From: Flavobacterium subsaxonicum WB 4.1-42 = DSM 21790
Lineage (GTDB): Bacteria; Bacteroidota; Bacteroidia; Flavobacteriales; Flavobacteriaceae
DNA: 64,000 nt
Direction of reading: 5' to 3'
Assembly (NCBI RefSeq): GCF_000422725.1
Contig: NZ_AUGP01000028.1
Span: 1 to 64,000 of the forward strand
Position numbers and translations under genes: made by a program. Numbering within the stretch: position 1 is the stretch's first letter; every line of letters starts with the position of its first letter. Of the stretch, positions 1-64,000 are shown in pieces. The notes beneath the pieces were generated by a model. That model saw nothing but the letters and a program-made list of their open reading frames with translations, made no database searches and was not told the origin of the DNA.

Positions 1-510
1 GTTAAAATAGGCGAAGGCTACGTAGTGAGCAATGCCTTTAACGAGAACCAGACCATAACAGTATTGGTAGAAGGCTACGGCGAGTACCAGTACAGCCTGT
101 ACCCGGAAGGCCCTTGGCAAAACTCCAATGTATTTACCAACGTACCGATGGGCGAGCAGACGATCTATGTAAGGGATGTTAAGACAGCGAACTCATGTGA
201 TATATTTGAGATCCCGGCGGTAAGCATCATCGACTACCCGCACTTCTTTACACCAAACGGCGATGGCTACCACGACACCTGGAACATCGTAGGGCTTAAA
301 AACTACCCGGAGGCGAGGATCTTTATCTTCGACCGTTACGGCAAGCTGCTGAAACAGCTAAGCCCGGAATCGGATGTAAACGAAGGCGAAGGATGGGATG
401 GTACTTATAACGGCCAGCCTGTACCGGCTGACGACTACTGGTTTACCGTTACCTACCCTGATGGTAATGTAACTAAAGAATTTAAGGCACACTTTAGCCT
501 TAAGCGATAA
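1..510 (+). CDS. T9SS type B sorting domain protein, 3' end (secreted adhesin)
   Basis: This is the C-terminal 169 residues of a larger protein; the frame is open to the window edge, so the start is missing. A GTG at 25 is only an internal codon. The last ~90 residues are a gliding-motility-associated C-terminal (CHU_C, type B sorting) domain: FTPNGDGYHDTW, the IFDRYGKLL core, GWDGTYNGQPVPADDYW and a basic KAHFSLKR end. Type B CTDs direct export through the type IX secretion system and surface retention. Proteins of this class are usually long repeat adhesins. The PorP/SprF gene that follows at 746 is the typical partner. This 3' end looks richer in G+C than the PorP gene next to it. Confidence 0.85.
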   Translation, partial: VKIGEGYVVSNAFNENQTITVLVEGYGEYQYSLYPEGPWQNSNVFTNVPMGEQTIYVRDVKTANSCDIFEIPAVSIIDYPHFFTPNGDGYHDTWNIVGLKNYPEARIFIFDRYGKLLKQLSPESDVNEGEGWDGTYNGQPVPADDYWFTVTYPDGNVTKEFKAHFSLKR

Positions 511-528
511 ACAATGAGCAATTATTGT

Positions 529-560
529 AAAAATGCTGTCAGAGATGACAGCATTTTTTA
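529..560 (+). terminator. Rho-independent terminator after the adhesin gene
   Basis: A stem AATGCTGTC/GACAGCATT with a short loop is followed by a run of T. It lies 20-50 bases after the stop codon of the adhesin gene. Confidence 0.8.
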
Positions 561-595
561 CAATATTATTGATATAATGTAACCAACCTAACACA

Positions 596-634
596 AAAAT
601 TTATATATTTGACCGCTATGGAAAATTACTGTAA
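596..634 (+). pseudogene. Remnant of a second type B sorting (CHU_C) domain
   Basis: Read in frame from 596, this stretch gives K-I-Y-I-F-D-R-Y-G-K-L-L and then a stop (632-634). That matches the invariant core of the CHU_C domain encoded intact just upstream (IFIFDRYGKLL). No open reading frame surrounds it, so it appears to be a decayed piece of another adhesin 3' end. Its codons are A+T-rich, like the following PorP gene and unlike the intact copy. The match is short (12 residues) but falls exactly on the domain's most conserved part. Confidence 0.5.
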
Positions 635-745
635 AGTAAGGTCATTGCTAAGGATACAAAACTTGTAATTGAAATAAACTTATTTAACGCTAATTGCCAA
701 AACAACTAATAAAAAGCACATTTCTCATTAAACGATAAGGTTAAC

Positions 746-1744
746 ATGAATTTTAAAAAGGTTTATCTCATTTTTGGATTGTTATTGACTCAACTATCTT
801 TCTCACAGGAAGGTATTGCAGTTTATGCTGATTATTTATCAGACAATTTATATTTACTTCACCCATCCATGGCCGGGGCAGCAAATTGTGCAAAGATAAG
901 GCTTACCGCACGTCAGCAGTGGTTTGATCAGAGTGATGCTCCACAATTGCAAACGTTAAGTTTTAATACGGCTGTAGGTACAAATTCTGGTATTGGTGCC
1001 ATTGTTTTTAACGATAAAAACGGTTACCATTCTCAAACAGGAGCAAAGTTAACCTATGCTCACCACATTCGTTTTTCAAGAAGTGATTATGATCTTAATC
1101 AATTATCGTTTGGTATGAGTGCAGGATTGGTGCAGAGCCGTCTTGATGAGACTGAATTTGAGCCTGATTTTGACCCTATTATTGATGGTGGTATGAAACA
1201 AAAAGATTCATACTTTAACGTAGACGTAGGTGCATCATACAATTACCTTGACTTCTTTGCTCATTTTACAGTAAAAAATGCTATTGCAAGTAAAAGGGAT
1301 CTATACACAGATGTTGAAAGTGATAACTTAAGAAAATATTTATTTAGTGTAGGTTATGTGTTTGGCTTTAACGATGCATTACAGTGGGAACCGTCTATTT
1401 TATTCCAGGCTGTAGACCAGACTAAAGAAAAAACCATAGACGTTAACCTTAAGCTTTACAAGGAAATGGATTTTGGTAGGCTATGGGGTGGACTATCTTA
1501 CAGAAGAAGCCTTGATGGTGCACAATACCAAGCCGTTGCCGGTGGAAGTATAGAAGAGCAGCATTTGCAATATATTACCCCAATTTTGGGTATAAACTAT
1601 AAAAACTTTATGTTTGCTTATACTTACTCTTACCTAACAGGAGATGTTAAGTTTGATAACACAGGTTTTCACCAAATTACAATAGGTCTTAACCTATTTT
1701 GTAAAAGAGAGAAATTTGATTGCCACTGTCCGGCAGTTAACTAA
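746..1744 (+). CDS. PorP/SprF family type IX secretion membrane protein
   Basis: 332 residues with an N-terminal signal peptide (hydrophobic residues 5-19, cut near FSQ). LHPSMAGAANC near residue 37 is the family hallmark (HPAYAG-like) that follows the signal peptide, and the rest has the alternating pattern of an outer-membrane beta-barrel. PorP/SprF proteins help secrete or attach a particular T9SS substrate and are commonly encoded directly downstream of a type B CTD adhesin, as here. A Cys-rich C-terminus (CKREKFDCHC) ends the protein. The gene looks more A+T-rich than both neighbours. The substrate is probably the upstream adhesin; this is inferred from position only. Confidence 0.88.
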   Translation: MNFKKVYLIFGLLLTQLSFSQEGIAVYADYLSDNLYLLHPSMAGAANCAKIRLTARQQWFDQSDAPQLQTLSFNTAVGTNSGIGAIVFNDKNGYHSQTGAKLTYAHHIRFSRSDYDLNQLSFGMSAGLVQSRLDETEFEPDFDPIIDGGMKQKDSYFNVDVGASYNYLDFFAHFTVKNAIASKRDLYTDVESDNLRKYLFSVGYVFGFNDALQWEPSILFQAVDQTKEKTIDVNLKLYKEMDFGRLWGGLSYRRSLDGAQYQAVAGGSIEEQHLQYITPILGINYKNFMFAYTYSYLTGDVKFDNTGFHQITIGLNLFCKREKFDCHCPAVN

Positions 1745-1768
1745 TTATAAGGTAACTATTATTAATTT

Positions 1769-1801
1769 CGTCCCGATAAGTTTTTATCGGGACGTTTTTT
1801 T
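1769..1801 (+). terminator. Terminator after porP/sprF
   Basis: Stem CGTCCCGATA/TATCGGGACG with a short T-rich loop, followed by seven T. It sits between the PorP gene and the carbonic anhydrase-like gene, whose start codon follows at once. Confidence 0.88.
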
Positions 1802-1803
1802 AG

Positions 1804-2319
1804 ATGTATATGGTAATTAAAGAAGTAAACGGAAAATATCCGCAAATACCCGAAGATTGTTTTGTTGCCGAAAATGCTACCATTGTGGGCGATGTTACTT
1901 TTGGCTCAGAATGCAGTATTTGGTTTAATGCTGTTGTTAGGGGCGATGTTAACTTTATTAAAACAGGTAACAAAGTAAATATACAAGACGGGGCGGTTAT
2001 ACACTGCACGTATCAAAAGCATCCAACCATTATTGGTAACAATGTGTCTATTGGGCACAATGCTATTGTGCACGGCTGTACCGTAAAAGACAACGTGCTT
2101 ATAGGTATGGGTGCCATTGTTATGGATAATTGCGTTATAGAGAGCAATTGTATTATTGCTGCGGGTGCAGTAGTAACCCAAAATACAATAGTAGAGTCTG
2201 GAACTATATATGCCGGTGTGCCTGCTAAAAAGGTTAAAGACCTCAATGAGTCTAACTTTGCCAGCGAGATTGAGCGAATATCCAATAACTATGTTATGTA
2301 TTCTTCGTGGTTTAAGTAG
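1804..2319 (+). CDS. Gamma-carbonic anhydrase family protein (left-handed beta-helix)
   Basis: 171 residues built of hexapeptide repeats (for example ATIVGDVTFGSECSIWFNAVVRGD), the left-handed beta-helix fold of the YrdA/CaiE/gamma-carbonic anhydrase group. His67, His85 and His90 fit the three-His metal site of the family (IHCTY and GHNAIVHGC). It probably binds Zn or Fe; carbonic anhydrase activity is not certain, since many relatives have none. The start is ATG at 1804; a second ATG two codons on is equally possible. It converges with murI, the two stop codons being 2 bases apart, so there is no room for a separate terminator. Confidence 0.85.
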   Translation: MYMVIKEVNGKYPQIPEDCFVAENATIVGDVTFGSECSIWFNAVVRGDVNFIKTGNKVNIQDGAVIHCTYQKHPTIIGNNVSIGHNAIVHGCTVKDNVLIGMGAIVMDNCVIESNCIIAAGAVVTQNTIVESGTIYAGVPAKKVKDLNESNFASEIERISNNYVMYSSWFK

Positions 2320-2321
2320 GC

Positions 2322-3107
2322 TTAAAAGTCCTGTTGCTCTACAGTATATCTATTTTTTAATATCGAATTCAACACCTGCGGGTCTGAATTGGTATAGAAT
2401 ACCTGATGGCTTTTATCTAAAGAGGGATTAAGCAATCCGGCAGATTGCAATACCTTTTTAGTTTGCCTGGCAACGGCTTCGCCGGAATCTATTATTTTAA
2501 CGTCTTTAGGGAGTATTTCCTGTATTTGGGGTATCAGATAGGGGTAGTGGCTGCATCCTAATACCAAATGGTCTATACGTGCCTCTATCATAGGTTTTAG
2601 GTACTCTTTAAGCAACTCTTTAATTTCGGGCGAATTAATCCTGCCATCTTCAATTAATGCCACAAGGTTATAACCCACCTGTTCTACTACATGAATGTTT
2701 TTAAAGCCCGATACGGTCTTTGTAAATAATTCGCTGCTAAGTGTGCCTTTGGTTGCTAAAATGCCGATAGCGCCCGTTTGTGTGTGTATGGCGGCAGGTT
2801 TAATGGCTGGTTCGATACCTATAAAATTTACATCTTTATATTTCTCTCTAAGTTCTGTAATGGCATTTGTGGTGGCTGTATTGCAGGCAACCACTATTAT
2901 CTTGGCACCGTGATCTAAAAGATACTCAGTGTTTTTAATACTCAGGTCGATTATTTCTTGTTTGGGGCGCTGGCCGTACGGGGCATTTTTACTGTCGGCA
3001 AGATAAATGCTGTTTTCGTGTGGTAAAAGGCAGTGGATTTCTTTCCAGATAGAAGTTCCTCCTATGCCCGAGTCAAACAGTCCGATGGGGTTATTGCTTT
3101 TATCCAT
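2322..3107 (-). CDS. murI: Glutamate racemase
   Basis: 261 residues. It interconverts L- and D-glutamate to supply D-Glu for peptidoglycan, in the cytoplasm. Visible motifs are FDSGIGG at the N-terminus (Asp12), the first catalytic Cys in VACNT (Cys75) and the second in GCSHYP (Cys185). The ORF can be extended 9 codons upstream to 3134, but that stretch lies in the terminator of the preceding gene; ATG at 3107, followed by DKSNNPIGLFDSG, is the natural start. A TATATTTG box only 5 bases upstream raises the possibility of a nearly leaderless transcript. It is the last gene of the minus-strand envelope cluster. Confidence 0.96.
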   Translation of the reverse strand: MDKSNNPIGLFDSGIGGTSIWKEIHCLLPHENSIYLADSKNAPYGQRPKQEIIDLSIKNTEYLLDHGAKIIVVACNTATTNAITELREKYKDVNFIGIEPAIKPAAIHTQTGAIGILATKGTLSSELFTKTVSGFKNIHVVEQVGYNLVALIEDGRINSPEIKELLKEYLKPMIEARIDHLVLGCSHYPYLIPQIQEILPKDVKIIDSGEAVARQTKKVLQSAGLLNPSLDKSHQVFYTNSDPQVLNSILKNRYTVEQQDF

Positions 3108-3116
3108 AGGGCAAAT

Positions 3117-3147
3117 ATAAAAAAAACGGCCCATATAGAGCCGTTTC
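3117..3147 (-). terminator. Terminator between ompH and murI (minus strand)
   Basis: On the minus strand a stem AAACGGC/GCCGTTT with a 9-base loop runs into a run of T. It follows the stop of the OmpH gene at 3174, so murI is probably transcribed at least partly from its own promoter. Confidence 0.75.
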
Positions 3148-3173
3148 TTAATTTATCACTTTAAAGCTTTGTA

Positions 3174-3686
3174 TTAAAAGCCAAGTTCTTTTTTTACATC
3201 TGCAAGTAAATCCGGACCTTCTGCAAACAGAACGCCACTACCTGTAGAAGCATCAAGTACATACTGGTATCCTTTAGCTTTAGCAACTTTTTGGATAGCA
3301 GCCCTTGATTTCTCTAAAATAGGCTTGTAGATATCTTCTTGTTTTTTCTGAAGCTCTTTTGTGGCATTTTGTTGGTAATCCTGAATCCTTTTTTGCATAT
3401 CATCCATCTCCTGGCTTCTTGTTGCATTTATAGCATCAGTTTGGGTAGAAGCTTCTTTTTGATACTGAGCTGCTTTTTTCCTGTACTCGTCTACCATTGT
3501 GTTATAATCAGTATCATAACCTTTAGTAATTTTTTCAAGTTGTGTATTGGCAGCCTTCATATCAGGCATGTTAGTCATAAGCTCAGTAACATTAATGTGC
3601 GCTACTTTTGCTTGTGCCTGTGCGGTTTGGCTTACTCCTGCAAAAAGTACTGCAGCAATTAATAAAGATTTCAGTTGTTTCATCAT
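3174..3686 (-). CDS. OmpH/Skp family periplasmic chaperone
   Basis: 170 residues with a clear Sec signal peptide (MMKQLKSLLIAAVLFAGVSQTAQAQA). The mature part starts with KVAHINVTELM, the Skp/OmpH beta-strand, then a long helical, Lys/Glu/Gln-rich coiled coil (about residues 55-125), then a return to the core with GYQYVLDASTGSGVLF. Skp-like proteins are trimeric jellyfish-shaped chaperones holding unfolded outer-membrane proteins on their way to BamA. It is adjacent to a second, longer OmpH and to bamA in the same direction, as is usual in Bacteroidota. Confidence 0.92.
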   Translation of the reverse strand: MMKQLKSLLIAAVLFAGVSQTAQAQAKVAHINVTELMTNMPDMKAANTQLEKITKGYDTDYNTMVDEYRKKAAQYQKEASTQTDAINATRSQEMDDMQKRIQDYQQNATKELQKKQEDIYKPILEKSRAAIQKVAKAKGYQYVLDASTGSGVLFAEGPDLLADVKKELGF

Positions 3687-3723
3687 TTACGGTATTTATT
3701 TAATTTTTGTTTTTAGTTTCTAT

Positions 3724-4812
3724 TTAGTCTTCGCCCCCGGTGTTATCTGTAGGCTGTGGCGCCGGTGTTTCGGCAGGTGTTGTTGTTCCGTTCTTTTTCT
3801 CTTCGCGCTCTTTTTTTGCGGCCTCGCGCTCAGCAAGAATTTGTTTCTTGCGTTCTTCTATTGCTTTTTTTCTGTCTTCTATTACTTTTTGGCGCGCTTC
3901 TTTTGCTGCCTGAGCAGAGTTTTGTTTGTCTGTAGAGGTAGCATCGGCCGGTTTAGCAGTGGCAGTTTCTTCGTCTTCTTTTACACCGGTAGTAGTATCG
4001 TTACCTTCGGTGGCAGGGGTGGTTGTAGCAGGTTTTGTTGTTGCCGGTGTTTTACCACCATTTCTTTTAGCTGCCTGCTCTTCTTTTAATTGTTGGCGCC
4101 TTGTTTCGTAGGCTGCTTTTTTAGCTTCCTGGGCTGCTTTTCTCTCATCTAATTTTTTCTGTCTTTCTGCCTGTTTGTCTTCAGTAGCTTTTTTTCTGTC
4201 GGCATATTCCGGGTCGGCTTCAAGCTCTTCCTGTTTTTCCTGTTCGTCCAGCTGCTTAACTTCTTTACCGGTTAGTTTTTCGCGTTTGGCAGATCTTGTA
4301 AGGCGCTTAACCACAAAATCGCTTATGTCGTATTTTTTTGCCGCAAACATCATGGTCATGTCAGACGATTTATCAAAGATAAAATCGAATTTCCTGGTTT
4401 CGGCTAAATCCTGAACGATACTAAAAACCTGATCCTGTATTGGTTTTACCAACACCGATTTTTGGGTAATTAAGTCGCCTGTAGGGCCAAAGCGCTTGTC
4501 CTGATATTCTATAAGGTCTTTTTCAAGATAGGCAATTTCTTCTTCACGCTCTTCTATAAGCTCTTTGGTAAGCAGGGCTTTTTCTGCCTGTAGGCTTTCC
4601 TTAAGCTTATTAATATCATTACGTTTAACGCCCATTTCCTGGGCCCATTTTTGGGCTTTTTGTTCCAGTTGGTTTTTAGCTTCGGCATAATCCGGCACTT
4701 TGTCCAGGATATAATCCATGTCTATGTAACCAATTTTTATGCCTTTAGCACCCTGCGCATTTAAAGCAATGCACGAGAAAACAGTAAGTAATGTTAATAA
4801 AATTCTTTTCAT
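3724..4812 (-). CDS. OmpH/Skp family protein with long charged C-terminal extension
   Basis: 362 residues, twice the usual Skp length. A signal peptide (cut near LNAQG) is followed by an OmpH domain (about residues 22-180: KIGYIDMDYILDKVPDY to the FIFDKSSDMTMMFAAKKYDISD segment). After that comes a tail rich in Lys, Glu, Ala, Gln and Arg, predicted as coiled coil, interrupted by a Thr/Pro-rich linker (about 250-295) and ending in a Thr/Pro/Glu tail. The tail is low complexity and has no domain I recognise. It lies directly downstream of bamA with a 37-base gap and probably serves outer-membrane protein assembly. Confidence 0.88.
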   Translation of the reverse strand: MKRILLTLLTVFSCIALNAQGAKGIKIGYIDMDYILDKVPDYAEAKNQLEQKAQKWAQEMGVKRNDINKLKESLQAEKALLTKELIEEREEEIAYLEKDLIEYQDKRFGPTGDLITQKSVLVKPIQDQVFSIVQDLAETRKFDFIFDKSSDMTMMFAAKKYDISDFVVKRLTRSAKREKLTGKEVKQLDEQEKQEELEADPEYADRKKATEDKQAERQKKLDERKAAQEAKKAAYETRRQQLKEEQAAKRNGGKTPATTKPATTTPATEGNDTTTGVKEDEETATAKPADATSTDKQNSAQAAKEARQKVIEDRKKAIEERKKQILAEREAAKKEREEKKNGTTTPAETPAPQPTDNTGGED

Positions 4813-4849
4813 AGCTATCTACGTATTAGAAAATATCATGCCAAATTTT

Positions 4850-7453
4850 TTAGAACTGCTGACCGATGATGAAATGCGTTTCCCATCCGTTGGCCTGCTG
4901 GTATCCTGGTAGCGGATCGAAACCATAACCAAAGTCTATACCCAATAAACCAAACGCCGGCATAAACACCCTAAGGCCAAAACCTGCCGAACGCTTAAGT
5001 GCAAATGGGTTGTAATTTTTAAATCCATCATAAGATGCACCTGCCTCTAAGAAGGTTAAACCATAAATAGATGCCTGTGGCTTAAGGGTAATAGGGTAAC
5101 GCATCTCTAACGTAAATTTGTTATAAATTGTTGCACCTATCTGTGTTCCATTTTCGTCTACAGGGCTTAACGACTGGTTAGGATAACCTCTTAGCTGTAT
5201 AACCTCGCGGCCATCAAGCGCATAGTTAGCCATACCGTCTCCACCAACATAAAACCTTTCAAAAGGTACAAGGCCTCTTTCTGAGTTATATGCGCCCATA
5301 AAACCAAATTCACCCAAAGAACGCAGTACAAGGTCGCCCGCTATTTTAGTATAGGTGTCGGCCTTAAACTTAACTTTATAGTACTCCAGCCAGTTAAACC
5401 TTTTCTGGTCAATTTTGGCCTGATCTGCAACAGCATCGCCTAATACAGATGTTGGGTTGCCATTGGCATCTAAATAATTGCCATTGCTGTCTACCGATTT
5501 ATATTGTGCCTGATTTTGAAGATCTGCATAATCTATACCGTTAACCCATGAGTACGGGAATGTTGTCCTGAAACTTAAGCTAAATAATGAACCGTAAGTA
5601 GGGTAAATAGGGTTTCTCCCCCTGTTGTCCCTGGTAAGCTCAATTGTATACGCTAAGTTTTTAGATGTTCCATTACCAAAGGTAAACAATCCTGTGTTAT
5701 AATTATTTAAATCATAATACTGAAATGTTAACGAGTGCGAAAGCCTCATATAAAAATCGGGTTGGCTTAGCCTTTTAGATACACCCATTGTTATGGATGA
5801 TATGGTAAAGCTCCTGTCTCTGTCTACATCGCTGCTTGAGTAGTTGTATAAAAACTGCTTACTGTGCGATAATGACGAGAACAACTGTATTGGTTTTTTA
5901 CCGCCAAACCAAGGTTCTGTAAACGATAAGCTATACGTCTGGAAGTAGGTACTACCCTGCAGGCGTAACGATAGTTTTTGACCGTCGCCCATTGGCAGCG
6001 GGGTATACGCATCTTTTTTAAAGATGTTTCGCATAGAGAAGTTGTTAAACGATAGCCCAAGTGTACCAATAAAGCCACCGCCACCGTAACCACCCTGAAG
6101 TTCTATCTGGCTCGATCCTTTCTCGGTAACATTCCACTCTACATCTACCGTTCCGGTAGCAGGGTCAGGGTTTTTAACATCCGGACGGATAGTCTCGGCA
6201 TCAAAAAAGCCCAGTGCACCAAGCTCTCGTATGGTATTAATTACGTTTTCTTTATTCCATTTTTGGCCCGGCCTTGTGGCAAGCTCACGGTAAATAACCC
6301 TGTCGTTAGTTTTATCGTTACCAACAACCGTAATCCTGTTAAAGTAAGCTATAGGCCCCTCTACGATACGGATTTCGAAATCTATGGTATCGTTAGCTGT
6401 TTTAACCTCTACTGCGTTGATATTAGAGAACAGGTAACCATTATTCTGGTAAAGGTTGGTAATATCGTTAGCATCGGGCTTAGGATCGGCAATACGCTCC
6501 TGTAGCAATACACCATTGTAAACCTCGCCCTTTTTAATGCCCAGGATCTGGTTAAGCTGCTGGTTAGTATATACGGTATTACCAAGGTATTTAATATCGC
6601 CAAAGTAGTATTTATGGCCTTCTTCTATATTGATGTCTATAGACACCATGTTTTTCTTAGGATTGTAAACAACAGTATCTGATGTTACACGGGCATCCCT
6701 ATATCCTTTTTCTTTGTATTTGTTAACAATGTTAGCAAGATCGGCGTTGTATTTATCTTCGATAAATTTAGACGACTTAAAAATACGCAACGGGTTAGGG
6801 AAAGCCTTAACCTTAGTATCTTTCATCGCTTTTTTAAGTTTGGCATTGCTAAGCTGCTGGTTGCCGGTAAAGTTGATAGATTTTATCTTAACTTTTTTGC
6901 CCTTGTCTATATTAACCACCATTTTAACGGCGTTACTATCCGGTATAACATTAATGGCTACTTTAGTGTTGTAAAAACCATCTTTTTTATACTTGTTTTC
7001 AATGTAGTTTTTGGTAGTGGTAAGCAGGTTCTCGTTAACCACCTTGCCTTTAGTAAGGCCGGTATCTTTAATAAGGCTTTCCTGTTTACCTTTTTTTACA
7101 CCCTGAATTCTAACTTCGCTAATTTTAGGCAGCTCGTTAATAGCAAGCTCCAGGTAAATGCTGTCGCCCTGTATCCTGTCTACATAAAAGTTAACATCGC
7201 TAAAAAGGCCCAGTTTCCAGAGCTTTTTAATAGCGGCGCTAATTTCTTCTCCGGGTACGTTAATAGACTGGCCTTTTTCCAGGCCTGTAAAAGTAACAAC
7301 AGTTTGCTCATTATAGCTCATTTTGCCGGTAACAGCAATGTTTGCAAGAATGTACTGGCCAGACTCCAGCCTGGCAGCATCCTGTGCAAAAACACTGTTA
7401 GTGGTTGCAAAAAATAAAATTCCAATAAATAATGCAATGCTTCGTCGAAACAT
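4850..7453 (-). CDS. bamA: Outer membrane protein assembly factor BamA
   Basis: 867 residues: signal peptide (MFRRSIALFIGILFFATTNSVFAQ), about five POTRA domains (residues ~30-430), then a 16-strand Omp85 barrel. Barrel marks include the conserved loop-6 RGYP (in VIQLRGYPNQSLSP) and a C-terminal Phe (FIIGQQF). BamA inserts beta-barrel proteins into the outer membrane. The frame is open 67 codons further upstream, but that extension overlaps uppS; ATG at 7453 directly precedes the signal peptide and sits 7 bases after the uppS stop, so it is the start used here. It belongs to an operon with uppS and DUF6089 upstream and ompH genes downstream. Confidence 0.96.
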   Translation of the reverse strand: MFRRSIALFIGILFFATTNSVFAQDAARLESGQYILANIAVTGKMSYNEQTVVTFTGLEKGQSINVPGEEISAAIKKLWKLGLFSDVNFYVDRIQGDSIYLELAINELPKISEVRIQGVKKGKQESLIKDTGLTKGKVVNENLLTTTKNYIENKYKKDGFYNTKVAINVIPDSNAVKMVVNIDKGKKVKIKSINFTGNQQLSNAKLKKAMKDTKVKAFPNPLRIFKSSKFIEDKYNADLANIVNKYKEKGYRDARVTSDTVVYNPKKNMVSIDINIEEGHKYYFGDIKYLGNTVYTNQQLNQILGIKKGEVYNGVLLQERIADPKPDANDITNLYQNNGYLFSNINAVEVKTANDTIDFEIRIVEGPIAYFNRITVVGNDKTNDRVIYRELATRPGQKWNKENVINTIRELGALGFFDAETIRPDVKNPDPATGTVDVEWNVTEKGSSQIELQGGYGGGGFIGTLGLSFNNFSMRNIFKKDAYTPLPMGDGQKLSLRLQGSTYFQTYSLSFTEPWFGGKKPIQLFSSLSHSKQFLYNYSSSDVDRDRSFTISSITMGVSKRLSQPDFYMRLSHSLTFQYYDLNNYNTGLFTFGNGTSKNLAYTIELTRDNRGRNPIYPTYGSLFSLSFRTTFPYSWVNGIDYADLQNQAQYKSVDSNGNYLDANGNPTSVLGDAVADQAKIDQKRFNWLEYYKVKFKADTYTKIAGDLVLRSLGEFGFMGAYNSERGLVPFERFYVGGDGMANYALDGREVIQLRGYPNQSLSPVDENGTQIGATIYNKFTLEMRYPITLKPQASIYGLTFLEAGASYDGFKNYNPFALKRSAGFGLRVFMPAFGLLGIDFGYGFDPLPGYQQANGWETHFIIGQQF

Positions 7454-7460
7454 TATTGTG

Positions 7461-8204
7461 TTATTTAACTTGTTCACTGGTTTTTCCAAATCTACGTTCT
7501 CTTTTTTGGTAGCTGATAATGGCATCGTGCAAATCCTTCTCCCTAAAGTCGGGCCAAAGTACCTCTGTAAAATACAACTCGGCATAGGCAGCCTGCCAAA
7601 GCAGGAAATTGCTAATGCGCTGCTCTCCGCTGGTCCTAATAATAAGGTCGGCATCGGGCATGTTGCTGGTGTAAAGGTGGCTTTGTATTACAGACTCGTT
7701 AATGTCAGCTGTGTTTAATTTATTGTGTTTTACTTTTTCGCTAATTTGTTTAACGGCATTAATAAGCTCTTCGCGCGAGCCGTAGCTTAGCGCAAGAGTA
7801 AGTGTCATGCCGGTATTAGCGTTGGTTTTATCTATTACTTCAAACAGCTGTTTGCGGGCTTTTTCAGGGAGGAGTGCCGCATTGCCTATAGTGTTAAGCT
7901 TAATATTATTTTTAGTCATTTTTGGCAATTCTTTTTTCAAAGAATTCATAAGCAGGTGCATAAGAGCATCTACCTCCAGCTTTGGCCTGTTCCAGTTCTC
8001 TGTAGAGAACGCATATAATGTAAGGTATTTAATGCCAAGTTTGGCGCATCCTTCTACCGTTTCCTGTACCGATTTTATTGCATTTTCGTGGCCAAAAATG
8101 CGCATCATGCCTTTTAGTTTAGCCCAACGGCCATTACCGTCCATAATAACGGCTATGTGCGTAGGTAAATTATCGGTATTTAATGCGGTAGTGTTATCCA
8201 TCAT
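7461..8204 (-). CDS. uppS: Isoprenyl transferase (undecaprenyl diphosphate synthase)
   Basis: 247 residues. It makes the C55 lipid carrier precursor for peptidoglycan and LPS by adding isopentenyl units to farnesyl diphosphate in cis. The signature HIAVIMDGNGRWAK near residue 16 contains the catalytic Asp22, and YLTLYAFSTENWNRP and the C-terminal LIIRTSGEQRISNFLLWQ segment are also diagnostic of cis-prenyltransferases. It is placed immediately upstream of bamA (7-base gap) and one base after the DUF6089 gene, suggesting translational coupling. Confidence 0.96.
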   Translation of the reverse strand: MMDNTTALNTDNLPTHIAVIMDGNGRWAKLKGMMRIFGHENAIKSVQETVEGCAKLGIKYLTLYAFSTENWNRPKLEVDALMHLLMNSLKKELPKMTKNNIKLNTIGNAALLPEKARKQLFEVIDKTNANTGMTLTLALSYGSREELINAVKQISEKVKHNKLNTADINESVIQSHLYTSNMPDADLIIRTSGEQRISNFLLWQAAYAELYFTEVLWPDFREKDLHDAIISYQKRERRFGKTSEQVK

Positions 8205-8205
8205 A

Positions 8206-8895
8206 TTATTGCGAACAGTAGCAAGGTTTTATACCAAAGGTATAGGTTAATGTAAAGCCAGAGAATACGTACCAGTCGTTACTCTCCAGGTTGCCTATTC
8301 TTAAATTGGCGTATTTATTGTCAGACGGGTTACTGCCATCTAAATTATCTGTAAACGTGTAGCGTGCACCAACTTCAAACCCAAGCACAAAGTTTTTGGC
8401 AATGTGCGCCTTTACGCCAACCGTCATGGGTATGGCAAGGCCACTGCCGTTATCTACGTCTTTAGCTCTCTGGCTGTTGCTTTCTATAATATTCTCATCA
8501 TACATAAAGTAGCTAAGGCCACCGTATATATAAGGTGTCATTTTAAAGCCTTCTTCGTGCAAATTAAAGTCAAGAAAATTGAATTCAAGGCCTAAAGATA
8601 CTTCTTTTACTTCATTTTCAAACTGCTTGCCTCTTTGTTTACGGCCGGGCACATCAGAGTTATCATCGTTAGATGTAATGCGGCCATACGTTGCCGATGC
8701 CCTCCAGGCATGGCGCGGGCTTCGGTTCCATTTATAAACAAGGCCTAATGCAAGCTTTTCGGGCGCAACATAAGTTGTTGGCCCTATGTCTCCAATGTAA
8801 TTGGCACCACCAACAAAAAGCCCCAGTTCGTTAATCTGGGCTTGTGCCTGTGTAGCTGTTACAATTAAGAATAATACAAATAGTATGCGTTTCAT
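8206..8895 (-). CDS. DUF6089 family outer-membrane beta-barrel protein
   Basis: 229 residues with a signal peptide (MKRILFVLFLIVTATQAQAQ) followed by INELGLFVGGANYIGDIG, the family start. The remainder shows beta-barrel periodicity and ends with GFTLTYTFGIKPCYCSQ. Members sit just upstream of uppS-bamA in many Flavobacteriia, as here. The function is not known; the size suggests a small 8-stranded barrel. The stop is one base from the uppS start. Confidence 0.85.
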   Translation of the reverse strand: MKRILFVLFLIVTATQAQAQINELGLFVGGANYIGDIGPTTYVAPEKLALGLVYKWNRSPRHAWRASATYGRITSNDDNSDVPGRKQRGKQFENEVKEVSLGLEFNFLDFNLHEEGFKMTPYIYGGLSYFMYDENIIESNSQRAKDVDNGSGLAIPMTVGVKAHIAKNFVLGFEVGARYTFTDNLDGSNPSDNKYANLRIGNLESNDWYVFSGFTLTYTFGIKPCYCSQ

Positions 8896-8951
8896 TAAAT
8901 GAAAATTGGGTGCAAATATAACAATATAGATTTCTAAATAGCCTAACTATA

Positions 8952-8993
8952 TACATTTTACAAGCTATTTAATTTTACAAATCGTAAAATGTA
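8952..8993. repeat. 10-bp inverted repeat between nadK and DUF6089
   Basis: TACATTTTAC (8952-8961) and GTAAAATGTA (8984-8993) are perfect reverse complements 22 bases apart, in the 158-bp spacer downstream of nadK and upstream of the DUF6089-uppS-bamA operon. There is no T run, so it may be an operator-like dyad or a leader hairpin rather than a terminator. Confidence 0.4.
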
Positions 8994-9053
8994 CAGACTT
9001 GAAAACGGAAGAAGTGCTAATGTAGTATGTATGCAGAGGTAATTTGGCAAAAA

Positions 9054-9938
9054 TTAATTTCGTTTGTCTTCGCCCCAAAGTAGTTTTTTACGAAGGGTAT
9101 CCAGGAATTTTTCCTGCGGAAACTCGACAAGGTTAATTTTAAAGCTGCCTTTTTTAATGCTAAGCACCGTTTCTACATCTACAGATTCTATGCGAGAATC
9201 TAACGATATAAGGTGCTGCTCTTCGCGGCTGCTTACCGTAAGCTCAATCTCGGTATCATCGGGTATTACCAGCGGGCGCGCATTAAGGTTGTGCGGGGCA
9301 ATAGGGGTAATTACAAGGCTGTTTACATCGGGCGTTAGTATAGGGCCGCCACAGCTAAGCGAATACCCTGTAGACCCTGTAGGGGTAGAGATTATAAGGC
9401 CATCTGCCCAGTACGAGTTTAAATGGTCTCCGTTAAGTTTAACATCTATGGTAATCATAGAGGTGGTGTCTTTGCGGCTAACAGTTATCTCGTTAAGGGC
9501 ATAATCTAAATAATCAGGGTTAAGGCTTTTGCCTTTATAATCTATGGTTAGCAGGCTGCGTGGCGAAATTTTATACTGGTTTTCAAAAATAAGGGGCAGT
9601 AGGGTTTCTATGTTTTCCTGCTGTACGGTGGCTAAAAAGCCCAGCCTGCCTGCGTTAATACCAATTATTGGTATGTTTTTATTTCTAACCAGTGTAGCGG
9701 CGCGCAGCATAGTGCCGTCTCCGCCAATGCTTATAAACATATCAAAACCTTCGTCCAGGTCTTCGTGGCCGGTAAAAACACTAAAAGGTTTATCCAGTAA
9801 ATTTTTTTCTTTAAGTACGTTGTAATAGTTGCTCTCAAAAACAACCTCAGGGTTGTAGGTAGTAAAAACCGCAAGCAGCTTTTGTATAATATCCTCTGTA
9901 TTGTCTTTGTAATATTGGCCGTAAACAGCAATTTTCAT
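9054..9938 (-). CDS. nadK: NAD kinase
   Basis: 294 residues. It phosphorylates NAD to NADP in the cytoplasm. The GGDGT motif (residues 72-76) for phosphate binding, the LNEITVSRK motif near 148, and TPTGSTGYSLSCGGP near 181 are the conserved blocks of the family. The length is normal. Two bases separate it from the CBS-domain gene upstream (stop 9941), so the two are probably co-transcribed; this order (pdxJ divergent, CBS, nadK, DUF6089, uppS, bamA) is, as far as I recall, typical of flavobacteria. Confidence 0.96.
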   Translation of the reverse strand: MKIAVYGQYYKDNTEDIIQKLLAVFTTYNPEVVFESNYYNVLKEKNLLDKPFSVFTGHEDLDEGFDMFISIGGDGTMLRAATLVRNKNIPIIGINAGRLGFLATVQQENIETLLPLIFENQYKISPRSLLTIDYKGKSLNPDYLDYALNEITVSRKDTTSMITIDVKLNGDHLNSYWADGLIISTPTGSTGYSLSCGGPILTPDVNSLVITPIAPHNLNARPLVIPDDTEIELTVSSREEQHLISLDSRIESVDVETVLSIKKGSFKINLVEFPQEKFLDTLRKKLLWGEDKRN

Positions 9939-9940
9939 AA

Positions 9941-10600
9941 TTAGATATTGAGGTATTTATCAAGATAGTCAGAGCGGTCTTTAAGCGTATTTAAGTAAGC
10001 ATCTTCCTGGTGCTCTGTAATAATATCGTAGTTATAGCGCCTAAAGGTCTGAATAATTTCGCTCAGGCCGCCAAGGCTAATTTTAACGGTAATCTGTACC
10101 TTATCCATGCTGGCTTCAGATACAAAAAGGCCCAATAGCCTGCCGTTGTTGCTTTCTACAATTTGGGCAACCTCGCTCATGCTGTACTCTAAAACACCTT
10201 TTTCTACCACAAGTATGCCGCCGGCCTCTTTAAGAAAAGGGGTCTGGTCAAAAAATTTGATAATATCGGTAATTTCGTAGTAGCCCAGGTATTTGTTCTC
10301 GGCGCTAAGCACAGGTACAAGGTTGGTTTCGTTCTTGGCAAAAACCTCAAGCACATCCAGCCACACAGTAGTGTCCCTAACAAAAAAACGCTCAAAATTA
10401 AAGCGGATATCGTCCATGGTCTTTTCAATATCCATCAGCTCTACATCTTCAGATCCGGCACAGCCAATATATACACCGTCTTCCAGCACCGGAAAGTGCG
10501 AAAATGGATATTCGGCAAACAGGTCCTGCGCATCGGCAACCGTATCGGTGGTTCTCAGCGCTTTAATGTTAGTGTTTAAAAAATCGGTAATTTCGTTCAT
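9941..10600 (-). CDS. CBS domain-containing protein
   Basis: 219 residues from ATG at 10600; a GTG three codons upstream (10609) is possible but less likely. Two CBS motifs fill the first ~120 residues (TVADAQDLFAEYPFSHFPVLEDGVYIGCAG and VLEVFAKNETNLVPVLSAENKYLGYYEI). The C-terminal ~85 residues look like an ACT-type regulatory module (GGILVVEKGV, VQITVKISLGGLSEIIQTFRRYNYDI). CBS pairs usually sense adenosyl ligands; adjacency to NAD kinase suggests a role near nucleotide metabolism, which is only a guess from context. Confidence 0.85.
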   Translation of the reverse strand: MNEITDFLNTNIKALRTTDTVADAQDLFAEYPFSHFPVLEDGVYIGCAGSEDVELMDIEKTMDDIRFNFERFFVRDTTVWLDVLEVFAKNETNLVPVLSAENKYLGYYEITDIIKFFDQTPFLKEAGGILVVEKGVLEYSMSEVAQIVESNNGRLLGLFVSEASMDKVQITVKISLGGLSEIIQTFRRYNYDIITEHQEDAYLNTLKDRSDYLDKYLNI

Positions 10601-10699
10601 GGGGGTCACAATAATTTATATGCAAAATAATGAAAAATAAGCATAATCAGCCCCTTTTACTTTGTATTTTTGTGTTACAAAAGATATTTTGCAACATAT

Positions 10700-11413
10700 A
10701 TGGCTAAATTAAGCGTAAATATAAACAAAATTGCCACCCTTAGAAACTCACGCGGCGGCAATGTACCTAACCTGCTACAGGTAGCGGCAGATGTTCAGAA
10801 ATTTGGTGCACAGGGTGTTACCATACACCCAAGGCCCGATGAAAGACACATAAGATACCAGGATGCGCGCGACCTTGTGCCGGTGGTTTACACCGAATAT
10901 AATATAGAAGGCAACCCCATTCGCGAATTTATAGACCTGGTTTTAGAAACAAAACCCACGCAGGTTACCCTGGTGCCTGATGCCGATGATGCCATTACAA
11001 GCAATGCCGGCTGGGATACTATAAAACATAAAAGTTTTTTACAGGAAGTTACACAGGAGTTTAAGCAAAACGGTATTCGCGTGTCTATTTTTGTAGATCC
11101 GGACCTTGCTATGGTTGAGGGTGCACTGGCAACCGGTGCCGAGCGTATTGAGTTGTATACCGAAGCTTTTGCCCACGAATATGGTTTGGGTAACGAAAAA
11201 GGTATACTGCCTTATGTGGCTGCTGCCGAACTGGCGCAACAACTGGGCCTTGGCCTTAACGCCGGGCACGACCTGAGCCTGGATAATATTAAGTTTTTTA
11301 AACAAAACATTCCCGGGTTGCTGGAGGTATCTATAGGCCACGCGCTTATTGCTGAGGCTTTGTACCTTGGCCTGGATAATGTGGTTAATATGTACCTGCA
11401 AAAATTAAAATAA
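10700..11413 (+). CDS. pdxJ: Pyridoxine 5'-phosphate synthase
   Basis: 237 residues. It condenses 1-deoxyxylulose 5-phosphate with 3-amino-2-oxopropyl phosphate in vitamin B6 synthesis. KLSVNINKIATLRNSRGG at the start, GVTIHPRPDERHIR, the ELYTEAFA region and LNAGHDLSLDNI are conserved PdxJ blocks. The start is ATG at 10700 (MAKLSVN); the reading frame extends upstream to TTG at 10670, but that overlaps a TATTTTTG box (10665-10672) that looks like the -7 promoter element. One base separates its stop from the hydrolase downstream. Confidence 0.95.
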   Translation: MAKLSVNINKIATLRNSRGGNVPNLLQVAADVQKFGAQGVTIHPRPDERHIRYQDARDLVPVVYTEYNIEGNPIREFIDLVLETKPTQVTLVPDADDAITSNAGWDTIKHKSFLQEVTQEFKQNGIRVSIFVDPDLAMVEGALATGAERIELYTEAFAHEYGLGNEKGILPYVAAAELAQQLGLGLNAGHDLSLDNIKFFKQNIPGLLEVSIGHALIAEALYLGLDNVVNMYLQKLK

Positions 11414-11414
11414 T

Positions 11415-12176
11415 ATGTTGCACTCAAGAATAGAGGGCGAGGGCAAACCCCTTGTTATTATACATGGTTTTATGGGCATGAGCGATAACTGGAAAACCCT
11501 GGGCGGGCAATATGCTGCCAACGGTTTCCAGGTGCATGCGCTGGATATGCGCAACCACGGCAAGAGTTTTCATAGCGATGTTTTTACTTATGATGCTATG
11601 GTGCAGGATATTGTTGAGTACTGTGCCGAAAATAATTTAGAAAAAATAGACCTGATAGGCCACTCGATGGGGGGTAAGGTTGGGATGTTTTTAGCTATTA
11701 AGCACCCTGAATTGCTGGATAAGCTTGTGGTAGCAGATATTGCGCCTAAATATTATCAGCCGCACCACCAGACCGAACTTGCTGCGCTTAATGCGGTAGA
11801 TTTTAGCCAAAAACCCGACCGTAATGCAGTTGAGGCTGTTATGGCAGAATATATTAATGATGCCGGTACACGCCAGTTTTTAATGAAAAACCTCTATTGG
11901 AAAAAGCCGGGCCAGCTGGATTTTAGGTTTAACCTGTCGGTTTTTAATACCTCTATAGATAGTATTGGCGAAGTGCTGCCGGAAGGCAGTGTGTTTAACG
12001 GTTCAACACTTTTTTTAAGAGGCGACAGGTCTAAATACATTCAGGACACTGACCTTGATTTGATAAAATTGCATTTTCCTGCTTTCGAAATTAAAACCAT
12101 ATCCAACTCCGGCCACTGGGTACATGCCGAAAACCCTAAAGAGTTTTTAGAGTATACTTTGGAGTTTTTAAAGTAA
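11415..12176 (+). CDS. Alpha/beta fold hydrolase (YbfF-like esterase)
   Basis: 253 residues with the alpha/beta hydrolase core: oxyanion loop HGFMGMSDNW, nucleophile elbow GHSMGG (Ser84), and catalytic His234 in SGHWVHAENP. The DMRNHGKS segment is typical of the YbfF/esterase subgroup. The natural substrate is unknown. It follows pdxJ by one base and is probably translated from the same mRNA. No signal peptide, so cytoplasmic. Confidence 0.88.
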   Translation: MLHSRIEGEGKPLVIIHGFMGMSDNWKTLGGQYAANGFQVHALDMRNHGKSFHSDVFTYDAMVQDIVEYCAENNLEKIDLIGHSMGGKVGMFLAIKHPELLDKLVVADIAPKYYQPHHQTELAALNAVDFSQKPDRNAVEAVMAEYINDAGTRQFLMKNLYWKKPGQLDFRFNLSVFNTSIDSIGEVLPEGSVFNGSTLFLRGDRSKYIQDTDLDLIKLHFPAFEIKTISNSGHWVHAENPKEFLEYTLEFLK

Positions 12177-12184
12177 TGACTTTT

Positions 12185-12352
12185 CAGTAGGCAGTCGCAG
12201 TCACAGTTTTCAGTCGTGTTGGATACGGGATGTCATCCTGAGCGCAGCGCAGCGGAGTCGAAGGATCTCAATAATCAATTTAGATTAAGATTCCTCGTTC
12301 GTCGGAATGGCATATTGCGATTGAAAACTGCGACTGCGAATGGAAACTGATA
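12185..12352. repeat. Intergenic inverted-repeat element in a convergent spacer
   Basis: The spacer between the convergent hydrolase and AsmA-like genes is filled by an imperfect inverted repeat. The left arm carries CAGTCGCAGTCACAGTTTTC (12192-12211) and the right arm the complementary GAAAACTGCGACTGCGAATG (12323-12342). Inside are a TGTCATCCTGAGCGCAG...GGAGTCGAAGGATCTC segment and its partial complement AGATTCCTCGTTCGTCGGAATG. The same arm words recur at 26535-26558 and 54503-54777. Confidence 0.65.
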
Positions 12353-12360
12353 GCTTAAAA

Positions 12361-13914
12361 CTACGTCACAATCTTCGGCAGCACGGTTTGTTTAAGTCCC
12401 TGCATTACAAACTTCCATAAAAAGTTAAAGACCGATTTGTCTTTAGAGCGGTCAACGGCAACATTCACTTTTTTAAGTTCGCCATCGGTATCATTTTTAA
12501 CCAGCAGGTTGCCCAGGGCACTTACCACCTTGTTTTTCTTTTTACCGTCTTTTTTATAAATGCCCACCTTAAGATCATCATAATCTATAGAAAAAGTACC
12601 CGTGGCATTTTCGCGGTTACCGTTAAAAACAAAGCGCACATCGTTAAGAGTGCCGGTAGTGGTGGCATTCATTAACGGTTTAGAGACCGGATTGACCTCT
12701 TCGCTCTTTATATTTTGCAGGCGGCCGGTAATAGTAAAGGCATCGCTAACATCGGGAGTGGAAAAAGACCAGTTAACCTTTAACGGCGCCGATTTCATAA
12801 ACAGGCATTCCACATCTATAGTAGTGCGCGGCAGTTTACCTTTGTTAACAGGGCTGTAAATATTGGCTGCCGTGGCATAAAATTTCGAAAAGCTAACCTT
12901 TGCAGCAGGCTTATTAAAATTAAGCTGTTCCTCATACACCACAAGGCTATTTTTAATAAGCAGCTTATCTACCTTTAAATCAAATTTTAACGAGCGCAGC
13001 AATTCGCTGTAAAGCTTTTTGCGGCTTGGGTCGTCTGCGGGTTCTTTGCTTCGGTAAATATTAGCATCAATTTTATTGAGCACCACCTGCGGGGTGTGTA
13101 CGTACAGCGTATCTCGTATAAAACCCCAGTCGAGCTTGGGTATCGATATATCTTGAGCCTTAAGGTTAAACTGGTCGAGCTCTTTAGGCAGGCTGTTAGA
13201 GAATTGTTTGCGCGATTGTTTGGGCAGCATCTTAAAGCTGTTGATGGCCAGGGTACTATCGGTACTGTTAATCTTGTTAGCAGTAATGGTGTAGTACGGG
13301 CCGGCATCATAAAAGAGGCTGTCGCAGGTAAGGCGGTAATCGCGGTAGCGTACCGGTACGTTATCATCTACCGTAGTGCTGTCTACCTTAATTTTATAAA
13401 GGTTAAAATTAATGTTGCTGGCTTTAAGCTTAAAACCTTTCTTTTCGTCCAACATTTTAAAATTACCCCTTGTAATGGTAAGGCTTCCGGTTTGTATGGC
13501 CTGCCTAAACGGTTTTTCTATATCGCTTTCTATGTTATATTTTTTTTCGCGATGGTACATTATAATCTCGGGCTTGTCTATGGTAACGCTCCGGGCAACA
13601 ATGCGGTCGTTCTTAAAAAACTGCCATAAGCTAATGCCGCTAACGCCAATAGATTCTATCTGCCCAAAAATGCCATTTTTAACCGCTGCCGCAATACTGT
13701 CTTTAGGTGCCAGGGCAGCGTTACGCATAATAAAGCTTCCGCCAAGCACATCAATGTCAAGGTTGGTGTAGCTAACATTGTACGGAAAATCCTTTTCCTT
13801 TTTTAAGATGGAAGGCAGTTTTTTAGAAATGTAGTAGCTAACACCGTAATTGGCAAGCACAAGCAGCAGTATAAGGCTAAGCGCAACAATGGCTATTTTT
13901 TTTAAAATTCGCAT
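12361..13914 (-). CDS. AsmA/DUF748-like envelope protein
   Basis: 517 residues starting at ATG 13914 (MRILKKIAIVALSLILLLVLANYGVSYYI, one N-terminal transmembrane segment). An upstream start 17 codons earlier has no support. The rest is a long beta-rich region without catalytic motifs (YTNLDIDVLGGSFIMRNAAL, repeated TIDKPEI/LTITRGNF-like strands), resembling the repeated-beta-groove AsmA/TamB/YhdP class thought to carry lipids between the inner and outer membranes. The assignment rests on overall pattern, not on a diagnostic motif. It is monocistronic, convergent with the hydrolase. Confidence 0.6.
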   Translation of the reverse strand: MRILKKIAIVALSLILLLVLANYGVSYYISKKLPSILKKEKDFPYNVSYTNLDIDVLGGSFIMRNAALAPKDSIAAAVKNGIFGQIESIGVSGISLWQFFKNDRIVARSVTIDKPEIIMYHREKKYNIESDIEKPFRQAIQTGSLTITRGNFKMLDEKKGFKLKASNINFNLYKIKVDSTTVDDNVPVRYRDYRLTCDSLFYDAGPYYTITANKINSTDSTLAINSFKMLPKQSRKQFSNSLPKELDQFNLKAQDISIPKLDWGFIRDTLYVHTPQVVLNKIDANIYRSKEPADDPSRKKLYSELLRSLKFDLKVDKLLIKNSLVVYEEQLNFNKPAAKVSFSKFYATAANIYSPVNKGKLPRTTIDVECLFMKSAPLKVNWSFSTPDVSDAFTITGRLQNIKSEEVNPVSKPLMNATTTGTLNDVRFVFNGNRENATGTFSIDYDDLKVGIYKKDGKKKNKVVSALGNLLVKNDTDGELKKVNVAVDRSKDKSVFNFLWKFVMQGLKQTVLPKIVT

Positions 13915-14221
13915 TTTTGTGATAAATATGACGGAATTTACTACCAAATTTTGAGGGAGCCACAAACTTTGTGTTTTAATTAATATATGTTGAATTTGAG
14001 TTAAAAGGTAGATTTATAGTTATTTGCTGAATTTTTTAACTATTGATTTGCTAAAATTTAATGAAAATTTGTGAGTATTTATCAGAATTTATATGTAATT
14101 TTTGATAAATAAATTATTATGAATGCATAATATTTTTGCCTCAATCGTTGTAGAATCCATAATTTATTATAAATTTGAAGTAAAGATTATTAAATTGACA
14201 AATTAACCCTCTTACAAACCT

Positions 14222-15466
14222 ATGAGAAAACTATTATCCTTAACAATGATGGCGCTGGCAGCAAGCTCTGCCTTTGCAGGTGGATACCGTGTTAGCCTCC
14301 AGGGACAAAAACAATTGGCTATGGGCCATACCGGCGTTGCTGTGGTAAACAGTGCCGAGGTATTGTTTTTTAACCCGGCTGGAGCCGCTTACTTAAAAGA
14401 CCGTTTTAACTTTTCGGCCGGAGCAAATGGGCTGTTTGCAAAAACCAAGTTCCAGAACGAAACGTACAACTGGACCAACTCTACAGATAACTTTGGCACC
14501 CCGTTCGAGGTATATGCTTCGTACCGCGCTACCGACTGGTTAACCGTTGGCCTTGCAGTATATAGCCCATACGGCAGCGCCGTAGAGTGGGATCAGGACT
14601 GGCAGGGATCACACCTTGTAAATAATATAGACCTTCAGGCAATTTACATACAGCCAACCGTTGCCATTAAGGTTAACGACCGTTTTAGTGTTGGTGGTGG
14701 GCCTATATTTGTTACCGGTAGTGTAAACTTTAACCGTAACCTAACCAGGAGCCTTACCGATGAGCAGGGTAACAGGTCTGACGTTACCGTTGATGCCAAA
14801 GGTGTTACTGCCTGGGGCTGGGATGCCGGTTTTATGTTTAACCCGATTGATGGTGTAAGGCTTGGTGTTAACTACAGGAGCGAAATTACGATGGAAGCCC
14901 GCGATGGCGATGCTACCTTCCACGATTTGCCTGCCTTTGCACAAGGTACCTACCAAAACACACAATTTGATGCTGATTTACCATTGCCTGCTGAGTTAAC
15001 TGCGGGTATATCGGTAGAAATTACAGATAAATGGTTAGTAGCTTTTGATTATAATATGGCATTTTGGCATGTGTATGATGCATTGACTATTAGCTTTGCT
15101 AACGGTACGCCAACATCGGTTAACCCGCGTAACTATAAAGATGCCGGTACGTACAGGTTTGGTACACAGTTTAAACCGAATGAAAAATTCGCGTTCCGTG
15201 CTGGTTGGTACTTTGACGAAAGCCCTGTACAGGATGGCTATTTTGCTCCGGAAACACCAAGAAACGATTCTATGGGCTTTACCGGTGGTTTAACCTACCA
15301 GATTAATCCTAAACTGGGTATCGACTTCTCGTTCCTTTACCTTCACTTCGATGAGACTAATAATTCATACAATTATTACAGCGAAGATGGCAGCCTTGTA
15401 TCGTTTGGCGGTACCTACAAAAACACGGTGTTTTCTCCGGGCCTTGGTTTAACGTATAGCTTTTAA
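14222..15466 (+). CDS. OmpP1/FadL family outer-membrane transporter
   Basis: 414 residues with signal peptide (MRKLLSLTMMALAASSAFAG). GGYRVSLQGQKQLAMGHTG and the NPAG motif near residue 57 (VLFFNPAGAAYL) are hallmarks of FadL-type barrels that import hydrophobic compounds such as long-chain fatty acids. The C-terminus ends in Phe (PGLGLTYSF), as expected for an outer-membrane barrel. The gene is followed by the SGNH lipoprotein after 11 bases, forming a likely operon for lipid uptake and hydrolysis. A TATTTTTG -7 box lies at 14131-14138, but its TTG partner is 26 bases away, a little far. Confidence 0.93.
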   Translation: MRKLLSLTMMALAASSAFAGGYRVSLQGQKQLAMGHTGVAVVNSAEVLFFNPAGAAYLKDRFNFSAGANGLFAKTKFQNETYNWTNSTDNFGTPFEVYASYRATDWLTVGLAVYSPYGSAVEWDQDWQGSHLVNNIDLQAIYIQPTVAIKVNDRFSVGGGPIFVTGSVNFNRNLTRSLTDEQGNRSDVTVDAKGVTAWGWDAGFMFNPIDGVRLGVNYRSEITMEARDGDATFHDLPAFAQGTYQNTQFDADLPLPAELTAGISVEITDKWLVAFDYNMAFWHVYDALTISFANGTPTSVNPRNYKDAGTYRFGTQFKPNEKFAFRAGWYFDESPVQDGYFAPETPRNDSMGFTGGLTYQINPKLGIDFSFLYLHFDETNNSYNYYSEDGSLVSFGGTYKNTVFSPGLGLTYSF

Positions 15467-15477
15467 TTAAAAATTCC

Positions 15478-17022
15478 ATGAAAAATAAATTTATATATTT
15501 AGCAGTGCTTGCTGCCGGTTTTGCAGCCTGCGAACCGGAGTTTGAAAACGAAGTAACCAATGCTGATTACAGCGCAGGCGATGCTGATTTTACAACCTAT
15601 GTAGCTGTTGGTAACTCGCTTACCGCCGGTTATATGGATGGCACGGTGTCGCGTATTGGCCAGTCGTATTCATACCCAAGCTTGCTGGCACAGCAATTTG
15701 CAGTAGTGGGTGGCGGTGCTTTTACACAGCCGTCGTATGAAGAGGATGTTAACAACCTTGGGGGCATTAGTGGCCTGCCGGGTTTTAATACCCGATTAAT
15801 TTTAGATGCCTCTGCCGGAGCACCGGAGCCTATTGCGGGTACTTCTACCGTAACGCTTGCAGCACAGGCTAAGGCGTATAATAATATGGGTGTGCCGGGT
15901 GCAAAATCGTACCATCTTTTAGCTGCCGGCTACGGTAATGCTGCCGGTGTTGCATTGGGGCAGGCTAACCCGTATTTTGTGCGCCACGCCACATCAGCCT
16001 CTACAACCGTACTGGCCGATGCTATGTCTTTAAATCCAACCTTTTTTACCAACTGGATTGGCAGTAACGATGTGTTGCTGTATGCTATTGCCGGTGGTAC
16101 GGGTGTAAACCAGGCGGGTAACCAAAACCCTGCTACCTATGCCCAGAACGATATTACAGATCCGGGTGTGTTTGCAAGTGCTTATTCTACCATTGTAAAT
16201 ACATTGGTTAGCGGTGGTGCAAAAGGGGTAATCGCTACTATACCAAATGTTACCTCTATACCGTATTTTACAACAGTGCCTTTCAATCCGCTAACAACGG
16301 CTTCTTTAGGAGGTTCTGCAACAGTGCAGCAATTAAATACATCGCTTTACGGCCCAATGAAACAGGTGCTTACGCTACTTGGTCAGGGAGACAGGCTTAA
16401 CCTGCTTTCTGAAACCGAAGGCAACCCTATACTTATTACCGATGAAACGCTTACTAACCTTGCACCTCAGTTAACGGCAGCCTTTACATCTGCGGGTTAC
16501 CCGCCTGCAACGGCTGCATTTATAGGTTCGGTTTACGGCCAGGCCAGGCAGGCTACCGCTACAGATCTTATTCTGCTGCCGGCAAGCTCGCTAATTGGCA
16601 CGGCTCCGGCAAACGTTCCGGCTCCGTTCAACGTGTATGGCGTAACCTATCCGTTACAGGATGGCAGCGTGCTTATACCGTCAGAAATTGCCATGATAAA
16701 CACGGCTACCAACTCGTTTAACAATACTATCAAACAGGTTGCAACGGCTAAAGGCCTGGCGCTTGCCGATATGAATGCTATACTTGCCCAACTGGTAACC
16801 GGCTTAACAACAGACGACGGACAGACCTATAACGCTGGCTATTTTAGCACCGCGCGTTTAAGTACTGCCTTGTTTTCTTTAGATGGTGTACACCCAAATG
16901 CAAGGGGCTATGCTGTTGTGGCTAACGAAATTATTAAGGTTATAAACATGCATTACAATGCTAAATTACCGGCAATAAATGCAGGCTATTATCCTGGGCC
17001 TACCATACTGCCTTCAAACTAA
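15478..17022 (+). CDS. SGNH/GDSL hydrolase family lipoprotein
   Basis: 514 residues. The N-terminus is a lipoprotein signal (lipobox GFAAC, lipidated Cys18). Block I is VAVGNSLTAGY with nucleophile Ser47; the WIGSND segment supplies the oxyanion Asn and DGVHPNARGY near the C-terminus supplies the Asp/His pair. This is the GNSL variant of the GDSL lipase fold. The 11-base gap to the FadL gene suggests that the esterase releases fatty acids which the porin imports, at the cell surface or in the periplasm. The substrate is unknown. Confidence 0.9.
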   Translation: MKNKFIYLAVLAAGFAACEPEFENEVTNADYSAGDADFTTYVAVGNSLTAGYMDGTVSRIGQSYSYPSLLAQQFAVVGGGAFTQPSYEEDVNNLGGISGLPGFNTRLILDASAGAPEPIAGTSTVTLAAQAKAYNNMGVPGAKSYHLLAAGYGNAAGVALGQANPYFVRHATSASTTVLADAMSLNPTFFTNWIGSNDVLLYAIAGGTGVNQAGNQNPATYAQNDITDPGVFASAYSTIVNTLVSGGAKGVIATIPNVTSIPYFTTVPFNPLTTASLGGSATVQQLNTSLYGPMKQVLTLLGQGDRLNLLSETEGNPILITDETLTNLAPQLTAAFTSAGYPPATAAFIGSVYGQARQATATDLILLPASSLIGTAPANVPAPFNVYGVTYPLQDGSVLIPSEIAMINTATNSFNNTIKQVATAKGLALADMNAILAQLVTGLTTDDGQTYNAGYFSTARLSTALFSLDGVHPNARGYAVVANEIIKVINMHYNAKLPAINAGYYPGPTILPSN

Positions 17023-17040
17023 ATTTTCAGAATATATTGT

Positions 17041-17075
17041 AAAAAGCATCGGAGATATCCGGTGCTTTTTTTATT
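17041..17075 (+). terminator. Terminator after the FadL-SGNH operon
   Basis: Imperfect stem AAAAGCATCGG/CCGGTGCTTTT with a small loop, followed by T-rich sequence. Confidence 0.75.
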
Positions 17076-17098
17076 TTTATCTAAATTATACATCACAC

Positions 17099-17437
17099 AT
17101 GAAAACGTTAATCAGTATTTTCTTCACAGCCGTATTTGTAGTGCTGCTGGCTTATTTTATGCCGGGCGTGCGGGTAAACAGTTTCTTTACGGCCATTATT
17201 GTAGCGCTGGTACTGGGGCTGCTCAACATCTTTATAAAGCCAATATTGGTGCTTTTTACACTGCCTGTCACTATTTTTACGCTGGGTTTGTTTTTGCTTG
17301 TCATAAACGCCATAATAGTGCTTTTATGTGCCCAATTGGTAGATGGCTTTGAGATTGCCGACTTTTGGCGTGCCCTGCTGTTTAGCCTTGTGCTGTCGTT
17401 TTGCCAGTCGTTGGTAGCCAGTTTGTCAGAAAAATAA
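17099..17437 (+). CDS. Small four-helix membrane protein (phage holin family 4 label)
   Basis: 112 residues from ATG at 17099 (MKTLISIFFTAVFVVLLAYF); the longer ORF from 16979 overlaps the SGNH gene and terminator. Three or four hydrophobic helices cover nearly the whole sequence, including FFTAIIVALVLGLLNIFIKPI and LPVTIFTLGLFLLVINAI, typical of the widespread DUF360/holin-4 family. Despite the family name it is a normal chromosomal gene with no phage neighbours. Function unknown. Confidence 0.85.
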   Translation: MKTLISIFFTAVFVVLLAYFMPGVRVNSFFTAIIVALVLGLLNIFIKPILVLFTLPVTIFTLGLFLLVINAIIVLLCAQLVDGFEIADFWRALLFSLVLSFCQSLVASLSEK

Positions 17438-17495
17438 ATTTGTCACAATTATTGCTATTCCTTTTGTCATAATGCCGGCGAGCGGCATTTTAAAA

Positions 17496-17527
17496 TTTGT
17501 ATGGGTTGCAAAAAAACTTTAATTTTG
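17496..17527 (+). promoter_or_regulatory. Promoter of tig (Bacteroidota type)
   Basis: TTTG at 17496-17499, a 20-base spacer, then TAATTTTG at 17520-17527 match the flavobacterial consensus TTG-N17-23-TAnnTTTG. Transcription would start near 17533, about 30 bases before the tig ATG. Confidence 0.65.
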
Positions 17528-17564
17528 GCAGCCATAATTTTATGGATATAAAACAATTGAACTA

Positions 17565-18890
17565 ATGAATATTACAAGAGAGCAGGTAGATGCATTAAAC
17601 GCTGTTGTAACAGTAGCAATTACAAAAAACGACTACAAGAATAATGTAGATAAGATTTTACAAAACTACAAAAAGAGTGCTTCTATTCCCGGCTTTAGGA
17701 AAGGTGCAGTGCCAATGAGCCAGATACAAAAACAATACGGTAAAGCAGTATTGTTAGAAGAGGTTAACAAAGTGTTGCAAAAGTCGCTTAGCGATTACCT
17801 TGCTAAAGAAAAGCTTGATATTCTTGGAAATCCGTTACCTAAAGTTACCGAAGATTTTAACTGGGATGCCGAAGATTTTTCTTTTGAATTTGAATTAGGC
17901 CTTGCTCCTGAATTTACGGTAGACCTTGGTGCTAAAAACAATGTAGTTCGTTACAATATTATTGCAGATGATGCCATGCTTGATGAGCAGGTAGAACGCA
18001 TACAAAAACAATACGGTAAATTAGTACCTAAAGATGTTATAGAAGAAGGCGATGATATTGCCGGTACTTTTAGCAACGAAGAAAAAGGTATTAACAGCCC
18101 TGCTACCATTACTTTAGATATTTTTAAAGATAAAAAAGCGGCTAAAAAATTTATTGGTAAAAAAGTAGGCGACGTTGTTAGCCTTTCTACCAAAGGCCTA
18201 TTTGACGACGACCATAAACTAATGGATTACCTTAAAGTGGGTCATGATGATGTTCATGGTCTTGATATTGAGGTAAACTTTACTATAGAAGAAGTTAACA
18301 CTACAGAGAAAGCAGAGCTTAACCAGGAGCTTTTTGATAAGCTGTTTGGCGAAGGTGCAGTAACATCTGTAGAAGAGCTTAAAGCTAAAATTAAAGAAGA
18401 TGCAGAGCAGCAGTTTGCGCAGCAGGCCGACCAGAAATTCTTAAATGATGTTACTGAGTCGCTTATTGCAACAACTAAGTTCGACCTTCCTTCAGAATTC
18501 CTTACAAAATGGCTTCAATCAGCCGGTAAAGAGCCTTTAACGGCAGAGCAGGCCGAAGCTGAATTTAAAAAATCAGAAGGTGGTTTACGTTACCAGCTAA
18601 TTGAAGGTAAAGTGCTTACACAAAACAGCCTGCAGATAACTTTTGAAGACTTAAAGTCGTATACATCTGAAGTTATTAAAAAACAAATGGCACAATTTGG
18701 CCAGCTAAACCCAACTCCGGAAGATGTAGAGGGCATTGTTGCAAGGGTACTTTCTAACCAGGAAGAGGTTAAAAGGCTGTCTGAGCAGGTAATGAGCGAA
18801 AAAATGCTTAACCTTTACAAAGAGAAAGTAGCTCACGAAACAAAAGAAGTTACTTATCAGGATTTCATCAAAGAAATGTACGGTGAGTAA
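17565..18890 (+). CDS. tig: Trigger factor
   Basis: 441 residues. It is the ribosome-bound chaperone and peptidyl-prolyl isomerase. The ribosome-docking signature is visible as IPGFRKGAVP (residues 41-50) in the N-terminal domain. The middle domain (about 150-240) corresponds to the FKBP-like PPIase, though its catalytic-pocket residues look divergent, as in other Bacteroidota; the C-terminal arms are helical (about 250-440). The length is normal. It is followed by clpP and clpX in the same direction, the common bacterial tig-clpP-clpX order, but separated by a terminator. Confidence 0.93.
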   Translation: MNITREQVDALNAVVTVAITKNDYKNNVDKILQNYKKSASIPGFRKGAVPMSQIQKQYGKAVLLEEVNKVLQKSLSDYLAKEKLDILGNPLPKVTEDFNWDAEDFSFEFELGLAPEFTVDLGAKNNVVRYNIIADDAMLDEQVERIQKQYGKLVPKDVIEEGDDIAGTFSNEEKGINSPATITLDIFKDKKAAKKFIGKKVGDVVSLSTKGLFDDDHKLMDYLKVGHDDVHGLDIEVNFTIEEVNTTEKAELNQELFDKLFGEGAVTSVEELKAKIKEDAEQQFAQQADQKFLNDVTESLIATTKFDLPSEFLTKWLQSAGKEPLTAEQAEAEFKKSEGGLRYQLIEGKVLTQNSLQITFEDLKSYTSEVIKKQMAQFGQLNPTPEDVEGIVARVLSNQEEVKRLSEQVMSEKMLNLYKEKVAHETKEVTYQDFIKEMYGE

Positions 18891-18913
18891 TATCGCATAA
18901 AATGATTATATTT

Positions 18914-18947
18914 GAACGTCAGGCCGTATTTGTCCTGACGTTTTTTG
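18914..18947 (+). terminator. Terminator between tig and clpP
   Basis: Stem AACGTCAGG/CCTGACGTT, 10-base loop, then six T. Confidence 0.85.
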
Positions 18948-18984
18948 ATTGCTTTTTATACAAACTAAAAATTTTAAAAAGACT

Positions 18985-19659
18985 ATGGATTTCGGTAAAG
19001 AATTTAAAAAATACGCCACCAAACACCACGGCGTTAATAACCTATATTACGATAAAATTGTTAACCGCGTTACCCCAACCGGCCTTACACCATACATTAT
19101 GGAAGAGCGCCAGATGAATGTTGCCCAGATAGACGTGTTTTCGCGCCTTATGATGGACAGGATCATCTTTTTAGGAACGGGTATAGACGATCAGGTTGCA
19201 AACATCGTTCAGGCGCAATTGTTGTTCCTGGAAAGTACAGATGCCTCTAAAGACATCCAGATCTATATTAACTCTCCGGGCGGTAGCGTATATGCCGGTT
19301 TAGGTATGTACGATACTATGCAGTATATTAAGCCCGATGTTGCTACAATTTGTACCGGTATGGCAGCTTCTATGGGTGCTGTATTGCTTTGTGCAGGTGC
19401 TGCGGGCAAACGTTCGGCACTGCCACACAGCAGGGTAATGATTCACCAGCCATCAGGCGGTGCTCAGGGTGTTGCTACGGATATGGAAATTAACCTTCGC
19501 GAAATGCTTAAACTTAAAGAAGAGTTGTATGCCATTATTTCTAAGCACAGCGGACAGACCTTTGATAAAGTACACAAAGACAGCGAGCGCGATTACTGGA
19601 TGAAAGCGCCCGAAGCTAAAGAGTACGGAATGATTGACGAAGTACTTATAAGAGAATAA
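18985..19659 (+). CDS. clpP: ATP-dependent Clp protease proteolytic subunit
   Basis: 224 residues from ATG at 18985 (MDFGKEFKK); an ORF start at 18949 lies in the terminator region and is not used. Catalytic Ser129 in GMAASMG and His154 in MIHQPSGG are visible, with the Asp in the HKDSERDYWM segment. INSPGGSVYAGLGMYD is the oxyanion strand. It forms the tetradecameric protease chamber fed by ClpX, encoded 76 bases downstream. Confidence 0.97.
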   Translation: MDFGKEFKKYATKHHGVNNLYYDKIVNRVTPTGLTPYIMEERQMNVAQIDVFSRLMMDRIIFLGTGIDDQVANIVQAQLLFLESTDASKDIQIYINSPGGSVYAGLGMYDTMQYIKPDVATICTGMAASMGAVLLCAGAAGKRSALPHSRVMIHQPSGGAQGVATDMEINLREMLKLKEELYAIISKHSGQTFDKVHKDSERDYWMKAPEAKEYGMIDEVLIRE

Positions 19660-19682
19660 ATTTATAAAATAAGAGTTATAAG

Positions 19683-19713
19683 TAACAGGGATGCTATTTG
19701 AGTATCCCTGTTA
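19683..19713 (+). promoter_or_regulatory. 10-bp stem hairpin between clpP and clpX
   Basis: TAACAGGGAT and ATCCCTGTTA form a perfect 10-bp stem with an 11-base loop, 23 bases before clpX. No T run follows, so it is not a standard terminator; it could stabilise or process the mRNA or partly attenuate clpX. Confidence 0.5.
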
Positions 19714-19735
19714 TGGTATAACACAATAAACGAAG

Positions 19736-20968
19736 ATGGCGAAAGAAGTATTAGAATGTTCTTTTTGCGGCAGGAAAAAGCCGGAGACCAATTTATTAAT
19801 TGCGGGCATTAGTGCGCACATTTGCGACCGATGCATAGAACAGGCTCACGGCATAGTGCTTGAGGAGCTAAAACAAAGCGGGTCTACCGCTATGGCGGCA
19901 GAGCTGGACCTTAAAAAGCCTAAAGAAATTAGGGCATTTTTAGACCAGTACGTTATAGGGCAGGACCAGACTAAAAAAGTGCTGTCTGTTGCGGTATACA
20001 ACCACTACAAAAGGTTAACGCAGCAAAAAAGCGACGATGATGTAGAGATAGAAAAAAGCAACATACTTATGGCAGGGCAAACCGGTACCGGTAAAACCCT
20101 GGTTGCTAAAACTATAGCGCGCATGCTTAACGTGCCTTTGGCTATTGTAGATGCAACGGTGTTAACCGAAGCTGGTTACGTGGGCGAAGACGTAGAGAGC
20201 ATCCTTACACGTTTGCTGCAGGTGGCTGATTATGATGTTGCTAAGGCAGAGCGTGGCATTGTGTTTATAGACGAGATTGATAAAATTGCCCGTAAGAGCG
20301 ATAACCCGTCTATTACGCGTGATGTTAGTGGCGAAGGTGTACAGCAGGCATTGCTTAAACTACTTGAGGGTACGGTAGTTAACGTTCCGCCGAAGGGTGG
20401 GCGTAAACACCCCGACCAGAAGTTTATTGAGGTTAACACCCAAAACATCCTGTTTATTGCCGGTGGTGCTTTTGATGGTATAGAGCGCATCATTTCTAAA
20501 AGGCTTAACCGCCAGGCAGTAGGGTACAGCACATCAAGAAACATAGATAACATCGACAAAGACAACCTGTTACAGTACATTATCCCTAAAGATATTAAAG
20601 ATTTTGGGTTAATTCCTGAGATCATTGGGCGTATGCCGGTGCTTACCCACATGGACCCGTTAGACAGAGATACACTTCGCGCAATTTTAACCGAGCCTAA
20701 AAACGCCCTGGTTAAGCAGTACAAAAAGTTATTCGCTATGGATGACGTGGAGCTATCGATTTCTAACGATGCTTTAGACTATATTGTAGATAAAGCATTA
20801 GAGTACAAGCTGGGTGCCAGGGGATTACGTTCGCTTTGCGAAGCCATCCTTACAGAGGCTATGTACGAATTACCGGGCTCTGAAGAAAGAACCCTGGACA
20901 TTGATAAAGATTATGTAGACCATCACTTAAACCGTACGCTACTTAAAAGGCTTAAAACAGCATCTTAA
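19736..20968 (+). CDS. clpX: ATP-dependent Clp protease ATP-binding subunit ClpX
   Basis: 410 residues. The N-terminal zinc-binding domain has Cys8, Cys11, Cys30 and Cys33. Walker A is GQTGTGKT (residues 114-121), Walker B is [10 protein letters not shown], followed by the sensor and [22 protein letters not shown] block; the IGF-type ClpP-docking loop would fall near residue 265. It unfolds tagged substrates and feeds them to ClpP. Normal length. Confidence 0.97.
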
Positions 20969-21004
20969 TAGTAGTCAGTTTTTAGTTGACAGTTCACAGT
21001 ATAT

Positions 21005-21027
21005 TAGCCCCGAAAGGGGCTTTTTTG
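21005..21027 (+). terminator. Terminator after clpX
   Basis: AGCCCC GAAA GGGGCT followed by TTTTTT: a compact GC-rich stem with a tetraloop, preceded by a CAGTTTTTAGTTGACAGTTC-like arm sequence right after the clpX stop. Confidence 0.88.
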
Positions 21028-21029
21028 TG

Positions 21030-21142
21030 CTTAATATTTCACTTTTGGTTTTTAAAAACGCTATAAATCAAAGTTTTTATCATGTTAAACTTTACTTTTA
21101 GTAAGTAAAATCTTTAAAAAAGCTTAATATTTCACTTTTGGA
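21030..21142. repeat. Direct repeat TTAATATTTCACTTTTGG
   Basis: An 18-base word, TTAATATTTCACTTTTGG, occurs at about 21030-21048 and again at about 21124-21142, in the 589-bp non-coding stretch between clpX and the GH97 gene. I see no gene in this stretch. Confidence 0.55.
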
Positions 21143-21162
21143 TCTTAAGTTAGTCGAAGTTT

Positions 21163-21357
21163 ATGGAACGCGGATGACACGGATTTCAGGACGCGGATTT
21201 CCGCAGATTTTGATTCAATATTCCACGTCAAAAATGTTACAATAAATCATCGGCTTCTAACTTTAAAATTTCTCAACTCCTTCACTTCACTCATAATTTC
21301 ATTACCTGAAAAATCCGTAAAATCCGCGTCCTGAAATCCGTGTCATCCGCGTTCCAT
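21163..21357. repeat. 38-bp perfect inverted repeat (195-bp element)
   Basis: Positions 21163-21200 and 21320-21357 are perfect reverse complements (begin ATGGAACGCGGATGACACGG). The homology continues imperfectly inward (CCGCAGATTTTGA against TACGGATTTTTCA). The GCGGAT(T)-rich words resemble intergenic repeats found in Bacteroidota genomes. There is no ORF inside. Confidence 0.75.
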
Positions 21358-21433
21358 GACTTGAAGACTTTCGACCTGACGACTTTATGGCATTTTTCCT
21401 TTCGACTTTACGACCTTCGACCTTAAGACTTAA
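21358..21433. repeat. Degenerate GACTTTCGACC-type tandem tract
   Basis: After the inverted repeat, short words of the form GACTT, GACTTTCGACC, TGACGACTTTA, CGACTTTACGACC, TTCGACC, TTAAGACTTAAAG recur every 7-10 bases. It is a non-coding, low-complexity tract with no ORF. Confidence 0.5.
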
Positions 21434-21512
21434 AGAGAAACTTTTCAACACGCAAACCTTTGCGTGGTTACGAAAATGTTATAGTGCGCCTTTGTATTGT
21501 TTATTTGGGTAA

Positions 21513-23654
<2,142 letters not shown>

Positions 23655-23704
23655 TTGCTAATTCCGGATTAGGGAATTAATAATATATCCCAAAATCAAA
23701 CCAT

Positions 23705-23742
23705 AAAAAAATGCCACTCTGTTGCAGAGTGGCATTTTTTTA
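23705..23742 (+). terminator. Terminator after GH97 (bidirectional)
   Basis: Stem AATGCCACTCT/AGAGTGGCATT with loop GTTGC, A run before and T run after, so it can serve the GH97 gene and the small lipoprotein gene on the other strand. Confidence 0.9.
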
Positions 23743-23904
23743 TTGTGCGTTGTTAAACATTTGCGGTACACTTGCCGAAACATTTACCGTTTCGTTGTAC
23801 TGTATGCAGCGGCGTTTTCTGCCGCAGTTGTAGCGGTGTGCCGTGTTGCACGATGTTAACAAGATAAGGGCCGAACCAACTAAAAATAAATATTTCTTCT
23901 TCAT
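23740..23904 (-). CDS. Small lipoprotein, 54 residues
   Basis: On the minus strand 23904-23740 reads MKKKYLFLVGSALILLTSCN and then a Cys/Arg-rich mature part, TAHRYNCGRKRRCIQYNETV, ending MFNNAQ. The signal has a standard lipobox (LLTSC, Cys19). Two more in-frame ATGs (23913 and 23919) would give up to 59 residues. The mature peptide has two Cys flanking a basic GRKRR patch. The terminator at 23705-23742 fits its 3' end. I do not recognise a family; the lipobox and codon pattern make it a probable real gene. Confidence 0.65.
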   Translation of the reverse strand: MKKKYLFLVGSALILLTSCNTAHRYNCGRKRRCIQYNETVNVSASVPQMFNNAQ

Positions 23905-23996
23905 TAAATTCATCTTCATTTAAAATATTTTATATCTCTTAAGGCAAATGTAATGCCAAATTTTAATAAGTAGCTAATTTTGTGTGTGTTAAAGTT

Positions 23997-25535
23997 TTAA
24001 GCAAGGTCGGTTAAGCTACCTTCTGCCTGCATGGCCTTAAGCTGTTCCAGGTAATGGCGTTCGTTGCTAAGGCGCGGTATTTTGTGTTGCCCGCCCAGTT
24101 TATCCTGCTCTTTAAGCCAGTCGTAAAACAATTTAGGGCGTGCTACGTTAAGCACCAGCGGGTTTAGCGTCATGTTATTATAGCGCTTGGCCTCGTAGTC
24201 AGAATTTAAGCTTTGCAGGGCTTCATCCAGCGTTGCCCTAAAATGCTCGGCATCATTAGGCTGGCTTTTAAATTCTATAATCCACTCGTGGGCACCCTTT
24301 TCTTTACCCTCCATAAAAATAGGGGCAACGGTATAATCAATTACCTCCGTACCCGTAACCTGGCAGGCTTTGGCTATGGCCCTGTCGGTATTTTCAACCA
24401 TCAGCTCTTCGCCAAAAACATTAATATGGTGCTTGGTGCGGCCGGTAATTTTTATACGGTAGGGATTGATGGATGTAAACCGTACGGTATCGCCAATCAT
24501 GTACCTCCAAAGCCCGGCATTGGTAGTAATAACAATGGCGTAATTTTTATTGGCCTCCACCTGCGATAGCGGAATAACCCTCTGGTTTAACGTGCCAAAG
24601 GTATCCATCGGGATAAACTCGTAAAATATGCCGTAATCCAGCATCAGCAGCAGCTCATCGCTGTCGTTGCTGTCCTGTATGGCAAAAAATCCTTCAGATG
24701 CATTGTATATTTCGTAAAATTGGAAACCCTGTTTGGGCAGTATTTTTTTGTACTGCTCACGATACGGGGCAAAGCTAACCCCACCGTGAAAATACACCTC
24801 CAGGTTGGGCCAAATTTCGAGCAGGTTGGTCTTGCCGGTTTCTTCGAGTATACGGTTAAGCAGCACCATCATCCACGAGGGTACACCGGCAAAGCTGGTA
24901 ACATTTTCGTGTATGGTTTCCTGCACTATAGCGGCCAGTTTGCTCTCCCATTCGCCCATTAACGACACGCGGTTGCTGGGCGTGCTGCTAAGCTCGGCCC
25001 AAAACGGCATGTTGTCTATAAGTATGGCCGAAAGGTCGCCAAAAAAAGTGTTGTTATCTTCATACAGCTGCTTGCTGCCGCCAAGGCGAAGGCTTTTGCC
25101 GGTAAAGAGCTGAGAATCTTCGTTGTTGTTAAGGTACAGGCACAGCAAATCTTTGCTGGCCTTGTAGTGGCAGTCTTCCAGCGCTTCAGAGCTTACGGGT
25201 ATAAATTTGCTCTTGGCATTGGTGGTGCCGCTGCTTTTGGCGAACCATTTAATGGGTGTAGGCCAAAAAACATTTTGCTCGCCGGTGCGGGTTTGCTCAA
25301 TAAGCGGCTCTAAATCTTCGTAGGTAGAAACCGGGACCCTCTCTGTAAAGGCCCTGTAGTTTTTAACCGATTCAAAACCATACTTACGGCCAATGGCAGT
25401 GTTTTCGGCCATTTTAACTAAGTTGTGCAGTAGTTCTTCCTGTACTTCGTGTGGGTACTTTAAAAAGAGCTCTATCTGGTGGATCCTTTTTTTGAGTATC
25501 CACGAAGCTATCGAATTGATTATAGGCAAAGCCAT
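23997..25535 (-). CDS. GH3 auxin-responsive promoter family (acyl-adenylate/thioester-forming) protein
   Basis: 512 residues resembling the plant GH3/JAR1 fold of ANL-type adenylating enzymes. Visible are the ATP-binding FAKSSGTTNAKSKFIPVS segment (about 92-110), the YNASEGFFAIQ segment (motif II-like), and YMIGDTVRFTSINPYRIKITGRTKHHINVFGEEL (motif III). Bacterial members adenylate a carboxylic acid and probably join it to an amine; the substrate is unknown. Divergently arranged with DUF2797 with only 41 bases between start codons. Confidence 0.87.
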   Translation of the reverse strand: MALPIINSIASWILKKRIHQIELFLKYPHEVQEELLHNLVKMAENTAIGRKYGFESVKNYRAFTERVPVSTYEDLEPLIEQTRTGEQNVFWPTPIKWFAKSSGTTNAKSKFIPVSSEALEDCHYKASKDLLCLYLNNNEDSQLFTGKSLRLGGSKQLYEDNNTFFGDLSAILIDNMPFWAELSSTPSNRVSLMGEWESKLAAIVQETIHENVTSFAGVPSWMMVLLNRILEETGKTNLLEIWPNLEVYFHGGVSFAPYREQYKKILPKQGFQFYEIYNASEGFFAIQDSNDSDELLLMLDYGIFYEFIPMDTFGTLNQRVIPLSQVEANKNYAIVITTNAGLWRYMIGDTVRFTSINPYRIKITGRTKHHINVFGEELMVENTDRAIAKACQVTGTEVIDYTVAPIFMEGKEKGAHEWIIEFKSQPNDAEHFRATLDEALQSLNSDYEAKRYNNMTLNPLVLNVARPKLFYDWLKEQDKLGGQHKIPRLSNERHYLEQLKAMQAEGSLTDLA

Positions 25536-25576
25536 ATTTGTGCTATCTTTATAGCCATAAAAATACTAAATTTTTC

Positions 25577-26371
25577 ATGCAATACGAAGGAGTTCTCACA
25601 AAAATGCAAACAGAGTTGGGTAGCCCAATACAATATTACCTGGTTTTTGATGATAGTTTTTTACATGTTAACCAACTTTTGGGTAAAGAGTTCGAAATTA
25701 ACTTTATGGGTTTTAGCTGCACCAACTGCTCTAAAAAGAAAAAAATATACCGCATGGGGTACTGCTACGACTGCTTTTACAGCATACCCAGTGCAGGCGA
25801 CTGGATAATGCGCCCCGAGCTAAGCACCGCTCATTTGGGTGTTGCCGACCGCGATTTGGCCTACGAACAAAAAGTACAATTGCAGCCGCACGTAGTGTAC
25901 CTGGCATCGAGCAGCGACATGAAGGTAGGGGTAACCCGAAAAACACAGGTGCCCACCCGCTGGATAGACCAGGGTGCCAGCTTTGCCACCCCCCTTGTAG
26001 AGGTACCTAACCGTTACCTTGCCGGAATTACCGAGGTTGCCCTTAAGCAGCATTTCTCGGATAAAATAAACTGGAAAAAGATGCTGCTTAACGATGTAGC
26101 GCCTATAGACCTGTTAGCCCGCCGTAACGAAGCCAGCTGGAATTTACCCGATGAGGTAATGCCCTTTTTTGAAACTACTGTTGAGAAATTATATACGTTA
26201 GACTACCCCGTACTGGAATATCCTAAAAAAATAAGCAGTCTTAACTTAGCTACCACGCCAAGTTATAGCGGTAAACTGTCCGGAATAAAAGGGCAGTACC
26301 TGATTTTTGAAGATGGTACCGTTTTTAACGTACGCTCTTACGAAGGTTTTGTTGTACGCATAAGCGTGTAA
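25577..26371 (+). CDS. DUF2797 family protein (Zn-binding, GIY-YIG-like C-terminal half)
   Basis: 264 residues from ATG at 25577; the ORF can open at 25538 but that overlaps the promoter of the divergent GH3 gene. A zinc-ribbon-like quartet is formed by Cys48, Cys51, Cys63 and Cys66 (FSCTNCSKKKK and GYCYDCFY). Further on, VVYLASSSDMKVGVTRK, Arg128 and Glu153 (TEVALKQHF) are arranged like the GIY-YIG nuclease core (Tyr...K-V-G-V-T-R...R...E). The family has no established role. Nuclease activity is an inference from this pattern only. Confidence 0.82.
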   Translation: MQYEGVLTKMQTELGSPIQYYLVFDDSFLHVNQLLGKEFEINFMGFSCTNCSKKKKIYRMGYCYDCFYSIPSAGDWIMRPELSTAHLGVADRDLAYEQKVQLQPHVVYLASSSDMKVGVTRKTQVPTRWIDQGASFATPLVEVPNRYLAGITEVALKQHFSDKINWKKMLLNDVAPIDLLARRNEASWNLPDEVMPFFETTVEKLYTLDYPVLEYPKKISSLNLATTPSYSGKLSGIKGQYLIFEDGTVFNVRSYEGFVVRISV

Positions 26372-26373
26372 CC

Positions 26374-26558
26374 GTTGACGGTTGCGGGGTTTTGAGTTGT
26401 TTCTGAATCTATAAAATAAAAATGCCTGGCAGATTATTTCTGCCAGGCATTTTTTTATATATTGTTGTATCAAGTCTGTCAACCTGCCTACCGGCAGGCA
26501 GGCTTAAAACTGTAAACCGTCAACTTAACTGTTCACTGCGACTGAACACTGAATACTG
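26374..26558. repeat. Intergenic inverted-repeat/terminator element in convergent spacer
   Basis: The spacer between DUF2797 and the AsmA gene (convergent) holds GTTGACGGTT (26374-26383) and AACCGTCAAC (26515-26524) as an outer inverted repeat, a central palindrome CCTGCCTACCGGCAGGCAGG, and the arm word TGCGACTGAACACTGAATAC (26537-26556), which ends 4 bases before the AsmA stop. The same arm recurs at 54731. Confidence 0.6.
26420..26457 (+). terminator. Terminator after DUF2797
   Basis: Stem AATGCCTGGCAG/CTGCCAGGCATT with a 7-base loop and flanking A and T runs; works in both directions. Confidence 0.9.
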
Positions 26559-26561
26559 GCT

Positions 26562-29201
26562 CTACTGTTTCTTCTTCTTCCCAAAAAGGTCTTTTACTGC
26601 ATTAATGCCGCTCTTTACCTTTTCCTCGTCGGTTTTAGGGGTAGTAGTTTTGGTAGTGTCTTTAGGCTTGTTACCGTTTATAATGCCATTTAAAAGGTCT
26701 TTACCTTTGTCTTTAGCCTCATTTACGTATTTGTCTTTTTGTTGTTTGATAAGCTGCTGCGTAAGGCTGGTAACCGATTTAGAAATATCGGTACTAACCT
26801 TAGGGCTTTTAAAGTTGCCTGTAATAACCGCATTAACCGGCACGCTAATTTTACTGGCGTCGCCTGCTTTTAACGATGTTATAAGGCTGTTAACCTCGCT
26901 GCCCAGGTATTTGGCAGGTACATCAAACGCAACGGTGTAATTCATGTTCTGGTCAAAGCCATGCGTACCCTGAATGTTAATATCTATATCCTGGTATTTA
27001 AGCGCAAACGGCTTAATGTTAACCTTGCCATCGCTAAACGTCAGGTTAATTTTTTGGTTAAGGTTTAACTTAGACGGATCTAAAAATTTAAGGTTGCTGG
27101 TTAAAGCCGTAAGCACCTTAGAATTTTGGGTGTTGATGGTAGTATTGGCCAGCGACCCTAATAAATCTCCCGTAAGGGAGTTTAAGTCGGGCGTCATTTC
27201 TTTGGCATCCAGGTTACCTGATACCTTAATGGTAGAATTCATCTTACCGTTAATAACCCCTGCAATAGGTGCAATAGATTTAAGCATTTCCAGCTGGGTG
27301 AACGACTGTGTAATATCAAGGCTGTTAAGGTCCAGGTTCATGTCGAACTTAGGCGTGGCACCTTTGGTAGAAACCGTACCGGCAAAGCCAATAGCGCCGC
27401 CAAATACATTGGTTTTTACGTTTTGCAGGGCAACCGCCTCATCTTTAATAATCATTTTACCCGACACATTGGTAAGGTTCAGGTTGTCGTACACCACGGT
27501 GTTGGCCTTGGCGTTTATAGTACAATCTAAAAAAGCCGGAATTTTAACCGCATCAGATGTTGTGGTTTTTTTTGTGGTAGTCTTTTCACCCTCGCCCTCG
27601 GTTTTCTTGGTTGTGGTGGTAGTTTTGGTTTCGGTAGCCATAAAGTCCGACACCACAAGCTTGTTAGAACTCATATTAAAGTTGCCCTGTAAGGTTTGGT
27701 CTTTAAACACAAAACCGTAAAAATTATCAAGCGTACCGTTAATGGCAAGGTCAGAGCTTCCGGTTTTGGCATCAAAACGGCTCAGGGTTATGCGGCTTGG
27801 GTTAAACTGCACATCGGCCTGGCTGATAACAAACGGCTGCGGAAAACCATCGGCCTGGTAGTTAAAACCGCTCAGGCTCATTAATCCTTTATTCTGAATT
27901 TTCTCGTACGCACCCGTCTCTACCGATTTCATGTCGAATTTAGTCTCCACATCGGCCTTAAGTATACCGGTAAGCGGCATATCTAACTTAACCGGGTAGG
28001 CTTTGGCTACATTCCCCAGGTTAACGGTACCTTTAATACGGGCATCTACAAGGGCATTTTCTATAATGTTTTTGATGTTGGCTTTGGCATCGAACACATC
28101 CTGGTCGATACGGAACGACAGTTTATCAAGGTTAACGTAGGTGTCGTTAAGCACTCCCGTTTCGTTAATAATTTTAGTATCAATAACAATATTTTCTACC
28201 GATTTTGGTAAGTCAGGATATTTAAACGATGCATTGTTAGATGCAATGGCAATGTTGAATTTTGGTACGCTGTTATCGCTGTTAAGGCCGTTTACCTTAC
28301 CGTTAATGGTAAAATCGCCATTGGTTTTTACATTGGCAATACTACCGGAGTACGATTCCGGAATTAACCCTAAAAAGTTTTTGAATGATGAGGTTGGCGT
28401 TTTAAACGTCATGTCTATCTGCTGCCCGGCTTCAACCATTGCAACGCTGCCGTCAAACTCTAAAGGCAGCTGGTTTATAAATGCCTTGTTTTCTTTAAAG
28501 GTATAAATGCTCTTGTCTAAGTCCATACCCAAAACGGCATCCAGCTTAAGGGCTACATTGCGCATGTAGTTGGTCTTGTCCATATCCATCGTCAGTTTGG
28601 CGGTAGTATGGGTATCAAGGTCCAGCTTATTAGCGGCAAAATTGCCGGTGCCTTTGTGGTTAAGGCTGTCTATAACCACTTTTATTTTAGAGCGTTCGTC
28701 AAAATATTTAAACTTAAGGTTTTCTACCTCGTAGTTTTGAATGCTTAGCGCGAAGGGCTTGCTGGCTTCTGCCGATGCTGGCTTCTCGGCTTCATCTTTA
28801 ATGGCAATATCAAAATTGCCCACGCCGTCTTTATTAAAAAGTATGTTTACCACCCCGTTTTTGGTGCTGAACGATTGCAGCGCCATCGTTTCGCCATCGC
28901 CTTTAAAAAGCTCTTTAACCGACATTTTAAGGTTTATCTCGTTCATGTAAACCAGGGTGTCTCCGGCAAAAGGGGCCTTGTTTATAATACTCAGCTTATC
29001 TATGGTAACATTGGCCTGCGGAAAATTACTAAACAGGCTAAGGCTAACATCCTCAAACGCCACGGTGGCATCTACCTGCTCGTTAATAGCCTTGGCAACC
29101 ATGGCTTTAATTTTGTTTTTAAATAAAAAAGGCGCGGCCGCAAGGGCAATAATCAGGACAAGCAGTACAATGCCCGTCCATTTCAAAACTTTTTTCAACA
29201 T
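26562..29201 (-). CDS. AsmA family protein
   Basis: 879 residues. One N-terminal transmembrane helix (VLKWTGIVLLVLIIALAAAPFLF), then the AsmA start VEDVSLSLFSNFPQANVTIDKL and many repeated beta-strand units; the C-terminal ~200 residues (VINGKMNSTIKVSGNLDAKEMTP, LNSLTGDLLGSLANTTI) match the AsmA_2-like region. A Lys/Thr-rich linker lies at about 520-560, and the tail after 830 is Lys-rich. AsmA proteins are periplasmic, inner-membrane-anchored and are thought to affect lipid transport to the outer membrane. It is probably co-transcribed with sppA upstream (44-base gap). Confidence 0.9.
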   Translation of the reverse strand: MLKKVLKWTGIVLLVLIIALAAAPFLFKNKIKAMVAKAINEQVDATVAFEDVSLSLFSNFPQANVTIDKLSIINKAPFAGDTLVYMNEINLKMSVKELFKGDGETMALQSFSTKNGVVNILFNKDGVGNFDIAIKDEAEKPASAEASKPFALSIQNYEVENLKFKYFDERSKIKVVIDSLNHKGTGNFAANKLDLDTHTTAKLTMDMDKTNYMRNVALKLDAVLGMDLDKSIYTFKENKAFINQLPLEFDGSVAMVEAGQQIDMTFKTPTSSFKNFLGLIPESYSGSIANVKTNGDFTINGKVNGLNSDNSVPKFNIAIASNNASFKYPDLPKSVENIVIDTKIINETGVLNDTYVNLDKLSFRIDQDVFDAKANIKNIIENALVDARIKGTVNLGNVAKAYPVKLDMPLTGILKADVETKFDMKSVETGAYEKIQNKGLMSLSGFNYQADGFPQPFVISQADVQFNPSRITLSRFDAKTGSSDLAINGTLDNFYGFVFKDQTLQGNFNMSSNKLVVSDFMATETKTTTTTKKTEGEGEKTTTKKTTTSDAVKIPAFLDCTINAKANTVVYDNLNLTNVSGKMIIKDEAVALQNVKTNVFGGAIGFAGTVSTKGATPKFDMNLDLNSLDITQSFTQLEMLKSIAPIAGVINGKMNSTIKVSGNLDAKEMTPDLNSLTGDLLGSLANTTINTQNSKVLTALTSNLKFLDPSKLNLNQKINLTFSDGKVNIKPFALKYQDIDINIQGTHGFDQNMNYTVAFDVPAKYLGSEVNSLITSLKAGDASKISVPVNAVITGNFKSPKVSTDISKSVTSLTQQLIKQQKDKYVNEAKDKGKDLLNGIINGNKPKDTTKTTTPKTDEEKVKSGINAVKDLFGKKKKQ

Positions 29202-29245
29202 AACAGTACTAATTTGGGCTTAAAGATAAAACAATACAACGTATC

Positions 29246-31021
29246 TTACCTTATATTTATTTCGAAAGGCATCATAGCCTGTGTGCCCCTAAGCTGTGTG
29301 GCACGCCTTATGCGCTCTATCATTTCGTAGTTTTGCACGCCCACTTCTTCTTTAATAAACTCTTCTTTAGTCTGTGTAAACGGACTTGTTAAGCCTGCTA
29401 TGTATTTTTTAAACGACTTTTTAAACTCCGGAAAATTTTGTGTAGTGTATTTGGTGGTTTTGCCCAGTTTGGCAGCATATTTAATGGCATCATCAAGGCC
29501 GCCAATTTCGTCTACCAGTCCGTTTTTAAGTGCATCGGCACCGGTCCATACGCGGCCCTGTGCAAGGGCGTCAACCGCTTCGGGTGTCATTTTACGGCCA
29601 GTGGCAACACGGTTTACAAACGTGCCGTATATCTGCTCAATGCTTTGCTGTATAACCTCGCGGGTGTTATCCTGCAAAGGGGTAAACACACTGTAGCCTG
29701 CCGCATTGGTGTGCGTGTTAACCTGCTCTGTATGTATGCCCATGTTGTTGCTAAGCTTGGTAAAGTTGGGCAGTACGCCAAACACGCCAATAGAGCCTGT
29801 AATGGTACCGGCTTCAGCAAAAATCCTGTTGGCACCGCACGAAATGTAGTAACCTCCGGATGCTGCATAGTTGCCCATAGAAACCACCACCGGCTTTTTA
29901 AGCTTGGCAAGTTCTACTTCCCTCCAAATAAGTTCGGATGTAAGTGCGCTACCGCCCGGCGAATCGACACGCAATACTATGGATTTTACATTATCATCTT
30001 CCAGCGCCGCCTTGAATGATTCTCTCATGGCCTTTTCGCCAATAACATTTACATCGCCTTCGCCACCTGTAATTTCGCCCTGGGCATAAATTATGGCAAT
30101 TTTATCGGTTGCATCGCTAAGTAGCGCGTTTAAATGGGTAGCACTTACATAATCTAAAATATCAATAGAGTTGTATTCTTCGGTTTTATTAACTTTAAGT
30201 GCTTTTTTTATACCGTTGCGGTACTCGTCTTCGTAGCCAATTTTGTCAATAAGCTTAACCTGCTTGGCAAGCTCGGCAGTACGGGCACTAAGGTTGTTGG
30301 CAATGCTGTTAAGGCTGTCTACAGGTATGTTGCGGCTCGCCGAAATATCGGCCACCATATTGCTCCATACCGATGTTAGCAGGGCCGTTATCTGCTCTCT
30401 GTTGGCAGGGCTCATTTCGTTGGCAAGAAAAGGCTCTACAGCACTTTTGTATTTACCGTGACGGATAACCTCCATAGTAATGCCTGTTTTTTCCTGAAAA
30501 TCTTTAAAGAACATCACTTCAGATGATAACCCTTTAAACTCAAGGTCGGCTACCGGGTTAAGGTACAGCGTATCGGCTACCGAGTTAAGGTAGTAGTCGG
30601 TCTGGCTCAACGCATCAGAATAAGCCACTACAAATTTCTTAGTTTTTTTAAATTCTTCCAGCTTGTCCCTTAGTGCTTTGCTTTGCGCAATGCCCAGGGC
30701 AGAGTTGGTATTGGTAAGGGTAATGCCTTTAATACGGTCGTCTTTTTTGGCTTCGTCTATGGCGTTAAGCACATCAAAAAGTCCGTCTTTGGGTTCAGAG
30801 TCCAGCATCCCAAAATCTTTATAAGTAACCTTGCCGCCATAATCGGCTTTAACGGTGGCTATATCAAGCTCTATAACAGAGTTGTCTTTTACCTGCACTA
30901 CATCGTCGCTTTCAACACTACTGCCAACCGCCGCAATAATAACGGCAAACAGTATAAAGAACAGGAAACAGAACAAAAATAAACCTACAAGGGTAGAGAG
31001 TACGTTTTTTAAAAATTGCAT
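29246..31021 (-). CDS. sppA: Signal peptide peptidase SppA, 67K type
   Basis: 591 residues, the double-domain SppA. An N-terminal membrane anchor (residues 8-32) is followed by the lysine domain, with general base Lys192 in [11 protein letters not shown], and the serine domain, with nucleophile Ser388 in [20 protein letters not shown] and the TGSIGVFG segment complete the active site. It degrades cleaved signal peptides and other membrane peptides on the periplasmic side. No feature departs from the family. Confidence 0.95.
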
Positions 31022-31153
31022 AATGAATTCGATTTTCTAAATAGGTCGCAAAATTACGCTATATGTTACACAGCAAATTGCATTGTTTTAATTTTATTAA
31101 CAGCTTGCCAATATTTTAAAATGGCAGCAAAATGTTTGCTTACTTTGTAGCCT

Positions 31154-32296
31154 ATGAAATTTCAGAACACCGCTATTTTATCGTTAGGCAGCAACCTGGG
31201 CAACCGCCTGCAAAACCTGCAAGACAGTATTAATTTTATACACAGCCATGTAGCTACCGTAGTAAAGGTTTCGGGCATTTACGAAAATCCTGCTATGGGG
31301 TTTGTGGGCGATGCCTTTTACAACTGTGCGATTTTGGTGCATACCAATAAAACAGCGCACGAGTTGCTGGAGGGGCTGCAACAGGCCGAACAGCAGGGCG
31401 GCAGGGTACGCAGCGCCGACGGGCAGCACATTTCGCGCACTATAGATGTCGACCTGATTGCCTTTAATAACGATGTTATAAACGAGCCGCATTTACAGGT
31501 GCCGCATCCGCGGATGCAGTTGCGCAATTTTGTGCTTTTGCCCTTACGGGATGTTGCCCCGCACTGGATGCACCCCGTTATAAAACAGGATGTAAATGCC
31601 CTGATTGATACCGCGGAAGACAACAGCCCCTGCGATTTTTTAATGCAGTTGCCGGCACCATTGGCAAATTTAAACCCCGAAAAATTTAAGTACATTGCCA
31701 TTGAAGGTAATATTGGCGCAGGTAAAACATCGTTAGCCGGAAAGATATCGGAAGATTTTAATGCGAGGATCGTACTGGAGCGTTTTGCCGATAACCCTTT
31801 TTTGCCCAAATTTTATGCAGAGCCAGAGAGGTATGCTTTTCAGTTAGAGATGTCTTTCTTGGCCGACCGCTACCAGCAAATTACCGAAGACCTGGCGCAG
31901 TTTAACCTTGCCAGCGATTTTGTTGTGGCCGATTACCATATTTTTAAATCGCTTATATTTTCTAAAGTTACCCTTACCGAAGACGAATACAAGCTGTACC
32001 ACAAATTGTTTGATATTATGTACAGCGAAATTCCGCGCCCCGGCCTGTATGTGTACCTGTACCAAAACAGTGCAACGCTTTTAGAGCAGATTAAAAAGCG
32101 CGGACGCAGCTACGAGCAGGATATTACCGCCGATTATCTTGAAGATATTAACAAAGGCTACTTAAAATACATACAGCACACAACGGGCCTAAATGTATTG
32201 GTTATAGATGTTAGCGGCCGCGATTTTGTGCACCACCAACCCGATTATATGTGGCTGCTGGAGCAGATAAACAATGCGGCTAACTTATCGCAATAA
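31154..32296 (+). CDS. folK: Fused HPPK (FolK) and deoxynucleoside kinase
   Basis: 380 residues in two domains. Residues 1-165 are 6-hydroxymethyl-7,8-dihydropterin pyrophosphokinase: LGSNLGNRLQNLQ, YENPAMGF, and the RTIDVDLIAF and VPHPRMQLRNFVLLPL blocks for folate synthesis. Residues ~175-380 are a deoxynucleoside kinase: P-loop EGNIGAGKTS (184-193), LERFADNPFLPKFY, and the lid RGRSYEQDI. The fusion is found in Flavobacteriia. The C-terminal 12 bases overlap the oppositely oriented adhesin gene. Both halves look complete. Confidence 0.93.
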   Translation: MKFQNTAILSLGSNLGNRLQNLQDSINFIHSHVATVVKVSGIYENPAMGFVGDAFYNCAILVHTNKTAHELLEGLQQAEQQGGRVRSADGQHISRTIDVDLIAFNNDVINEPHLQVPHPRMQLRNFVLLPLRDVAPHWMHPVIKQDVNALIDTAEDNSPCDFLMQLPAPLANLNPEKFKYIAIEGNIGAGKTSLAGKISEDFNARIVLERFADNPFLPKFYAEPERYAFQLEMSFLADRYQQITEDLAQFNLASDFVVADYHIFKSLIFSKVTLTEDEYKLYHKLFDIMYSEIPRPGLYVYLYQNSATLLEQIKKRGRSYEQDITADYLEDINKGYLKYIQHTTGLNVLVIDVSGRDFVHHQPDYMWLLEQINNAANLSQ

Positions 32297-35107
32297 AGCA
32301 AAGTGCCCCTTAATTTCGGGCGTGGCATTATCAACTTTTACAATGTACCAGTAATCATCGGCAGGCAGTGGGCGGCTGTTGTAAGTGCCATCCCAATACG
32401 GGTTAAGGCGGCTTAGCTGCGTAATTATCTTGCCGTAACGGTCTAATATAATTACGGTAGCATAGGGTAGTTTGCTCATGCCGGCCAGGGTAAACTGGTC
32501 GTTAACGTTATCTCCGTTAGGTGTAAATGCCTTTGGTATAAGGTTAATGGTAAAGCGTTTTGTGTCTTCGCCACAATTAATTACAGAGCGGGCGTAGGCA
32601 AAATACACCCCGCTTGATAAATTATAAAACCTTGGCGACGCCTGGTAATTTATCCCATCTATAGAGAATTCGTAATCATCTACCGTGCCGTTTTCCATCA
32701 TAATGGTGGCGCTCTCGTTGTTTATAGCAATGCGGTCTATTATTGGGGCTGCAATAGTTGTAGCCGTAAATACTTTTGTAGACGGGCAACCAAAAGAGTT
32801 CGTTACCGTTACGCTATACGTACCGGCCTCGTCTATGGTTATGGTTTGTGTAGTTGCCCCTGTAGACCATTCGTACTGTTGGTTGGGCAGGCCGGCATCT
32901 AAATCTAACGTAGCAATTTCGCAAAACTCCACGGCTTCATCATCGCCTAAAACCGGCACCGGGTTTACAACAACGTCTACAGCTATCCTGTCTGCTGCCG
33001 GGCAATTGTTGTTAATGGCCTGCGCGTAAAAAGTAGTATCTGCCGTAATGTTAGGGCTGGTAATGCTGTTGCCGCTGCCAATAAGGTTGCCGCCCGTTGG
33101 GGCATCGTACCAGTCTATTATCCCTGCCGATGGCACGCCCTCTAATATCGCTGTGCCCTCGCCACAAATAGCAACCGGTGTGGTTACTGTTACGGTTGGT
33201 AAAGAAAGCACTGTAGCTACAACGGCAGTTCGTGTAGCTGTAAGGCAGCCACTGTTATCGGCCTCGGCATAAAAAGTGGTATCGGTTGTAATAAACGGAC
33301 TCGTAATACTATTTCCGCTGCCAATTAAGTTGCCGCCGGTAGGGGCATCATACCAATTAATGGAACCCACTGTAGTAGTAGCTTCTAACAGCGCCGTACC
33401 CTGAACGCAAACATACACCGGGCTAACAGCCGTTATTACCGGCTGCGGAATAACCGTTACGGTAACAGGCATTCGTGTTGAGGTACAGGTATTGTCAAAC
33501 GCTTCGGCATAATACGTGGTGGTTGCCGTAATGTTCGGACTCGTAATTGTTGTACCCGAACCAATAAGATTACCGCCTGTAGCAGCATCGTACCAGTTAA
33601 CGGTACCCGCACTTGGTGTGGCGGTAAGTGTTGCAGTGCCGCCTCCGCACAGGTCGGCCGGGGTGGTGGTGGTTAGTGTAGGTAATGGCGTAACGGTTAC
33701 GTTTACGCCCACACGTGCCGATATACAGCCTTCGCTGCTGGTAGCCTCGGCATAATAAGTGGTTGGACCCGTAACGGCAGGGCTGGTAATGCTGTTGCCG
33801 GTACCAATAAGGTTACCGCCGGTGGGGGCATCATACCAGTTAATGGTGCTTATTAAAGCATTTGCCTGCAATGTGGCACTGCCCTGGTTGCACACCGTTA
33901 CCGGCGATGTTGTTGTAACCACAGGTATATAATTTACTACAGCCAATATAGAGGTACGGTTTGCAGTGGTACAGCTGGCATCGTAAGGCGATACATAATA
34001 CGTTGTGGTCGTGGTTATATTTGGCGTAGTAAAATTACTGCCCGATGCCAGTAAGTTACCGCCTGTTGGGGCATCATACCAATATACATTACCGTTGCTG
34101 GATTGCGCCTGTAAGGCTATAGTGCCGCTGCCGCAAACGGCCCCCGGTGTGTTGCCTGTAATGGTGGGTATGGTAATAGTACTACTGCCTGATATTTGCG
34201 GAGCCGTTTCGCCCGGCATGCCGCCATATTCTACCACATAGCCTTTAGCCTGGTAATTACCATCGGGGTCGCCGTTAACGCTAAGGTCGTTCCACGAGCC
34301 GGCAATACCAACGCCCGGTGCGGTAATATGGGCATAATCTTCGTTACCGTTATAATTATTGGGTTCGCCGTTGTTCCAGTATTCGTAGTTGGGTGTAGTG
34401 CCGTTGGCAGCGCCATTCCAAAATACGGTACCGGCTTCGGGTCCCGTCATCCATTTCCAAACGCCTTCGGTCTCCGCGTCCGATCCGCCAATCCAGCCGT
34501 TGCCCGTAGCCTGCTCGCCGCAAAGCTGCGATTCGTCCGATGAACTCAGTGTGGCAAGATAGCCCTGAAGCCCAAAATAGGTAGTGTTTTGTGCTGCGGT
34601 TTTAGCGGCTGTCCAGCTTATGCCCAAAGAGGCAATATATTTATAGTAATGCCCTGTAGAAGGCAGGTAATTGGCATCGCCAAGTGTGATGGAAAAGGAG
34701 CGCGAACCGGTTGGGTTGGCTGCCGTGCTGTTGTATACTACATTGTTTTTTACAGCATTTATAAGTGTTGTATACGGCACCTGCTGCCCGCCAACGCCGC
34801 TTATGGTCAGCTTACCTGCGGTGGCATTCCAGCTGCTGGTAACGTTGGTAATGGTAGTGTTAAGGCTCAGGTTGTCCGACCCGTTTACATAGCCCGATGA
34901 TATTTGTATGTATACGGCGTTGGTGCCGGTATCATCGGCATCGGTAATATTAAAATCGGTTACAATGTTAATGGGTGTGCCGGGGCAATATACTTGGTTG
35001 CCCACTGCGGTTACAACCGGTGCGGCATTATTTTGTGCAAAAGAGTTAGCGCAAAAAAAAAGGAGTAATAATTGAATTCTCAGATATTTCGGGACAAAAT
35101 TCTTCAT
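32285..35107 (-). CDS. Secreted C-type lectin / Ig-like repeat protein with T9SS type B sorting domain
   Basis: 940 residues. Signal peptide (1-24), an N-terminal beta region, a C-type lectin-like domain (~152-297) with the Ca-site EPN (248-250) and WND (272-274), then five Ig-like repeats with WYDA at residues 343, 424, 505, 585 and 666 (80-81-residue period). An Ig/PKD-like region (~715-785) leads into the CHU_C domain (858-940: AFTPNGDNVNDQF, ILDRYGKI, PADDYWYIV, GHFALLR). EPN/WND suggests sugar binding at the cell surface. No PorP/SprF gene is next to it. The 3' end overlaps folK by 12 bases. Confidence 0.88.
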   Translation of the reverse strand: MKNFVPKYLRIQLLLLFFCANSFAQNNAAPVVTAVGNQVYCPGTPINIVTDFNITDADDTGTNAVYIQISSGYVNGSDNLSLNTTITNVTSSWNATAGKLTISGVGGQQVPYTTLINAVKNNVVYNSTAANPTGSRSFSITLGDANYLPSTGHYYKYIASLGISWTAAKTAAQNTTYFGLQGYLATLSSSDESQLCGEQATGNGWIGGSDAETEGVWKWMTGPEAGTVFWNGAANGTTPNYEYWNNGEPNNYNGNEDYAHITAPGVGIAGSWNDLSVNGDPDGNYQAKGYVVEYGGMPGETAPQISGSSTITIPTITGNTPGAVCGSGTIALQAQSSNGNVYWYDAPTGGNLLASGSNFTTPNITTTTTYYVSPYDASCTTANRTSILAVVNYIPVVTTTSPVTVCNQGSATLQANALISTINWYDAPTGGNLIGTGNSITSPAVTGPTTYYAEATSSEGCISARVGVNVTVTPLPTLTTTTPADLCGGGTATLTATPSAGTVNWYDAATGGNLIGSGTTITSPNITATTTYYAEAFDNTCTSTRMPVTVTVIPQPVITAVSPVYVCVQGTALLEATTTVGSINWYDAPTGGNLIGSGNSITSPFITTDTTFYAEADNSGCLTATRTAVVATVLSLPTVTVTTPVAICGEGTAILEGVPSAGIIDWYDAPTGGNLIGSGNSITSPNITADTTFYAQAINNNCPAADRIAVDVVVNPVPVLGDDEAVEFCEIATLDLDAGLPNQQYEWSTGATTQTITIDEAGTYSVTVTNSFGCPSTKVFTATTIAAPIIDRIAINNESATIMMENGTVDDYEFSIDGINYQASPRFYNLSSGVYFAYARSVINCGEDTKRFTINLIPKAFTPNGDNVNDQFTLAGMSKLPYATVIILDRYGKIITQLSRLNPYWDGTYNSRPLPADDYWYIVKVDNATPEIKGHFALLR

Positions 35108-35140
35108 CCCGTAAAAATATGAAAAATAACTACTGAAACG

Positions 35141-35671
35141 TTATAGTGCCGTTTTTTTAAACAAATCCCAGACTACTATTCCGGCAGAAACCGAAATGTT
35201 GAGGGAATGTTTAGTTCCTAACTGCGGAATTTCGATAGTGCCGCTGCATAGATCGATAGCTTCTTGTGCTACGCCTTTAACCTCATTACCAAACACTAAC
35301 GCATATTTTTTGCCATTTATGGGCTCAAAATCCTGTAAAAATACAGAGTTTTCTACCTGCTCTATAGCTAAAACCTCAACATCCTGGTTTTTAAGCGATT
35401 TTATTACATCAATAACCTCTTTTTGATACTCCCAATCTACCGTTTCGGTGGCGCCAAGGGCAGTTTTGTGTATTTCTTTATTGGGTGGGGTGGCGGTAAT
35501 GCCGCACAGGTATATTTTCTCAACCAGGAACGCATCGGCCGTTCTAAAAACCGACCCGATATTATGCAGGCTCCTTACATCGTCTAAAATTATAATAATA
35601 GGCGTTTTAGCCGCTTCTTTAAATTCTTCGGTGTTTTTGCGGTTCAGTTCGCTGTTGGCTATTTTTCTCAT
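35141..35671 (-). CDS. RNA methyltransferase, TrmH/SpoU family
   Basis: 176 residues, the short SPOUT type without an RNA-binding extension. Motif 1 is NIGSVFRTADAF, motif 2 is LVFGNEVKGV and motif 3 is IPQLGTKHSLNISVSAGIVVWDLF; the trefoil-knot AdoMet site lies between motifs 2 and 3. It probably methylates a ribose 2'-OH in tRNA or rRNA. The exact target cannot be told from the sequence; it is close in length to TrmL and to short TrmH-like proteins. Confidence 0.9.
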   Translation of the reverse strand: MRKIANSELNRKNTEEFKEAAKTPIIIILDDVRSLHNIGSVFRTADAFLVEKIYLCGITATPPNKEIHKTALGATETVDWEYQKEVIDVIKSLKNQDVEVLAIEQVENSVFLQDFEPINGKKYALVFGNEVKGVAQEAIDLCSGTIEIPQLGTKHSLNISVSAGIVVWDLFKKTAL

Positions 35672-35725
35672 AAAGGCAGTACATTTTGAAGCTGCAAAAT
35701 TAAGGCAAAATTAAAGAGGATTTTT

Positions 35726-35854
35726 AGATTGTTGGATAATTAGATGTTTAGACGGAATTGAATTTAATAAGATTTTAGGTTGTTAGTATATTAGATTTAG
35801 AGTGAATGGATTTCTCAGTAACTATTGTCTAACAATCTAATTATCCAACAATCT
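35726..35854. repeat. 19-bp perfect inverted repeat in spacer upstream of trmH-like gene
   Basis: AGATTGTTGGATAATTAGA (35726-35744) and its exact complement TCTAATTATCCAACAATCT (35836-35854) flank 91 bases without a gene. Confidence 0.65.
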
Positions 35855-35878
35855 ATAAATCGACGCTGAGTATAGTGC

Positions 35879-35914
35879 AAAAAAATAACCGCTCTTCTCC
35901 CAGAGAGCGGTTAT
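35879..35914 (-). terminator. Terminator of the 35938 gene (minus strand)
   Basis: On the minus strand a stem ATAACCGCTCT/AGAGCGGTTAT is followed by seven T, 24 bases after the stop at 35938. Confidence 0.9.
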
Positions 35915-35937
35915 CGGCATAAGAAATAGTTGTGTAA

Positions 35938-36348
35938 TTAAGATCTCTTAGTGTCTGCCTTTTTATCTACGGGTTTTTTAGGTCCCTGGTTTTTTTGATT
36001 GCTTTTCCACTTCGTGTATTGCTCATCAGTAAGTATGCCTTTCATTTTTTTATCGGTAGCCGCCTGTTCTTCTTTCATTTTAGCTTCCATAGCAGTAGCA
36101 TCCGGTTTTTCGCCTTTTTTGCCGCCTTCGGGCTTGTTGCTTTCCCTTTTCTTTTGCTCTTCGGTATAAAAAGCTTTAACCTTAGCTTGCTGTTTGTCGT
36201 TAAGGCCAAGCTCTTTGGTCAGGTTTTTTGCCTGCTCATCGGGTGTTATTTCGGTCTTAGGCTTGTGGCCTTCTTTTAGCTCTTTTTTATCCTGTGCAAA
36301 ACCGGCAACACTGGCAAGCAGTAAGGCTGCCATTACAAATTTTTTCAT
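35938..36348 (-). CDS. Periplasmic Lys-rich DUF4890/Spy-like protein
   Basis: 136 residues. Signal peptide MKKFVMAALLLASVAGFAQ, then a basic, helical protein. The pattern ITPDEQAKNLTKELGLNDKQQAKVKAFY and, later, MKGILTDEQYTKWKSNQ resembles the two LTxxQ-like helices of Spy/CpxP and DUF4890 periplasmic proteins. The C-terminus is a Lys/Pro-rich tail. Function is unknown; Spy relatives act as envelope-stress chaperones. Confidence 0.75.
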   Translation of the reverse strand: MKKFVMAALLLASVAGFAQDKKELKEGHKPKTEITPDEQAKNLTKELGLNDKQQAKVKAFYTEEQKKRESNKPEGGKKGEKPDATAMEAKMKEEQAATDKKMKGILTDEQYTKWKSNQKNQGPKKPVDKKADTKRS

Positions 36349-36533
36349 TGATCAAGATTTTGTTTTTAATTGATAGCATAAAGATACCTGTAACCCCGGT
36401 GCCTAAATTATAATTGAGGTAAACCCATAAATAAATGCGGTTAATAAATGGTGTATAATGGGTAGGGGTCAACCCTGTATTTTGCCATTTTTTTTGATTA
36501 ATTTCGCCACCTACACATTAAATACCTACAGCT

Positions 36534-39140
36534 TTGGCATCTAAAGAAAAAACAGTAAAAGAAACCCCGTTAATGAAACAGTATAACGCAATTAAGGATA
36601 AGTATCCTGATGCGTGCCTGCTGTTCAGGGTGGGCGACTTTTATGAAACCTTTGGCGAAGATGCCGTGCGTGCTGCCGGTATTTTGGGTATTACCCTTAC
36701 TAAAAGGGGCGCAGGCAGCGAGACCGAAACGGCGTTGGCGGGTTTCCCGCACCACTCGCTAAACACCTATTTGCCTAAACTGGTTAAGGCCGGTTTGCGT
36801 GTGGCCATCTGCGATCAGCTGGAAGACCCAAAAATGACCAAGACCATAGTAAAGCGTGGTGTTACCGAGTTGGTTACCCCCGGTGTATCTATGAATGATG
36901 AGGTGCTGCACAGCAAATCCAACAACTTTTTGGCATCGGTATATTTCGGCAGAAAGATATTGGGTATTTCTTTTCTGGATGTTTCTACCGGCGAGTTCTT
37001 AACCGCGCAGGGTAATGAGGAATATATAGACAAGCTGCTGCAAAACTTTAGCCCAAGTGAGGTATTGGTTGCTAAAACCGAAAAAGCCAATTTTAAGGCC
37101 GCTTTTGGCGATGACTACCATACCTTTTACCTGGAAGACTGGGTGTTTAAAGAAGATTATGCTTTTGAAAGCCTTACATCGCACTTTGGTACCAACTCCC
37201 TTAAAGGTTTTGGTGTAGAAGAGCTTCACGAAGGTGTTATAGCCAGTGGTGCGGTGCTGTATTACCTTAGCGAAACACAGCACAACCGCGTACAGCACAT
37301 TACTGCCATACAGCGTATTGCCGAAGATGCCTACGTGTGGATGGACCGTTTTACCATACGTAACCTCGAACTGTACCAAAGCAACAACCCCAATGCGGTT
37401 ACATTGCTGGATGTTATAGACCGTACACTAAGCCCTATGGGCAGCAGGCTGCTTAAGCGCTGGCTGGCCCTGCCGCTTAAAGATGCCAACAAAGTAAGGG
37501 CACGCCATGAGGTGGTGGCCTACCTAAAAGAAAATAAAAGCATACTTACCCGCATACAGCAGCAGATAAAACAAATATCCGACCTGGAGCGCCTTATCTC
37601 TAAAATTGCTACCGGCAAGGTGTCGCCGCGTGAGGTGGTTAACCTTAAAGACTCTTTAGAGGCTATTGTGCCTATAAAACAATTGGCGCTGGAAAGTAAG
37701 AACGATGCGCTTAAAGCCATTGGCGACAGCCTGCATGCCTGCGAATTGCTGCGCGAAAAAATTAAGACGACCCTTAACCCCGAAGCACCCGTTGCCATAA
37801 ACAAGGGTAACGCCATTGCAAAGGGCATCCACCCGGAGCTTGACGAGCTTAGGGCAATAGCCTATTCCGGCAAAGAATATTTAGAAGGTATCGAAAGGCG
37901 GGAGTCGGCCGCTACGGGCATCTCATCGCTAAAAATATCATTTAATAATGTGTTTGGATACTATATCGAGGTGCGCAACACGCATAAAGATAAAGTGCCG
38001 GCAGAGTGGATACGTAAACAAACACTGGTAAATGCTGAGCGTTATATTACAGAGGAGCTTAAAGAATACGAGACCAAAATTTTAGGTGCCGAGGAGAAGA
38101 TCCACCACCTCGAAACGCAGCTGTTTGAGCAACTGGTGGTATGGATTGCTACTTACATTAAACCGGTGCAGCTTAACGCCAGCCTTATTGCACAGATGGA
38201 TTGCCTGGCATCGTTCGCGCAACTGGCTATAGAAAATAAATACGTTTGCCCGGAAATAGATGATAGTTTTGACCTCGAAATTAAAGAGGGCCGCCACCCG
38301 GTTATAGAAAAACAGCTTCCGGTAGGTACGCCCTATATTACCAACGATGTTTTCCTGGACCGGGAGTCGCAGCAGTTGATTATGATTACGGGGCCCAATA
38401 TGTCGGGTAAATCGGCCATACTGCGCCAAACTGCATTAATTGTACTGCTTGCGCAGATGGGCAGCTTTGTGCCGGCGCAAAGCGTGCGCATGGGCGTGGT
38501 AGACAAGATTTTTACAAGGGTAGGGGCAAGTGATAATATTTCGATGGGCGAATCGACCTTTATGGTGGAGATGAACGAAACCGCCAGTATTTTGAACAAC
38601 CTGAGCGATCGCAGCCTTATTTTACTCGACGAAATTGGCCGTGGTACCAGTACATATGATGGTATTAGCATAGCCTGGGCTATTGCAGAGTTTTTACACG
38701 AGCACCCTGCAAAGCCTAAAACACTGTTTGCCACGCATTACCACGAGCTTAACGAAATGCAGGATATTTACACCCGCATACAAAACTTTAACGTATCTGT
38801 AAAAGAGTTAAAAGATACCGTGCTGTTTATACGCAAGCTTGTAAAAGGCGGCTCTGCACACAGTTTTGGTATCCATGTGGCAAAGATGGCCGGGATGCCG
38901 CAAACTGTTATACAAAAGGCGCAAAAGCTGCTTAAAAAGCTGGAGAAAGACCACAGCGGCGAGGCACTGGGCAATGCAAAGGCTTCGGCTAAAGACGAGC
39001 TGCAGCTAAGCTTCTTTAACCTGGACGACCCGTTACTGGAAGAAATTAAAGAAGAGATAGTAAACCTGGATATTAATACCCTTACCCCGGTAGAGGCCCT
39101 GATGAAGCTAAACGAGATTAAACGCATGCTGGTTAAATAG
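36534..39140 (+). CDS. mutS: DNA mismatch repair protein MutS (TTG start)
   Basis: 868 residues. Mismatch-reading Phe-x-Glu motif in VGDFYETF (Phe36, Glu38), the ATPase P-loop GPNMSGKSA, the ISMGESTFM loop and [20 protein letters not shown]. It recognises mismatched base pairs and starts repair. The start is unusual: an in-frame stop at 36519, no ATG until residue 14 (36573), and a TTG at 36534 giving [20 protein letters not shown]. The region before the first ATG is well matched to flavobacterial MutS as I remember it, so TTG is chosen. Confidence 0.95.
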
Positions 39141-39219
39141 CCTGTAGAAAGTTTGGCTTTTTAAGCTAAACGTTATCAGAAAGTTATGATTTAGTTGGAA
39201 TTTTTTTATCGAAAACGCT

Positions 39220-39248
39220 TGCAGGACTCAAAATATGTCTTACATTTG
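39220..39248 (+). promoter_or_regulatory. Promoter of the first tRNA-Gly/tRNA-Leu unit
   Basis: TTG at 39220-39222, an 18-base spacer and TACATTTG at 39241-39248 fit the Bacteroidota promoter. The downstream word GCAGCCGTAATAA is shared with the second tRNA-Gly copy (39603-39615). Confidence 0.7.
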
Positions 39249-39286
39249 CAGCCGTAATAATAACACAACACGTTCTTATACTTAAT

Positions 39287-39359
39287 GCGAAAATAGCTCA
39301 GTTGGTAGAGCGCGACCTTGCCAAGGTCGAGGTCGCGGGTTCGAATCCCGTTTTTCGCT
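39287..39359 (+). tRNA. tRNA-Gly (anticodon GCC), copy 1
   Basis: 73 bases fold as a cloverleaf: acceptor GCGAAAA/TTTTCGC, D stem GCTC/GAGC, anticodon stem CGACC/GGTCG with loop TTGCCAA (anticodon GCC), T arm with TTCGAAT. No encoded CCA end. It is followed after 16 bases by a tRNA-Leu. Confidence 0.96.
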
Positions 39360-39375
39360 CAGAATCTACTTTTAT

Positions 39376-39461
39376 GCTCGAGTGGTGGAATTGGTAGACA
39401 CGCTGGACTTAAAATCCAGTGGGTAGTAATGCCCGTGCGGGTTCAAGTCCCGCCTTGAGTA
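39376..39461 (+). tRNA. tRNA-Leu (anticodon TAA)
   Basis: 86 bases with the long class II variable arm. Anticodon stem CTGGA/TCCAG with loop CTTAAAA (anticodon TAA), T arm GCGGG-TTCAAGT-CCCGC, acceptor GCTCGAG/CTTGAGT. Shares its promoter with the first tRNA-Gly. Confidence 0.96.
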
Positions 39462-39472
39462 CAAGTTTTTTT

Positions 39473-39503
39473 AAAAGCCTTAACTTTGTTAAGGCTTTTT
39501 TTA
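39473..39503 (+). terminator. Terminator after tRNA-Leu
   Basis: AAAGCCTTAA CTTTG TTAAGGCTTT followed by T run. Confidence 0.88.
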
Positions 39504-39572
39504 TGCCTTTTAGTTTTGTAATAAACAGTGTGCCTGCACCTGTAAATTATTGAACTTTTGTTGTTGCTAATG

Positions 39573-39603
39573 TTTGCAAATTTAAAAATAAGTATTACAT
39601 TTG
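39573..39603 (+). promoter_or_regulatory. Promoter of the second tRNA-Gly
   Basis: TTTG at 39573-39576, a 19-base spacer and TACATTTG at 39596-39603. The TTACATTTGCAGCCGTAATAA block is the same as before copy 1. Confidence 0.72.
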
Positions 39604-39639
39604 CAGCCGTAATAAACGCACCAACGTTTATTTATTAAT

Positions 39640-39712
39640 GCGAAAATAGCTCAGTTGGTAGAGCGCGACCTTGCCAAGGTCGAGGTCGCGGGTTCGAATC
39701 CCGTTTTTCGCT
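39640..39712 (+). tRNA. tRNA-Gly (anticodon GCC), copy 2
   Basis: Identical in sequence to the copy at 39287-39359 over 73 bases, with a nearly identical promoter. A recent duplication of a tRNA unit is likely. Confidence 0.96.
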
Positions 39713-39723
39713 CAAAATTATTT

Positions 39724-39754
39724 AAAAGCCTCAACGCAAGTTGAGGCTTTTTTT
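39724..39754 (+). terminator. Terminator after the second tRNA-Gly
   Basis: AAAAGCCTCAAC GCAA GTTGAGGCTTTT followed by T run. Confidence 0.88.
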
Positions 39755-39794
39755 GTGGGTTTGGTTTTCGGAAGTGGCCTGTTCTTACTGATTT

Positions 39795-39826
39795 GATAGT
39801 GCGGATTGCAAATCCGCACTATCCGG
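39795..39826. repeat. Palindromic direct repeat, left copy
   Basis: GATAGTGCGGATT GCA AATCCGCACTATC is a 13-bp perfect palindrome (39795-39823). Its core 24-mer (39803-39826) is repeated at 40392-40415 with one difference, on either side of the lipoprotein gene. Confidence 0.7.
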
Positions 39827-39828
39827 AT

Positions 39829-40314
39829 TTAATACAATTCTCCTTCTTGTATTAATCTCTTCCCTTCTTTCATGTTTTGTGCTATATATTTACCGTCTAT
39901 GTAATAATGGCCTAATAGTTTTTTGCATTCTTTGCTGCCATTTTCTGCACCTAAAATGAGGTAACTAATTGCTAATTTTCTTTTAGAAATGTCTAAATCG
40001 TCCAGGTTTCTGTAATTGCTTCGGTGGTAGTAGTCGGTCAGGGTATAATAGCTGTCTAAATAGGCTTCGTGATATTTGTGTTTTTTAGCCATTGTGGATG
40101 CTACCGTGTAAAAATTTGGATCATTAGGCGAGTCCATGTATCCGATGCTTAACTGGTGGTAGGCAATTGTGTCTCCTTTTGTTAAAGCTAATTCCTTTAA
40201 CTCGTTTTGAGAAATGCCTGACTGGTTTAAAGAAAAGGTTTCTGTTTTACTACAGCTGCCTAAGATAGTAATTAAGGCGGTTGCCCAAACGGCATTGATT
40301 ATTGGGCTTTTCAT
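39829..40314 (-). CDS. Hypothetical lipoprotein with Sel1/TPR-like helical repeats
   Basis: 161 residues with a lipoprotein signal (lipobox ILGSC). The mature part is helical: YLILGAENGSKECKKLLGHYYIDGKYI has the spacing of a Sel1-like repeat. It is bracketed by two copies of a 24-bp repeat (39803-39826 and 40392-40415), in the patch next to the tRNA-Gly gene. I recognise no specific function. Confidence 0.6.
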   Translation of the reverse strand: MKSPIINAVWATALITILGSCSKTETFSLNQSGISQNELKELALTKGDTIAYHQLSIGYMDSPNDPNFYTVASTMAKKHKYHEAYLDSYYTLTDYYHRSNYRNLDDLDISKRKLAISYLILGAENGSKECKKLLGHYYIDGKYIAQNMKEGKRLIQEGELY

Positions 40315-40391
40315 ATCCTACTTGTTTAAACTGTAATGTTGGCTCAAGGGGTGCAGATTGCGACTCGTACTTCTGTATTCTTTGCCAGCAA

Positions 40392-40415
40392 GGATTGCAA
40401 ATCCGCGCTATCCGG
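40392..40415. repeat. Palindromic direct repeat, right copy
   Basis: GGATTGCAAATCCGCGCTATCCGG, 23 of 24 bases as at 39803-39826, lying upstream of the lipoprotein gene. Confidence 0.7.
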
Positions 40416-40440
40416 GTTGCTCGCTATCGTAGTTGTAAAT

Positions 40441-40920
40441 TTAAGTTATTATATTCATTTTAATAAACTCAAAATCCTGCTCGCTTATAAATTTAATTGT
40501 AATGGAATATTTAGAAAACAGTATGCTGTTTTTTGTTGAAAAAACCATGTTCATGGTTCCGTTTGAATGTCGGTGTATTTTTTTTATATAATATTTAATC
40601 CAGAAATCAGAATCTTTACTGTGGTCATTACAAATGATAAAAGGTCCATTTGAATGGCTGTTAGAGGTATTGGTTCCGAAATAAATATAGATATGGTTTT
40701 TTTCGACATGCATGGTCATACGTGTCGGAAGGCTTTCATTTCGTTCCAGAAAAAAACTTCGATTGGTTATGTGTGATATTTGTAAATCAGGAAATGTTTT
40801 ATAATCAGCAATAGATAACAGCCTATTACTTGCATTTTTGGCATCTTTCCTTATCTTTAAATAAATATATACTATAAAAGCTAGTAGTAGTAATACAACA
40901 GCTATTTGGATATAATACAT
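40441..40920 (-). CDS. Hypothetical membrane-anchored protein, 159 aa
   Basis: One N-terminal transmembrane helix (IQIAVVLLLLAFIVYIYLKI), then a soluble domain of about 130 residues with basic and aromatic residues (DHSKDSDFWIKYYIKK). No recognised family. A+T-rich, and in a run of three hypotheticals that contrasts with the core genes around them; whether transferred or just fast-evolving is unclear. Confidence 0.55.
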   Translation of the reverse strand: MYYIQIAVVLLLLAFIVYIYLKIRKDAKNASNRLLSIADYKTFPDLQISHITNRSFFLERNESLPTRMTMHVEKNHIYIYFGTNTSNSHSNGPFIICNDHSKDSDFWIKYYIKKIHRHSNGTMNMVFSTKNSILFSKYSITIKFISEQDFEFIKMNIIT

Positions 40921-40965
40921 AGTCTTTTTTATTTAATTTGAGTTTTGAAAATCTAATCCAAACGA

Positions 40966-41490
40966 TTAAAAATTTGCGGTCATTTTAGGTATAACCCTAA
41001 AATAACTAAGCGCAAAGAAAATAGTGATCAGCAGTGCCATTGCTCCAAGTATTGCACATAACAGCATAGCTATAAAAGAAAATGTTGATGTGTATTCTTT
41101 TATTATAAAAGACAGGTGTGGTGAGGCGGTTTTTCTGTTATTTATCGAAATAGAGTAATCTCCTGCCTGGTTAGCGATAAAATAGCAATAGTCTTCTGTA
41201 ATTTTGCTGTTTTTAATGCCTCTGTGTCTCAGTAAGGCTTGGTAAATATCGGCTTTTTTATTGTCTCTTAGGTTAATAACGGTAATAGAGATTTTGTTTA
41301 CTAACTCTGCTCCAATTACCTCAACAGTATATTTACCGGTCTTTGCCAACAAAAAGATATGCTTTTCAGTATCTGCAAAAAATGAGGCTATAATTTTAGT
41401 CTTATAAAAGCGTCTGTAATTATAGGTCGCCAAAAGTATAAGTAAAAGGCCTGCTGCTAACAAGTAGAAAAAATTAAAGTAATTATCCAT
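40966..41490 (-). CDS. Hypothetical membrane protein, 174 aa
   Basis: Two hydrophobic segments: near residues 7-26 (FYLLAAGLLLILLATYNYRR) and near the C-terminus (FSFIAMLLCAILGAMALLITIFFAL). Between them is a domain with a DNYFN..DTEKHIFLLAKTGKYTVEVIG pattern. It lies upstream of the 40441 gene, the two being 45 bases apart in the same direction, perhaps an operon. Confidence 0.55.
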   Translation of the reverse strand: MDNYFNFFYLLAAGLLLILLATYNYRRFYKTKIIASFFADTEKHIFLLAKTGKYTVEVIGAELVNKISITVINLRDNKKADIYQALLRHRGIKNSKITEDYCYFIANQAGDYSISINNRKTASPHLSFIIKEYTSTFSFIAMLLCAILGAMALLITIFFALSYFRVIPKMTANF

Positions 41491-41581
41491 AAAATGTTCT
41501 TAGGGTCTGGCTCTCTGCTTGGTTGTAGAAGTCTGATTGTTTAATGAAGTAAAGTAGGTTGGGTGTGTTAACTAACTCCAT

Positions 41582-41611
41582 AAAAAAAGCCCCGCAATGC
41601 GGAGCTTTTAT
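41582..41611 (-). terminator. Terminator of the 41631 gene (minus strand)
   Basis: Minus strand: AAAGCTCCGCATTGCGGGGCTTT-type stem followed by T run. Confidence 0.8.
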
Positions 41612-41630
41612 ACTTTTAGCTTTTAACTAA

Positions 41631-41834
41631 TTACTGAGCTGGTGTAGTTTCAGTAGTTGTAGTTTTAACTGTATCAACAACTGTAGTGTCAGCAGTAGCT
41701 GGAGCAACTGGCTCAGCAGGAGTTTCAACAACTGTAGAATCTACTGTAGTTTCAGTAGTTTCAGTTTCAGTTTTTTTACATGATACAAGAGATACAACAG
41801 CTACAAGAGCTAAGCTTAAAACAACTTTTTTCAT
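41631..41834 (-). CDS. Small Thr/Val/Pro-rich lipoprotein
   Basis: 67 residues: lipoprotein signal with lipobox LVSC (Cys19), then KKTETETTETTVDSTVVE and further Thr, Glu, Val, Ala, Pro low-complexity sequence. No domain is recognisable. Small low-complexity lipoproteins of this kind are common in flavobacteria; function unknown. Confidence 0.7.
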   Translation of the reverse strand: MKKVVLSLALVAVVSLVSCKKTETETTETTVDSTVVETPAEPVAPATADTTVVDTVKTTTTETTPAQ

Positions 41835-42060
41835 CTTACTAAATTATAAAGGTTAATTATTAATTCGGAGCAAAGATATAAATTTTTTGATATGTCATAA
41901 TAATTATGAACAAAATTTTTGTAAATCTTTTAACGCTGGTATTCAGAATATTACGTAAATCGTTTGCGTTTTTTAACTAATTTCTCAACAATATGTTAGT
42001 AACCCTGTCTTTAATTGTTTGTTGTGCAATAAAATAAAATTCAAAATGCATGGTTAAACG

Positions 42061-44193
42061 CTACTTTACAAGCTTCATTTCCTTAACCAAATGGCCTGCA
42101 CCGGCATATTTATCTATTATAAAGAGCACATACCTAATGTCTACCATAATGTTGCGGCAAATACTTGGGTCGTAATGTATATCGCTCATGGTGCCTTCCC
42201 AAACACGGTCAAAATTAAGGCCAATCAGGTTGCCATTTGCATCTATAGCCGGGCTGCCGGAGTTACCGCCTGTAGTGTGATTAGTGCCTATAAAACAGAC
42301 CGGCATTTTGCCCTTTTCGCCATACTGGCCGTAGTCTTTCTTATTATATAGGTCTATTAGCTTTTTAGGCACATCAAACTCATAATCGCCCGGTACATAT
42401 TTTTTAATTACGCCGTCTAAATAGGTTTGGGCATCATAATACGTGTCATCTTCGCCCGGTTTGTAGCCTTTAACCTTGCCATACGTAACCCTAAGGGTGC
42501 TGTTAGCATCGGGAAATAAGCGTGCATCTTTAGGGCTAAGCTCTAAAATAGCTTTCATGTACGTGCGTTGTAACGATGCTATTTTAAGGTTTATCTCATC
42601 ATACTTAGGTGTTACTTTTTTCTGGTAGGCCTCAGCAAGTATTTTTACAAATTTGTAACCATCATCGTCATTTAGCTTTGCTATAACGGCACCCGGGTCT
42701 CCCGCCATAAGGCTCCTAACACCCTCTATGCTGGTTAGCTTAGAATTCTTATAGATTTCGGCAGTAAGCTTTTTAGCATCGACTTTTAAAAACTCCCTTG
42801 GTAAAAACCTGTCCGGCGATTTTGTAAAGTAAAGCGTTATAAGCTGCTCAAAAATTTTGGCATCAACATCTTTATTAAAGTCCTTATAAATATCTTCAAA
42901 AGAAGCCAGGGCTTTCTCGGCGCGGTCGCCAAAAGTTTGCGATCCTTTGGTTTTTAGCACCTGCTCTAACTGAAACAGCCTGTAACCTACATTAAGCAAT
43001 TCGGTATTTCTAATAACTACCTCGTTAAAATAATCGCGGGCAAGGGCAAAAGGCTCCATGCCGTTGTAATAGCGGTCAAACTCTTCCAGCAGCTTGCCAT
43101 ATTCGGCTTCTTTACCGGCTTTTTTAACCCACTCGGCAAATTCTTTTTCGTAGGCCTTTTTAAGGTCTACTGCATTGGTTTTTTTAAGGCCCTGGGTTTC
43201 GCCAATCCACTTTTTCCAGTAGTTGGCAATGCTGGCGTATTTAGCGGCATACTGAATTTTTATGGCCGGGTCCTTACGCATAAAGCTGTCGGCTACCTTA
43301 AGGGCAGCATCCCTAATTTCTATTTTTGCAGGGTTAAGCACCTCAACAATTTGCTTAACCGCAACGGCAGGCAGGTACTCTGTAGTACGGCCCGGGTAGC
43401 CAAATACCAGGGTAAAATCGTCTTCTTTAATACCTTTTAACGATACGGGGAAGTAATACTTTGGCACATACGGCACGTTGTCTTTGCTGTAAGCCGCAGG
43501 GCGGTTATCTTTACCGGCATAAATGCGGAAAAGCGAAAAATCGCCGGTATGGCGTGGCCACACCCAGTTATCGGTATCGCTGCCAAATTTACCTATAGAC
43601 GATGGCGGCGCACCCACAAGCCTTACATCTTTAAAGCTCTCGGTAACAAATAGCATGTACTGGTTGCCCTCGTAAAAAGTACGAATGCTGTTGTCCTGCC
43701 ATTTTTCTTTAGGCAATGTTTTGCTTAGGTTAGAAATGTTATCCTGAATTTTTTGTACCCTGTCTTTCTCGGCAAGGTTTAATGTGCCATCCAGTACTTT
43801 GGTGGTAACATCTTCTATGCGCACAATAAAAGTAACCTCAAGGCCCGGGTTGGGCAGCTCGTCGGCCTGGGTCTTAGCCCAAAAGCCATCGGTAAGGTAA
43901 TCGTGCTCTATGGTAGAGTGGCTTTGTATCTCGCCAAAACCGCAGTGGTGGTTGGTAAGCAAAAGCCCCTGAGACGATATTACCTCGCTTGTGCATCCGC
44001 CGTTAAACTGGGGTACACCGTCTTTCATGCTGGAGTGGTTAACATCATAAATATCCTGAGCGGTCATTTTCATGCCCAGGTGTTTCATTTCTTTTTCGTT
44101 CATGCCCTTAAGGAGCGATGGTATCCACATGCCGCCCTGCTGTGCAAAAGCGGGCAAGGCAAGCAATACAATTAGCAAGCGTAGTAATCTCAT
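42061..44193 (-). CDS. S46 family dipeptidyl-peptidase, DPP11 type
   Basis: 710 residues from ATG at 44193 (MRLLRLLIVLLALPAFAQQ, signal peptide); 11 extra upstream codons are open but lack support. The catalytic triad is His83 (LLLTNHHCGFG), Asp218 (PRHTGDFSLF) and Ser645 (TTGGNSGSPA). Arg663 lies 18 residues after the Ser, in LNFDRVWEG, the position of Arg673 that gives Porphyromonas DPP11 its preference for Asp/Glu at P1; DPP7 has Gly there. It therefore likely removes dipeptides ending in an acidic residue, in the periplasm. Monocistronic. Confidence 0.9.
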   Translation of the reverse strand: MRLLRLLIVLLALPAFAQQGGMWIPSLLKGMNEKEMKHLGMKMTAQDIYDVNHSSMKDGVPQFNGGCTSEVISSQGLLLTNHHCGFGEIQSHSTIEHDYLTDGFWAKTQADELPNPGLEVTFIVRIEDVTTKVLDGTLNLAEKDRVQKIQDNISNLSKTLPKEKWQDNSIRTFYEGNQYMLFVTESFKDVRLVGAPPSSIGKFGSDTDNWVWPRHTGDFSLFRIYAGKDNRPAAYSKDNVPYVPKYYFPVSLKGIKEDDFTLVFGYPGRTTEYLPAVAVKQIVEVLNPAKIEIRDAALKVADSFMRKDPAIKIQYAAKYASIANYWKKWIGETQGLKKTNAVDLKKAYEKEFAEWVKKAGKEAEYGKLLEEFDRYYNGMEPFALARDYFNEVVIRNTELLNVGYRLFQLEQVLKTKGSQTFGDRAEKALASFEDIYKDFNKDVDAKIFEQLITLYFTKSPDRFLPREFLKVDAKKLTAEIYKNSKLTSIEGVRSLMAGDPGAVIAKLNDDDGYKFVKILAEAYQKKVTPKYDEINLKIASLQRTYMKAILELSPKDARLFPDANSTLRVTYGKVKGYKPGEDDTYYDAQTYLDGVIKKYVPGDYEFDVPKKLIDLYNKKDYGQYGEKGKMPVCFIGTNHTTGGNSGSPAIDANGNLIGLNFDRVWEGTMSDIHYDPSICRNIMVDIRYVLFIIDKYAGAGHLVKEMKLVK

Positions 44194-44280
44194 AGTATAA
44201 ATTATATTAGCGCCCGCAAGATACAACTATCTTATAAAAATTTGGTTTTAGAGGTGCCTGTAATTAGGTTAACGCGGTTA

Positions 44281-44315
44281 TTGGCACATTAATTGGTTTA
44301 ATAGCGGTAATTTTG
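44281..44315 (+). promoter_or_regulatory. Candidate promoter of the response-regulator operon
   Basis: TAATTTTG at 44308-44315 is a good -7 element; the nearest TTG is at 44281-44283, 24 bases away, slightly long. If used, transcription starts near 44321, which supports ATG at 44334 as the regulator start. Confidence 0.4.
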
Positions 44316-44333
44316 CATTTTAAATTGCAGCGC

Positions 44334-45023
44334 ATGCACATACTTATTATAGAAGACGATAAACGGGTTGCCGAGCTGATACAGCGTGGCCTTGCCGAGC
44401 AGGATTTTACCAGCGATATTGCTTATGATGGCCTGCAGGGCATGAAGCTGGTACTGCAAAATGAGTACGACCTGGTTATTACCGATATTATATTGCCTAA
44501 ACTCGATGGGCTTGATTTGAGCCGTGAAATTCGCGGACTTAAATCCCAGATGCCCATTATTATGCTTACCGCCCTGGGCACTACCGATGATAAAATTGAG
44601 GGTTTTGATGCCGGTGCCGATGATTATATGGTTAAGCCTTTTGAAATGCGCGAACTCCTGGCACGCATGCGTGTGTTGCTAAACCGCTACAAAAGTATTG
44701 CCGGTGCCAGTGCCAACAGTTTTGTTTTAAAACTGGATACGCTGGAAATGAACCTGCACTCTAAAATTGTAAAAAGGGATAATAAGGAGATTAACCTTAC
44801 CCCAAAAGAATTTAAGCTTTTGGAGTACATGATGCAGAATACCGACAGGGTACTATCGCGCAACGAAATTGCCGAAAAAGTTTGGGATACCCACTTTGAT
44901 ACCGGTACCAATTTTATTGATGTGTATATTAATTACCTGCGCAAAAAAGTAGATAAAGATTTTGATAAAAAACTCATTCACACCAAATCGGGTATGGGGT
45001 TTATTTTAAAAATTGAAGAATGA
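44334..45023 (+). CDS. OmpR/PhoB-type response regulator (module 1)
   Basis: 229 residues from ATG at 44334 (MHILIIEDDKRVAELIQ); the upstream 7-codon extension overlaps the probable promoter. Receiver domain: phospho-acceptor Asp51, Thr79 and Lys101 are present. The C-terminal winged helix (about 130-229) contains LTPKEFKLLEYMMQNTDRVLSRNEI and TNFIDVYINYLRKKVD, so it binds DNA. It overlaps its kinase gene by 4 bases. Tandem 11-bp boxes after the kinase (46385-46424) are its most likely target. Confidence 0.95.
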   Translation: MHILIIEDDKRVAELIQRGLAEQDFTSDIAYDGLQGMKLVLQNEYDLVITDIILPKLDGLDLSREIRGLKSQMPIIMLTALGTTDDKIEGFDAGADDYMVKPFEMRELLARMRVLLNRYKSIAGASANSFVLKLDTLEMNLHSKIVKRDNKEINLTPKEFKLLEYMMQNTDRVLSRNEIAEKVWDTHFDTGTNFIDVYINYLRKKVDKDFDKKLIHTKSGMGFILKIEE

Positions 45024-46390
45024 AAATTACCCTTAAGCTTACTATACTGTTTACCATTATAACTGCCGGCATTGTGTTTTTATTTGCCGCCGTTATTTAC
45101 AATTATGCCAAACAGGACCGCGAAGAAGAGTTTTACCAGCGTATAAAAATAAAGGCTTTTGTAAAGGGCGAATTGCTTTTTGATGCCAAGGCCAGTGCAC
45201 AGACCTTGCAGGAAATTCATAAGAACAACCTTAGGGTAATGAATGAGGCCGAAATTGCTATTTACGACCAGGATTTTAACCTGCTTTTTCACGACAACCA
45301 AAAGAGCGACCTGATTAAGGAGACGCCCCAAATGCTGCAGGAAATTTTAGAGAAAGGCGAAATCCAATTTTATAAAGGCAAGTGGCAGGCCGTGGGCGAG
45401 CGGTATACCTTTAGGGGCAAGCATTATCTTATTACGGCCATATCTTACGATCATTACGGGTATAATAAAATAGACAATATGTACAATCACATGGTGTATG
45501 CCTACATTATATCTATTGTGGTAATATGTTTTTCGGGGCTGTTTTTTTCTATCAGGGCGTTTGCACCGGTAAAAGATATTACCCGTAAGGTAAATAAAAT
45601 AACGGCCAGCAAGCTCGATGTGCGGCTAAACGTTAATGGCAGTAAAGACGAACTTTCGGCATTGGCCAATACCTTTAACCAGATGCTCGACAGGCTGGAG
45701 AGTTCTTTCGAAACCCAGAAAAGCTTTGTGTCTAATATTTCGCACGAGCTGCGCACGCCACTTGCTGCAATAATTGCCGAGTTGGAGCTTTCTTTATCCA
45801 AAGACCACACCACGCAGGATTACCGCGATGCTATAAGCAATACACTGGATGATGCCAAGCGTTTGGTGCGCCTGTCTACAAGCCTGTTGGATCTGGCACG
45901 TGCGGGGTATGATAAATCTGAGATATCGTTTAAAAGCATCCGTGCCGATGAGGTGTTGCTGGATGCCCGACAGATAGAGCAGCAGGCTAACCCCAACTAC
46001 CACATTAATATCGATTTTGATATTGATGCCGATGACGACCAGGACATAACCATAATGGGTAACGAATATTTACTCAAGGTAGCCTTTGCCAACCTGTTTA
46101 ATAATGGCTGTAAATATTCGCCTAACAACCAGTGCAGCGTAAAAATTCAATACACTAACAGCGCTATTGTATTGCAATTTAGTAACGAGGGCGAGAACAT
46201 TCCTACCGAAGAACTGGCCACTATATTCAAGCCGTTTTTTAGGGGTTTTAACCAGCAAATGGCTTCCGGTAACGGTATTGGGCTGTCGTTAACCCAAAAA
46301 ATCATACTGTTGCACAACGGTACTATCTCGGTTACATCTACAGGCGGAATAACAACTTTTACAATATCGCTTCCTTTAGAAGTATTCTAA
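45020..46390 (+). CDS. Sensor histidine kinase (module 1)
   Basis: 456 residues: TM1 (8-27), a periplasmic sensor region of about 125 residues with no recognised fold, TM2 (158-178), HAMP, and the kinase core with His242 in SFVSNISHELRTPLAAI. N box NLFNNGCKYS and G2-type box GNGIGLSLTQKI are present, so it is expected to be active. Four-base overlap with the regulator. The stop codon lies inside the first of four 11-bp boxes upstream of the porin. Confidence 0.94.
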   Translation: MKITLKLTILFTIITAGIVFLFAAVIYNYAKQDREEEFYQRIKIKAFVKGELLFDAKASAQTLQEIHKNNLRVMNEAEIAIYDQDFNLLFHDNQKSDLIKETPQMLQEILEKGEIQFYKGKWQAVGERYTFRGKHYLITAISYDHYGYNKIDNMYNHMVYAYIISIVVICFSGLFFSIRAFAPVKDITRKVNKITASKLDVRLNVNGSKDELSALANTFNQMLDRLESSFETQKSFVSNISHELRTPLAAIIAELELSLSKDHTTQDYRDAISNTLDDAKRLVRLSTSLLDLARAGYDKSEISFKSIRADEVLLDARQIEQQANPNYHINIDFDIDADDDQDITIMGNEYLLKVAFANLFNNGCKYSPNNQCSVKIQYTNSAIVLQFSNEGENIPTEELATIFKPFFRGFNQQMASGNGIGLSLTQKIILLHNGTISVTSTGGITTFTISLPLEVF

Positions 46391-46424
46391 TAAAATTCTA
46401 ATTTTTTTCTATTTAATCTCTAAT
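46385..46424 (+). promoter_or_regulatory. Four tandem 7-bp boxes at 11-bp period (candidate OmpR-family operator, porin)
   Basis: TTCTAAT (46385), TTCTAAT (46396), TTCTATT (46407) and CTCTAAT (46418) start at exactly 11-base steps, one helical turn. The first overlaps the kinase stop. A GACCTTTG (-7-like) at 46447-46454 follows. The geometry is that of PhoB/PmrA-type operators. A set with the same half-site and spacing stands before the Usp-like gene (58368-58407). Confidence 0.7.
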
Positions 46425-46461
46425 ACCCTTCAGGGGTATTTAGGGAGACCTTTGTACTGTA

Positions 46462-46480
46462 TTTAATGCTAAGCATTAAA
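46462..46480. promoter_or_regulatory. 8-bp palindrome upstream of the porin
   Basis: TTTAATGC-TAA-GCATTAAA, a perfect inverted repeat, lies between the presumed -7 box and the porin ATG (46518). It could be a second operator or an mRNA leader hairpin. Confidence 0.45.
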
Positions 46481-46517
46481 ACGGTCACTGAAAAACAATA
46501 GATAATCATTAGAAAAA

Positions 46518-47843
46518 ATGACACTTAGGAAATTAAGTTTCTTGTTCTTATTAGGTGCTTTGTGCATGTTTAAAGGTAGCGCACAAACTACCGATTTTAA
46601 AAATCCCGCCTTAAAATATTACCTTAACCCCGAGAAGACCCGCTTTATACAATTTAGCGGTTATATGGAGTTCTGGGCACGTTATACCGAGCTTAACCCC
46701 GGCAGTAAAATTAACGACGACAGGCAAAACAGCTCTTACGATTTTTCAATCAGGCGTATCCGTGCAAAAATGACCATGCGCCCTACTGAGAATCTAACGG
46801 TAGTGCTGCAAATGGGTCCGTCCAGCGTTAACGTTAACTCTAAATCCAATACTTATATGGATTTACTTGATGCTTACGCCGAATACAAATTCAACAATTA
46901 CATATCTGTAGGGGGTGGGCGCAGTACCTGGACGGGGCTCTCGCGCTTTTCAACCGGTCCAATGGCTACACTATTGTACGATATGCCTGCTTTTGCTACG
47001 GCCAATGCCGGTTCTACCGATGTTACCGTTCGTAAACTGGGCGTGTATGTAAAAGGCCAGGTAGGCAGGCTGGATTATAGGGTAGCCGTATCCGACCCGT
47101 ATACAGATGCTTCATCGGCACCAAAACTTAACCAGGCTGTTTTTAATACCGATGCTGCCCACCAGCTGGTAAGCGGCTATTTTAAATGGCAGTTTATGGA
47201 TAAGGAAAGTAACGAAACACCATTTTCGGCAGGAACCTATCTTGGTAAAAAAAGCGTGTTTAACATTGGTGTAGGTGCAGAGTTTATGGATGATGCCCTT
47301 TGGCATACCAACAGTGCCGGCCAAAATGTGCACGACAATATGGTTAACCTTGCGGTAGATGCCTTTTATGATGTGCCTATTAACAAAGACCGCGGTACAT
47401 CGTTTAGTGCCTACGCCATTGCAATGCGTAACGACTATGGCCCTAACTACGTAAAAGTAACAGGCACCAGTAACCCTGCAACGGGTGTAGATGCTGCATC
47501 GGGCACATTTAGCGGTGCGGGTAATGCCTATCCGTTAATGGGTACGGGCGATACCTACTATGCCCAGTTGGGTGGCACGCTGCCTTACTTTAACAAAGAT
47601 AAAAACACCATGCAGTTGCTTCCGGCAGCATCGGTACAATACTCAAAATTTGATGCCCTTGCAGATGCTATGGTGGTTTATGATGCCGGTGTAAGCCTGC
47701 TGTTTAACGGCCACTCGTCTAAACTTACGTTTGATGCGCAACGCCGCCCTGTGTTTGGCGGTACAGAGGGTGCCAACCTGGAGCCATCGGTATCGGGACA
47801 CAAAATGATGTACCTATTAAAATACAGAATAGACTTTAACTAA
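46518..47843 (+). CDS. Porin, phosphate-selective O/P-like
   Basis: 441 residues with a signal peptide (SFLFLLGALCMFKGSAQ) and a long stretch of alternating strands. FSGYMEFWARYTELNPGS and the end MMYLLKYRIDFN are typical of a barrel. It resembles the OprO/OprP-like porins in overall look, but substrate selectivity cannot be read. It is the first gene of an operon with a Dabb and a cupin gene and sits directly behind a two-component system and its candidate operator. Confidence 0.8.
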   Translation: MTLRKLSFLFLLGALCMFKGSAQTTDFKNPALKYYLNPEKTRFIQFSGYMEFWARYTELNPGSKINDDRQNSSYDFSIRRIRAKMTMRPTENLTVVLQMGPSSVNVNSKSNTYMDLLDAYAEYKFNNYISVGGGRSTWTGLSRFSTGPMATLLYDMPAFATANAGSTDVTVRKLGVYVKGQVGRLDYRVAVSDPYTDASSAPKLNQAVFNTDAAHQLVSGYFKWQFMDKESNETPFSAGTYLGKKSVFNIGVGAEFMDDALWHTNSAGQNVHDNMVNLAVDAFYDVPINKDRGTSFSAYAIAMRNDYGPNYVKVTGTSNPATGVDAASGTFSGAGNAYPLMGTGDTYYAQLGGTLPYFNKDKNTMQLLPAASVQYSKFDALADAMVVYDAGVSLLFNGHSSKLTFDAQRRPVFGGTEGANLEPSVSGHKMMYLLKYRIDFN

Positions 47844-47853
47844 ATACAACACT

Positions 47854-48258
47854 ATGCAACGACGAAATTTTATTACAGGCACTGCAGCTGCAGCCCTGGC
47901 AAGCGGAATACTTAGCAAAACGGTTATAGACGAGATTGCACCCGCAAAACAATTTTACAACCATTACCTGTTGTTCTGGCTTAAAAAAGACCTTACTGCA
48001 CAGGAGGTGGCCAACTTCCCGCAATTTTTTGAAGAGCTGGGCAAGCTTCCGTACCTAAAATCAATTCATTATGGCGGACCGGCTAATTCATCGCCACGAA
48101 AAGTACTGGATAACAGCTTTAGCTACAATGTGGTAATGACTTTTGATAGCCTCGAAGACCTGGAAACCTACGGCAAGCTGCCAAAACACTTAGAGATAGT
48201 AAAAAAATACAGTGTGTACTGGGATAAAATGCAGGTACACGATTCGGTTCTTAAATAA
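47854..48258 (+). CDS. Tat-exported Dabb (stress-response A/B barrel) family protein
   Basis: 134 residues. The N-terminus RRNFITGTAAAALASG carries a twin-arginine motif, suggesting export in folded form. The core has FYNHYLLFWLKKDLTAQEV and SYNVVMTFDSLEDLETY, matching Dabb ferredoxin-like dimer proteins. Enzymatic role unknown; some relatives work on aromatic or polyketide compounds. Ten bases after the porin stop. Confidence 0.8.
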   Translation: MQRRNFITGTAAAALASGILSKTVIDEIAPAKQFYNHYLLFWLKKDLTAQEVANFPQFFEELGKLPYLKSIHYGGPANSSPRKVLDNSFSYNVVMTFDSLEDLETYGKLPKHLEIVKKYSVYWDKMQVHDSVLK

Positions 48259-48287
48259 TTTCAAACAAACATAATTTATACATCAAA

Positions 48288-48782
48288 ATGAAAAAAATGT
48301 TCTTTATGGCTGCACTAACCCTGCTTACCGCAGCTACAAGCATTAATGCTACTACAACAACTATTGGTGGTGGCGATAAAACTAAAAAGGCTAAAGCTAA
48401 AAAAGCCGATGCCGATAAAGAAAGCTACATTAAAGCCATAAGGCTGTACAACCTGCCCGATGGTACCTGTACTTTTGAAGAAGGTAAAATACCCAACAAA
48501 ACCAACATGGATGTTAAAACCTTTTTTGCCCAGACACATGTAGATGATTACGAAAAAGTGGCTCACGCAGCACCACGCATGCAATATGTGGTTACGCTTA
48601 AAGGCAAGCTTAAATTTAAAGTTAGCAACGGCGATACCTTTATTATAGAGCCGGGTGTAGTGCTTGTAGCCGAAGATACTTTAGGCAAAGGCCATAGCTG
48701 GGATTTGGTTAAGGGCGAAAAATGGGAGCGTCTTTACATACCACTTAAAGACGGTGCCGAAGATCATTTTATAAAAAATTAA
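48288..48782 (+). CDS. Exported cupin-domain protein
   Basis: 164 residues: signal peptide (MKKMFFMAALTLLTAATSINA), a Lys/Ala-rich linker (KTKKAKAKKADADK), and a cupin fold near 90-160 (QYVVTLKGKLKFKVSNGDTF, IEPGVVLVAEDTLGKGH). The usual cupin metal histidines of motif 1 are not clear, so metal binding is uncertain. Third gene of the porin operon. Confidence 0.8.
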   Translation: MKKMFFMAALTLLTAATSINATTTTIGGGDKTKKAKAKKADADKESYIKAIRLYNLPDGTCTFEEGKIPNKTNMDVKTFFAQTHVDDYEKVAHAAPRMQYVVTLKGKLKFKVSNGDTFIIEPGVVLVAEDTLGKGHSWDLVKGEKWERLYIPLKDGAEDHFIKN

Positions 48783-48809
48783 GATTGGTTTTTTTGTTGG
48801 TTTATTTAT

Positions 48810-48848
48810 GTAGCCCGGGGCGTTGTTTCCTCGGGCTACTTGTTTTAT
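48810..48848 (+). terminator. Terminator after the cupin gene
   Basis: Stem GTAGCCCG/CGGGCTAC with a 14-base loop, followed by TTGTTTTAT. A little weak in T content. Confidence 0.65.
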
Positions 48849-48852
48849 ATAG

Positions 48853-48885
48853 TTGGGCATGCTGTTGTTAAAAACAGTAAATTTG
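48853..48885 (+). promoter_or_regulatory. Promoter of the Crp-like gene
   Basis: TTG at 48853-48855, 22 bases, TAAATTTG at 48878-48885. Predicted start of transcription near 48891 agrees with an ATG at 48904. Confidence 0.6.
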
Positions 48886-48903
48886 GGTAAAAATCAGGTA
48901 GCA

Positions 48904-49476
48904 ATGGTAGCGCAACTTATAGCCCATATAGAAAAGCAGGTAACGCTTAGCGCGGAAGATAAAGCCTTTATGGAAGAGTTGCTTGCGCCAACATTGTTAA
49001 ACAAAAAGCAGTTTTTATTTAAAGCGGGCGAGCCGTGCCGCGCCAGATATTTTGTGCTTGAGGGTTGCCTTAGATTGTATATTACCAACTCTAAGGGTAC
49101 CGACCAGATGATACAGTTTGGTATTAACAACTGGTGGATTACCGATTATATGAGCTTTAAAAGCAAAAAACCGTCGGTGTTTAATTTGCAGGCGGTAACT
49201 AATGCCACTATCATTGCTATAAACGAAGCACAACAGGAAGAATTGCTGACTAAAATTCCGCAGTTGGAACGCTATTTCAGGCTGGTGTTAGAAACGGCTT
49301 ACGGGGCATCGTTAATGCGGTTCAATTATATCTTTAATATGTCCGGCGAAGAGCGTTACCGTTTCTTCAGCAACCTGTTTCCTGATTTTGTACAGCTTGT
49401 GCCGCAATACCTTATAGCCTCTTACCTTGGGGTTACTCCCGAATTTTTAAGTAAAGTAAGGGCTAAAAAGGTGTAG
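48904..49476 (+). CDS. Crp/Fnr-like cyclic-nucleotide-binding-domain regulator
   Basis: 190 residues from ATG at 48904; the frame opens further up at TTG 48853, but this falls on the promoter. The cNMP-binding fold covers residues 10-130 (QFLFKAGEPCRARYFVLEGCLRLYI), and a short HTH-like stretch YLIASYLGVTPEFLSKVRAKK ends the protein. It may bind DNA or another partner, and is not necessarily cAMP-dependent; the usual Arg-Ser ligand pair is not visible. Followed by the AhpD-like gene after 80 bases. Confidence 0.82.
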   Translation: MVAQLIAHIEKQVTLSAEDKAFMEELLAPTLLNKKQFLFKAGEPCRARYFVLEGCLRLYITNSKGTDQMIQFGINNWWITDYMSFKSKKPSVFNLQAVTNATIIAINEAQQEELLTKIPQLERYFRLVLETAYGASLMRFNYIFNMSGEERYRFFSNLFPDFVQLVPQYLIASYLGVTPEFLSKVRAKKV

Positions 49477-49556
49477 TGTGTTTTCTTAATCAAGATTAAG
49501 TTTTTTGATGGGTGTATGATAGAAATTTGTATCAAACAAATTAAAACACCATAGTC

Positions 49557-49991
49557 ATGAAAACAAGAATGAATTTATTTGCAGTAGAAAAAGAAGGATA
49601 CCAGGCCATGCTTGCTTTAGAAAAATACCTTGCCGCTACAGAGCTTACTAAAATACATAAAGAACTTATTAAAATAAGGGCATCGCAAATTAACGGTTGT
49701 GCCTATTGCCTTGATATGCACACTAAAGATGCCCGCAAATATGGCGAAACAGAGCAGCGCATTTACACTGTTAGCGCCTGGAGAGACACGCCGTTTTTTA
49801 GTAAAGAAGAGCAGGCTATACTGGCGTTAACCGAAGAGGTTACCCTGATTGCAGGTCATGTTTCTGATGCTACTTATAACGAAGCCGTTGCCGTACTTGG
49901 CGAAAAATATACCGCCCAGGTTATTATGAATATTGTTGTAATAAACAGCTGGAACCGTATAGCCATAACCACAGGCATGATGCCGGAGTAA
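49557..49991 (+). CDS. AhpD-like carboxymuconolactone decarboxylase family protein
   Basis: 144 residues. The redox motif Cys48-x-x-Cys51 with His55 (INGCAYCLDMHTKDA) is the AhpD peroxidase signature, and REEQ-AILALTEEVT and VINSWNRIAI are typical of CMD proteins. It probably reduces hydroperoxides or disulfides in the cytoplasm. Directly downstream of the Crp-like regulator, as is frequent for this pair. Confidence 0.9.
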   Translation: MKTRMNLFAVEKEGYQAMLALEKYLAATELTKIHKELIKIRASQINGCAYCLDMHTKDARKYGETEQRIYTVSAWRDTPFFSKEEQAILALTEEVTLIAGHVSDATYNEAVAVLGEKYTAQVIMNIVVINSWNRIAITTGMMPE

Positions 49992-50009
49992 AGCTGATTT
50001 GTATTGAAT

Positions 50010-50047
50010 AAAAAATGCCCAAAACATAATTTTGGGCATTTTTTATT
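50010..50047. terminator. Bidirectional terminator between AhpD-like and GNAT genes
   Basis: AAAATGCCCAAAA CATAA TTTTGGGCATTTT with A and T runs. It overlaps the GNAT stop. Confidence 0.9.
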
Positions 50048-50495
50048 TTGTTACCAAACGCATCAACCCGCGTTTGTGTACCGTATAGTTGTTAGAAAGG
50101 TACAGCTTACGCGCTGCCTCGTTATGGGGCTCAATTTCCAGATAAATAATTTTAATAGATAAAGCTTTGGCCTCTTCGGCAATAAAATCGAGTGCCAGTT
50201 TGCCCAGGCCTGCACCGCGCGCTTCCGGCGAAACAAACAACTCATCTAAAAAGGCAATGCGCCCCTGGTATTCAAAACTAAAAACAAACGTAAGTATTAT
50301 ATAGCCGGCGGATTTGCCATTGTGTACAATAACCCAACCACGGCCAAGAGAGTCGTTTTCTATAAATTCTAAAAACAGGCCTTTGCTAACCGCTGCATCA
50401 ATAGGGTAATTATCTATGGCATAAAACTCCTGCATCATGGCAACTACGGCAGGGGCATCAGTAGCGTCGAAGGGTTTAAAGGTGGTCTGCATCAT
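50043..50495 (-). CDS. GNAT family N-acetyltransferase
   Basis: 150 residues with the acetyl-CoA loop RGAGLGKLALDFI and the following helix, and EIEPHNEAARKLYLSNNYTVH as motif B. Substrate unknown. It overlaps the waaA gene by 20 bases in a different frame and so is presumably translationally coupled. Confidence 0.88.
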   Translation of the reverse strand: MMQTTFKPFDATDAPAVVAMMQEFYAIDNYPIDAAVSKGLFLEFIENDSLGRGWVIVHNGKSAGYIILTFVFSFEYQGRIAFLDELFVSPEARGAGLGKLALDFIAEEAKALSIKIIYLEIEPHNEAARKLYLSNNYTVHKRGLMRLVTK

Positions 50496-51720
50496 TACTA
50501 ATATGGTTCATTATAATGTTTACCGCACCGCGGTTCATGCTTACAAAAGTACCGGCGGTGTGCCCGGTTTCCCAACGGTAATCGTCGTTATAAATTAGAG
50601 ATGACAGGGCGTCTTCCATCTCCGTCTTATCTTTAACGGCAATAACGCCGCCCATTTGCACGAGTGCTACCGCCTCAGGAAATTTCTGGTGATTGGGCCC
50701 TATAATTATCGGCACGCCAAAAGCGGCAGGCTCTAAAATATTATGCAGCCCGGCAGTGCCAAAACCACCGCCCACATAAGCCACATCGGCATAGCTGTAT
50801 ATCTTGCCCAGTATACCAATGGTGTTTACAATTAAAACCGAATATTCTGCCAGGTTCTTACCCTCTTTTTCGGAGAATAGAACCGTGCTTTTGGTAAGCC
50901 TGTTCTTAATATCGTTTATGTGGTCTTCGCCCAAAGTGTGCGGGGCGATAATAAATTTCACATCTACAGATGCATTAATAAAAGGCAGTATAAGCGCTTC
51001 ATCTTTCGGCCATGAGCTGCCAAGTACCACAGTTGTTTTTCCGTTAATGAACTCTTCTATAAAAGGCAGGTTGTTATCGCGGTTAAGTATTTCGCTTACG
51101 CGGTCGTAACGGGTATCGCCGCTTATGGTAACGTTAGTAAAACCAATCGATGCTAACAATTGCTTAGAGCTGTCGTACTGTACAAAAAAGTGGTTAAAGG
51201 CCTTAAAAGCCTCACGGTAAAAACCACCGTACCATTTAAAAAATGCCTGGTTAGGCCGGAACAATCCAGATATAAGGTAGGTAGGGGTATTGTGTTTTTT
51301 AAGTTCGTTAAGGTAGTTGGGCCAAAACTCGTACTTAATAAAAAATGCCATAGATGGATGTACCAGTGCTACGAATTTTTTGGCATTTGCCAGGGTATCT
51401 AAGGGCAGGTAAACCACTACATCGGCGGTTTTGGTGTTCTTTCGGATCTCGTATCCTGATGGCGAAAAAAACGTAAGCACTATTTTATGGTTGGGGTGCA
51501 GCTGCCTCATTTTTTCCATAATGGGCAGGCCCTGCTCGTATTCGCCTAACGATGCGGCATGAAACCACATGGTCTTATCAGCCGGGCTTATGTTTTGCGC
51601 CAAAACCTCGAAAACGTTTTTACGGCCCTGCACAAAAAGCCTGATCTTTGGGCTAAAAAGCGCAACGATTTTTAGGGCAAAACTGGCAATGTGGGTAAGC
51701 AGGCTGTACAGTAAAAACAT
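50476..51720 (-). CDS. waaA: 3-deoxy-D-manno-octulosonic acid (Kdo) transferase
   Basis: 414 residues, GT-B fold. It adds Kdo to lipid A precursors. A membrane-tethering N-terminal hydrophobic segment, then FHAASLGEYEQ with the presumed catalytic Glu60, VLGSSWPKDEALILPF, the C-terminal GGGFGTAGLHNILEPAAFGVPII block. Standard length. Overlaps the GNAT gene by 20 bases. Confidence 0.95.
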   Translation of the reverse strand: MFLLYSLLTHIASFALKIVALFSPKIRLFVQGRKNVFEVLAQNISPADKTMWFHAASLGEYEQGLPIMEKMRQLHPNHKIVLTFFSPSGYEIRKNTKTADVVVYLPLDTLANAKKFVALVHPSMAFFIKYEFWPNYLNELKKHNTPTYLISGLFRPNQAFFKWYGGFYREAFKAFNHFFVQYDSSKQLLASIGFTNVTISGDTRYDRVSEILNRDNNLPFIEEFINGKTTVVLGSSWPKDEALILPFINASVDVKFIIAPHTLGEDHINDIKNRLTKSTVLFSEKEGKNLAEYSVLIVNTIGILGKIYSYADVAYVGGGFGTAGLHNILEPAAFGVPIIIGPNHQKFPEAVALVQMGGVIAVKDKTEMEDALSSLIYNDDYRWETGHTAGTFVSMNRGAVNIIMNHISNDADHL

Positions 51721-51766
51721 AGGTAAAATATTGGAGTGCTAAATTACATACTTTATACCATTTTGA

Positions 51767-51797
51767 TTGGTGCAGAGTTATTAAATTAGTAGTTTTG
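51767..51797 (+). promoter_or_regulatory. Promoter of the aminotransferase operon
   Basis: TTG at 51767-51769, 20 bases, TAGTTTTG at 51790-51797. It lies between divergent waaA and the aminotransferase gene. Confidence 0.7.
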
Positions 51798-51822
51798 CGT
51801 TGATTTAATTAATTTCAGAATA

Positions 51823-52953
51823 ATGAAAAAAATCCAGATGGTCGATCTTAAAGGCCAGTATGAAAGTATAAAAGATACCGTAAACACTTCTATTCAGGAA
51901 GTATTAGATAACACAGCATATATTAACGGGCCTCAGGTTCATAAGTTTCAAAAAGACTTGGAGCAGTACCTTGGCGCAAAGCACGTAATACCGTGTGCTA
52001 ACGGTACCGATGCCCTGCAGATCGCCATGATGGGCCTTGGCCTTAAGCCCGGCGATGAGGTTATTACAGCCGATTTTACTTTTGCCGCTACGGTAGAGGT
52101 TATTGCCCTGCTACAACTTACCCCCGTTTTGGTAGATGTAGATGCAGATACCTACAACATTTCTATAGATGCTATTAAAAAAGCCATTACGCCAAAAACT
52201 AAAGCCATTGTTCCGGTGCACCTTTTTGGCCAGGCGGCTAATATGGAGGCTATTTTGGCAATTGCCAAAGAGCACAACCTTTATGTTATTGAAGATAACG
52301 CACAGGCTATTGGCGCCGATTATACTTATGCCGACGGCTCTAAAAAGAAGGTGGGCGTTATTGGCGATGTAGCCTCTACGTCGTTCTTCCCGTCTAAAAA
52401 CCTGGGCTGCTATGGCGATGGTGGTGCCATTTTTACTAATGATGATGCCCTTGCACACACCCTTAGAGGTATTGTAAACCACGGCATGTACGAGCGTTAC
52501 CACCACGATGTTGTGGGTGTAAACTCAAGGCTGGATAGTATTCAGGCGGCGGTGCTTAACGCAAAACTGCCTTTGTTAGATGGTTACAACCAGGCCCGCC
52601 AGCAAGCAGCTGCCAAATACAGTGCTGCCTTTGCAGGCCATACTAATATTGTTACCCCGGTTATAACCGGTACTATAGATAGCCACGTGTTTCACCAATA
52701 CGTATTAAGGATTCTTAACGCCGACAGGGATGGCCTTATGAAACACCTGCTTGATAAAGGCATACCATGCGCTATTTACTACCCAATTCCGTTACACAGC
52801 CAAAAGGCCTACGCCGATGCCCGTTACAACGAAGCTGATTTTCCGGTTACCAACCAATTGGTAAAAGAGGTTATAGCGTTGCCAATGCATACCGAACTGG
52901 ATGACGAGCAGATTAAATTTATTACCGATAGCGTAATAGAATTTCTTGCATAA
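51823..52953 (+). CDS. DegT/DnrJ/EryC1/StrS-family sugar aminotransferase
   Basis: 376 residues, PLP-dependent. Lys192 in TSFFPSKNLGCYGDGGA forms the Schiff base and Asp158 in YVIEDNAQAIGA contacts the pyridine ring. ETI-type start MVDLKGQYESIKD. Enzymes of this class make amino sugars for surface polysaccharides. waaA (divergent) and galE nearby point the same way. Its stop overlaps the start of the next gene by 1 base (TAATG). Confidence 0.92.
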   Translation: MKKIQMVDLKGQYESIKDTVNTSIQEVLDNTAYINGPQVHKFQKDLEQYLGAKHVIPCANGTDALQIAMMGLGLKPGDEVITADFTFAATVEVIALLQLTPVLVDVDADTYNISIDAIKKAITPKTKAIVPVHLFGQAANMEAILAIAKEHNLYVIEDNAQAIGADYTYADGSKKKVGVIGDVASTSFFPSKNLGCYGDGGAIFTNDDALAHTLRGIVNHGMYERYHHDVVGVNSRLDSIQAAVLNAKLPLLDGYNQARQQAAAKYSAAFAGHTNIVTPVITGTIDSHVFHQYVLRILNADRDGLMKHLLDKGIPCAIYYPIPLHSQKAYADARYNEADFPVTNQLVKEVIALPMHTELDDEQIKFITDSVIEFLA

Positions 52954-53375
52954 TGCAAAGCAGATTCAATAAAATATATTCAGGTATCAGGCAGTGTTTC
53001 TTAATACTGCCTGCTGCCTTTTTGTTTACAGGTTGTGCAAAAAACGATGCTTTTGCCGAGCTGGAAGATATATCTGTACAAATGAACAAAACCTGCCCTA
53101 TGGTTATTGATAGCGGCACACGTTTAGACAGTACAGCTGCCAAAGAAACCCCCTTAACGCTTATTTACTATTACACGGCTACAACCGCTAATGTAGATGC
53201 CCTGCCGGATAATGTAGAAGAGGTTAAGGTACAGCTTAAGCAAAAGGCACAGGATAACCTGGATACCAACCCGGCTATGGAAACCTTTAAAAAAGGCAAC
53301 GTTGCGCTAACCTACGATTACCGCGATAAAAACGGCAGGCACCTTTTTAACTATACCGTTTCGCCAAAAAAATAG
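52953..53375 (+). CDS. Hypothetical lipoprotein
   Basis: 140 residues. Lipobox FLFTGC (Cys27) is preceded by a fairly long signal. The mature part has CPMVIDSGTRLDS and PLTLIYYYTA, and may be small and beta-rich. Begins one base before the end of the aminotransferase gene. No assigned family. Confidence 0.72.
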   Translation: MQSRFNKIYSGIRQCFLILPAAFLFTGCAKNDAFAELEDISVQMNKTCPMVIDSGTRLDSTAAKETPLTLIYYYTATTANVDALPDNVEEVKVQLKQKAQDNLDTNPAMETFKKGNVALTYDYRDKNGRHLFNYTVSPKK

Positions 53376-53486
53376 ATCAGGTTTTAATAGGTTAAAACTG
53401 TAATAAATCGGTTTATTAAACGTTTCCTTTAACAGTTATAACTATTTGCAGAATCGGATTAACCAACAATCGAAAAATCTAAATAG

Positions 53487-54503
53487 ATGAAAATACTTGT
53501 TACCGGCGGCCTGGGCTTTATTGGTTCGCATACAGTGGTTGAACTTCAAAACGAAGGTTTTGATGTAGTTGTTATAGACGACCTTTCTAACTCGTCTGCA
53601 GAAGTGGTAGACGGCATTGCTGCCATTACGGGTAAAAAGCCCGATTTTGAGCAGATTGACCTTAGAGATAAGGCGGCTGTACAAAGCTTTTTCAAAAAAT
53701 ATAATGATGTAGATGGCGTAATACACTTTGCAGCTTCTAAAGCTGTTGGAGAGAGCGTACAAAACCCATTACTGTATTACGAGAACAACTTAGGTGCTTT
53801 AGTATACATCCTTCAGGAATTACAGAAAAAAGATGCGGCTAATTTTATATTCAGCTCATCATGTACCGTATACGGTCAGGCCGAAAAAATGCCCATTACC
53901 GAAAATGCCCCTATACAGCCGGCTATGTCGCCTTACGGCAACACCAAGCAAATAGGCGAAGAGATTATTCGCGATGTGGTTAACGTAAGCAACATCAACG
54001 CCATATTACTGCGTTATTTTAATCCGGTTGGGGCACACCCATCAGTCAATATTGGCGAATTGCCACTTGGTGTACCGCAAAACCTTGTGCCATTTATTAC
54101 ACAAACGGCTATTGGCCTGCGTGAGCAGCTATCGGTTTTTGGCGATGATTATCCAACGCCCGATGGTACCTGCGTGCGCGATTACATTCACGTTGTAGAC
54201 CTTGCCAAAGCACACGTTACGGCTCTTAAAAGGCTTACGGATAAAAAGAATACCGATAAAGTTGAGGTGTTTAATTTAGGTACCGGTAACGGAAAATCAG
54301 TGCTCGACGTTATTAAGGCATTCGAAAAAGCATCGGGCAAAAGCCTTAACTATAAAATAGTGCCAAGAAGGGAAGGCGATGTTACTGAGGCTTACGCCGA
54401 TACTACCAAAGCTAACGATGTACTGGGCTGGAAAGCCGAATTATCGTTAGACGAAGCCCTTGCCTCTGCCTGGAAATGGGAACAGAAGGTACGCGGTAAG
54501 TAG
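53487..54503 (+). CDS. galE: UDP-glucose 4-epimerase
   Basis: 338 residues of SDR fold. Nucleotide-binding GGLGFIGS (7-14), FSSSCTVYG (~122-130), Tyr150-x-x-x-Lys154 in MSPYGNTKQ, and GDGTCVRDYIHVVDLA. It interconverts UDP-glucose and UDP-galactose. Typical length. Near waaA and the sugar aminotransferase. Ends directly on the arm of the inverted-repeat element. Confidence 0.96.
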   Translation: MKILVTGGLGFIGSHTVVELQNEGFDVVVIDDLSNSSAEVVDGIAAITGKKPDFEQIDLRDKAAVQSFFKKYNDVDGVIHFAASKAVGESVQNPLLYYENNLGALVYILQELQKKDAANFIFSSSCTVYGQAEKMPITENAPIQPAMSPYGNTKQIGEEIIRDVVNVSNINAILLRYFNPVGAHPSVNIGELPLGVPQNLVPFITQTAIGLREQLSVFGDDYPTPDGTCVRDYIHVVDLAKAHVTALKRLTDKKNTDKVEVFNLGTGNGKSVLDVIKAFEKASGKSLNYKIVPRREGDVTEAYADTTKANDVLGWKAELSLDEALASAWKWEQKVRGK

Positions 54504-54777
54504 TTTGCAGTTTACAGTGGTCAGTCACAGTATTCAGTGTTCAGTGTTCAGTCGCAGTTTTACAGTCGCAATTTCAGTTTCACATGAGTTTGTCATTCTG
54601 AGCGCAGCCTGCCTGCCGATAGGTAGGCGCAGCGTAGTCGAAAAATCTCAAATATAAAAAATCCCAAGTCCATTACTGGCTTGGGATTTTGTTTTTATGT
54701 GGGGTTCAGTTAAAGCAAATCACTGAAAAATGCGACTGAACACTGAATACTGTGACTGACCACTGAATACTGCAAAC
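54503..54777. repeat. Long inverted-repeat element filling the galE-fabD convergent spacer
   Basis: The left arm (54503-54556) and right arm (54731-54777) are complementary, e.g. CAGTGGTCAGTCACAGTATT (54515-54534) against AATACTGTGACTGACCACTG (54747-54766). The left arm holds an extra 7-base GTTCAGT copy. Inside are a TGTCATTCTGAGCGCAG-like piece with CCTGCCTGCCGATAGGTAGG and a terminator. Confidence 0.72.
54656..54691. terminator. Terminator between galE and fabD
   Basis: AATCCCAAG/CTTGGGATT stem with an 11-base loop, flanked by A and T runs. Confidence 0.8.
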
Positions 54778-54783
54778 GGAATA

Positions 54784-55665
54784 CTAAACTCCTGCAGATG
54801 CTGTTTCTGCTTCTTTGTTTATCTTTTTTACTAAACCTTGCAGTACATTGCCCGGGCCAACTTCTGTAAACAGGGTAGCACCATCGGCAATCATGTTCTG
54901 CACACTCTGTGTCCATTTTACAGGAGCAGTAAGCTGAATGATAAGGTTGCGTTTAATTTCATCGGCATCGGTAACCGCTGTTGCAGGTACGTTTTGGTAT
55001 ACCGGGCAAATTGGTTTGGTAAACGTGGTTTGCTCTATGGCAGCAGCAAGCTCTTCGCGTGCAGGCTCCATCATAGGGCTGTGGAAAGCACCACCTACAG
55101 GCAGTATCAAGGCCCTTTTAGCACCGGCAGCTTTCATGGCTTCGCAGGCGGCTTCTACGGCAGTAGTTTCACCAGAAATTACCAGCTGGCCCGGACAGTT
55201 ATAATTAGCCGGTACAACAACACCATCTATTTGTGCACACACATCTTCTACAATTTTATCTTCAAGACCTAAAACGGCAGCCATAGTACTTGGCGTAATT
55301 TCGCAGGCCTTTTGCATGGCAAGGGCACGTTGCGAAACCAGTTTAAGTCCGTCCTCAAAAGTTAAGGCACCGGCAGCTACAAGCGCGCTGAATTCGCCTA
55401 ACGAATGCCCTGCAACCATTTCGGGCTTAAAGCTCTCGCCCAACGTTTTTGCAAGTATAACCGAATGTAAAAATACCGCAGGCTGTGTAACGCGGGTTTC
55501 TTTAAGCTGGTCGGCAGTGCCTTCAAACATAACATCTGTTATCCTGAACCCTAATATATCGTTGGCTTTTTCAAACAATTCTTTTGCCTCGGCCGAGCTT
55601 TCGTAAAGTTCTTTACCCATACCCGTAAACTGGGCGCCCTGCCCGGGAAATACATATGCTTTCAT
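54784..55665 (-). CDS. fabD: ACP S-malonyltransferase
   Basis: 293 residues. Nucleophile Ser88 in VAGHSLGEF and His195 in GGAFHSPMM form the catalytic pair; FPGQGAQFTGMGKEL is the N-terminal signature and QPAVFLHSVI precedes the nucleophile. It loads malonyl groups onto ACP for fatty-acid synthesis. Stop lies 6 bases from the arm of the spacer element. A TATTTTTG box is at 55704-55697 on the minus strand. Confidence 0.96.
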   Translation of the reverse strand: MKAYVFPGQGAQFTGMGKELYESSAEAKELFEKANDILGFRITDVMFEGTADQLKETRVTQPAVFLHSVILAKTLGESFKPEMVAGHSLGEFSALVAAGALTFEDGLKLVSQRALAMQKACEITPSTMAAVLGLEDKIVEDVCAQIDGVVVPANYNCPGQLVISGETTAVEAACEAMKAAGAKRALILPVGGAFHSPMMEPAREELAAAIEQTTFTKPICPVYQNVPATAVTDADEIKRNLIIQLTAPVKWTQSVQNMIADGATLFTEVGPGNVLQGLVKKINKEAETASAGV

Positions 55666-55750
55666 ACTATTGTGTGTTTTTGCTTATTTGTGACTGCAAA
55701 AATAATGTTTTTTATGTATTTGGCGAGAGTTGATTGAGATTAGCATGTTA

Positions 55751-55840
55751 GACCCTTTCAGGGTCGGGGGGAATGTGAGCTATGCGATTTGTACATAGGG
55801 CGTTGCCCCATGCTAATTTGTTGCCGCCCTTTCAGGGCTC
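55751..55840. repeat. REP-type repeats left of RAYT gene
   Basis: GACCCTTTCAGGGTC palindrome (55751-55765), CATAGGGCGTTGCCCCATG (about 55794-55812), and GCCCTTTCAGGGC (55826-55838). The same words in reverse orientation lie right of the gene (56336-56418), and in tandem at 60629-60915. Confidence 0.72.
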
Positions 55841-55870
55841 GACATTAGCTAATCCCAAAGATATCGTTCG

Positions 55871-56299
55871 TCAATCAACATTATATTGTTTTAGAAATGT
55901 AATGTATTCTTCCTTAAATGTTTTTTCTTTATGATGTTCCTTCTGGCTAAGAATATAATTTTTAACCATTTCGATATGTTTTGGGCTTACCGAAAATGCT
56001 CCGTAACCGTCCTGCCAATAAAAATCAGGATGTCCACCTTCTATAGATTTAATCCATTTAGATGATGTTTTCTTTATCTCTTCTATAAATTTTACTAAAG
56101 ATATTTTCTTTGACAGTACAAATAAAATATGAATATGGTCTGGCATTCCACCAATTTGTAGTGCAGGGCTTTCTGAATTTTTACAAATCCCGGTGATGTA
56201 GGCATAGAGTTTAGATTCGATTTCTGGTAAAATCAAATGCTCTCTGTGTTTTGTGCTAAAGACCAAATGGATATAATTGTAAGCGAGCGATTGCGGCAT
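55871..56299 (-). CDS. REP-associated tyrosine transposase (IS200-like Y1)
   Basis: 142 residues, the short Y1_Tnp fold. HUH motif His55-Ile-His57 (GMPDHIHILF) and catalytic Tyr115 (HIEMVKNYILSQ) are both present, and the reading frame is intact. Flanked by inverted REP clusters, the classic RAYT arrangement, so it is probably a domesticated single-copy transposase that mobilises REPs rather than an insertion sequence. No second ORF such as tnpB is visible. Confidence 0.88.
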   Translation of the reverse strand: MPQSLAYNYIHLVFSTKHREHLILPEIESKLYAYITGICKNSESPALQIGGMPDHIHILFVLSKKISLVKFIEEIKKTSSKWIKSIEGGHPDFYWQDGYGAFSVSPKHIEMVKNYILSQKEHHKEKTFKEEYITFLKQYNVD

Positions 56300-56335
56300 A
56301 TACTATTTTAAATACGAATATATAAATTTATAGAT

Positions 56336-56418
56336 GACCCTGAAAGGGTCTTACAAATTAGCATAGGGCAACGCCCTATGTACAAATGCATTCCTAATAT
56401 ACCGACCCTGAAAGGGTC
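56336..56418. repeat. REP-type repeats right of RAYT gene
   Basis: GACCCTGAAAGGGTC at 56336-56350 and at 56404-56418, with GCATAGGGCAACGCCCTATG between. It is the reverse complement of the left cluster at 55751-55840. The remaining part of the 315-bp gap (56300-56614) holds no gene but includes a terminator. Confidence 0.72.
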
Positions 56419-56469
56419 GCACATATTAACCCCCAGGCATTACCGAGTGAGATAATACGATTATAATCC

Positions 56470-56506
56470 CATAAAAAAGCCGCCCCGTAACTACTCAGGG
56501 CGGCAA
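56470..56506 (-). terminator. Terminator downstream of bestrophin (minus strand)
   Basis: On the minus strand GCCGCCC/GGGCGGC stem followed by six T. Distance to the bestrophin stop is about 110 bases. Confidence 0.75.
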
Positions 56507-56614
56507 ACTATACATAACAACCGGTAACAAACCGGAAACACAAACTCCCTGTGCCTGCGCACAGAGTGCATAATGCCCTTTTACAGGCGGAACAAAACAT
56601 AAAAACTATAACTA

Positions 56615-57565
56615 TTATAAAACAAAGTAAGCATTTTTAACAGGCTGTATATGGTGCAGGTTTACATCTTCCGGCTTCGCCTCACTTTCAAATTCGTTGC
56701 GGTACTCGTCTACCATTTGCATTAGGTTGTTCTCTATGTTGTTAGAAATAGAGATCATAGGCGTATCGGTAGGGCGGTTCTCAAACGGGTCCTGAAGGTG
56801 TATCGCCATTTTTTCGATCAGAAAACACGCTGCCCCAATGGTAGCAACCACAGGTATTTGCAGCCAGCCCAAATAATCAGTAAGGCCAAAAGGCAGCAGC
56901 ATGATAAACAGGCACAGCGTAAAGCGTATGTACATGCTGTACGTGGTAGGGAAAATGGTGTTCTTAATACGTTCGCATTTTCCCATTCCATCGCACAATC
57001 GAGTTAGTGTATTGTCTATTTCTACTTGTTGGTATACGCTAAGCCTGCCTTGCTCCAACGCTTTTTTAAGCTCTTTGCCGTGCAGCATTAATATGGCATT
57101 AGGCACGTGCTTATGGTTTTTTACAAAGCGCATTTCATCCGGCGTAAGCAATGTGGTTAAAGGCTTAATAGGGTCTTTGCCCCTTAGCGCCTGTGCCAGT
57201 GCATAACACCATGCCGCCTGCCGCTTGGCAAAGCCGGTTTTAAATTCGTTAGCCTCTACAGAGAAATCAGGGTCTTTATAAAATATAATAACCTGGCGGA
57301 GTAGCGTGCGCGAATCATTTACAATACCGCCCCAAACAATACGGGCTTCCCACCAACGGTCGTACGCCTGATTGCTTTTAAAAGCCAGCAACAACGATAT
57401 TATAGTACCCAATATACTGGGTACGGCAATAGGTATGTTGATGGATACGGCGTGGTAAAAATGGTGTACCACCTCAAAACCAACTGTATATAGTATTACC
57501 AGTGCAAGCTCTATTTTTATCTTGCCCAGTACATATTCCAAGGGTATTCTTTTCTTTAACAGCAT
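56615..57565 (-). CDS. Bestrophin-family membrane protein
   Basis: 316 residues of the bestrophin-like (UPF0187) family of anion channels. Start KKRIPLEYVLGKIKIELALV, then the FKSNQAYDRWWEARIVWGGIVNDSR block with its conserved Arg-Trp-Trp-Glu-Ala, and an C-terminal Asp/Glu region after PFGLTDYLGW. Follows the Usp-like gene by 38 bases and is likely in its operon, under the 11-bp box set at 58368. Confidence 0.9.
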   Translation of the reverse strand: MLLKKRIPLEYVLGKIKIELALVILYTVGFEVVHHFYHAVSINIPIAVPSILGTIISLLLAFKSNQAYDRWWEARIVWGGIVNDSRTLLRQVIIFYKDPDFSVEANEFKTGFAKRQAAWCYALAQALRGKDPIKPLTTLLTPDEMRFVKNHKHVPNAILMLHGKELKKALEQGRLSVYQQVEIDNTLTRLCDGMGKCERIKNTIFPTTYSMYIRFTLCLFIMLLPFGLTDYLGWLQIPVVATIGAACFLIEKMAIHLQDPFENRPTDTPMISISNNIENNLMQMVDEYRNEFESEAKPEDVNLHHIQPVKNAYFVL

Positions 57566-57603
57566 AACCGGGGTAACTTAAGTTAATCTTTCTTTCTTCT
57601 TCA

Positions 57604-58326
57604 TTAAATCGTTTCGCACAACGAAAGTACCGGCATCCCCAATGCTTCGTTAACCGACATTTTGCTCTTTTTAGAGAGCTTAAGTTTTTCGGGCTTACGG
57701 GTTTCAACCAGCAGGTCTATATCATTCTTAAAAATAGTTTCGGCAAGCAGGGGTGCAAGGTCTTCGGGGTTGTGTTCTTCGGCAAGGGTGGCGCGGCTAA
57801 CAATGGTAAAGCTAAAGCGGCCCTTTAAAAGGCGTTGCAGTTGAGGTAAGCCAATAGTGGTTTTTTCCTGCTCTAAATACATGGCTTTGTTAAGCTGCTG
57901 GCCGGTACAGTTTTGCCCTAAGTGCAATATGGGGCATTTGCTGTTGAGTAGCAGGGCAGTGCAATAGCGGTAAATTTTTTCTTTTTCCTGCTTGTAGCTT
58001 GGCGTAAGCAGCGTAAGGCCAATGGCTTTGTGCTCTATAATGTTTTTTAGCAATGGCGCCGACATACCGTACTGTAAATGTACCTGCAACACGCAATTGG
58101 GGGTGGCTTTAATAAGTTGCTTGCAGCGTGTTAAAACATCAGATTGTGCTGTTGTGTAAGCGGGTTTTATTTTTTGCAGCAGGTAACCTGCCGAGTAGGT
58201 ATCGGGCACATCGCACACCAACATTAATACAACAGCACAGTTATGACCTGATGCATGTTGGGCGGCTGTTTTTACAGCACCTATGGTATCGGCCTCTAAA
58301 GTGGTGGGTATTAGTATGTTTTTCAT
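57604..58326 (-). CDS. Universal-stress-protein-like protein
   Basis: 240 residues from ATG at 58326 (MKNILIPTTLEADTIGAVKTAAQHA), which is a beta-alpha start of the UspA fold; an 8-codon upstream extension has no backing. About two tandem domains' worth of length, but the typical ATP-binding GxxGx9GS motif is not visible in the C-terminal part. Weakly conserved. Placed as the first gene of an operon behind a four-box operator, with bestrophin downstream. Confidence 0.72.
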   Translation of the reverse strand: MKNILIPTTLEADTIGAVKTAAQHASGHNCAVVLMLVCDVPDTYSAGYLLQKIKPAYTTAQSDVLTRCKQLIKATPNCVLQVHLQYGMSAPLLKNIIEHKAIGLTLLTPSYKQEKEKIYRYCTALLLNSKCPILHLGQNCTGQQLNKAMYLEQEKTTIGLPQLQRLLKGRFSFTIVSRATLAEEHNPEDLAPLLAETIFKNDIDLLVETRKPEKLKLSKKSKMSVNEALGMPVLSLCETI

Positions 58327-58367
58327 GGTGTAACATTTAGCGTACACCACAAATTAACCATCTTAAT

Positions 58368-58407
58368 ATTAGAGAATGCTTAAGTTATGGTTAGAATTCC
58401 CTTAGAA
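58368..58407 (-). promoter_or_regulatory. Four tandem 7-bp boxes at 11-bp period (candidate operator, Usp-like operon)
   Basis: Read on the minus strand: TTCTAAG (58407-58401), TTCTAAC (58396-58390), ACTTAAG (58385-58379), CTCTAAT (58374-58368), each at exactly an 11-base step. TTTG (58343-58340) of a poor -7 box lies 24 bases beyond, almost as in the porin promoter (26 bases). It lies between the kinase stop and the Usp start. Confidence 0.7.
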
Positions 58408-58466
58408 TTTACATTAGTGTTTTTAATGTGAGGATTTGAGGAAGGAGGTCGGACCTCCCAATCTCC

Positions 58467-59843
58467 TTACGCTTTCTGATGCTTCTTAAAAACAATACCT
58501 ACTACGGTGCCTTTTCCGGGCTCCGACTGTATAACCAGTTCGCCATTGTGCATACGGATAATTTTCATGGCAAGGGGTAGCCCCAGGCCGTAACCGGTAT
58601 ATCGGGTAGCTTCTTTTCCACGGAAAAACGGCTCGTACAGGTACGGAATATCTTCGGGCGGTATGCCAATGCCAATATCGGTAATAACAATTTTAATGGT
58701 TTCCTGGCTGGCCGATAAGGTTACAAAAACCTCTTCGTTATCGCTATATTTTACGCCATTGCTAATAATGTTGCCAATAGCCAGTTCCAGCAACGGGCGG
58801 TTGCAGGGCAGGGTTAGCAGGTCGGCATCTTCAGGAATGTGGCTAAGGTTAATGGTAATACGGTTGTTGGGATAGAGTTTATCCAGATCGCATTTTAAAT
58901 CCATTAAAAGCTCGTCTATACGGGCAACATCCAAAACCTGTTTTTTACCATCGTAACCGGTCTGGGTTAATTTTAGCAGGCTTTCGGTAAGGTTGGCAAG
59001 GCGTGTGGCCTGTTGCTGTATGTTGCCAAGCACTTGTTCATATTCATCAGTATTACGCTCTTTAAGTAGGGCAATTTCTGCCTCGGCAATAATGGTAGTA
59101 ATGGGTGTTTTAAGCTCGTGCGATGCGTTATTAATAAAATTAGCCTGAATTTCAAAGCTTGTTTCCAGCCTGTCGAGCATGTTGTTAAACGTTTTGGCCA
59201 ACTTGTAAATCTCGTCGCTCTCATCGGCATCGGGCATGGGTAGTCGGTTATGCAGGTTGGATGCGCTAATATGATTAACCTCTTTAGTAATACGCGCTAC
59301 GGGGTTAATAACCCTGCGTGCCAAAAAGCGGCCAAAAAAGTAGGCGAGCAACAAAAAGGCTATCCCACCAAAAAGCATAATGCGGGTAATATACAAAGTA
59401 GTGGTATTGCCGCGGCGGTCTTTAGCCGATACAATAACCAGGTATTTTATGCCATTTTCATTAAACAGTTGGGCATAATAATAGGTGTACCCGTCGGCAA
59501 ACCAGTCGCTGCCCTTAGATAGTGCGTTGGCATAAAACTCCGGTGGAAGCTTAAGTGCCGTGTTGTACTCAAAAGAATTAGGTCCGTTGACTTTAAGCAC
59601 ATACTCGTGCTCATCGATAAGTTCGGGCAGGCCATTGCGTTTAAGCGCGCGATAGTAATTGGCTTTTTCAGGGTCTATTTGGTAATGAATAGACGCCACA
59701 ATTTTAGCCCTGTCTACCAGGCGTTTTACAAAATAATACTCGTTATTACGCTTAAATAAAACAAAAACCACCACACACAGCAATAGTGTACTAATACCCG
59801 AAAGGGTAATATAAGTAAGGGTAATTTTCTTTTTTATTTGCAT
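58467..59843 (-). CDS. Sensor histidine kinase (module 2)
   Basis: 458 residues with the same layout as module 1: TM1 (~10-30), periplasmic region of about 120 residues, TM2 (~153-175), HAMP, His242 in FINNASHELKTPITTI. N box NIISNGVKYS and G boxes ITDIGIGIPPEDI and GYGLGLPLAMKI are intact. Two bases separate it from the regulator. The signal is unknown. Confidence 0.94.
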   Translation of the reverse strand: MQIKKKITLTYITLSGISTLLLCVVVFVLFKRNNEYYFVKRLVDRAKIVASIHYQIDPEKANYYRALKRNGLPELIDEHEYVLKVNGPNSFEYNTALKLPPEFYANALSKGSDWFADGYTYYYAQLFNENGIKYLVIVSAKDRRGNTTTLYITRIMLFGGIAFLLLAYFFGRFLARRVINPVARITKEVNHISASNLHNRLPMPDADESDEIYKLAKTFNNMLDRLETSFEIQANFINNASHELKTPITTIIAEAEIALLKERNTDEYEQVLGNIQQQATRLANLTESLLKLTQTGYDGKKQVLDVARIDELLMDLKCDLDKLYPNNRITINLSHIPEDADLLTLPCNRPLLELAIGNIISNGVKYSDNEEVFVTLSASQETIKIVITDIGIGIPPEDIPYLYEPFFRGKEATRYTGYGLGLPLAMKIIRMHNGELVIQSEPGKGTVVGIVFKKHQKA

Positions 59844-59845
59844 GC

Positions 59846-60520
59846 TTACGGTTTTAGCACATAGCCCAAACCTTTAATGGTATGGATAAGCTTGTTAGGG
59901 TAGGGCTTGTCTATTTTGTTGCGCAGGTAATTAATGTACACATCTACCACATTGGTATTCATATCGAAATTAATGTTCCAAACGTTATCCAGTATCTTTT
60001 CCCGCGATAGTATGGTCTTGGTGTTCTTGGCCAGGTAATACAGCAGGTTAAATTCTTTAGCGGTAAGAATAATAGCATCCTGGCCACGCTTAACGGTTTT
60101 AGAGCGCTGGTTTATTTCCAGGTCTTCTACAGTAATAATTTCCGGCTGTTTGTGTTCCTGTCCCGCACGGCGTGCAAGGGCATTAATGCGCGCCTCCAGT
60201 TCGGCAAACCTAAAAGGCTTGGCCATATAATCGTCGGCACCGGTATTAAGGCCGTTAACAATGTTTTCGCTGCTGGTAAGAGCGGTAAGCATTAAAATAG
60301 GCACAAAATTTCCGGCAGCCCTAAGCCTTCGGCAAATTTCTATACCGTTAATGTCTGGCAGCATCACATCCAGCACAACAACATCAAAAGCGTTGTTGGC
60401 AAGCATCTCTAATGCTGTTGTGCCATCAAGCGCGGCACTAACATCGTGGTTTTTTTCAGATAACCCCTTCCGGATAACCGAAAGAAGGTTAGGTTCGTCT
60501 TCAACAATAAGAAGCTTCAT
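59846..60520 (-). CDS. OmpR/PhoB-type response regulator (module 2)
   Basis: 224 residues. Receiver Asp51, Thr79 and Lys101 present; winged-helix LTAKEFNLLYYLAKNTKTILSREKI and TNVVDVYINYLRNKID. It aligns well by eye with the module 1 regulator, including the recognition region, consistent with the similar candidate boxes. First gene of the minus-strand pair. It is expected to bind at 58368-58407. Confidence 0.95.
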   Translation of the reverse strand: MKLLIVEDEPNLLSVIRKGLSEKNHDVSAALDGTTALEMLANNAFDVVVLDVMLPDINGIEICRRLRAAGNFVPILMLTALTSSENIVNGLNTGADDYMAKPFRFAELEARINALARRAGQEHKQPEIITVEDLEINQRSKTVKRGQDAIILTAKEFNLLYYLAKNTKTILSREKILDNVWNINFDMNTNVVDVYINYLRNKIDKPYPNKLIHTIKGLGYVLKP

Positions 60521-60628
60521 GGGCAGAATTAAGGTAATCTCAACAAAAATAATAATTTAGTCGCAAAGATTGGGCTAAATAATTAAATGAGTAAATTTAT
60601 TGTATTTGTGGTGATATCTCTAATGCCC

Positions 60629-60915
60629 GTAGGGCGTTGCCCCACGCTAATTTGTTTAACCCTTTCAGGGTTGAGTGCAGATCTATTATCTTATGTCTAT
60701 TATCTAAAAATCTTATAAACATATTCCGCAGGGCGTTGCCACATGCTAATTTATGCAACCCTTTCAGGGTTGGGCGGAAAGGCTATTATCTTACGTATCT
60801 CATCTAAAAATCTTATAATATATTCCGTAGGGCGTTGCCCCACGCTAATTTGTGCAACCCTTTCAGGGTTGGGCCCAGGTCTATTATCTTATGTCTACCA
60901 TCTAAAAATCTTTTT
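60629..60915. repeat. Three tandem REP-type units, 99-bp period
   Basis: GTAGGGCGTTGCC (or GCAGGGCGTTGCC) starts at 60629, 60728 and 60827, exactly 99 bases apart. Each unit carries GCTAATTT, the AACCCTTTCAGGGTT palindrome, CTATTATCTTA and ATCTAAAAATCTT. The words match the repeats flanking the RAYT gene 4.5 kb upstream. This fills most of the 447-bp gap 60521-60967; no ORF is seen. Confidence 0.78.
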
Positions 60916-60967
60916 TAAAATGTAACTTTCTGCAATAATGCCGACTAATACCCCAAACACCTAAACC

Positions 60968-62596
60968 ATGAAAAGAACATTAGTCATTATTGCATTGGCT
61001 TTTATTACATTTTTGTTTTTCTATTTTGGCATGCCCGTACTTAACTACGGCTTTATTCAGCTGCCGTTAATGCTTATGTTATTGCTGATACTTAGTATTG
61101 TAATGACCGCGACTTACGAAGTTAAAGGCGCCAAAACCACCACTAAGTTTTTAAAATGGCACCGTATACCAATGGTAGCCTTAATAGTGCTTTTTTTATA
61201 CTTAACCCTTGTTCCGTTATTTACTACTGCTCCATTACTTAGAAGCCAGGACTACCGCGAAATGGTGGGTGAGGTGCATAAGGGCGAAAAAATCACCAAT
61301 CACATTGCACCAATATCGTTAGACCGTATACGTGTGGTAGACGAAGAGCTTGCCACCCTGTTGGGCGAAAAAATATTAGGGTCTGACCCTGCGCTTGGTA
61401 GCAAGGCCGAGCTGGGCGAATTTTTTATTCAGAAAGTAAACGACCAGCTGTATTGGGTTGCCCCGCTATTGCATTCAGGATTTTTTAAGTGGCTTAATAA
61501 CACCGCCGGTACAGAGGGCTACGTAATGGTTAGTGCCACTAACGAACGCGATGTTAAGCTGGTACAGAACCTTGCCGGGGCCGACCTTAAAATTAAGTTT
61601 CAGCCGAATGCCTTTTTTGGTAGTAAGATTGAGCGCCACCTGTATTTTAATGGTTATGAAAGCACCGGCCTGGCCGACTATAATTTTGAGATAGACGAAG
61701 CCGGTAAGCCGTTTTGGGTTGCCACCAAATACCGTAAAGAAATTGGTTTTGCCGGTAACGATGCTGTGGGTATTGTTACGGTAGATGCCCAAACGGGTGC
61801 TATCAGAGAATATAGCTTGGATAAAGTGCCTGCCTGGATAGACCGCATTCAGCCCATAGAGTTTATTGAAGAGCAGCTGGCCGACTGGGGCGAATATGTG
61901 CACGGTTTCTGGAACTTTAGCAACGAAGATAAGCTGATGATTACCGAAGGCCTTACCCTGGTTTACGGCCACGATAACCGCTCGTACTGGTACACCGGTG
62001 TATCATCGGTTGGTAAAGAAGAATCGGCTGTTGGTTTCATATTGGTAGATACCCGTACTAAAGAGGCTACCATGTACAACCAGAGTGGCGCTACCGAGTA
62101 TGCTGCCCAAAGCTCTGCCGAAGGTAAGGTGCAGGAAAAAGGGTATAAGGCATCGTTGCCTATTCCGTACAACATTAACAACATTCCTACCTATGTTATG
62201 ACGCTTAAAGATGGCGGCGGACTCGTAAAAATGTATGCTATGGTTGCCATTGGCGATTATACTATTGTAGGCGTGGGTAACACCATGCGCGAAACCCTTA
62301 TGAGTTACAAAAACGTGTTTAATATGGCCGGTAACCGCATAAACCCAACGGCACAGGCTAACAGAAAAAACCTGCTTAATGTAGTAACCCGCATACATAG
62401 CGATATTAAAAACGGCAACAGTTTTTACTATTTTACGGTAGAGGGTTCGCCTAAAATATTTATTGGCTCGTCGCAGCTTTCTAACGAGCTGCCTGTAACC
62501 CAGGTGGGCGATAGCATTAGCATATCATTCGACCTGGACAGCGAAGAGGTTATAGATGTTTCTACCTTCGATAATTTAAAATTAGGAGGTAAGTAA
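60968..62596 (+). CDS. Membrane protein of unknown family, 542 aa
   Basis: Three hydrophobic helices in the first ~100 residues (residues 5-20, 30-48, 68-88), then about 440 residues facing one side of the membrane. This part has repeated mixed strands such as LYWVAPLLHSGFFKWLNN and IGFAGNDAVGIVTVDAQTG, with YDE-poor, neutral composition. It ends with a hydrophilic SISFDLDSEEVIDV stretch. No enzyme motif recognised; I do not know the family. Monocistronic, with a strong terminator. The REP triplet lies directly upstream. Confidence 0.75.
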   Translation: MKRTLVIIALAFITFLFFYFGMPVLNYGFIQLPLMLMLLLILSIVMTATYEVKGAKTTTKFLKWHRIPMVALIVLFLYLTLVPLFTTAPLLRSQDYREMVGEVHKGEKITNHIAPISLDRIRVVDEELATLLGEKILGSDPALGSKAELGEFFIQKVNDQLYWVAPLLHSGFFKWLNNTAGTEGYVMVSATNERDVKLVQNLAGADLKIKFQPNAFFGSKIERHLYFNGYESTGLADYNFEIDEAGKPFWVATKYRKEIGFAGNDAVGIVTVDAQTGAIREYSLDKVPAWIDRIQPIEFIEEQLADWGEYVHGFWNFSNEDKLMITEGLTLVYGHDNRSYWYTGVSSVGKEESAVGFILVDTRTKEATMYNQSGATEYAAQSSAEGKVQEKGYKASLPIPYNINNIPTYVMTLKDGGGLVKMYAMVAIGDYTIVGVGNTMRETLMSYKNVFNMAGNRINPTAQANRKNLLNVVTRIHSDIKNGNSFYYFTVEGSPKIFIGSSQLSNELPVTQVGDSISISFDLDSEEVIDVSTFDNLKLGGK

Positions 62597-62612
62597 GTTT
62601 TATAATGGATAT

Positions 62613-62660
62613 TAAAAAAAATCCCTTTCAGCAGCTGTTGAAAGGGATTTTTTTTTGGGA
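62613..62660. terminator. Bidirectional terminator between 60968 gene and lipoprotein
   Basis: AAAAAAATCCCTTTCA and TGAAAGGGATTTTTTT form a long perfect stem with a 7-base loop, A and T runs on the outside. Confidence 0.92.
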
Positions 62661-62764
62661 TATGAGTGCAGCATAGAAGCTCCTGAGAGCGACATATTTA
62701 TAGAAAGAACAGGTGGAGCTTAAAATGTTATACTGATATGTCAGGTTTAGGATAGGAGGAATCT

Positions 62765-63577
62765 CTACTTAATCTTTTTCAGCTCGTCCATCTGGTCTTC
62801 TTCAAAGCGCTTATAATTGGTAATTATCGATTTTGAGAAGTTGTCTTTTAATGCCGACTTGATATTAAACAGGCCTCCGCCTTCCTGGTAGGTGGCTTTT
62901 ATTCCCACAACCAGTGTGTCGTGTATAATGGTGGCCTTATAAATCTCTTCAGATGATCCCTGGTCATTAAAAAGCACGACACTTTTAATGCTCATCTGAT
63001 CGCGGTGTTCTTTATTTGATGGCGCATTAATTAACGATAGCGTTTGTTTTGATGTATTTTCTATAAGTACCATACTGTACTCGTCGCAATCGGTAAGGCC
63101 ATCATCATCCGATGCTCCCATTTCAAAAGCAGACGCAGAAAATATAGAGAATTTATCGCCCACCGCATCCTGAACGGGGAAAATGCTTTTGCTGTCAATT
63201 TTAAAAACCTGCCTGCCAAATACAATATGGTCTTTGTTGTTGAGCTTAATTTTTACAAAATGGGCCCTTTCGCAATAGTCGGAACTGTTTTTTAGATTAG
63301 CCATTTTTGTGGTAACTTCCAGTATCTGTACCTTTTTAAAACCATCGGTAGCAAGTGTGCCTGTCTCATTAAAATTGGCATCATATTCGGGTAGGGTTTT
63401 ATCAATAATAATACCTTCACCCAATTGCTTTTCAAAAACAAGCGGCTCATTTACCCGGGTAGTAGTTGGCGTAGGTAGCGTATCAGTTACTACCGTTTCG
63501 GTTTGTTGTACTTCCTCCGTTTTTTTACAGCTTGTTGCCGCCAGTAAAAGTAGGCCAATGTAAACAGGTAATTTCAT
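62765..63577 (-). CDS. Hypothetical lipoprotein, 270 aa
   Basis: Lipobox LAATSC (Cys17) follows a short signal. A Thr-rich linker (~20-45) leads into a domain with conserved-looking Asp clusters (ASDDDGLTDCDEYSMVL). Family not recognised. Between the terminator and rsmI on the same strand; the gap to rsmI is 32 bases. Confidence 0.7.
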   Translation of the reverse strand: MKLPVYIGLLLLAATSCKKTEEVQQTETVVTDTLPTPTTTRVNEPLVFEKQLGEGIIIDKTLPEYDANFNETGTLATDGFKKVQILEVTTKMANLKNSSDYCERAHFVKIKLNNKDHIVFGRQVFKIDSKSIFPVQDAVGDKFSIFSASAFEMGASDDDGLTDCDEYSMVLIENTSKQTLSLINAPSNKEHRDQMSIKSVVLFNDQGSSEEIYKATIIHDTLVVGIKATYQEGGGLFNIKSALKDNFSKSIITNYKRFEEDQMDELKKIK

Positions 63578-63609
63578 ACGCCACTATTATGAGAATTAAG
63601 AAATCGGTG

Positions 63610-64000
63610 TTAATCTGCCAAATCCGCGTCGTCTGCATTTCTGTTCCTTTTTGCTTTCGGCTCCGGAACAAAACCACCAACCACCACTACAATTTCGCCA
63701 CGAGGCTCTTTTTTAGTAAAATGCTCCAGCACCTCTGTAGCAGTGCCGCGAACGGTTTCTTCGTGTAGCTTGCTCAGCTCGCGCGATACCGATACCGGCC
63801 TTTCTGCCCCAAAGTACTGTACAAATTCAGCCAGGGTTTTTACCAGTTTGTGTGGCGACACATAAAATATCATGGTGCGTACTTCTTCGGCCAGAGCCAA
63901 AAAGCGGGTCTGCCTGCCTTTTTTATCGGGTAAAAAGCCCTCAAAAACAAACTTATCATTGGGTAGGCCGCTATTGACCAATGCAGGCACAAAAGCCGTG
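63610..64000 (-). CDS. rsmI: 16S rRNA (cytidine(1402)-2'-O)-methyltransferase, 3' part
   Basis: The N-terminal part lies beyond the window edge. The visible 129 residues read TAFVPALVNSGLPNDKFVFEGFLP, then FLPDKKGRQTRF and VSRELSKLHEETVRG, blocks specific to RsmI, and GEIVVVVGG. The enzyme 2'-O-methylates C1402 in the decoding centre. The last ~15 residues are Lys/Asp-rich and divergent. Confidence 0.9.
   Translation of the reverse strand, partial: TAFVPALVNSGLPNDKFVFEGFLPDKKGRQTRFLALAEEVRTMIFYVSPHKLVKTLAEFVQYFGAERPVSVSRELSKLHEETVRGTATEVLEHFTKKEPRGEIVVVVGGFVPEPKAKRNRNADDADLAD

Follow-up and report, generated by a model that had tools for sequence, protein, structure and literature searches.

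A four-unit direct-repeat array ahead of a porin operon of Flavobacterium subsaxonicum as the probable operator of its neighbouring OmpR/PhoB-type regulator

Four direct repeats in exact 11-bp steps separate a two-component system from a porin operon in Flavobacterium subsaxonicum WB 4.1-42. We propose, at a probability of roughly 0.87, that this array is a four-half-site operator from which the adjacent OmpR/PhoB-type response regulator, when phosphorylated, would activate the porin operon. The window, i.e., the whole stretch of DNA analysed, comprises 64,000 nucleotides of contig NZ_AUGP01000028.1, and its features are collected in Table 1. The array is conserved in orthologous loci and stands at a fixed distance from a -7 promoter box. 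We infer binding by the regulator, the arrangement of its dimers, the need for phosphate, and activation over repression. The kinase would phosphorylate the regulator, two head-to-tail dimers of which would occupy four successive turns of the DNA, just ahead of a Bacteroidota promoter with a -7 box and no other conserved upstream element. The bound regulator would then aid RNA polymerase, and the operon of porin, Dabb, and cupin-like genes would be turned on.

Both PF00072 and PF00486 score above cut-off in the regulator, the domain pair of the OmpR/PhoB family. The best NCBIfam models are of the heavy-metal type for regulator and kinase, TIGR01387 (234.9 bits) and the sensor model TIGR01386 (217.5 bits), respectively, each below its cut-off (279.2 and 292.55). 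Residues D51, T79, and K101, which we take to have a role in phosphorylation, are invariant across the regulator of the window and eight orthologs. The porin reaches 45.8 bits against the ExtI-type selenite/tellurite porin model NF040900, short of the cut-off of 150, and has no Pfam family match; the cupin-like protein has neither a Pfam nor an NCBIfam match. The Dabb and cupin-like genes stay next to the porin in those orthologous loci that reach far enough. The 170 nt ahead of the regulator gene contain no array (12/24 array positions) and hence no sign of autoregulation. In two other loci (L048 and L049), array-like sites (17/24) begin 106 and 95 nt ahead of the regulator gene, hinting that some sister systems may be autoregulated. 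Upstream sites at L053 (17) and at L058 and L060 (18) were taken as A/T background.

The preliminary description had placed the four 7-mers at 46385, 46396, 46407, and 46418, overlapping the kinase stop codon and preceding the porin, and the sequence agrees on every point. The kinase reading frame ends at 46390 with its stop codon at 46388-46390, inside unit 1 (46385-46391), and the ATG codons of porin and regulator are at 46518 and 44334. That all units lie on one face of the DNA is a good approximation only: about 10.5 bp make one turn, so that a step of 11 bp lets the units drift by about 17 degrees each. Among the 7-mers of the window at periods 9-13, low-complexity units excluded, the array is the only quadruple within 2 mismatches of the column consensus, and no comparable quadruple occurred at period 11, the sole period tried, in 20 order-2 Markov counterparts of the window. 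Across the 4,636,893 bases of the genome, no other site matches within 3 mismatches, and the backwards-read control has 0. Tandem Repeats Finder did not report the array, leaving a simple tandem-repeat reading without support. A generic repeat tool returned no direct-repeat family on the 211-base region, a limit of its settings, and the array was scored directly instead. The unit also occurs inverted, as ATTAGAA, at 46508-46514, immediately ahead of the porin start codon. Of 9 matches to a looser three-unit pattern in this genome, 3 are registers of the array; the control has 3, so that weaker members of a regulon cannot be told from noise there. Two identical three-unit matches, TTCTTAAAGTTTTCTAAAAAATTTCTAA, with one mismatch each, lie about 2 kb apart in the same genome outside the window (L121 and L122; G000:C2:168410-168437 and 170437-170464).

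Table 1. Features of the window that bear on the array, in order of position.
Feature	Coordinates	Strand	Basis or remark
Response regulator (receiver and winged-helix Trans_reg_C), putative binder of the array	44334..45023	+	profile searches
Sensor histidine kinase (HAMP, HisKA, HATPase_c)	45020..46390	+	profile searches
Half-site 1, TTCTAAT	46385..46391	+	starts at predicted -74; shares bases with kinase stop codon
Half-site 2, TTCTAAT	46396..46402	+	starts at predicted -63
Half-site 3, TTCTATT	46407..46413	+	starts at predicted -52
Half-site 4, CTCTAAT	46418..46424	+	starts at predicted -41
Predicted -7 box, GACCTTTG	46447..46454	+	consensus TAnnTTTG, one mismatch in the window
Outer-membrane porin-like protein, gene 1 of the target operon	46518..47843	+	weak ExtI-type match
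Dabb (A/B-barrel) protein of the porin operon	47854..48258	+	Tat-like leader by reading
Cupin-like small protein	48288..48782	+	named by reading
Sister array TTCTAA, TTCTAA, ACTTAA, CTCTAA	58369..58407	-	units start at 58407, 58396, 58385, and 58374
Paralogous kinase	58467..59843	-	named by position and reading
Paralogous response regulator, 42% identical	59846..60520	-	sequence comparison

The predicted -7 box of the window lies 23 nt beyond the last hexamer. The distance used below is counted from the first base of half-site 4 to the TTTG of the box and is 33 nt here. According to a study on F. psychrophilum, the box spans -12 to -5 (PMC9723704); the placement of the box puts the predicted transcription start of the porin operon at 46459. 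Thirteen promoters of the window regulator clade were aligned, omitting four near-duplicates and an ortholog whose distance is 32 rather than 33 (L217). The six fixed columns of TAnnTTTG average 1.90 bits, as befits a Bacteroidota primary-sigma promoter. Mean information is 1.84 bits in the array units, 0.87 bits in the spacers, partly due to A/T bias, and 0.30 bits in the gap between array and -7 box, where these 13 promoters have no further conserved promoter element. The same anatomy bears on the direction of control. OmpR-family proteins can repress, as the description of PhoB as a dual regulator illustrates (PMC10294691), so the adjacent regulator might use the array as an operator for repression. 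We consider this unlikely: the array stops 23 nt short of the -7 box and clear of the predicted transcription start; a gap devoid of conserved promoter elements fits a promoter in need of help; and the architecture is like that of activating Salmonella PhoP promoters (PMC3335776).

Conservation in relatives had been named in advance as the support to look for. All six same-genus regulator orthologs at 63-74% identity have a four-unit array after the kinase gene; the contig of a further ortholog at 60% identity (L047) ends short of the array site. Fifty-four same-family loci (53 of the same genus) were scanned over a stretch reaching 60 nt into the region before the kinase end and 200 nt beyond it, the kinase end being assumed for L071 and L084. 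At period 11, 16 regions after kinase genes score at least 20/24, compared with none at control periods 7-10, 12-14, and 16 and one at period 15; L041-L043 count as misses because their arrays lie beyond the 200 nt scanned. Across 61 same-genus genomes, the four-unit pattern gave 20 rows, or 16 distinct arrays, with 2 rows in the control. Fifteen of the 16 lie inside loci of such regulators. The sixteenth, in a genome with no regulator at E 1e-55 (G170), looks like low-complexity background, since the examined stretch lacks a TTG at the expected distance. The window genome has eight other full-length OmpR-type regulators; the five examined (L096-L100, with an assumed kinase end for four) score 11-15.

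The distribution of the array reaches through the phylum. Among 80 loci of named genomes, scores of at least 19/24 were found in 12/20 Bacteroidota loci and in 0/60 others. The genera concerned include Chryseobacterium, Pedobacter, Mongoliibacter, Dyadobacter, Psychroserpens, Hymenobacter, and Neolewinella. For one named-genome match (L153), a control period gives the higher score, 20, and period 11 gives 19. A composite pattern built from members of the window regulator clade (array, 33 nt, and TAnnTTTG, with at most 3 mismatches) occurs 21 times in 17/395 genomes of the phylum sample and 28 times in 26/249 genomes of the larger genus sample, with 0 in either control. Genome samples thus numbered 61 or 249 for the genus and 395 for the phylum, G000 and G306 being in both larger ones.

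Absence of the array from orthologous loci had been named as the observation that would speak against an operator. Thirty loci among the porin matches, the window's own included, were compared, and all seven porin orthologs (55-78% identity) have the array, at 23 or 24 of 24 positions. Two are collinear like the window; in the other five, regulator and kinase are divergent with the array between, so that the array is no leftover of the kinase 3' end. The 22 remote porin homologs (28-40% identity) have no array, with no score above 16, and none has a regulator of the window type in the examined stretch. Since orthologs have the array and remote homologs do not, it is tied to the pairing of regulator and porin rather than to the kinase gene or to porins as such.

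The array-to-promoter distance matches the clade of the neighbouring regulator. It is 33 in 16/16 window-clade rows with a readable promoter, and in a tree of 83 regulators the distance-33 rows fall in one clade of 17 rows with support 99/99. The seventeenth is L047, whose contig ends too early, and L212-L216 were set to 33 by hand from the sequence, as the promoter alignment bore out. Other regulator clades have distances of 21, 43, or 23. Mapped on the tree as four classes, in which 32 was counted as 21 and 34 as 23 (each pair differing by one unit), the geometry needs 3 changes over 56 rows, the minimum, while 200 shuffles need 19-26. These 56 rows exclude 17/83 with no above-threshold array in the scanned stretch (among them 5 unrelated control regulators and 1 contig end), 8/83 whose best match has no recognisable -7 box, and 2/83 with odd distances. 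Measured by phase, 52/54 distances occupy 3 of 11 possible phases, the 54 not being independent observations because the rows are related. The results strengthen the proposal of the preliminary description that the array is the target of the regulator encoded at 44334, since the promoter distance follows that regulator's clade.

They also bear on whether the array might chiefly serve another transcription factor or a paralogous regulator, which we judge a little less probable still than repression. Cross-binding is conceivable, as the paralog in the window, 42% identical, has a sister array of similar units. Some arrays, moreover, have no regulator in the examined stretch: a regulator or kinase is present there for 45/52 array rows, and five genomes account for the remaining 7. 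Together with G636, these genomes encode a regulator at 77, 73, 65, 63, 54, and 48% identity, the last being weak; the tree includes none of these six, and in G383 and G636 the regulator lies some 5-11 kb from the array. Against another binder, however, speak the spacing, which tracks the adjacent regulator's clade in the fewest possible changes, the examined remote porins, which have neither array nor window-type regulator in the locus, and the regulators at 54-77% identity in 5/6 of the genomes whose arrays stand apart.

Recognition by a protein would be superfluous if the array were a phased A/T-rich bend or an UP-like element. Its units and many spacers are indeed A/T-rich and its period is near a helical turn. 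Such an element is very improbable, however, because position 3 is C in 52/52 units of the 13 aligned promoters and YTCTAA occurs in 46/52, while the spacers vary and may be GC-rich (e.g., TACCC, CGGCC, and TGGTC). Least credible of all is a slippage-made 11-bp tandem repeat, or a terminator or RNA element of the kinase 3' end: the array does start within the kinase stop codon, but it has no terminator-like site and no Rfam match, is kept between families despite diverged spacers, and persists in divergent loci, with the kinase gene on the opposite side.

The paralogous two-component system offers a comparison within the window. Its array also steps by 11 bases after its kinase gene, and TTTG at 58353-58350 gives a distance of 21. 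This sister clade (58350-58467, minus strand, in the window) precedes what reads as a universal-stress-like protein in relatives, again at distance 21, and what reads as a bestrophin-like protein or SulP-type transporter often comes next. A further clade (L077, L083, L089, and L095) has arrays 4-38 nt after the kinase gene with units nearer TTTTAAG/TCTTAAAG, similar to the PmrA motif, at distance 23 or 34; these precede genes that read as TolC-type, with RND adaptors in the locus. Arrays scoring 18-21/24 at L072, L075, L076, L081, and L088 precede large genes that by reading encode outer-membrane proteins. No -7 box can be recognised at any of the usual distances from them, and these loci may have a different type of promoter. 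Elsewhere in the window, a 99-bp unit is repeated in tandem in 2.9 copies at 60627-60912, with internal GGGCGTTGCCCC and AACCCTTTCAGGGTT words, and a 142-aa reading frame at 55871-56299 (minus strand) reads like a REP-associated or IS200-type transposase.

The genes that follow the array in relatives suggest a wider function. Within 4.5 kb downstream of the 52 array rows, a magnesium-transport gene (MgtC, MgtA-like P-type ATPase, or MgtE) was found in 25, RND efflux genes in 27, the porin in 12, and no tested gene in 1. Pfam searches on representatives confirmed the MgtC, MgtE, cation ATPase, HlyD/CusB, and AcrB families, the label MgtA-like being our reading of the ATPase. The 52 rows omit L290, which has 4 mismatches, and count one array of L046 in two registers, so that 51 are distinct. 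Within 2 kb, a limit applied on both sides because control loci extend less far downstream, magnesium genes follow 22/51 distinct arrays and 0/53 control arrays of other clades, the latter being each locus's best match within 7 mismatches and some of them chance matches. No magnesium gene was found anywhere in the 58 control loci. RND-adaptor genes follow 16/58 of them, so that the link to RND efflux is not special to the window clade. The 12 porin-type rows, the window included, have no magnesium gene nearby, and the MgtC gene of the window genome itself is without an array (best 15/24, on the coding strand); the magnesium link accordingly belongs to the relatives only. Since arrays there precede MgtC, MgtA-like, MgtE, or RND-efflux operons, the array travels with the regulator and not with porins. 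From the gene neighbourhoods, the array in relatives would appear to mark a PhoP-like regulon, and our best guess for the signal, given these magnesium-transport and RND-efflux genes, is a cation, perhaps low Mg2+.

The regulators themselves point to an exchange of targets. That of the window is 72-78% identical to regulators of MgtC/RND operons (L292, L293, L296, L316, and L319) and 54-56% identical to those divergent from the same porin elsewhere (L294, L297, L300, and L301), while in G331 both regulator (76%) and porin (78%) resemble those of the window. Based on these identities, the window and G331 pair a magnesium/RND-type regulator with a porin operon. Four genomes (G706, G322, G596, and G291) have a porin-type and an MgtC/RND-type array each, with its own regulator beside each. 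We infer that the array is the portable joint in a swap of targets, the place of the window inside the clade being unsettled on the tree. Pairs of arrays a few kb apart occur at L303 (G770; 5001 and 7463) and L307 (G383; 5070 and 9036). At L307, MgtC and an MgtA-like gene follow one array and an RND operon follows the other; the arrangement looks like a divided operon of which both parts retained a copy of the array.

Taking these observations together, we put forward tentatively, as an idea somewhat more apt to fail than to hold, that a small regulon with the job of PhoP/PhoQ extends across the Bacteroidota. One regulator clade would read four TTCTAA half-sites 33 nt before TTTG and activate magnesium transport and RND efflux. 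The lineage of the window would have been rewired to the porin operon by way of the array, and sister clades, shifted by about whole turns (21, 33, and 43 nt), would retain the half-site code but serve other targets. If this PhoP-like reading is true, promoter geometry changes along with the regulator clade, and target genes are exchanged meanwhile. The spread of the array, its clade-specific spacing, and the magnesium link of the relatives lift its interest beyond that of one promoter feature.

To our knowledge, the operators of Bacteroidota two-component regulators have been little described, and Bacteroidota promoters differ from those of E. coli. The array is not described in the literature on Bacteroidetes and Flavobacterium regulators available to us, mostly titles and abstracts with thin coverage of subscription journals, and TTCTAAT in the published passages at hand is a primer and a CRISPR repeat. 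The array has the marks of an OmpR/PhoB tandem operator, namely direct repeats of 10-11 bp before a predicted promoter, conservation in orthologs, and fixed spacing, and is probably a well-defined new operator. It is legible from sequence, crosses families, and separates clades by its spacing, so that target prediction for uncharacterised regulators would be possible.

The pho box of E. coli PhoB has a repeat length of 11 bp, and the PhoP boxes of Bacillus subtilis consist of several direct repeats with a period of about 11 bp. The former differs from the array in unit sequence and regulon, and the latter in unit sequence, host phylum, and regulon. The pho box shares with the array direct repeats at a strict spacing from core promoter elements, and its repeats are bound by a phosphorylated PhoB dimer (PMC10294691). 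The AgrR regulator of Cupriavidus belongs, by our grouping, to broadly the same TIGR01387-like group; it takes a type II activator position at most promoters and has an extra in-phase direct half-site at some operators, although its core site is an inverted repeat (6-4-6), unlike the purely direct array, which has no inverted core (PMC7380067).

A geometry of the PhoB and PmrA type had been suggested in the preliminary description. The reading as a tandem direct-repeat operator stands, and the closest described geometry known to us is the PhoP box of Salmonella. This box is a hexamer-N5-hexamer, that is, hexanucleotide direct repeats with five-nucleotide spacers and an 11-bp period as in the array, and direct boxes precede the -10 element by 11-12 or 21-23 nt, the 11-12 nt promoters being predicted as Class II (PMC3335776). 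The gaps to the -7 box in our alignments are 23 nt in the window clade and 11 nt in the sister clade. Salmonella PhoP targets mgtA and mgtC, and MgtC, MgtA-like, and MgtE genes follow the array in relatives. The two systems differ in that the unit TTCTAA does not fit the PhoP consensus (T/G)GTTTA and occurs four times rather than twice, and in that Salmonella mgtC uses a reversed box, whereas the array is direct and stands on a Bacteroidota promoter. Unlike Salmonella PhoP, moreover, the regulator studied here scores best with heavy-metal models, and the putative targets include RND efflux and a porin. The array makes a Bacteroidota equivalent of the PhoP/PhoQ magnesium regulon a testable idea, and a spacing like that of Salmonella PhoP on another type of promoter would suggest that contact between regulator and RNA polymerase sets the spacing.
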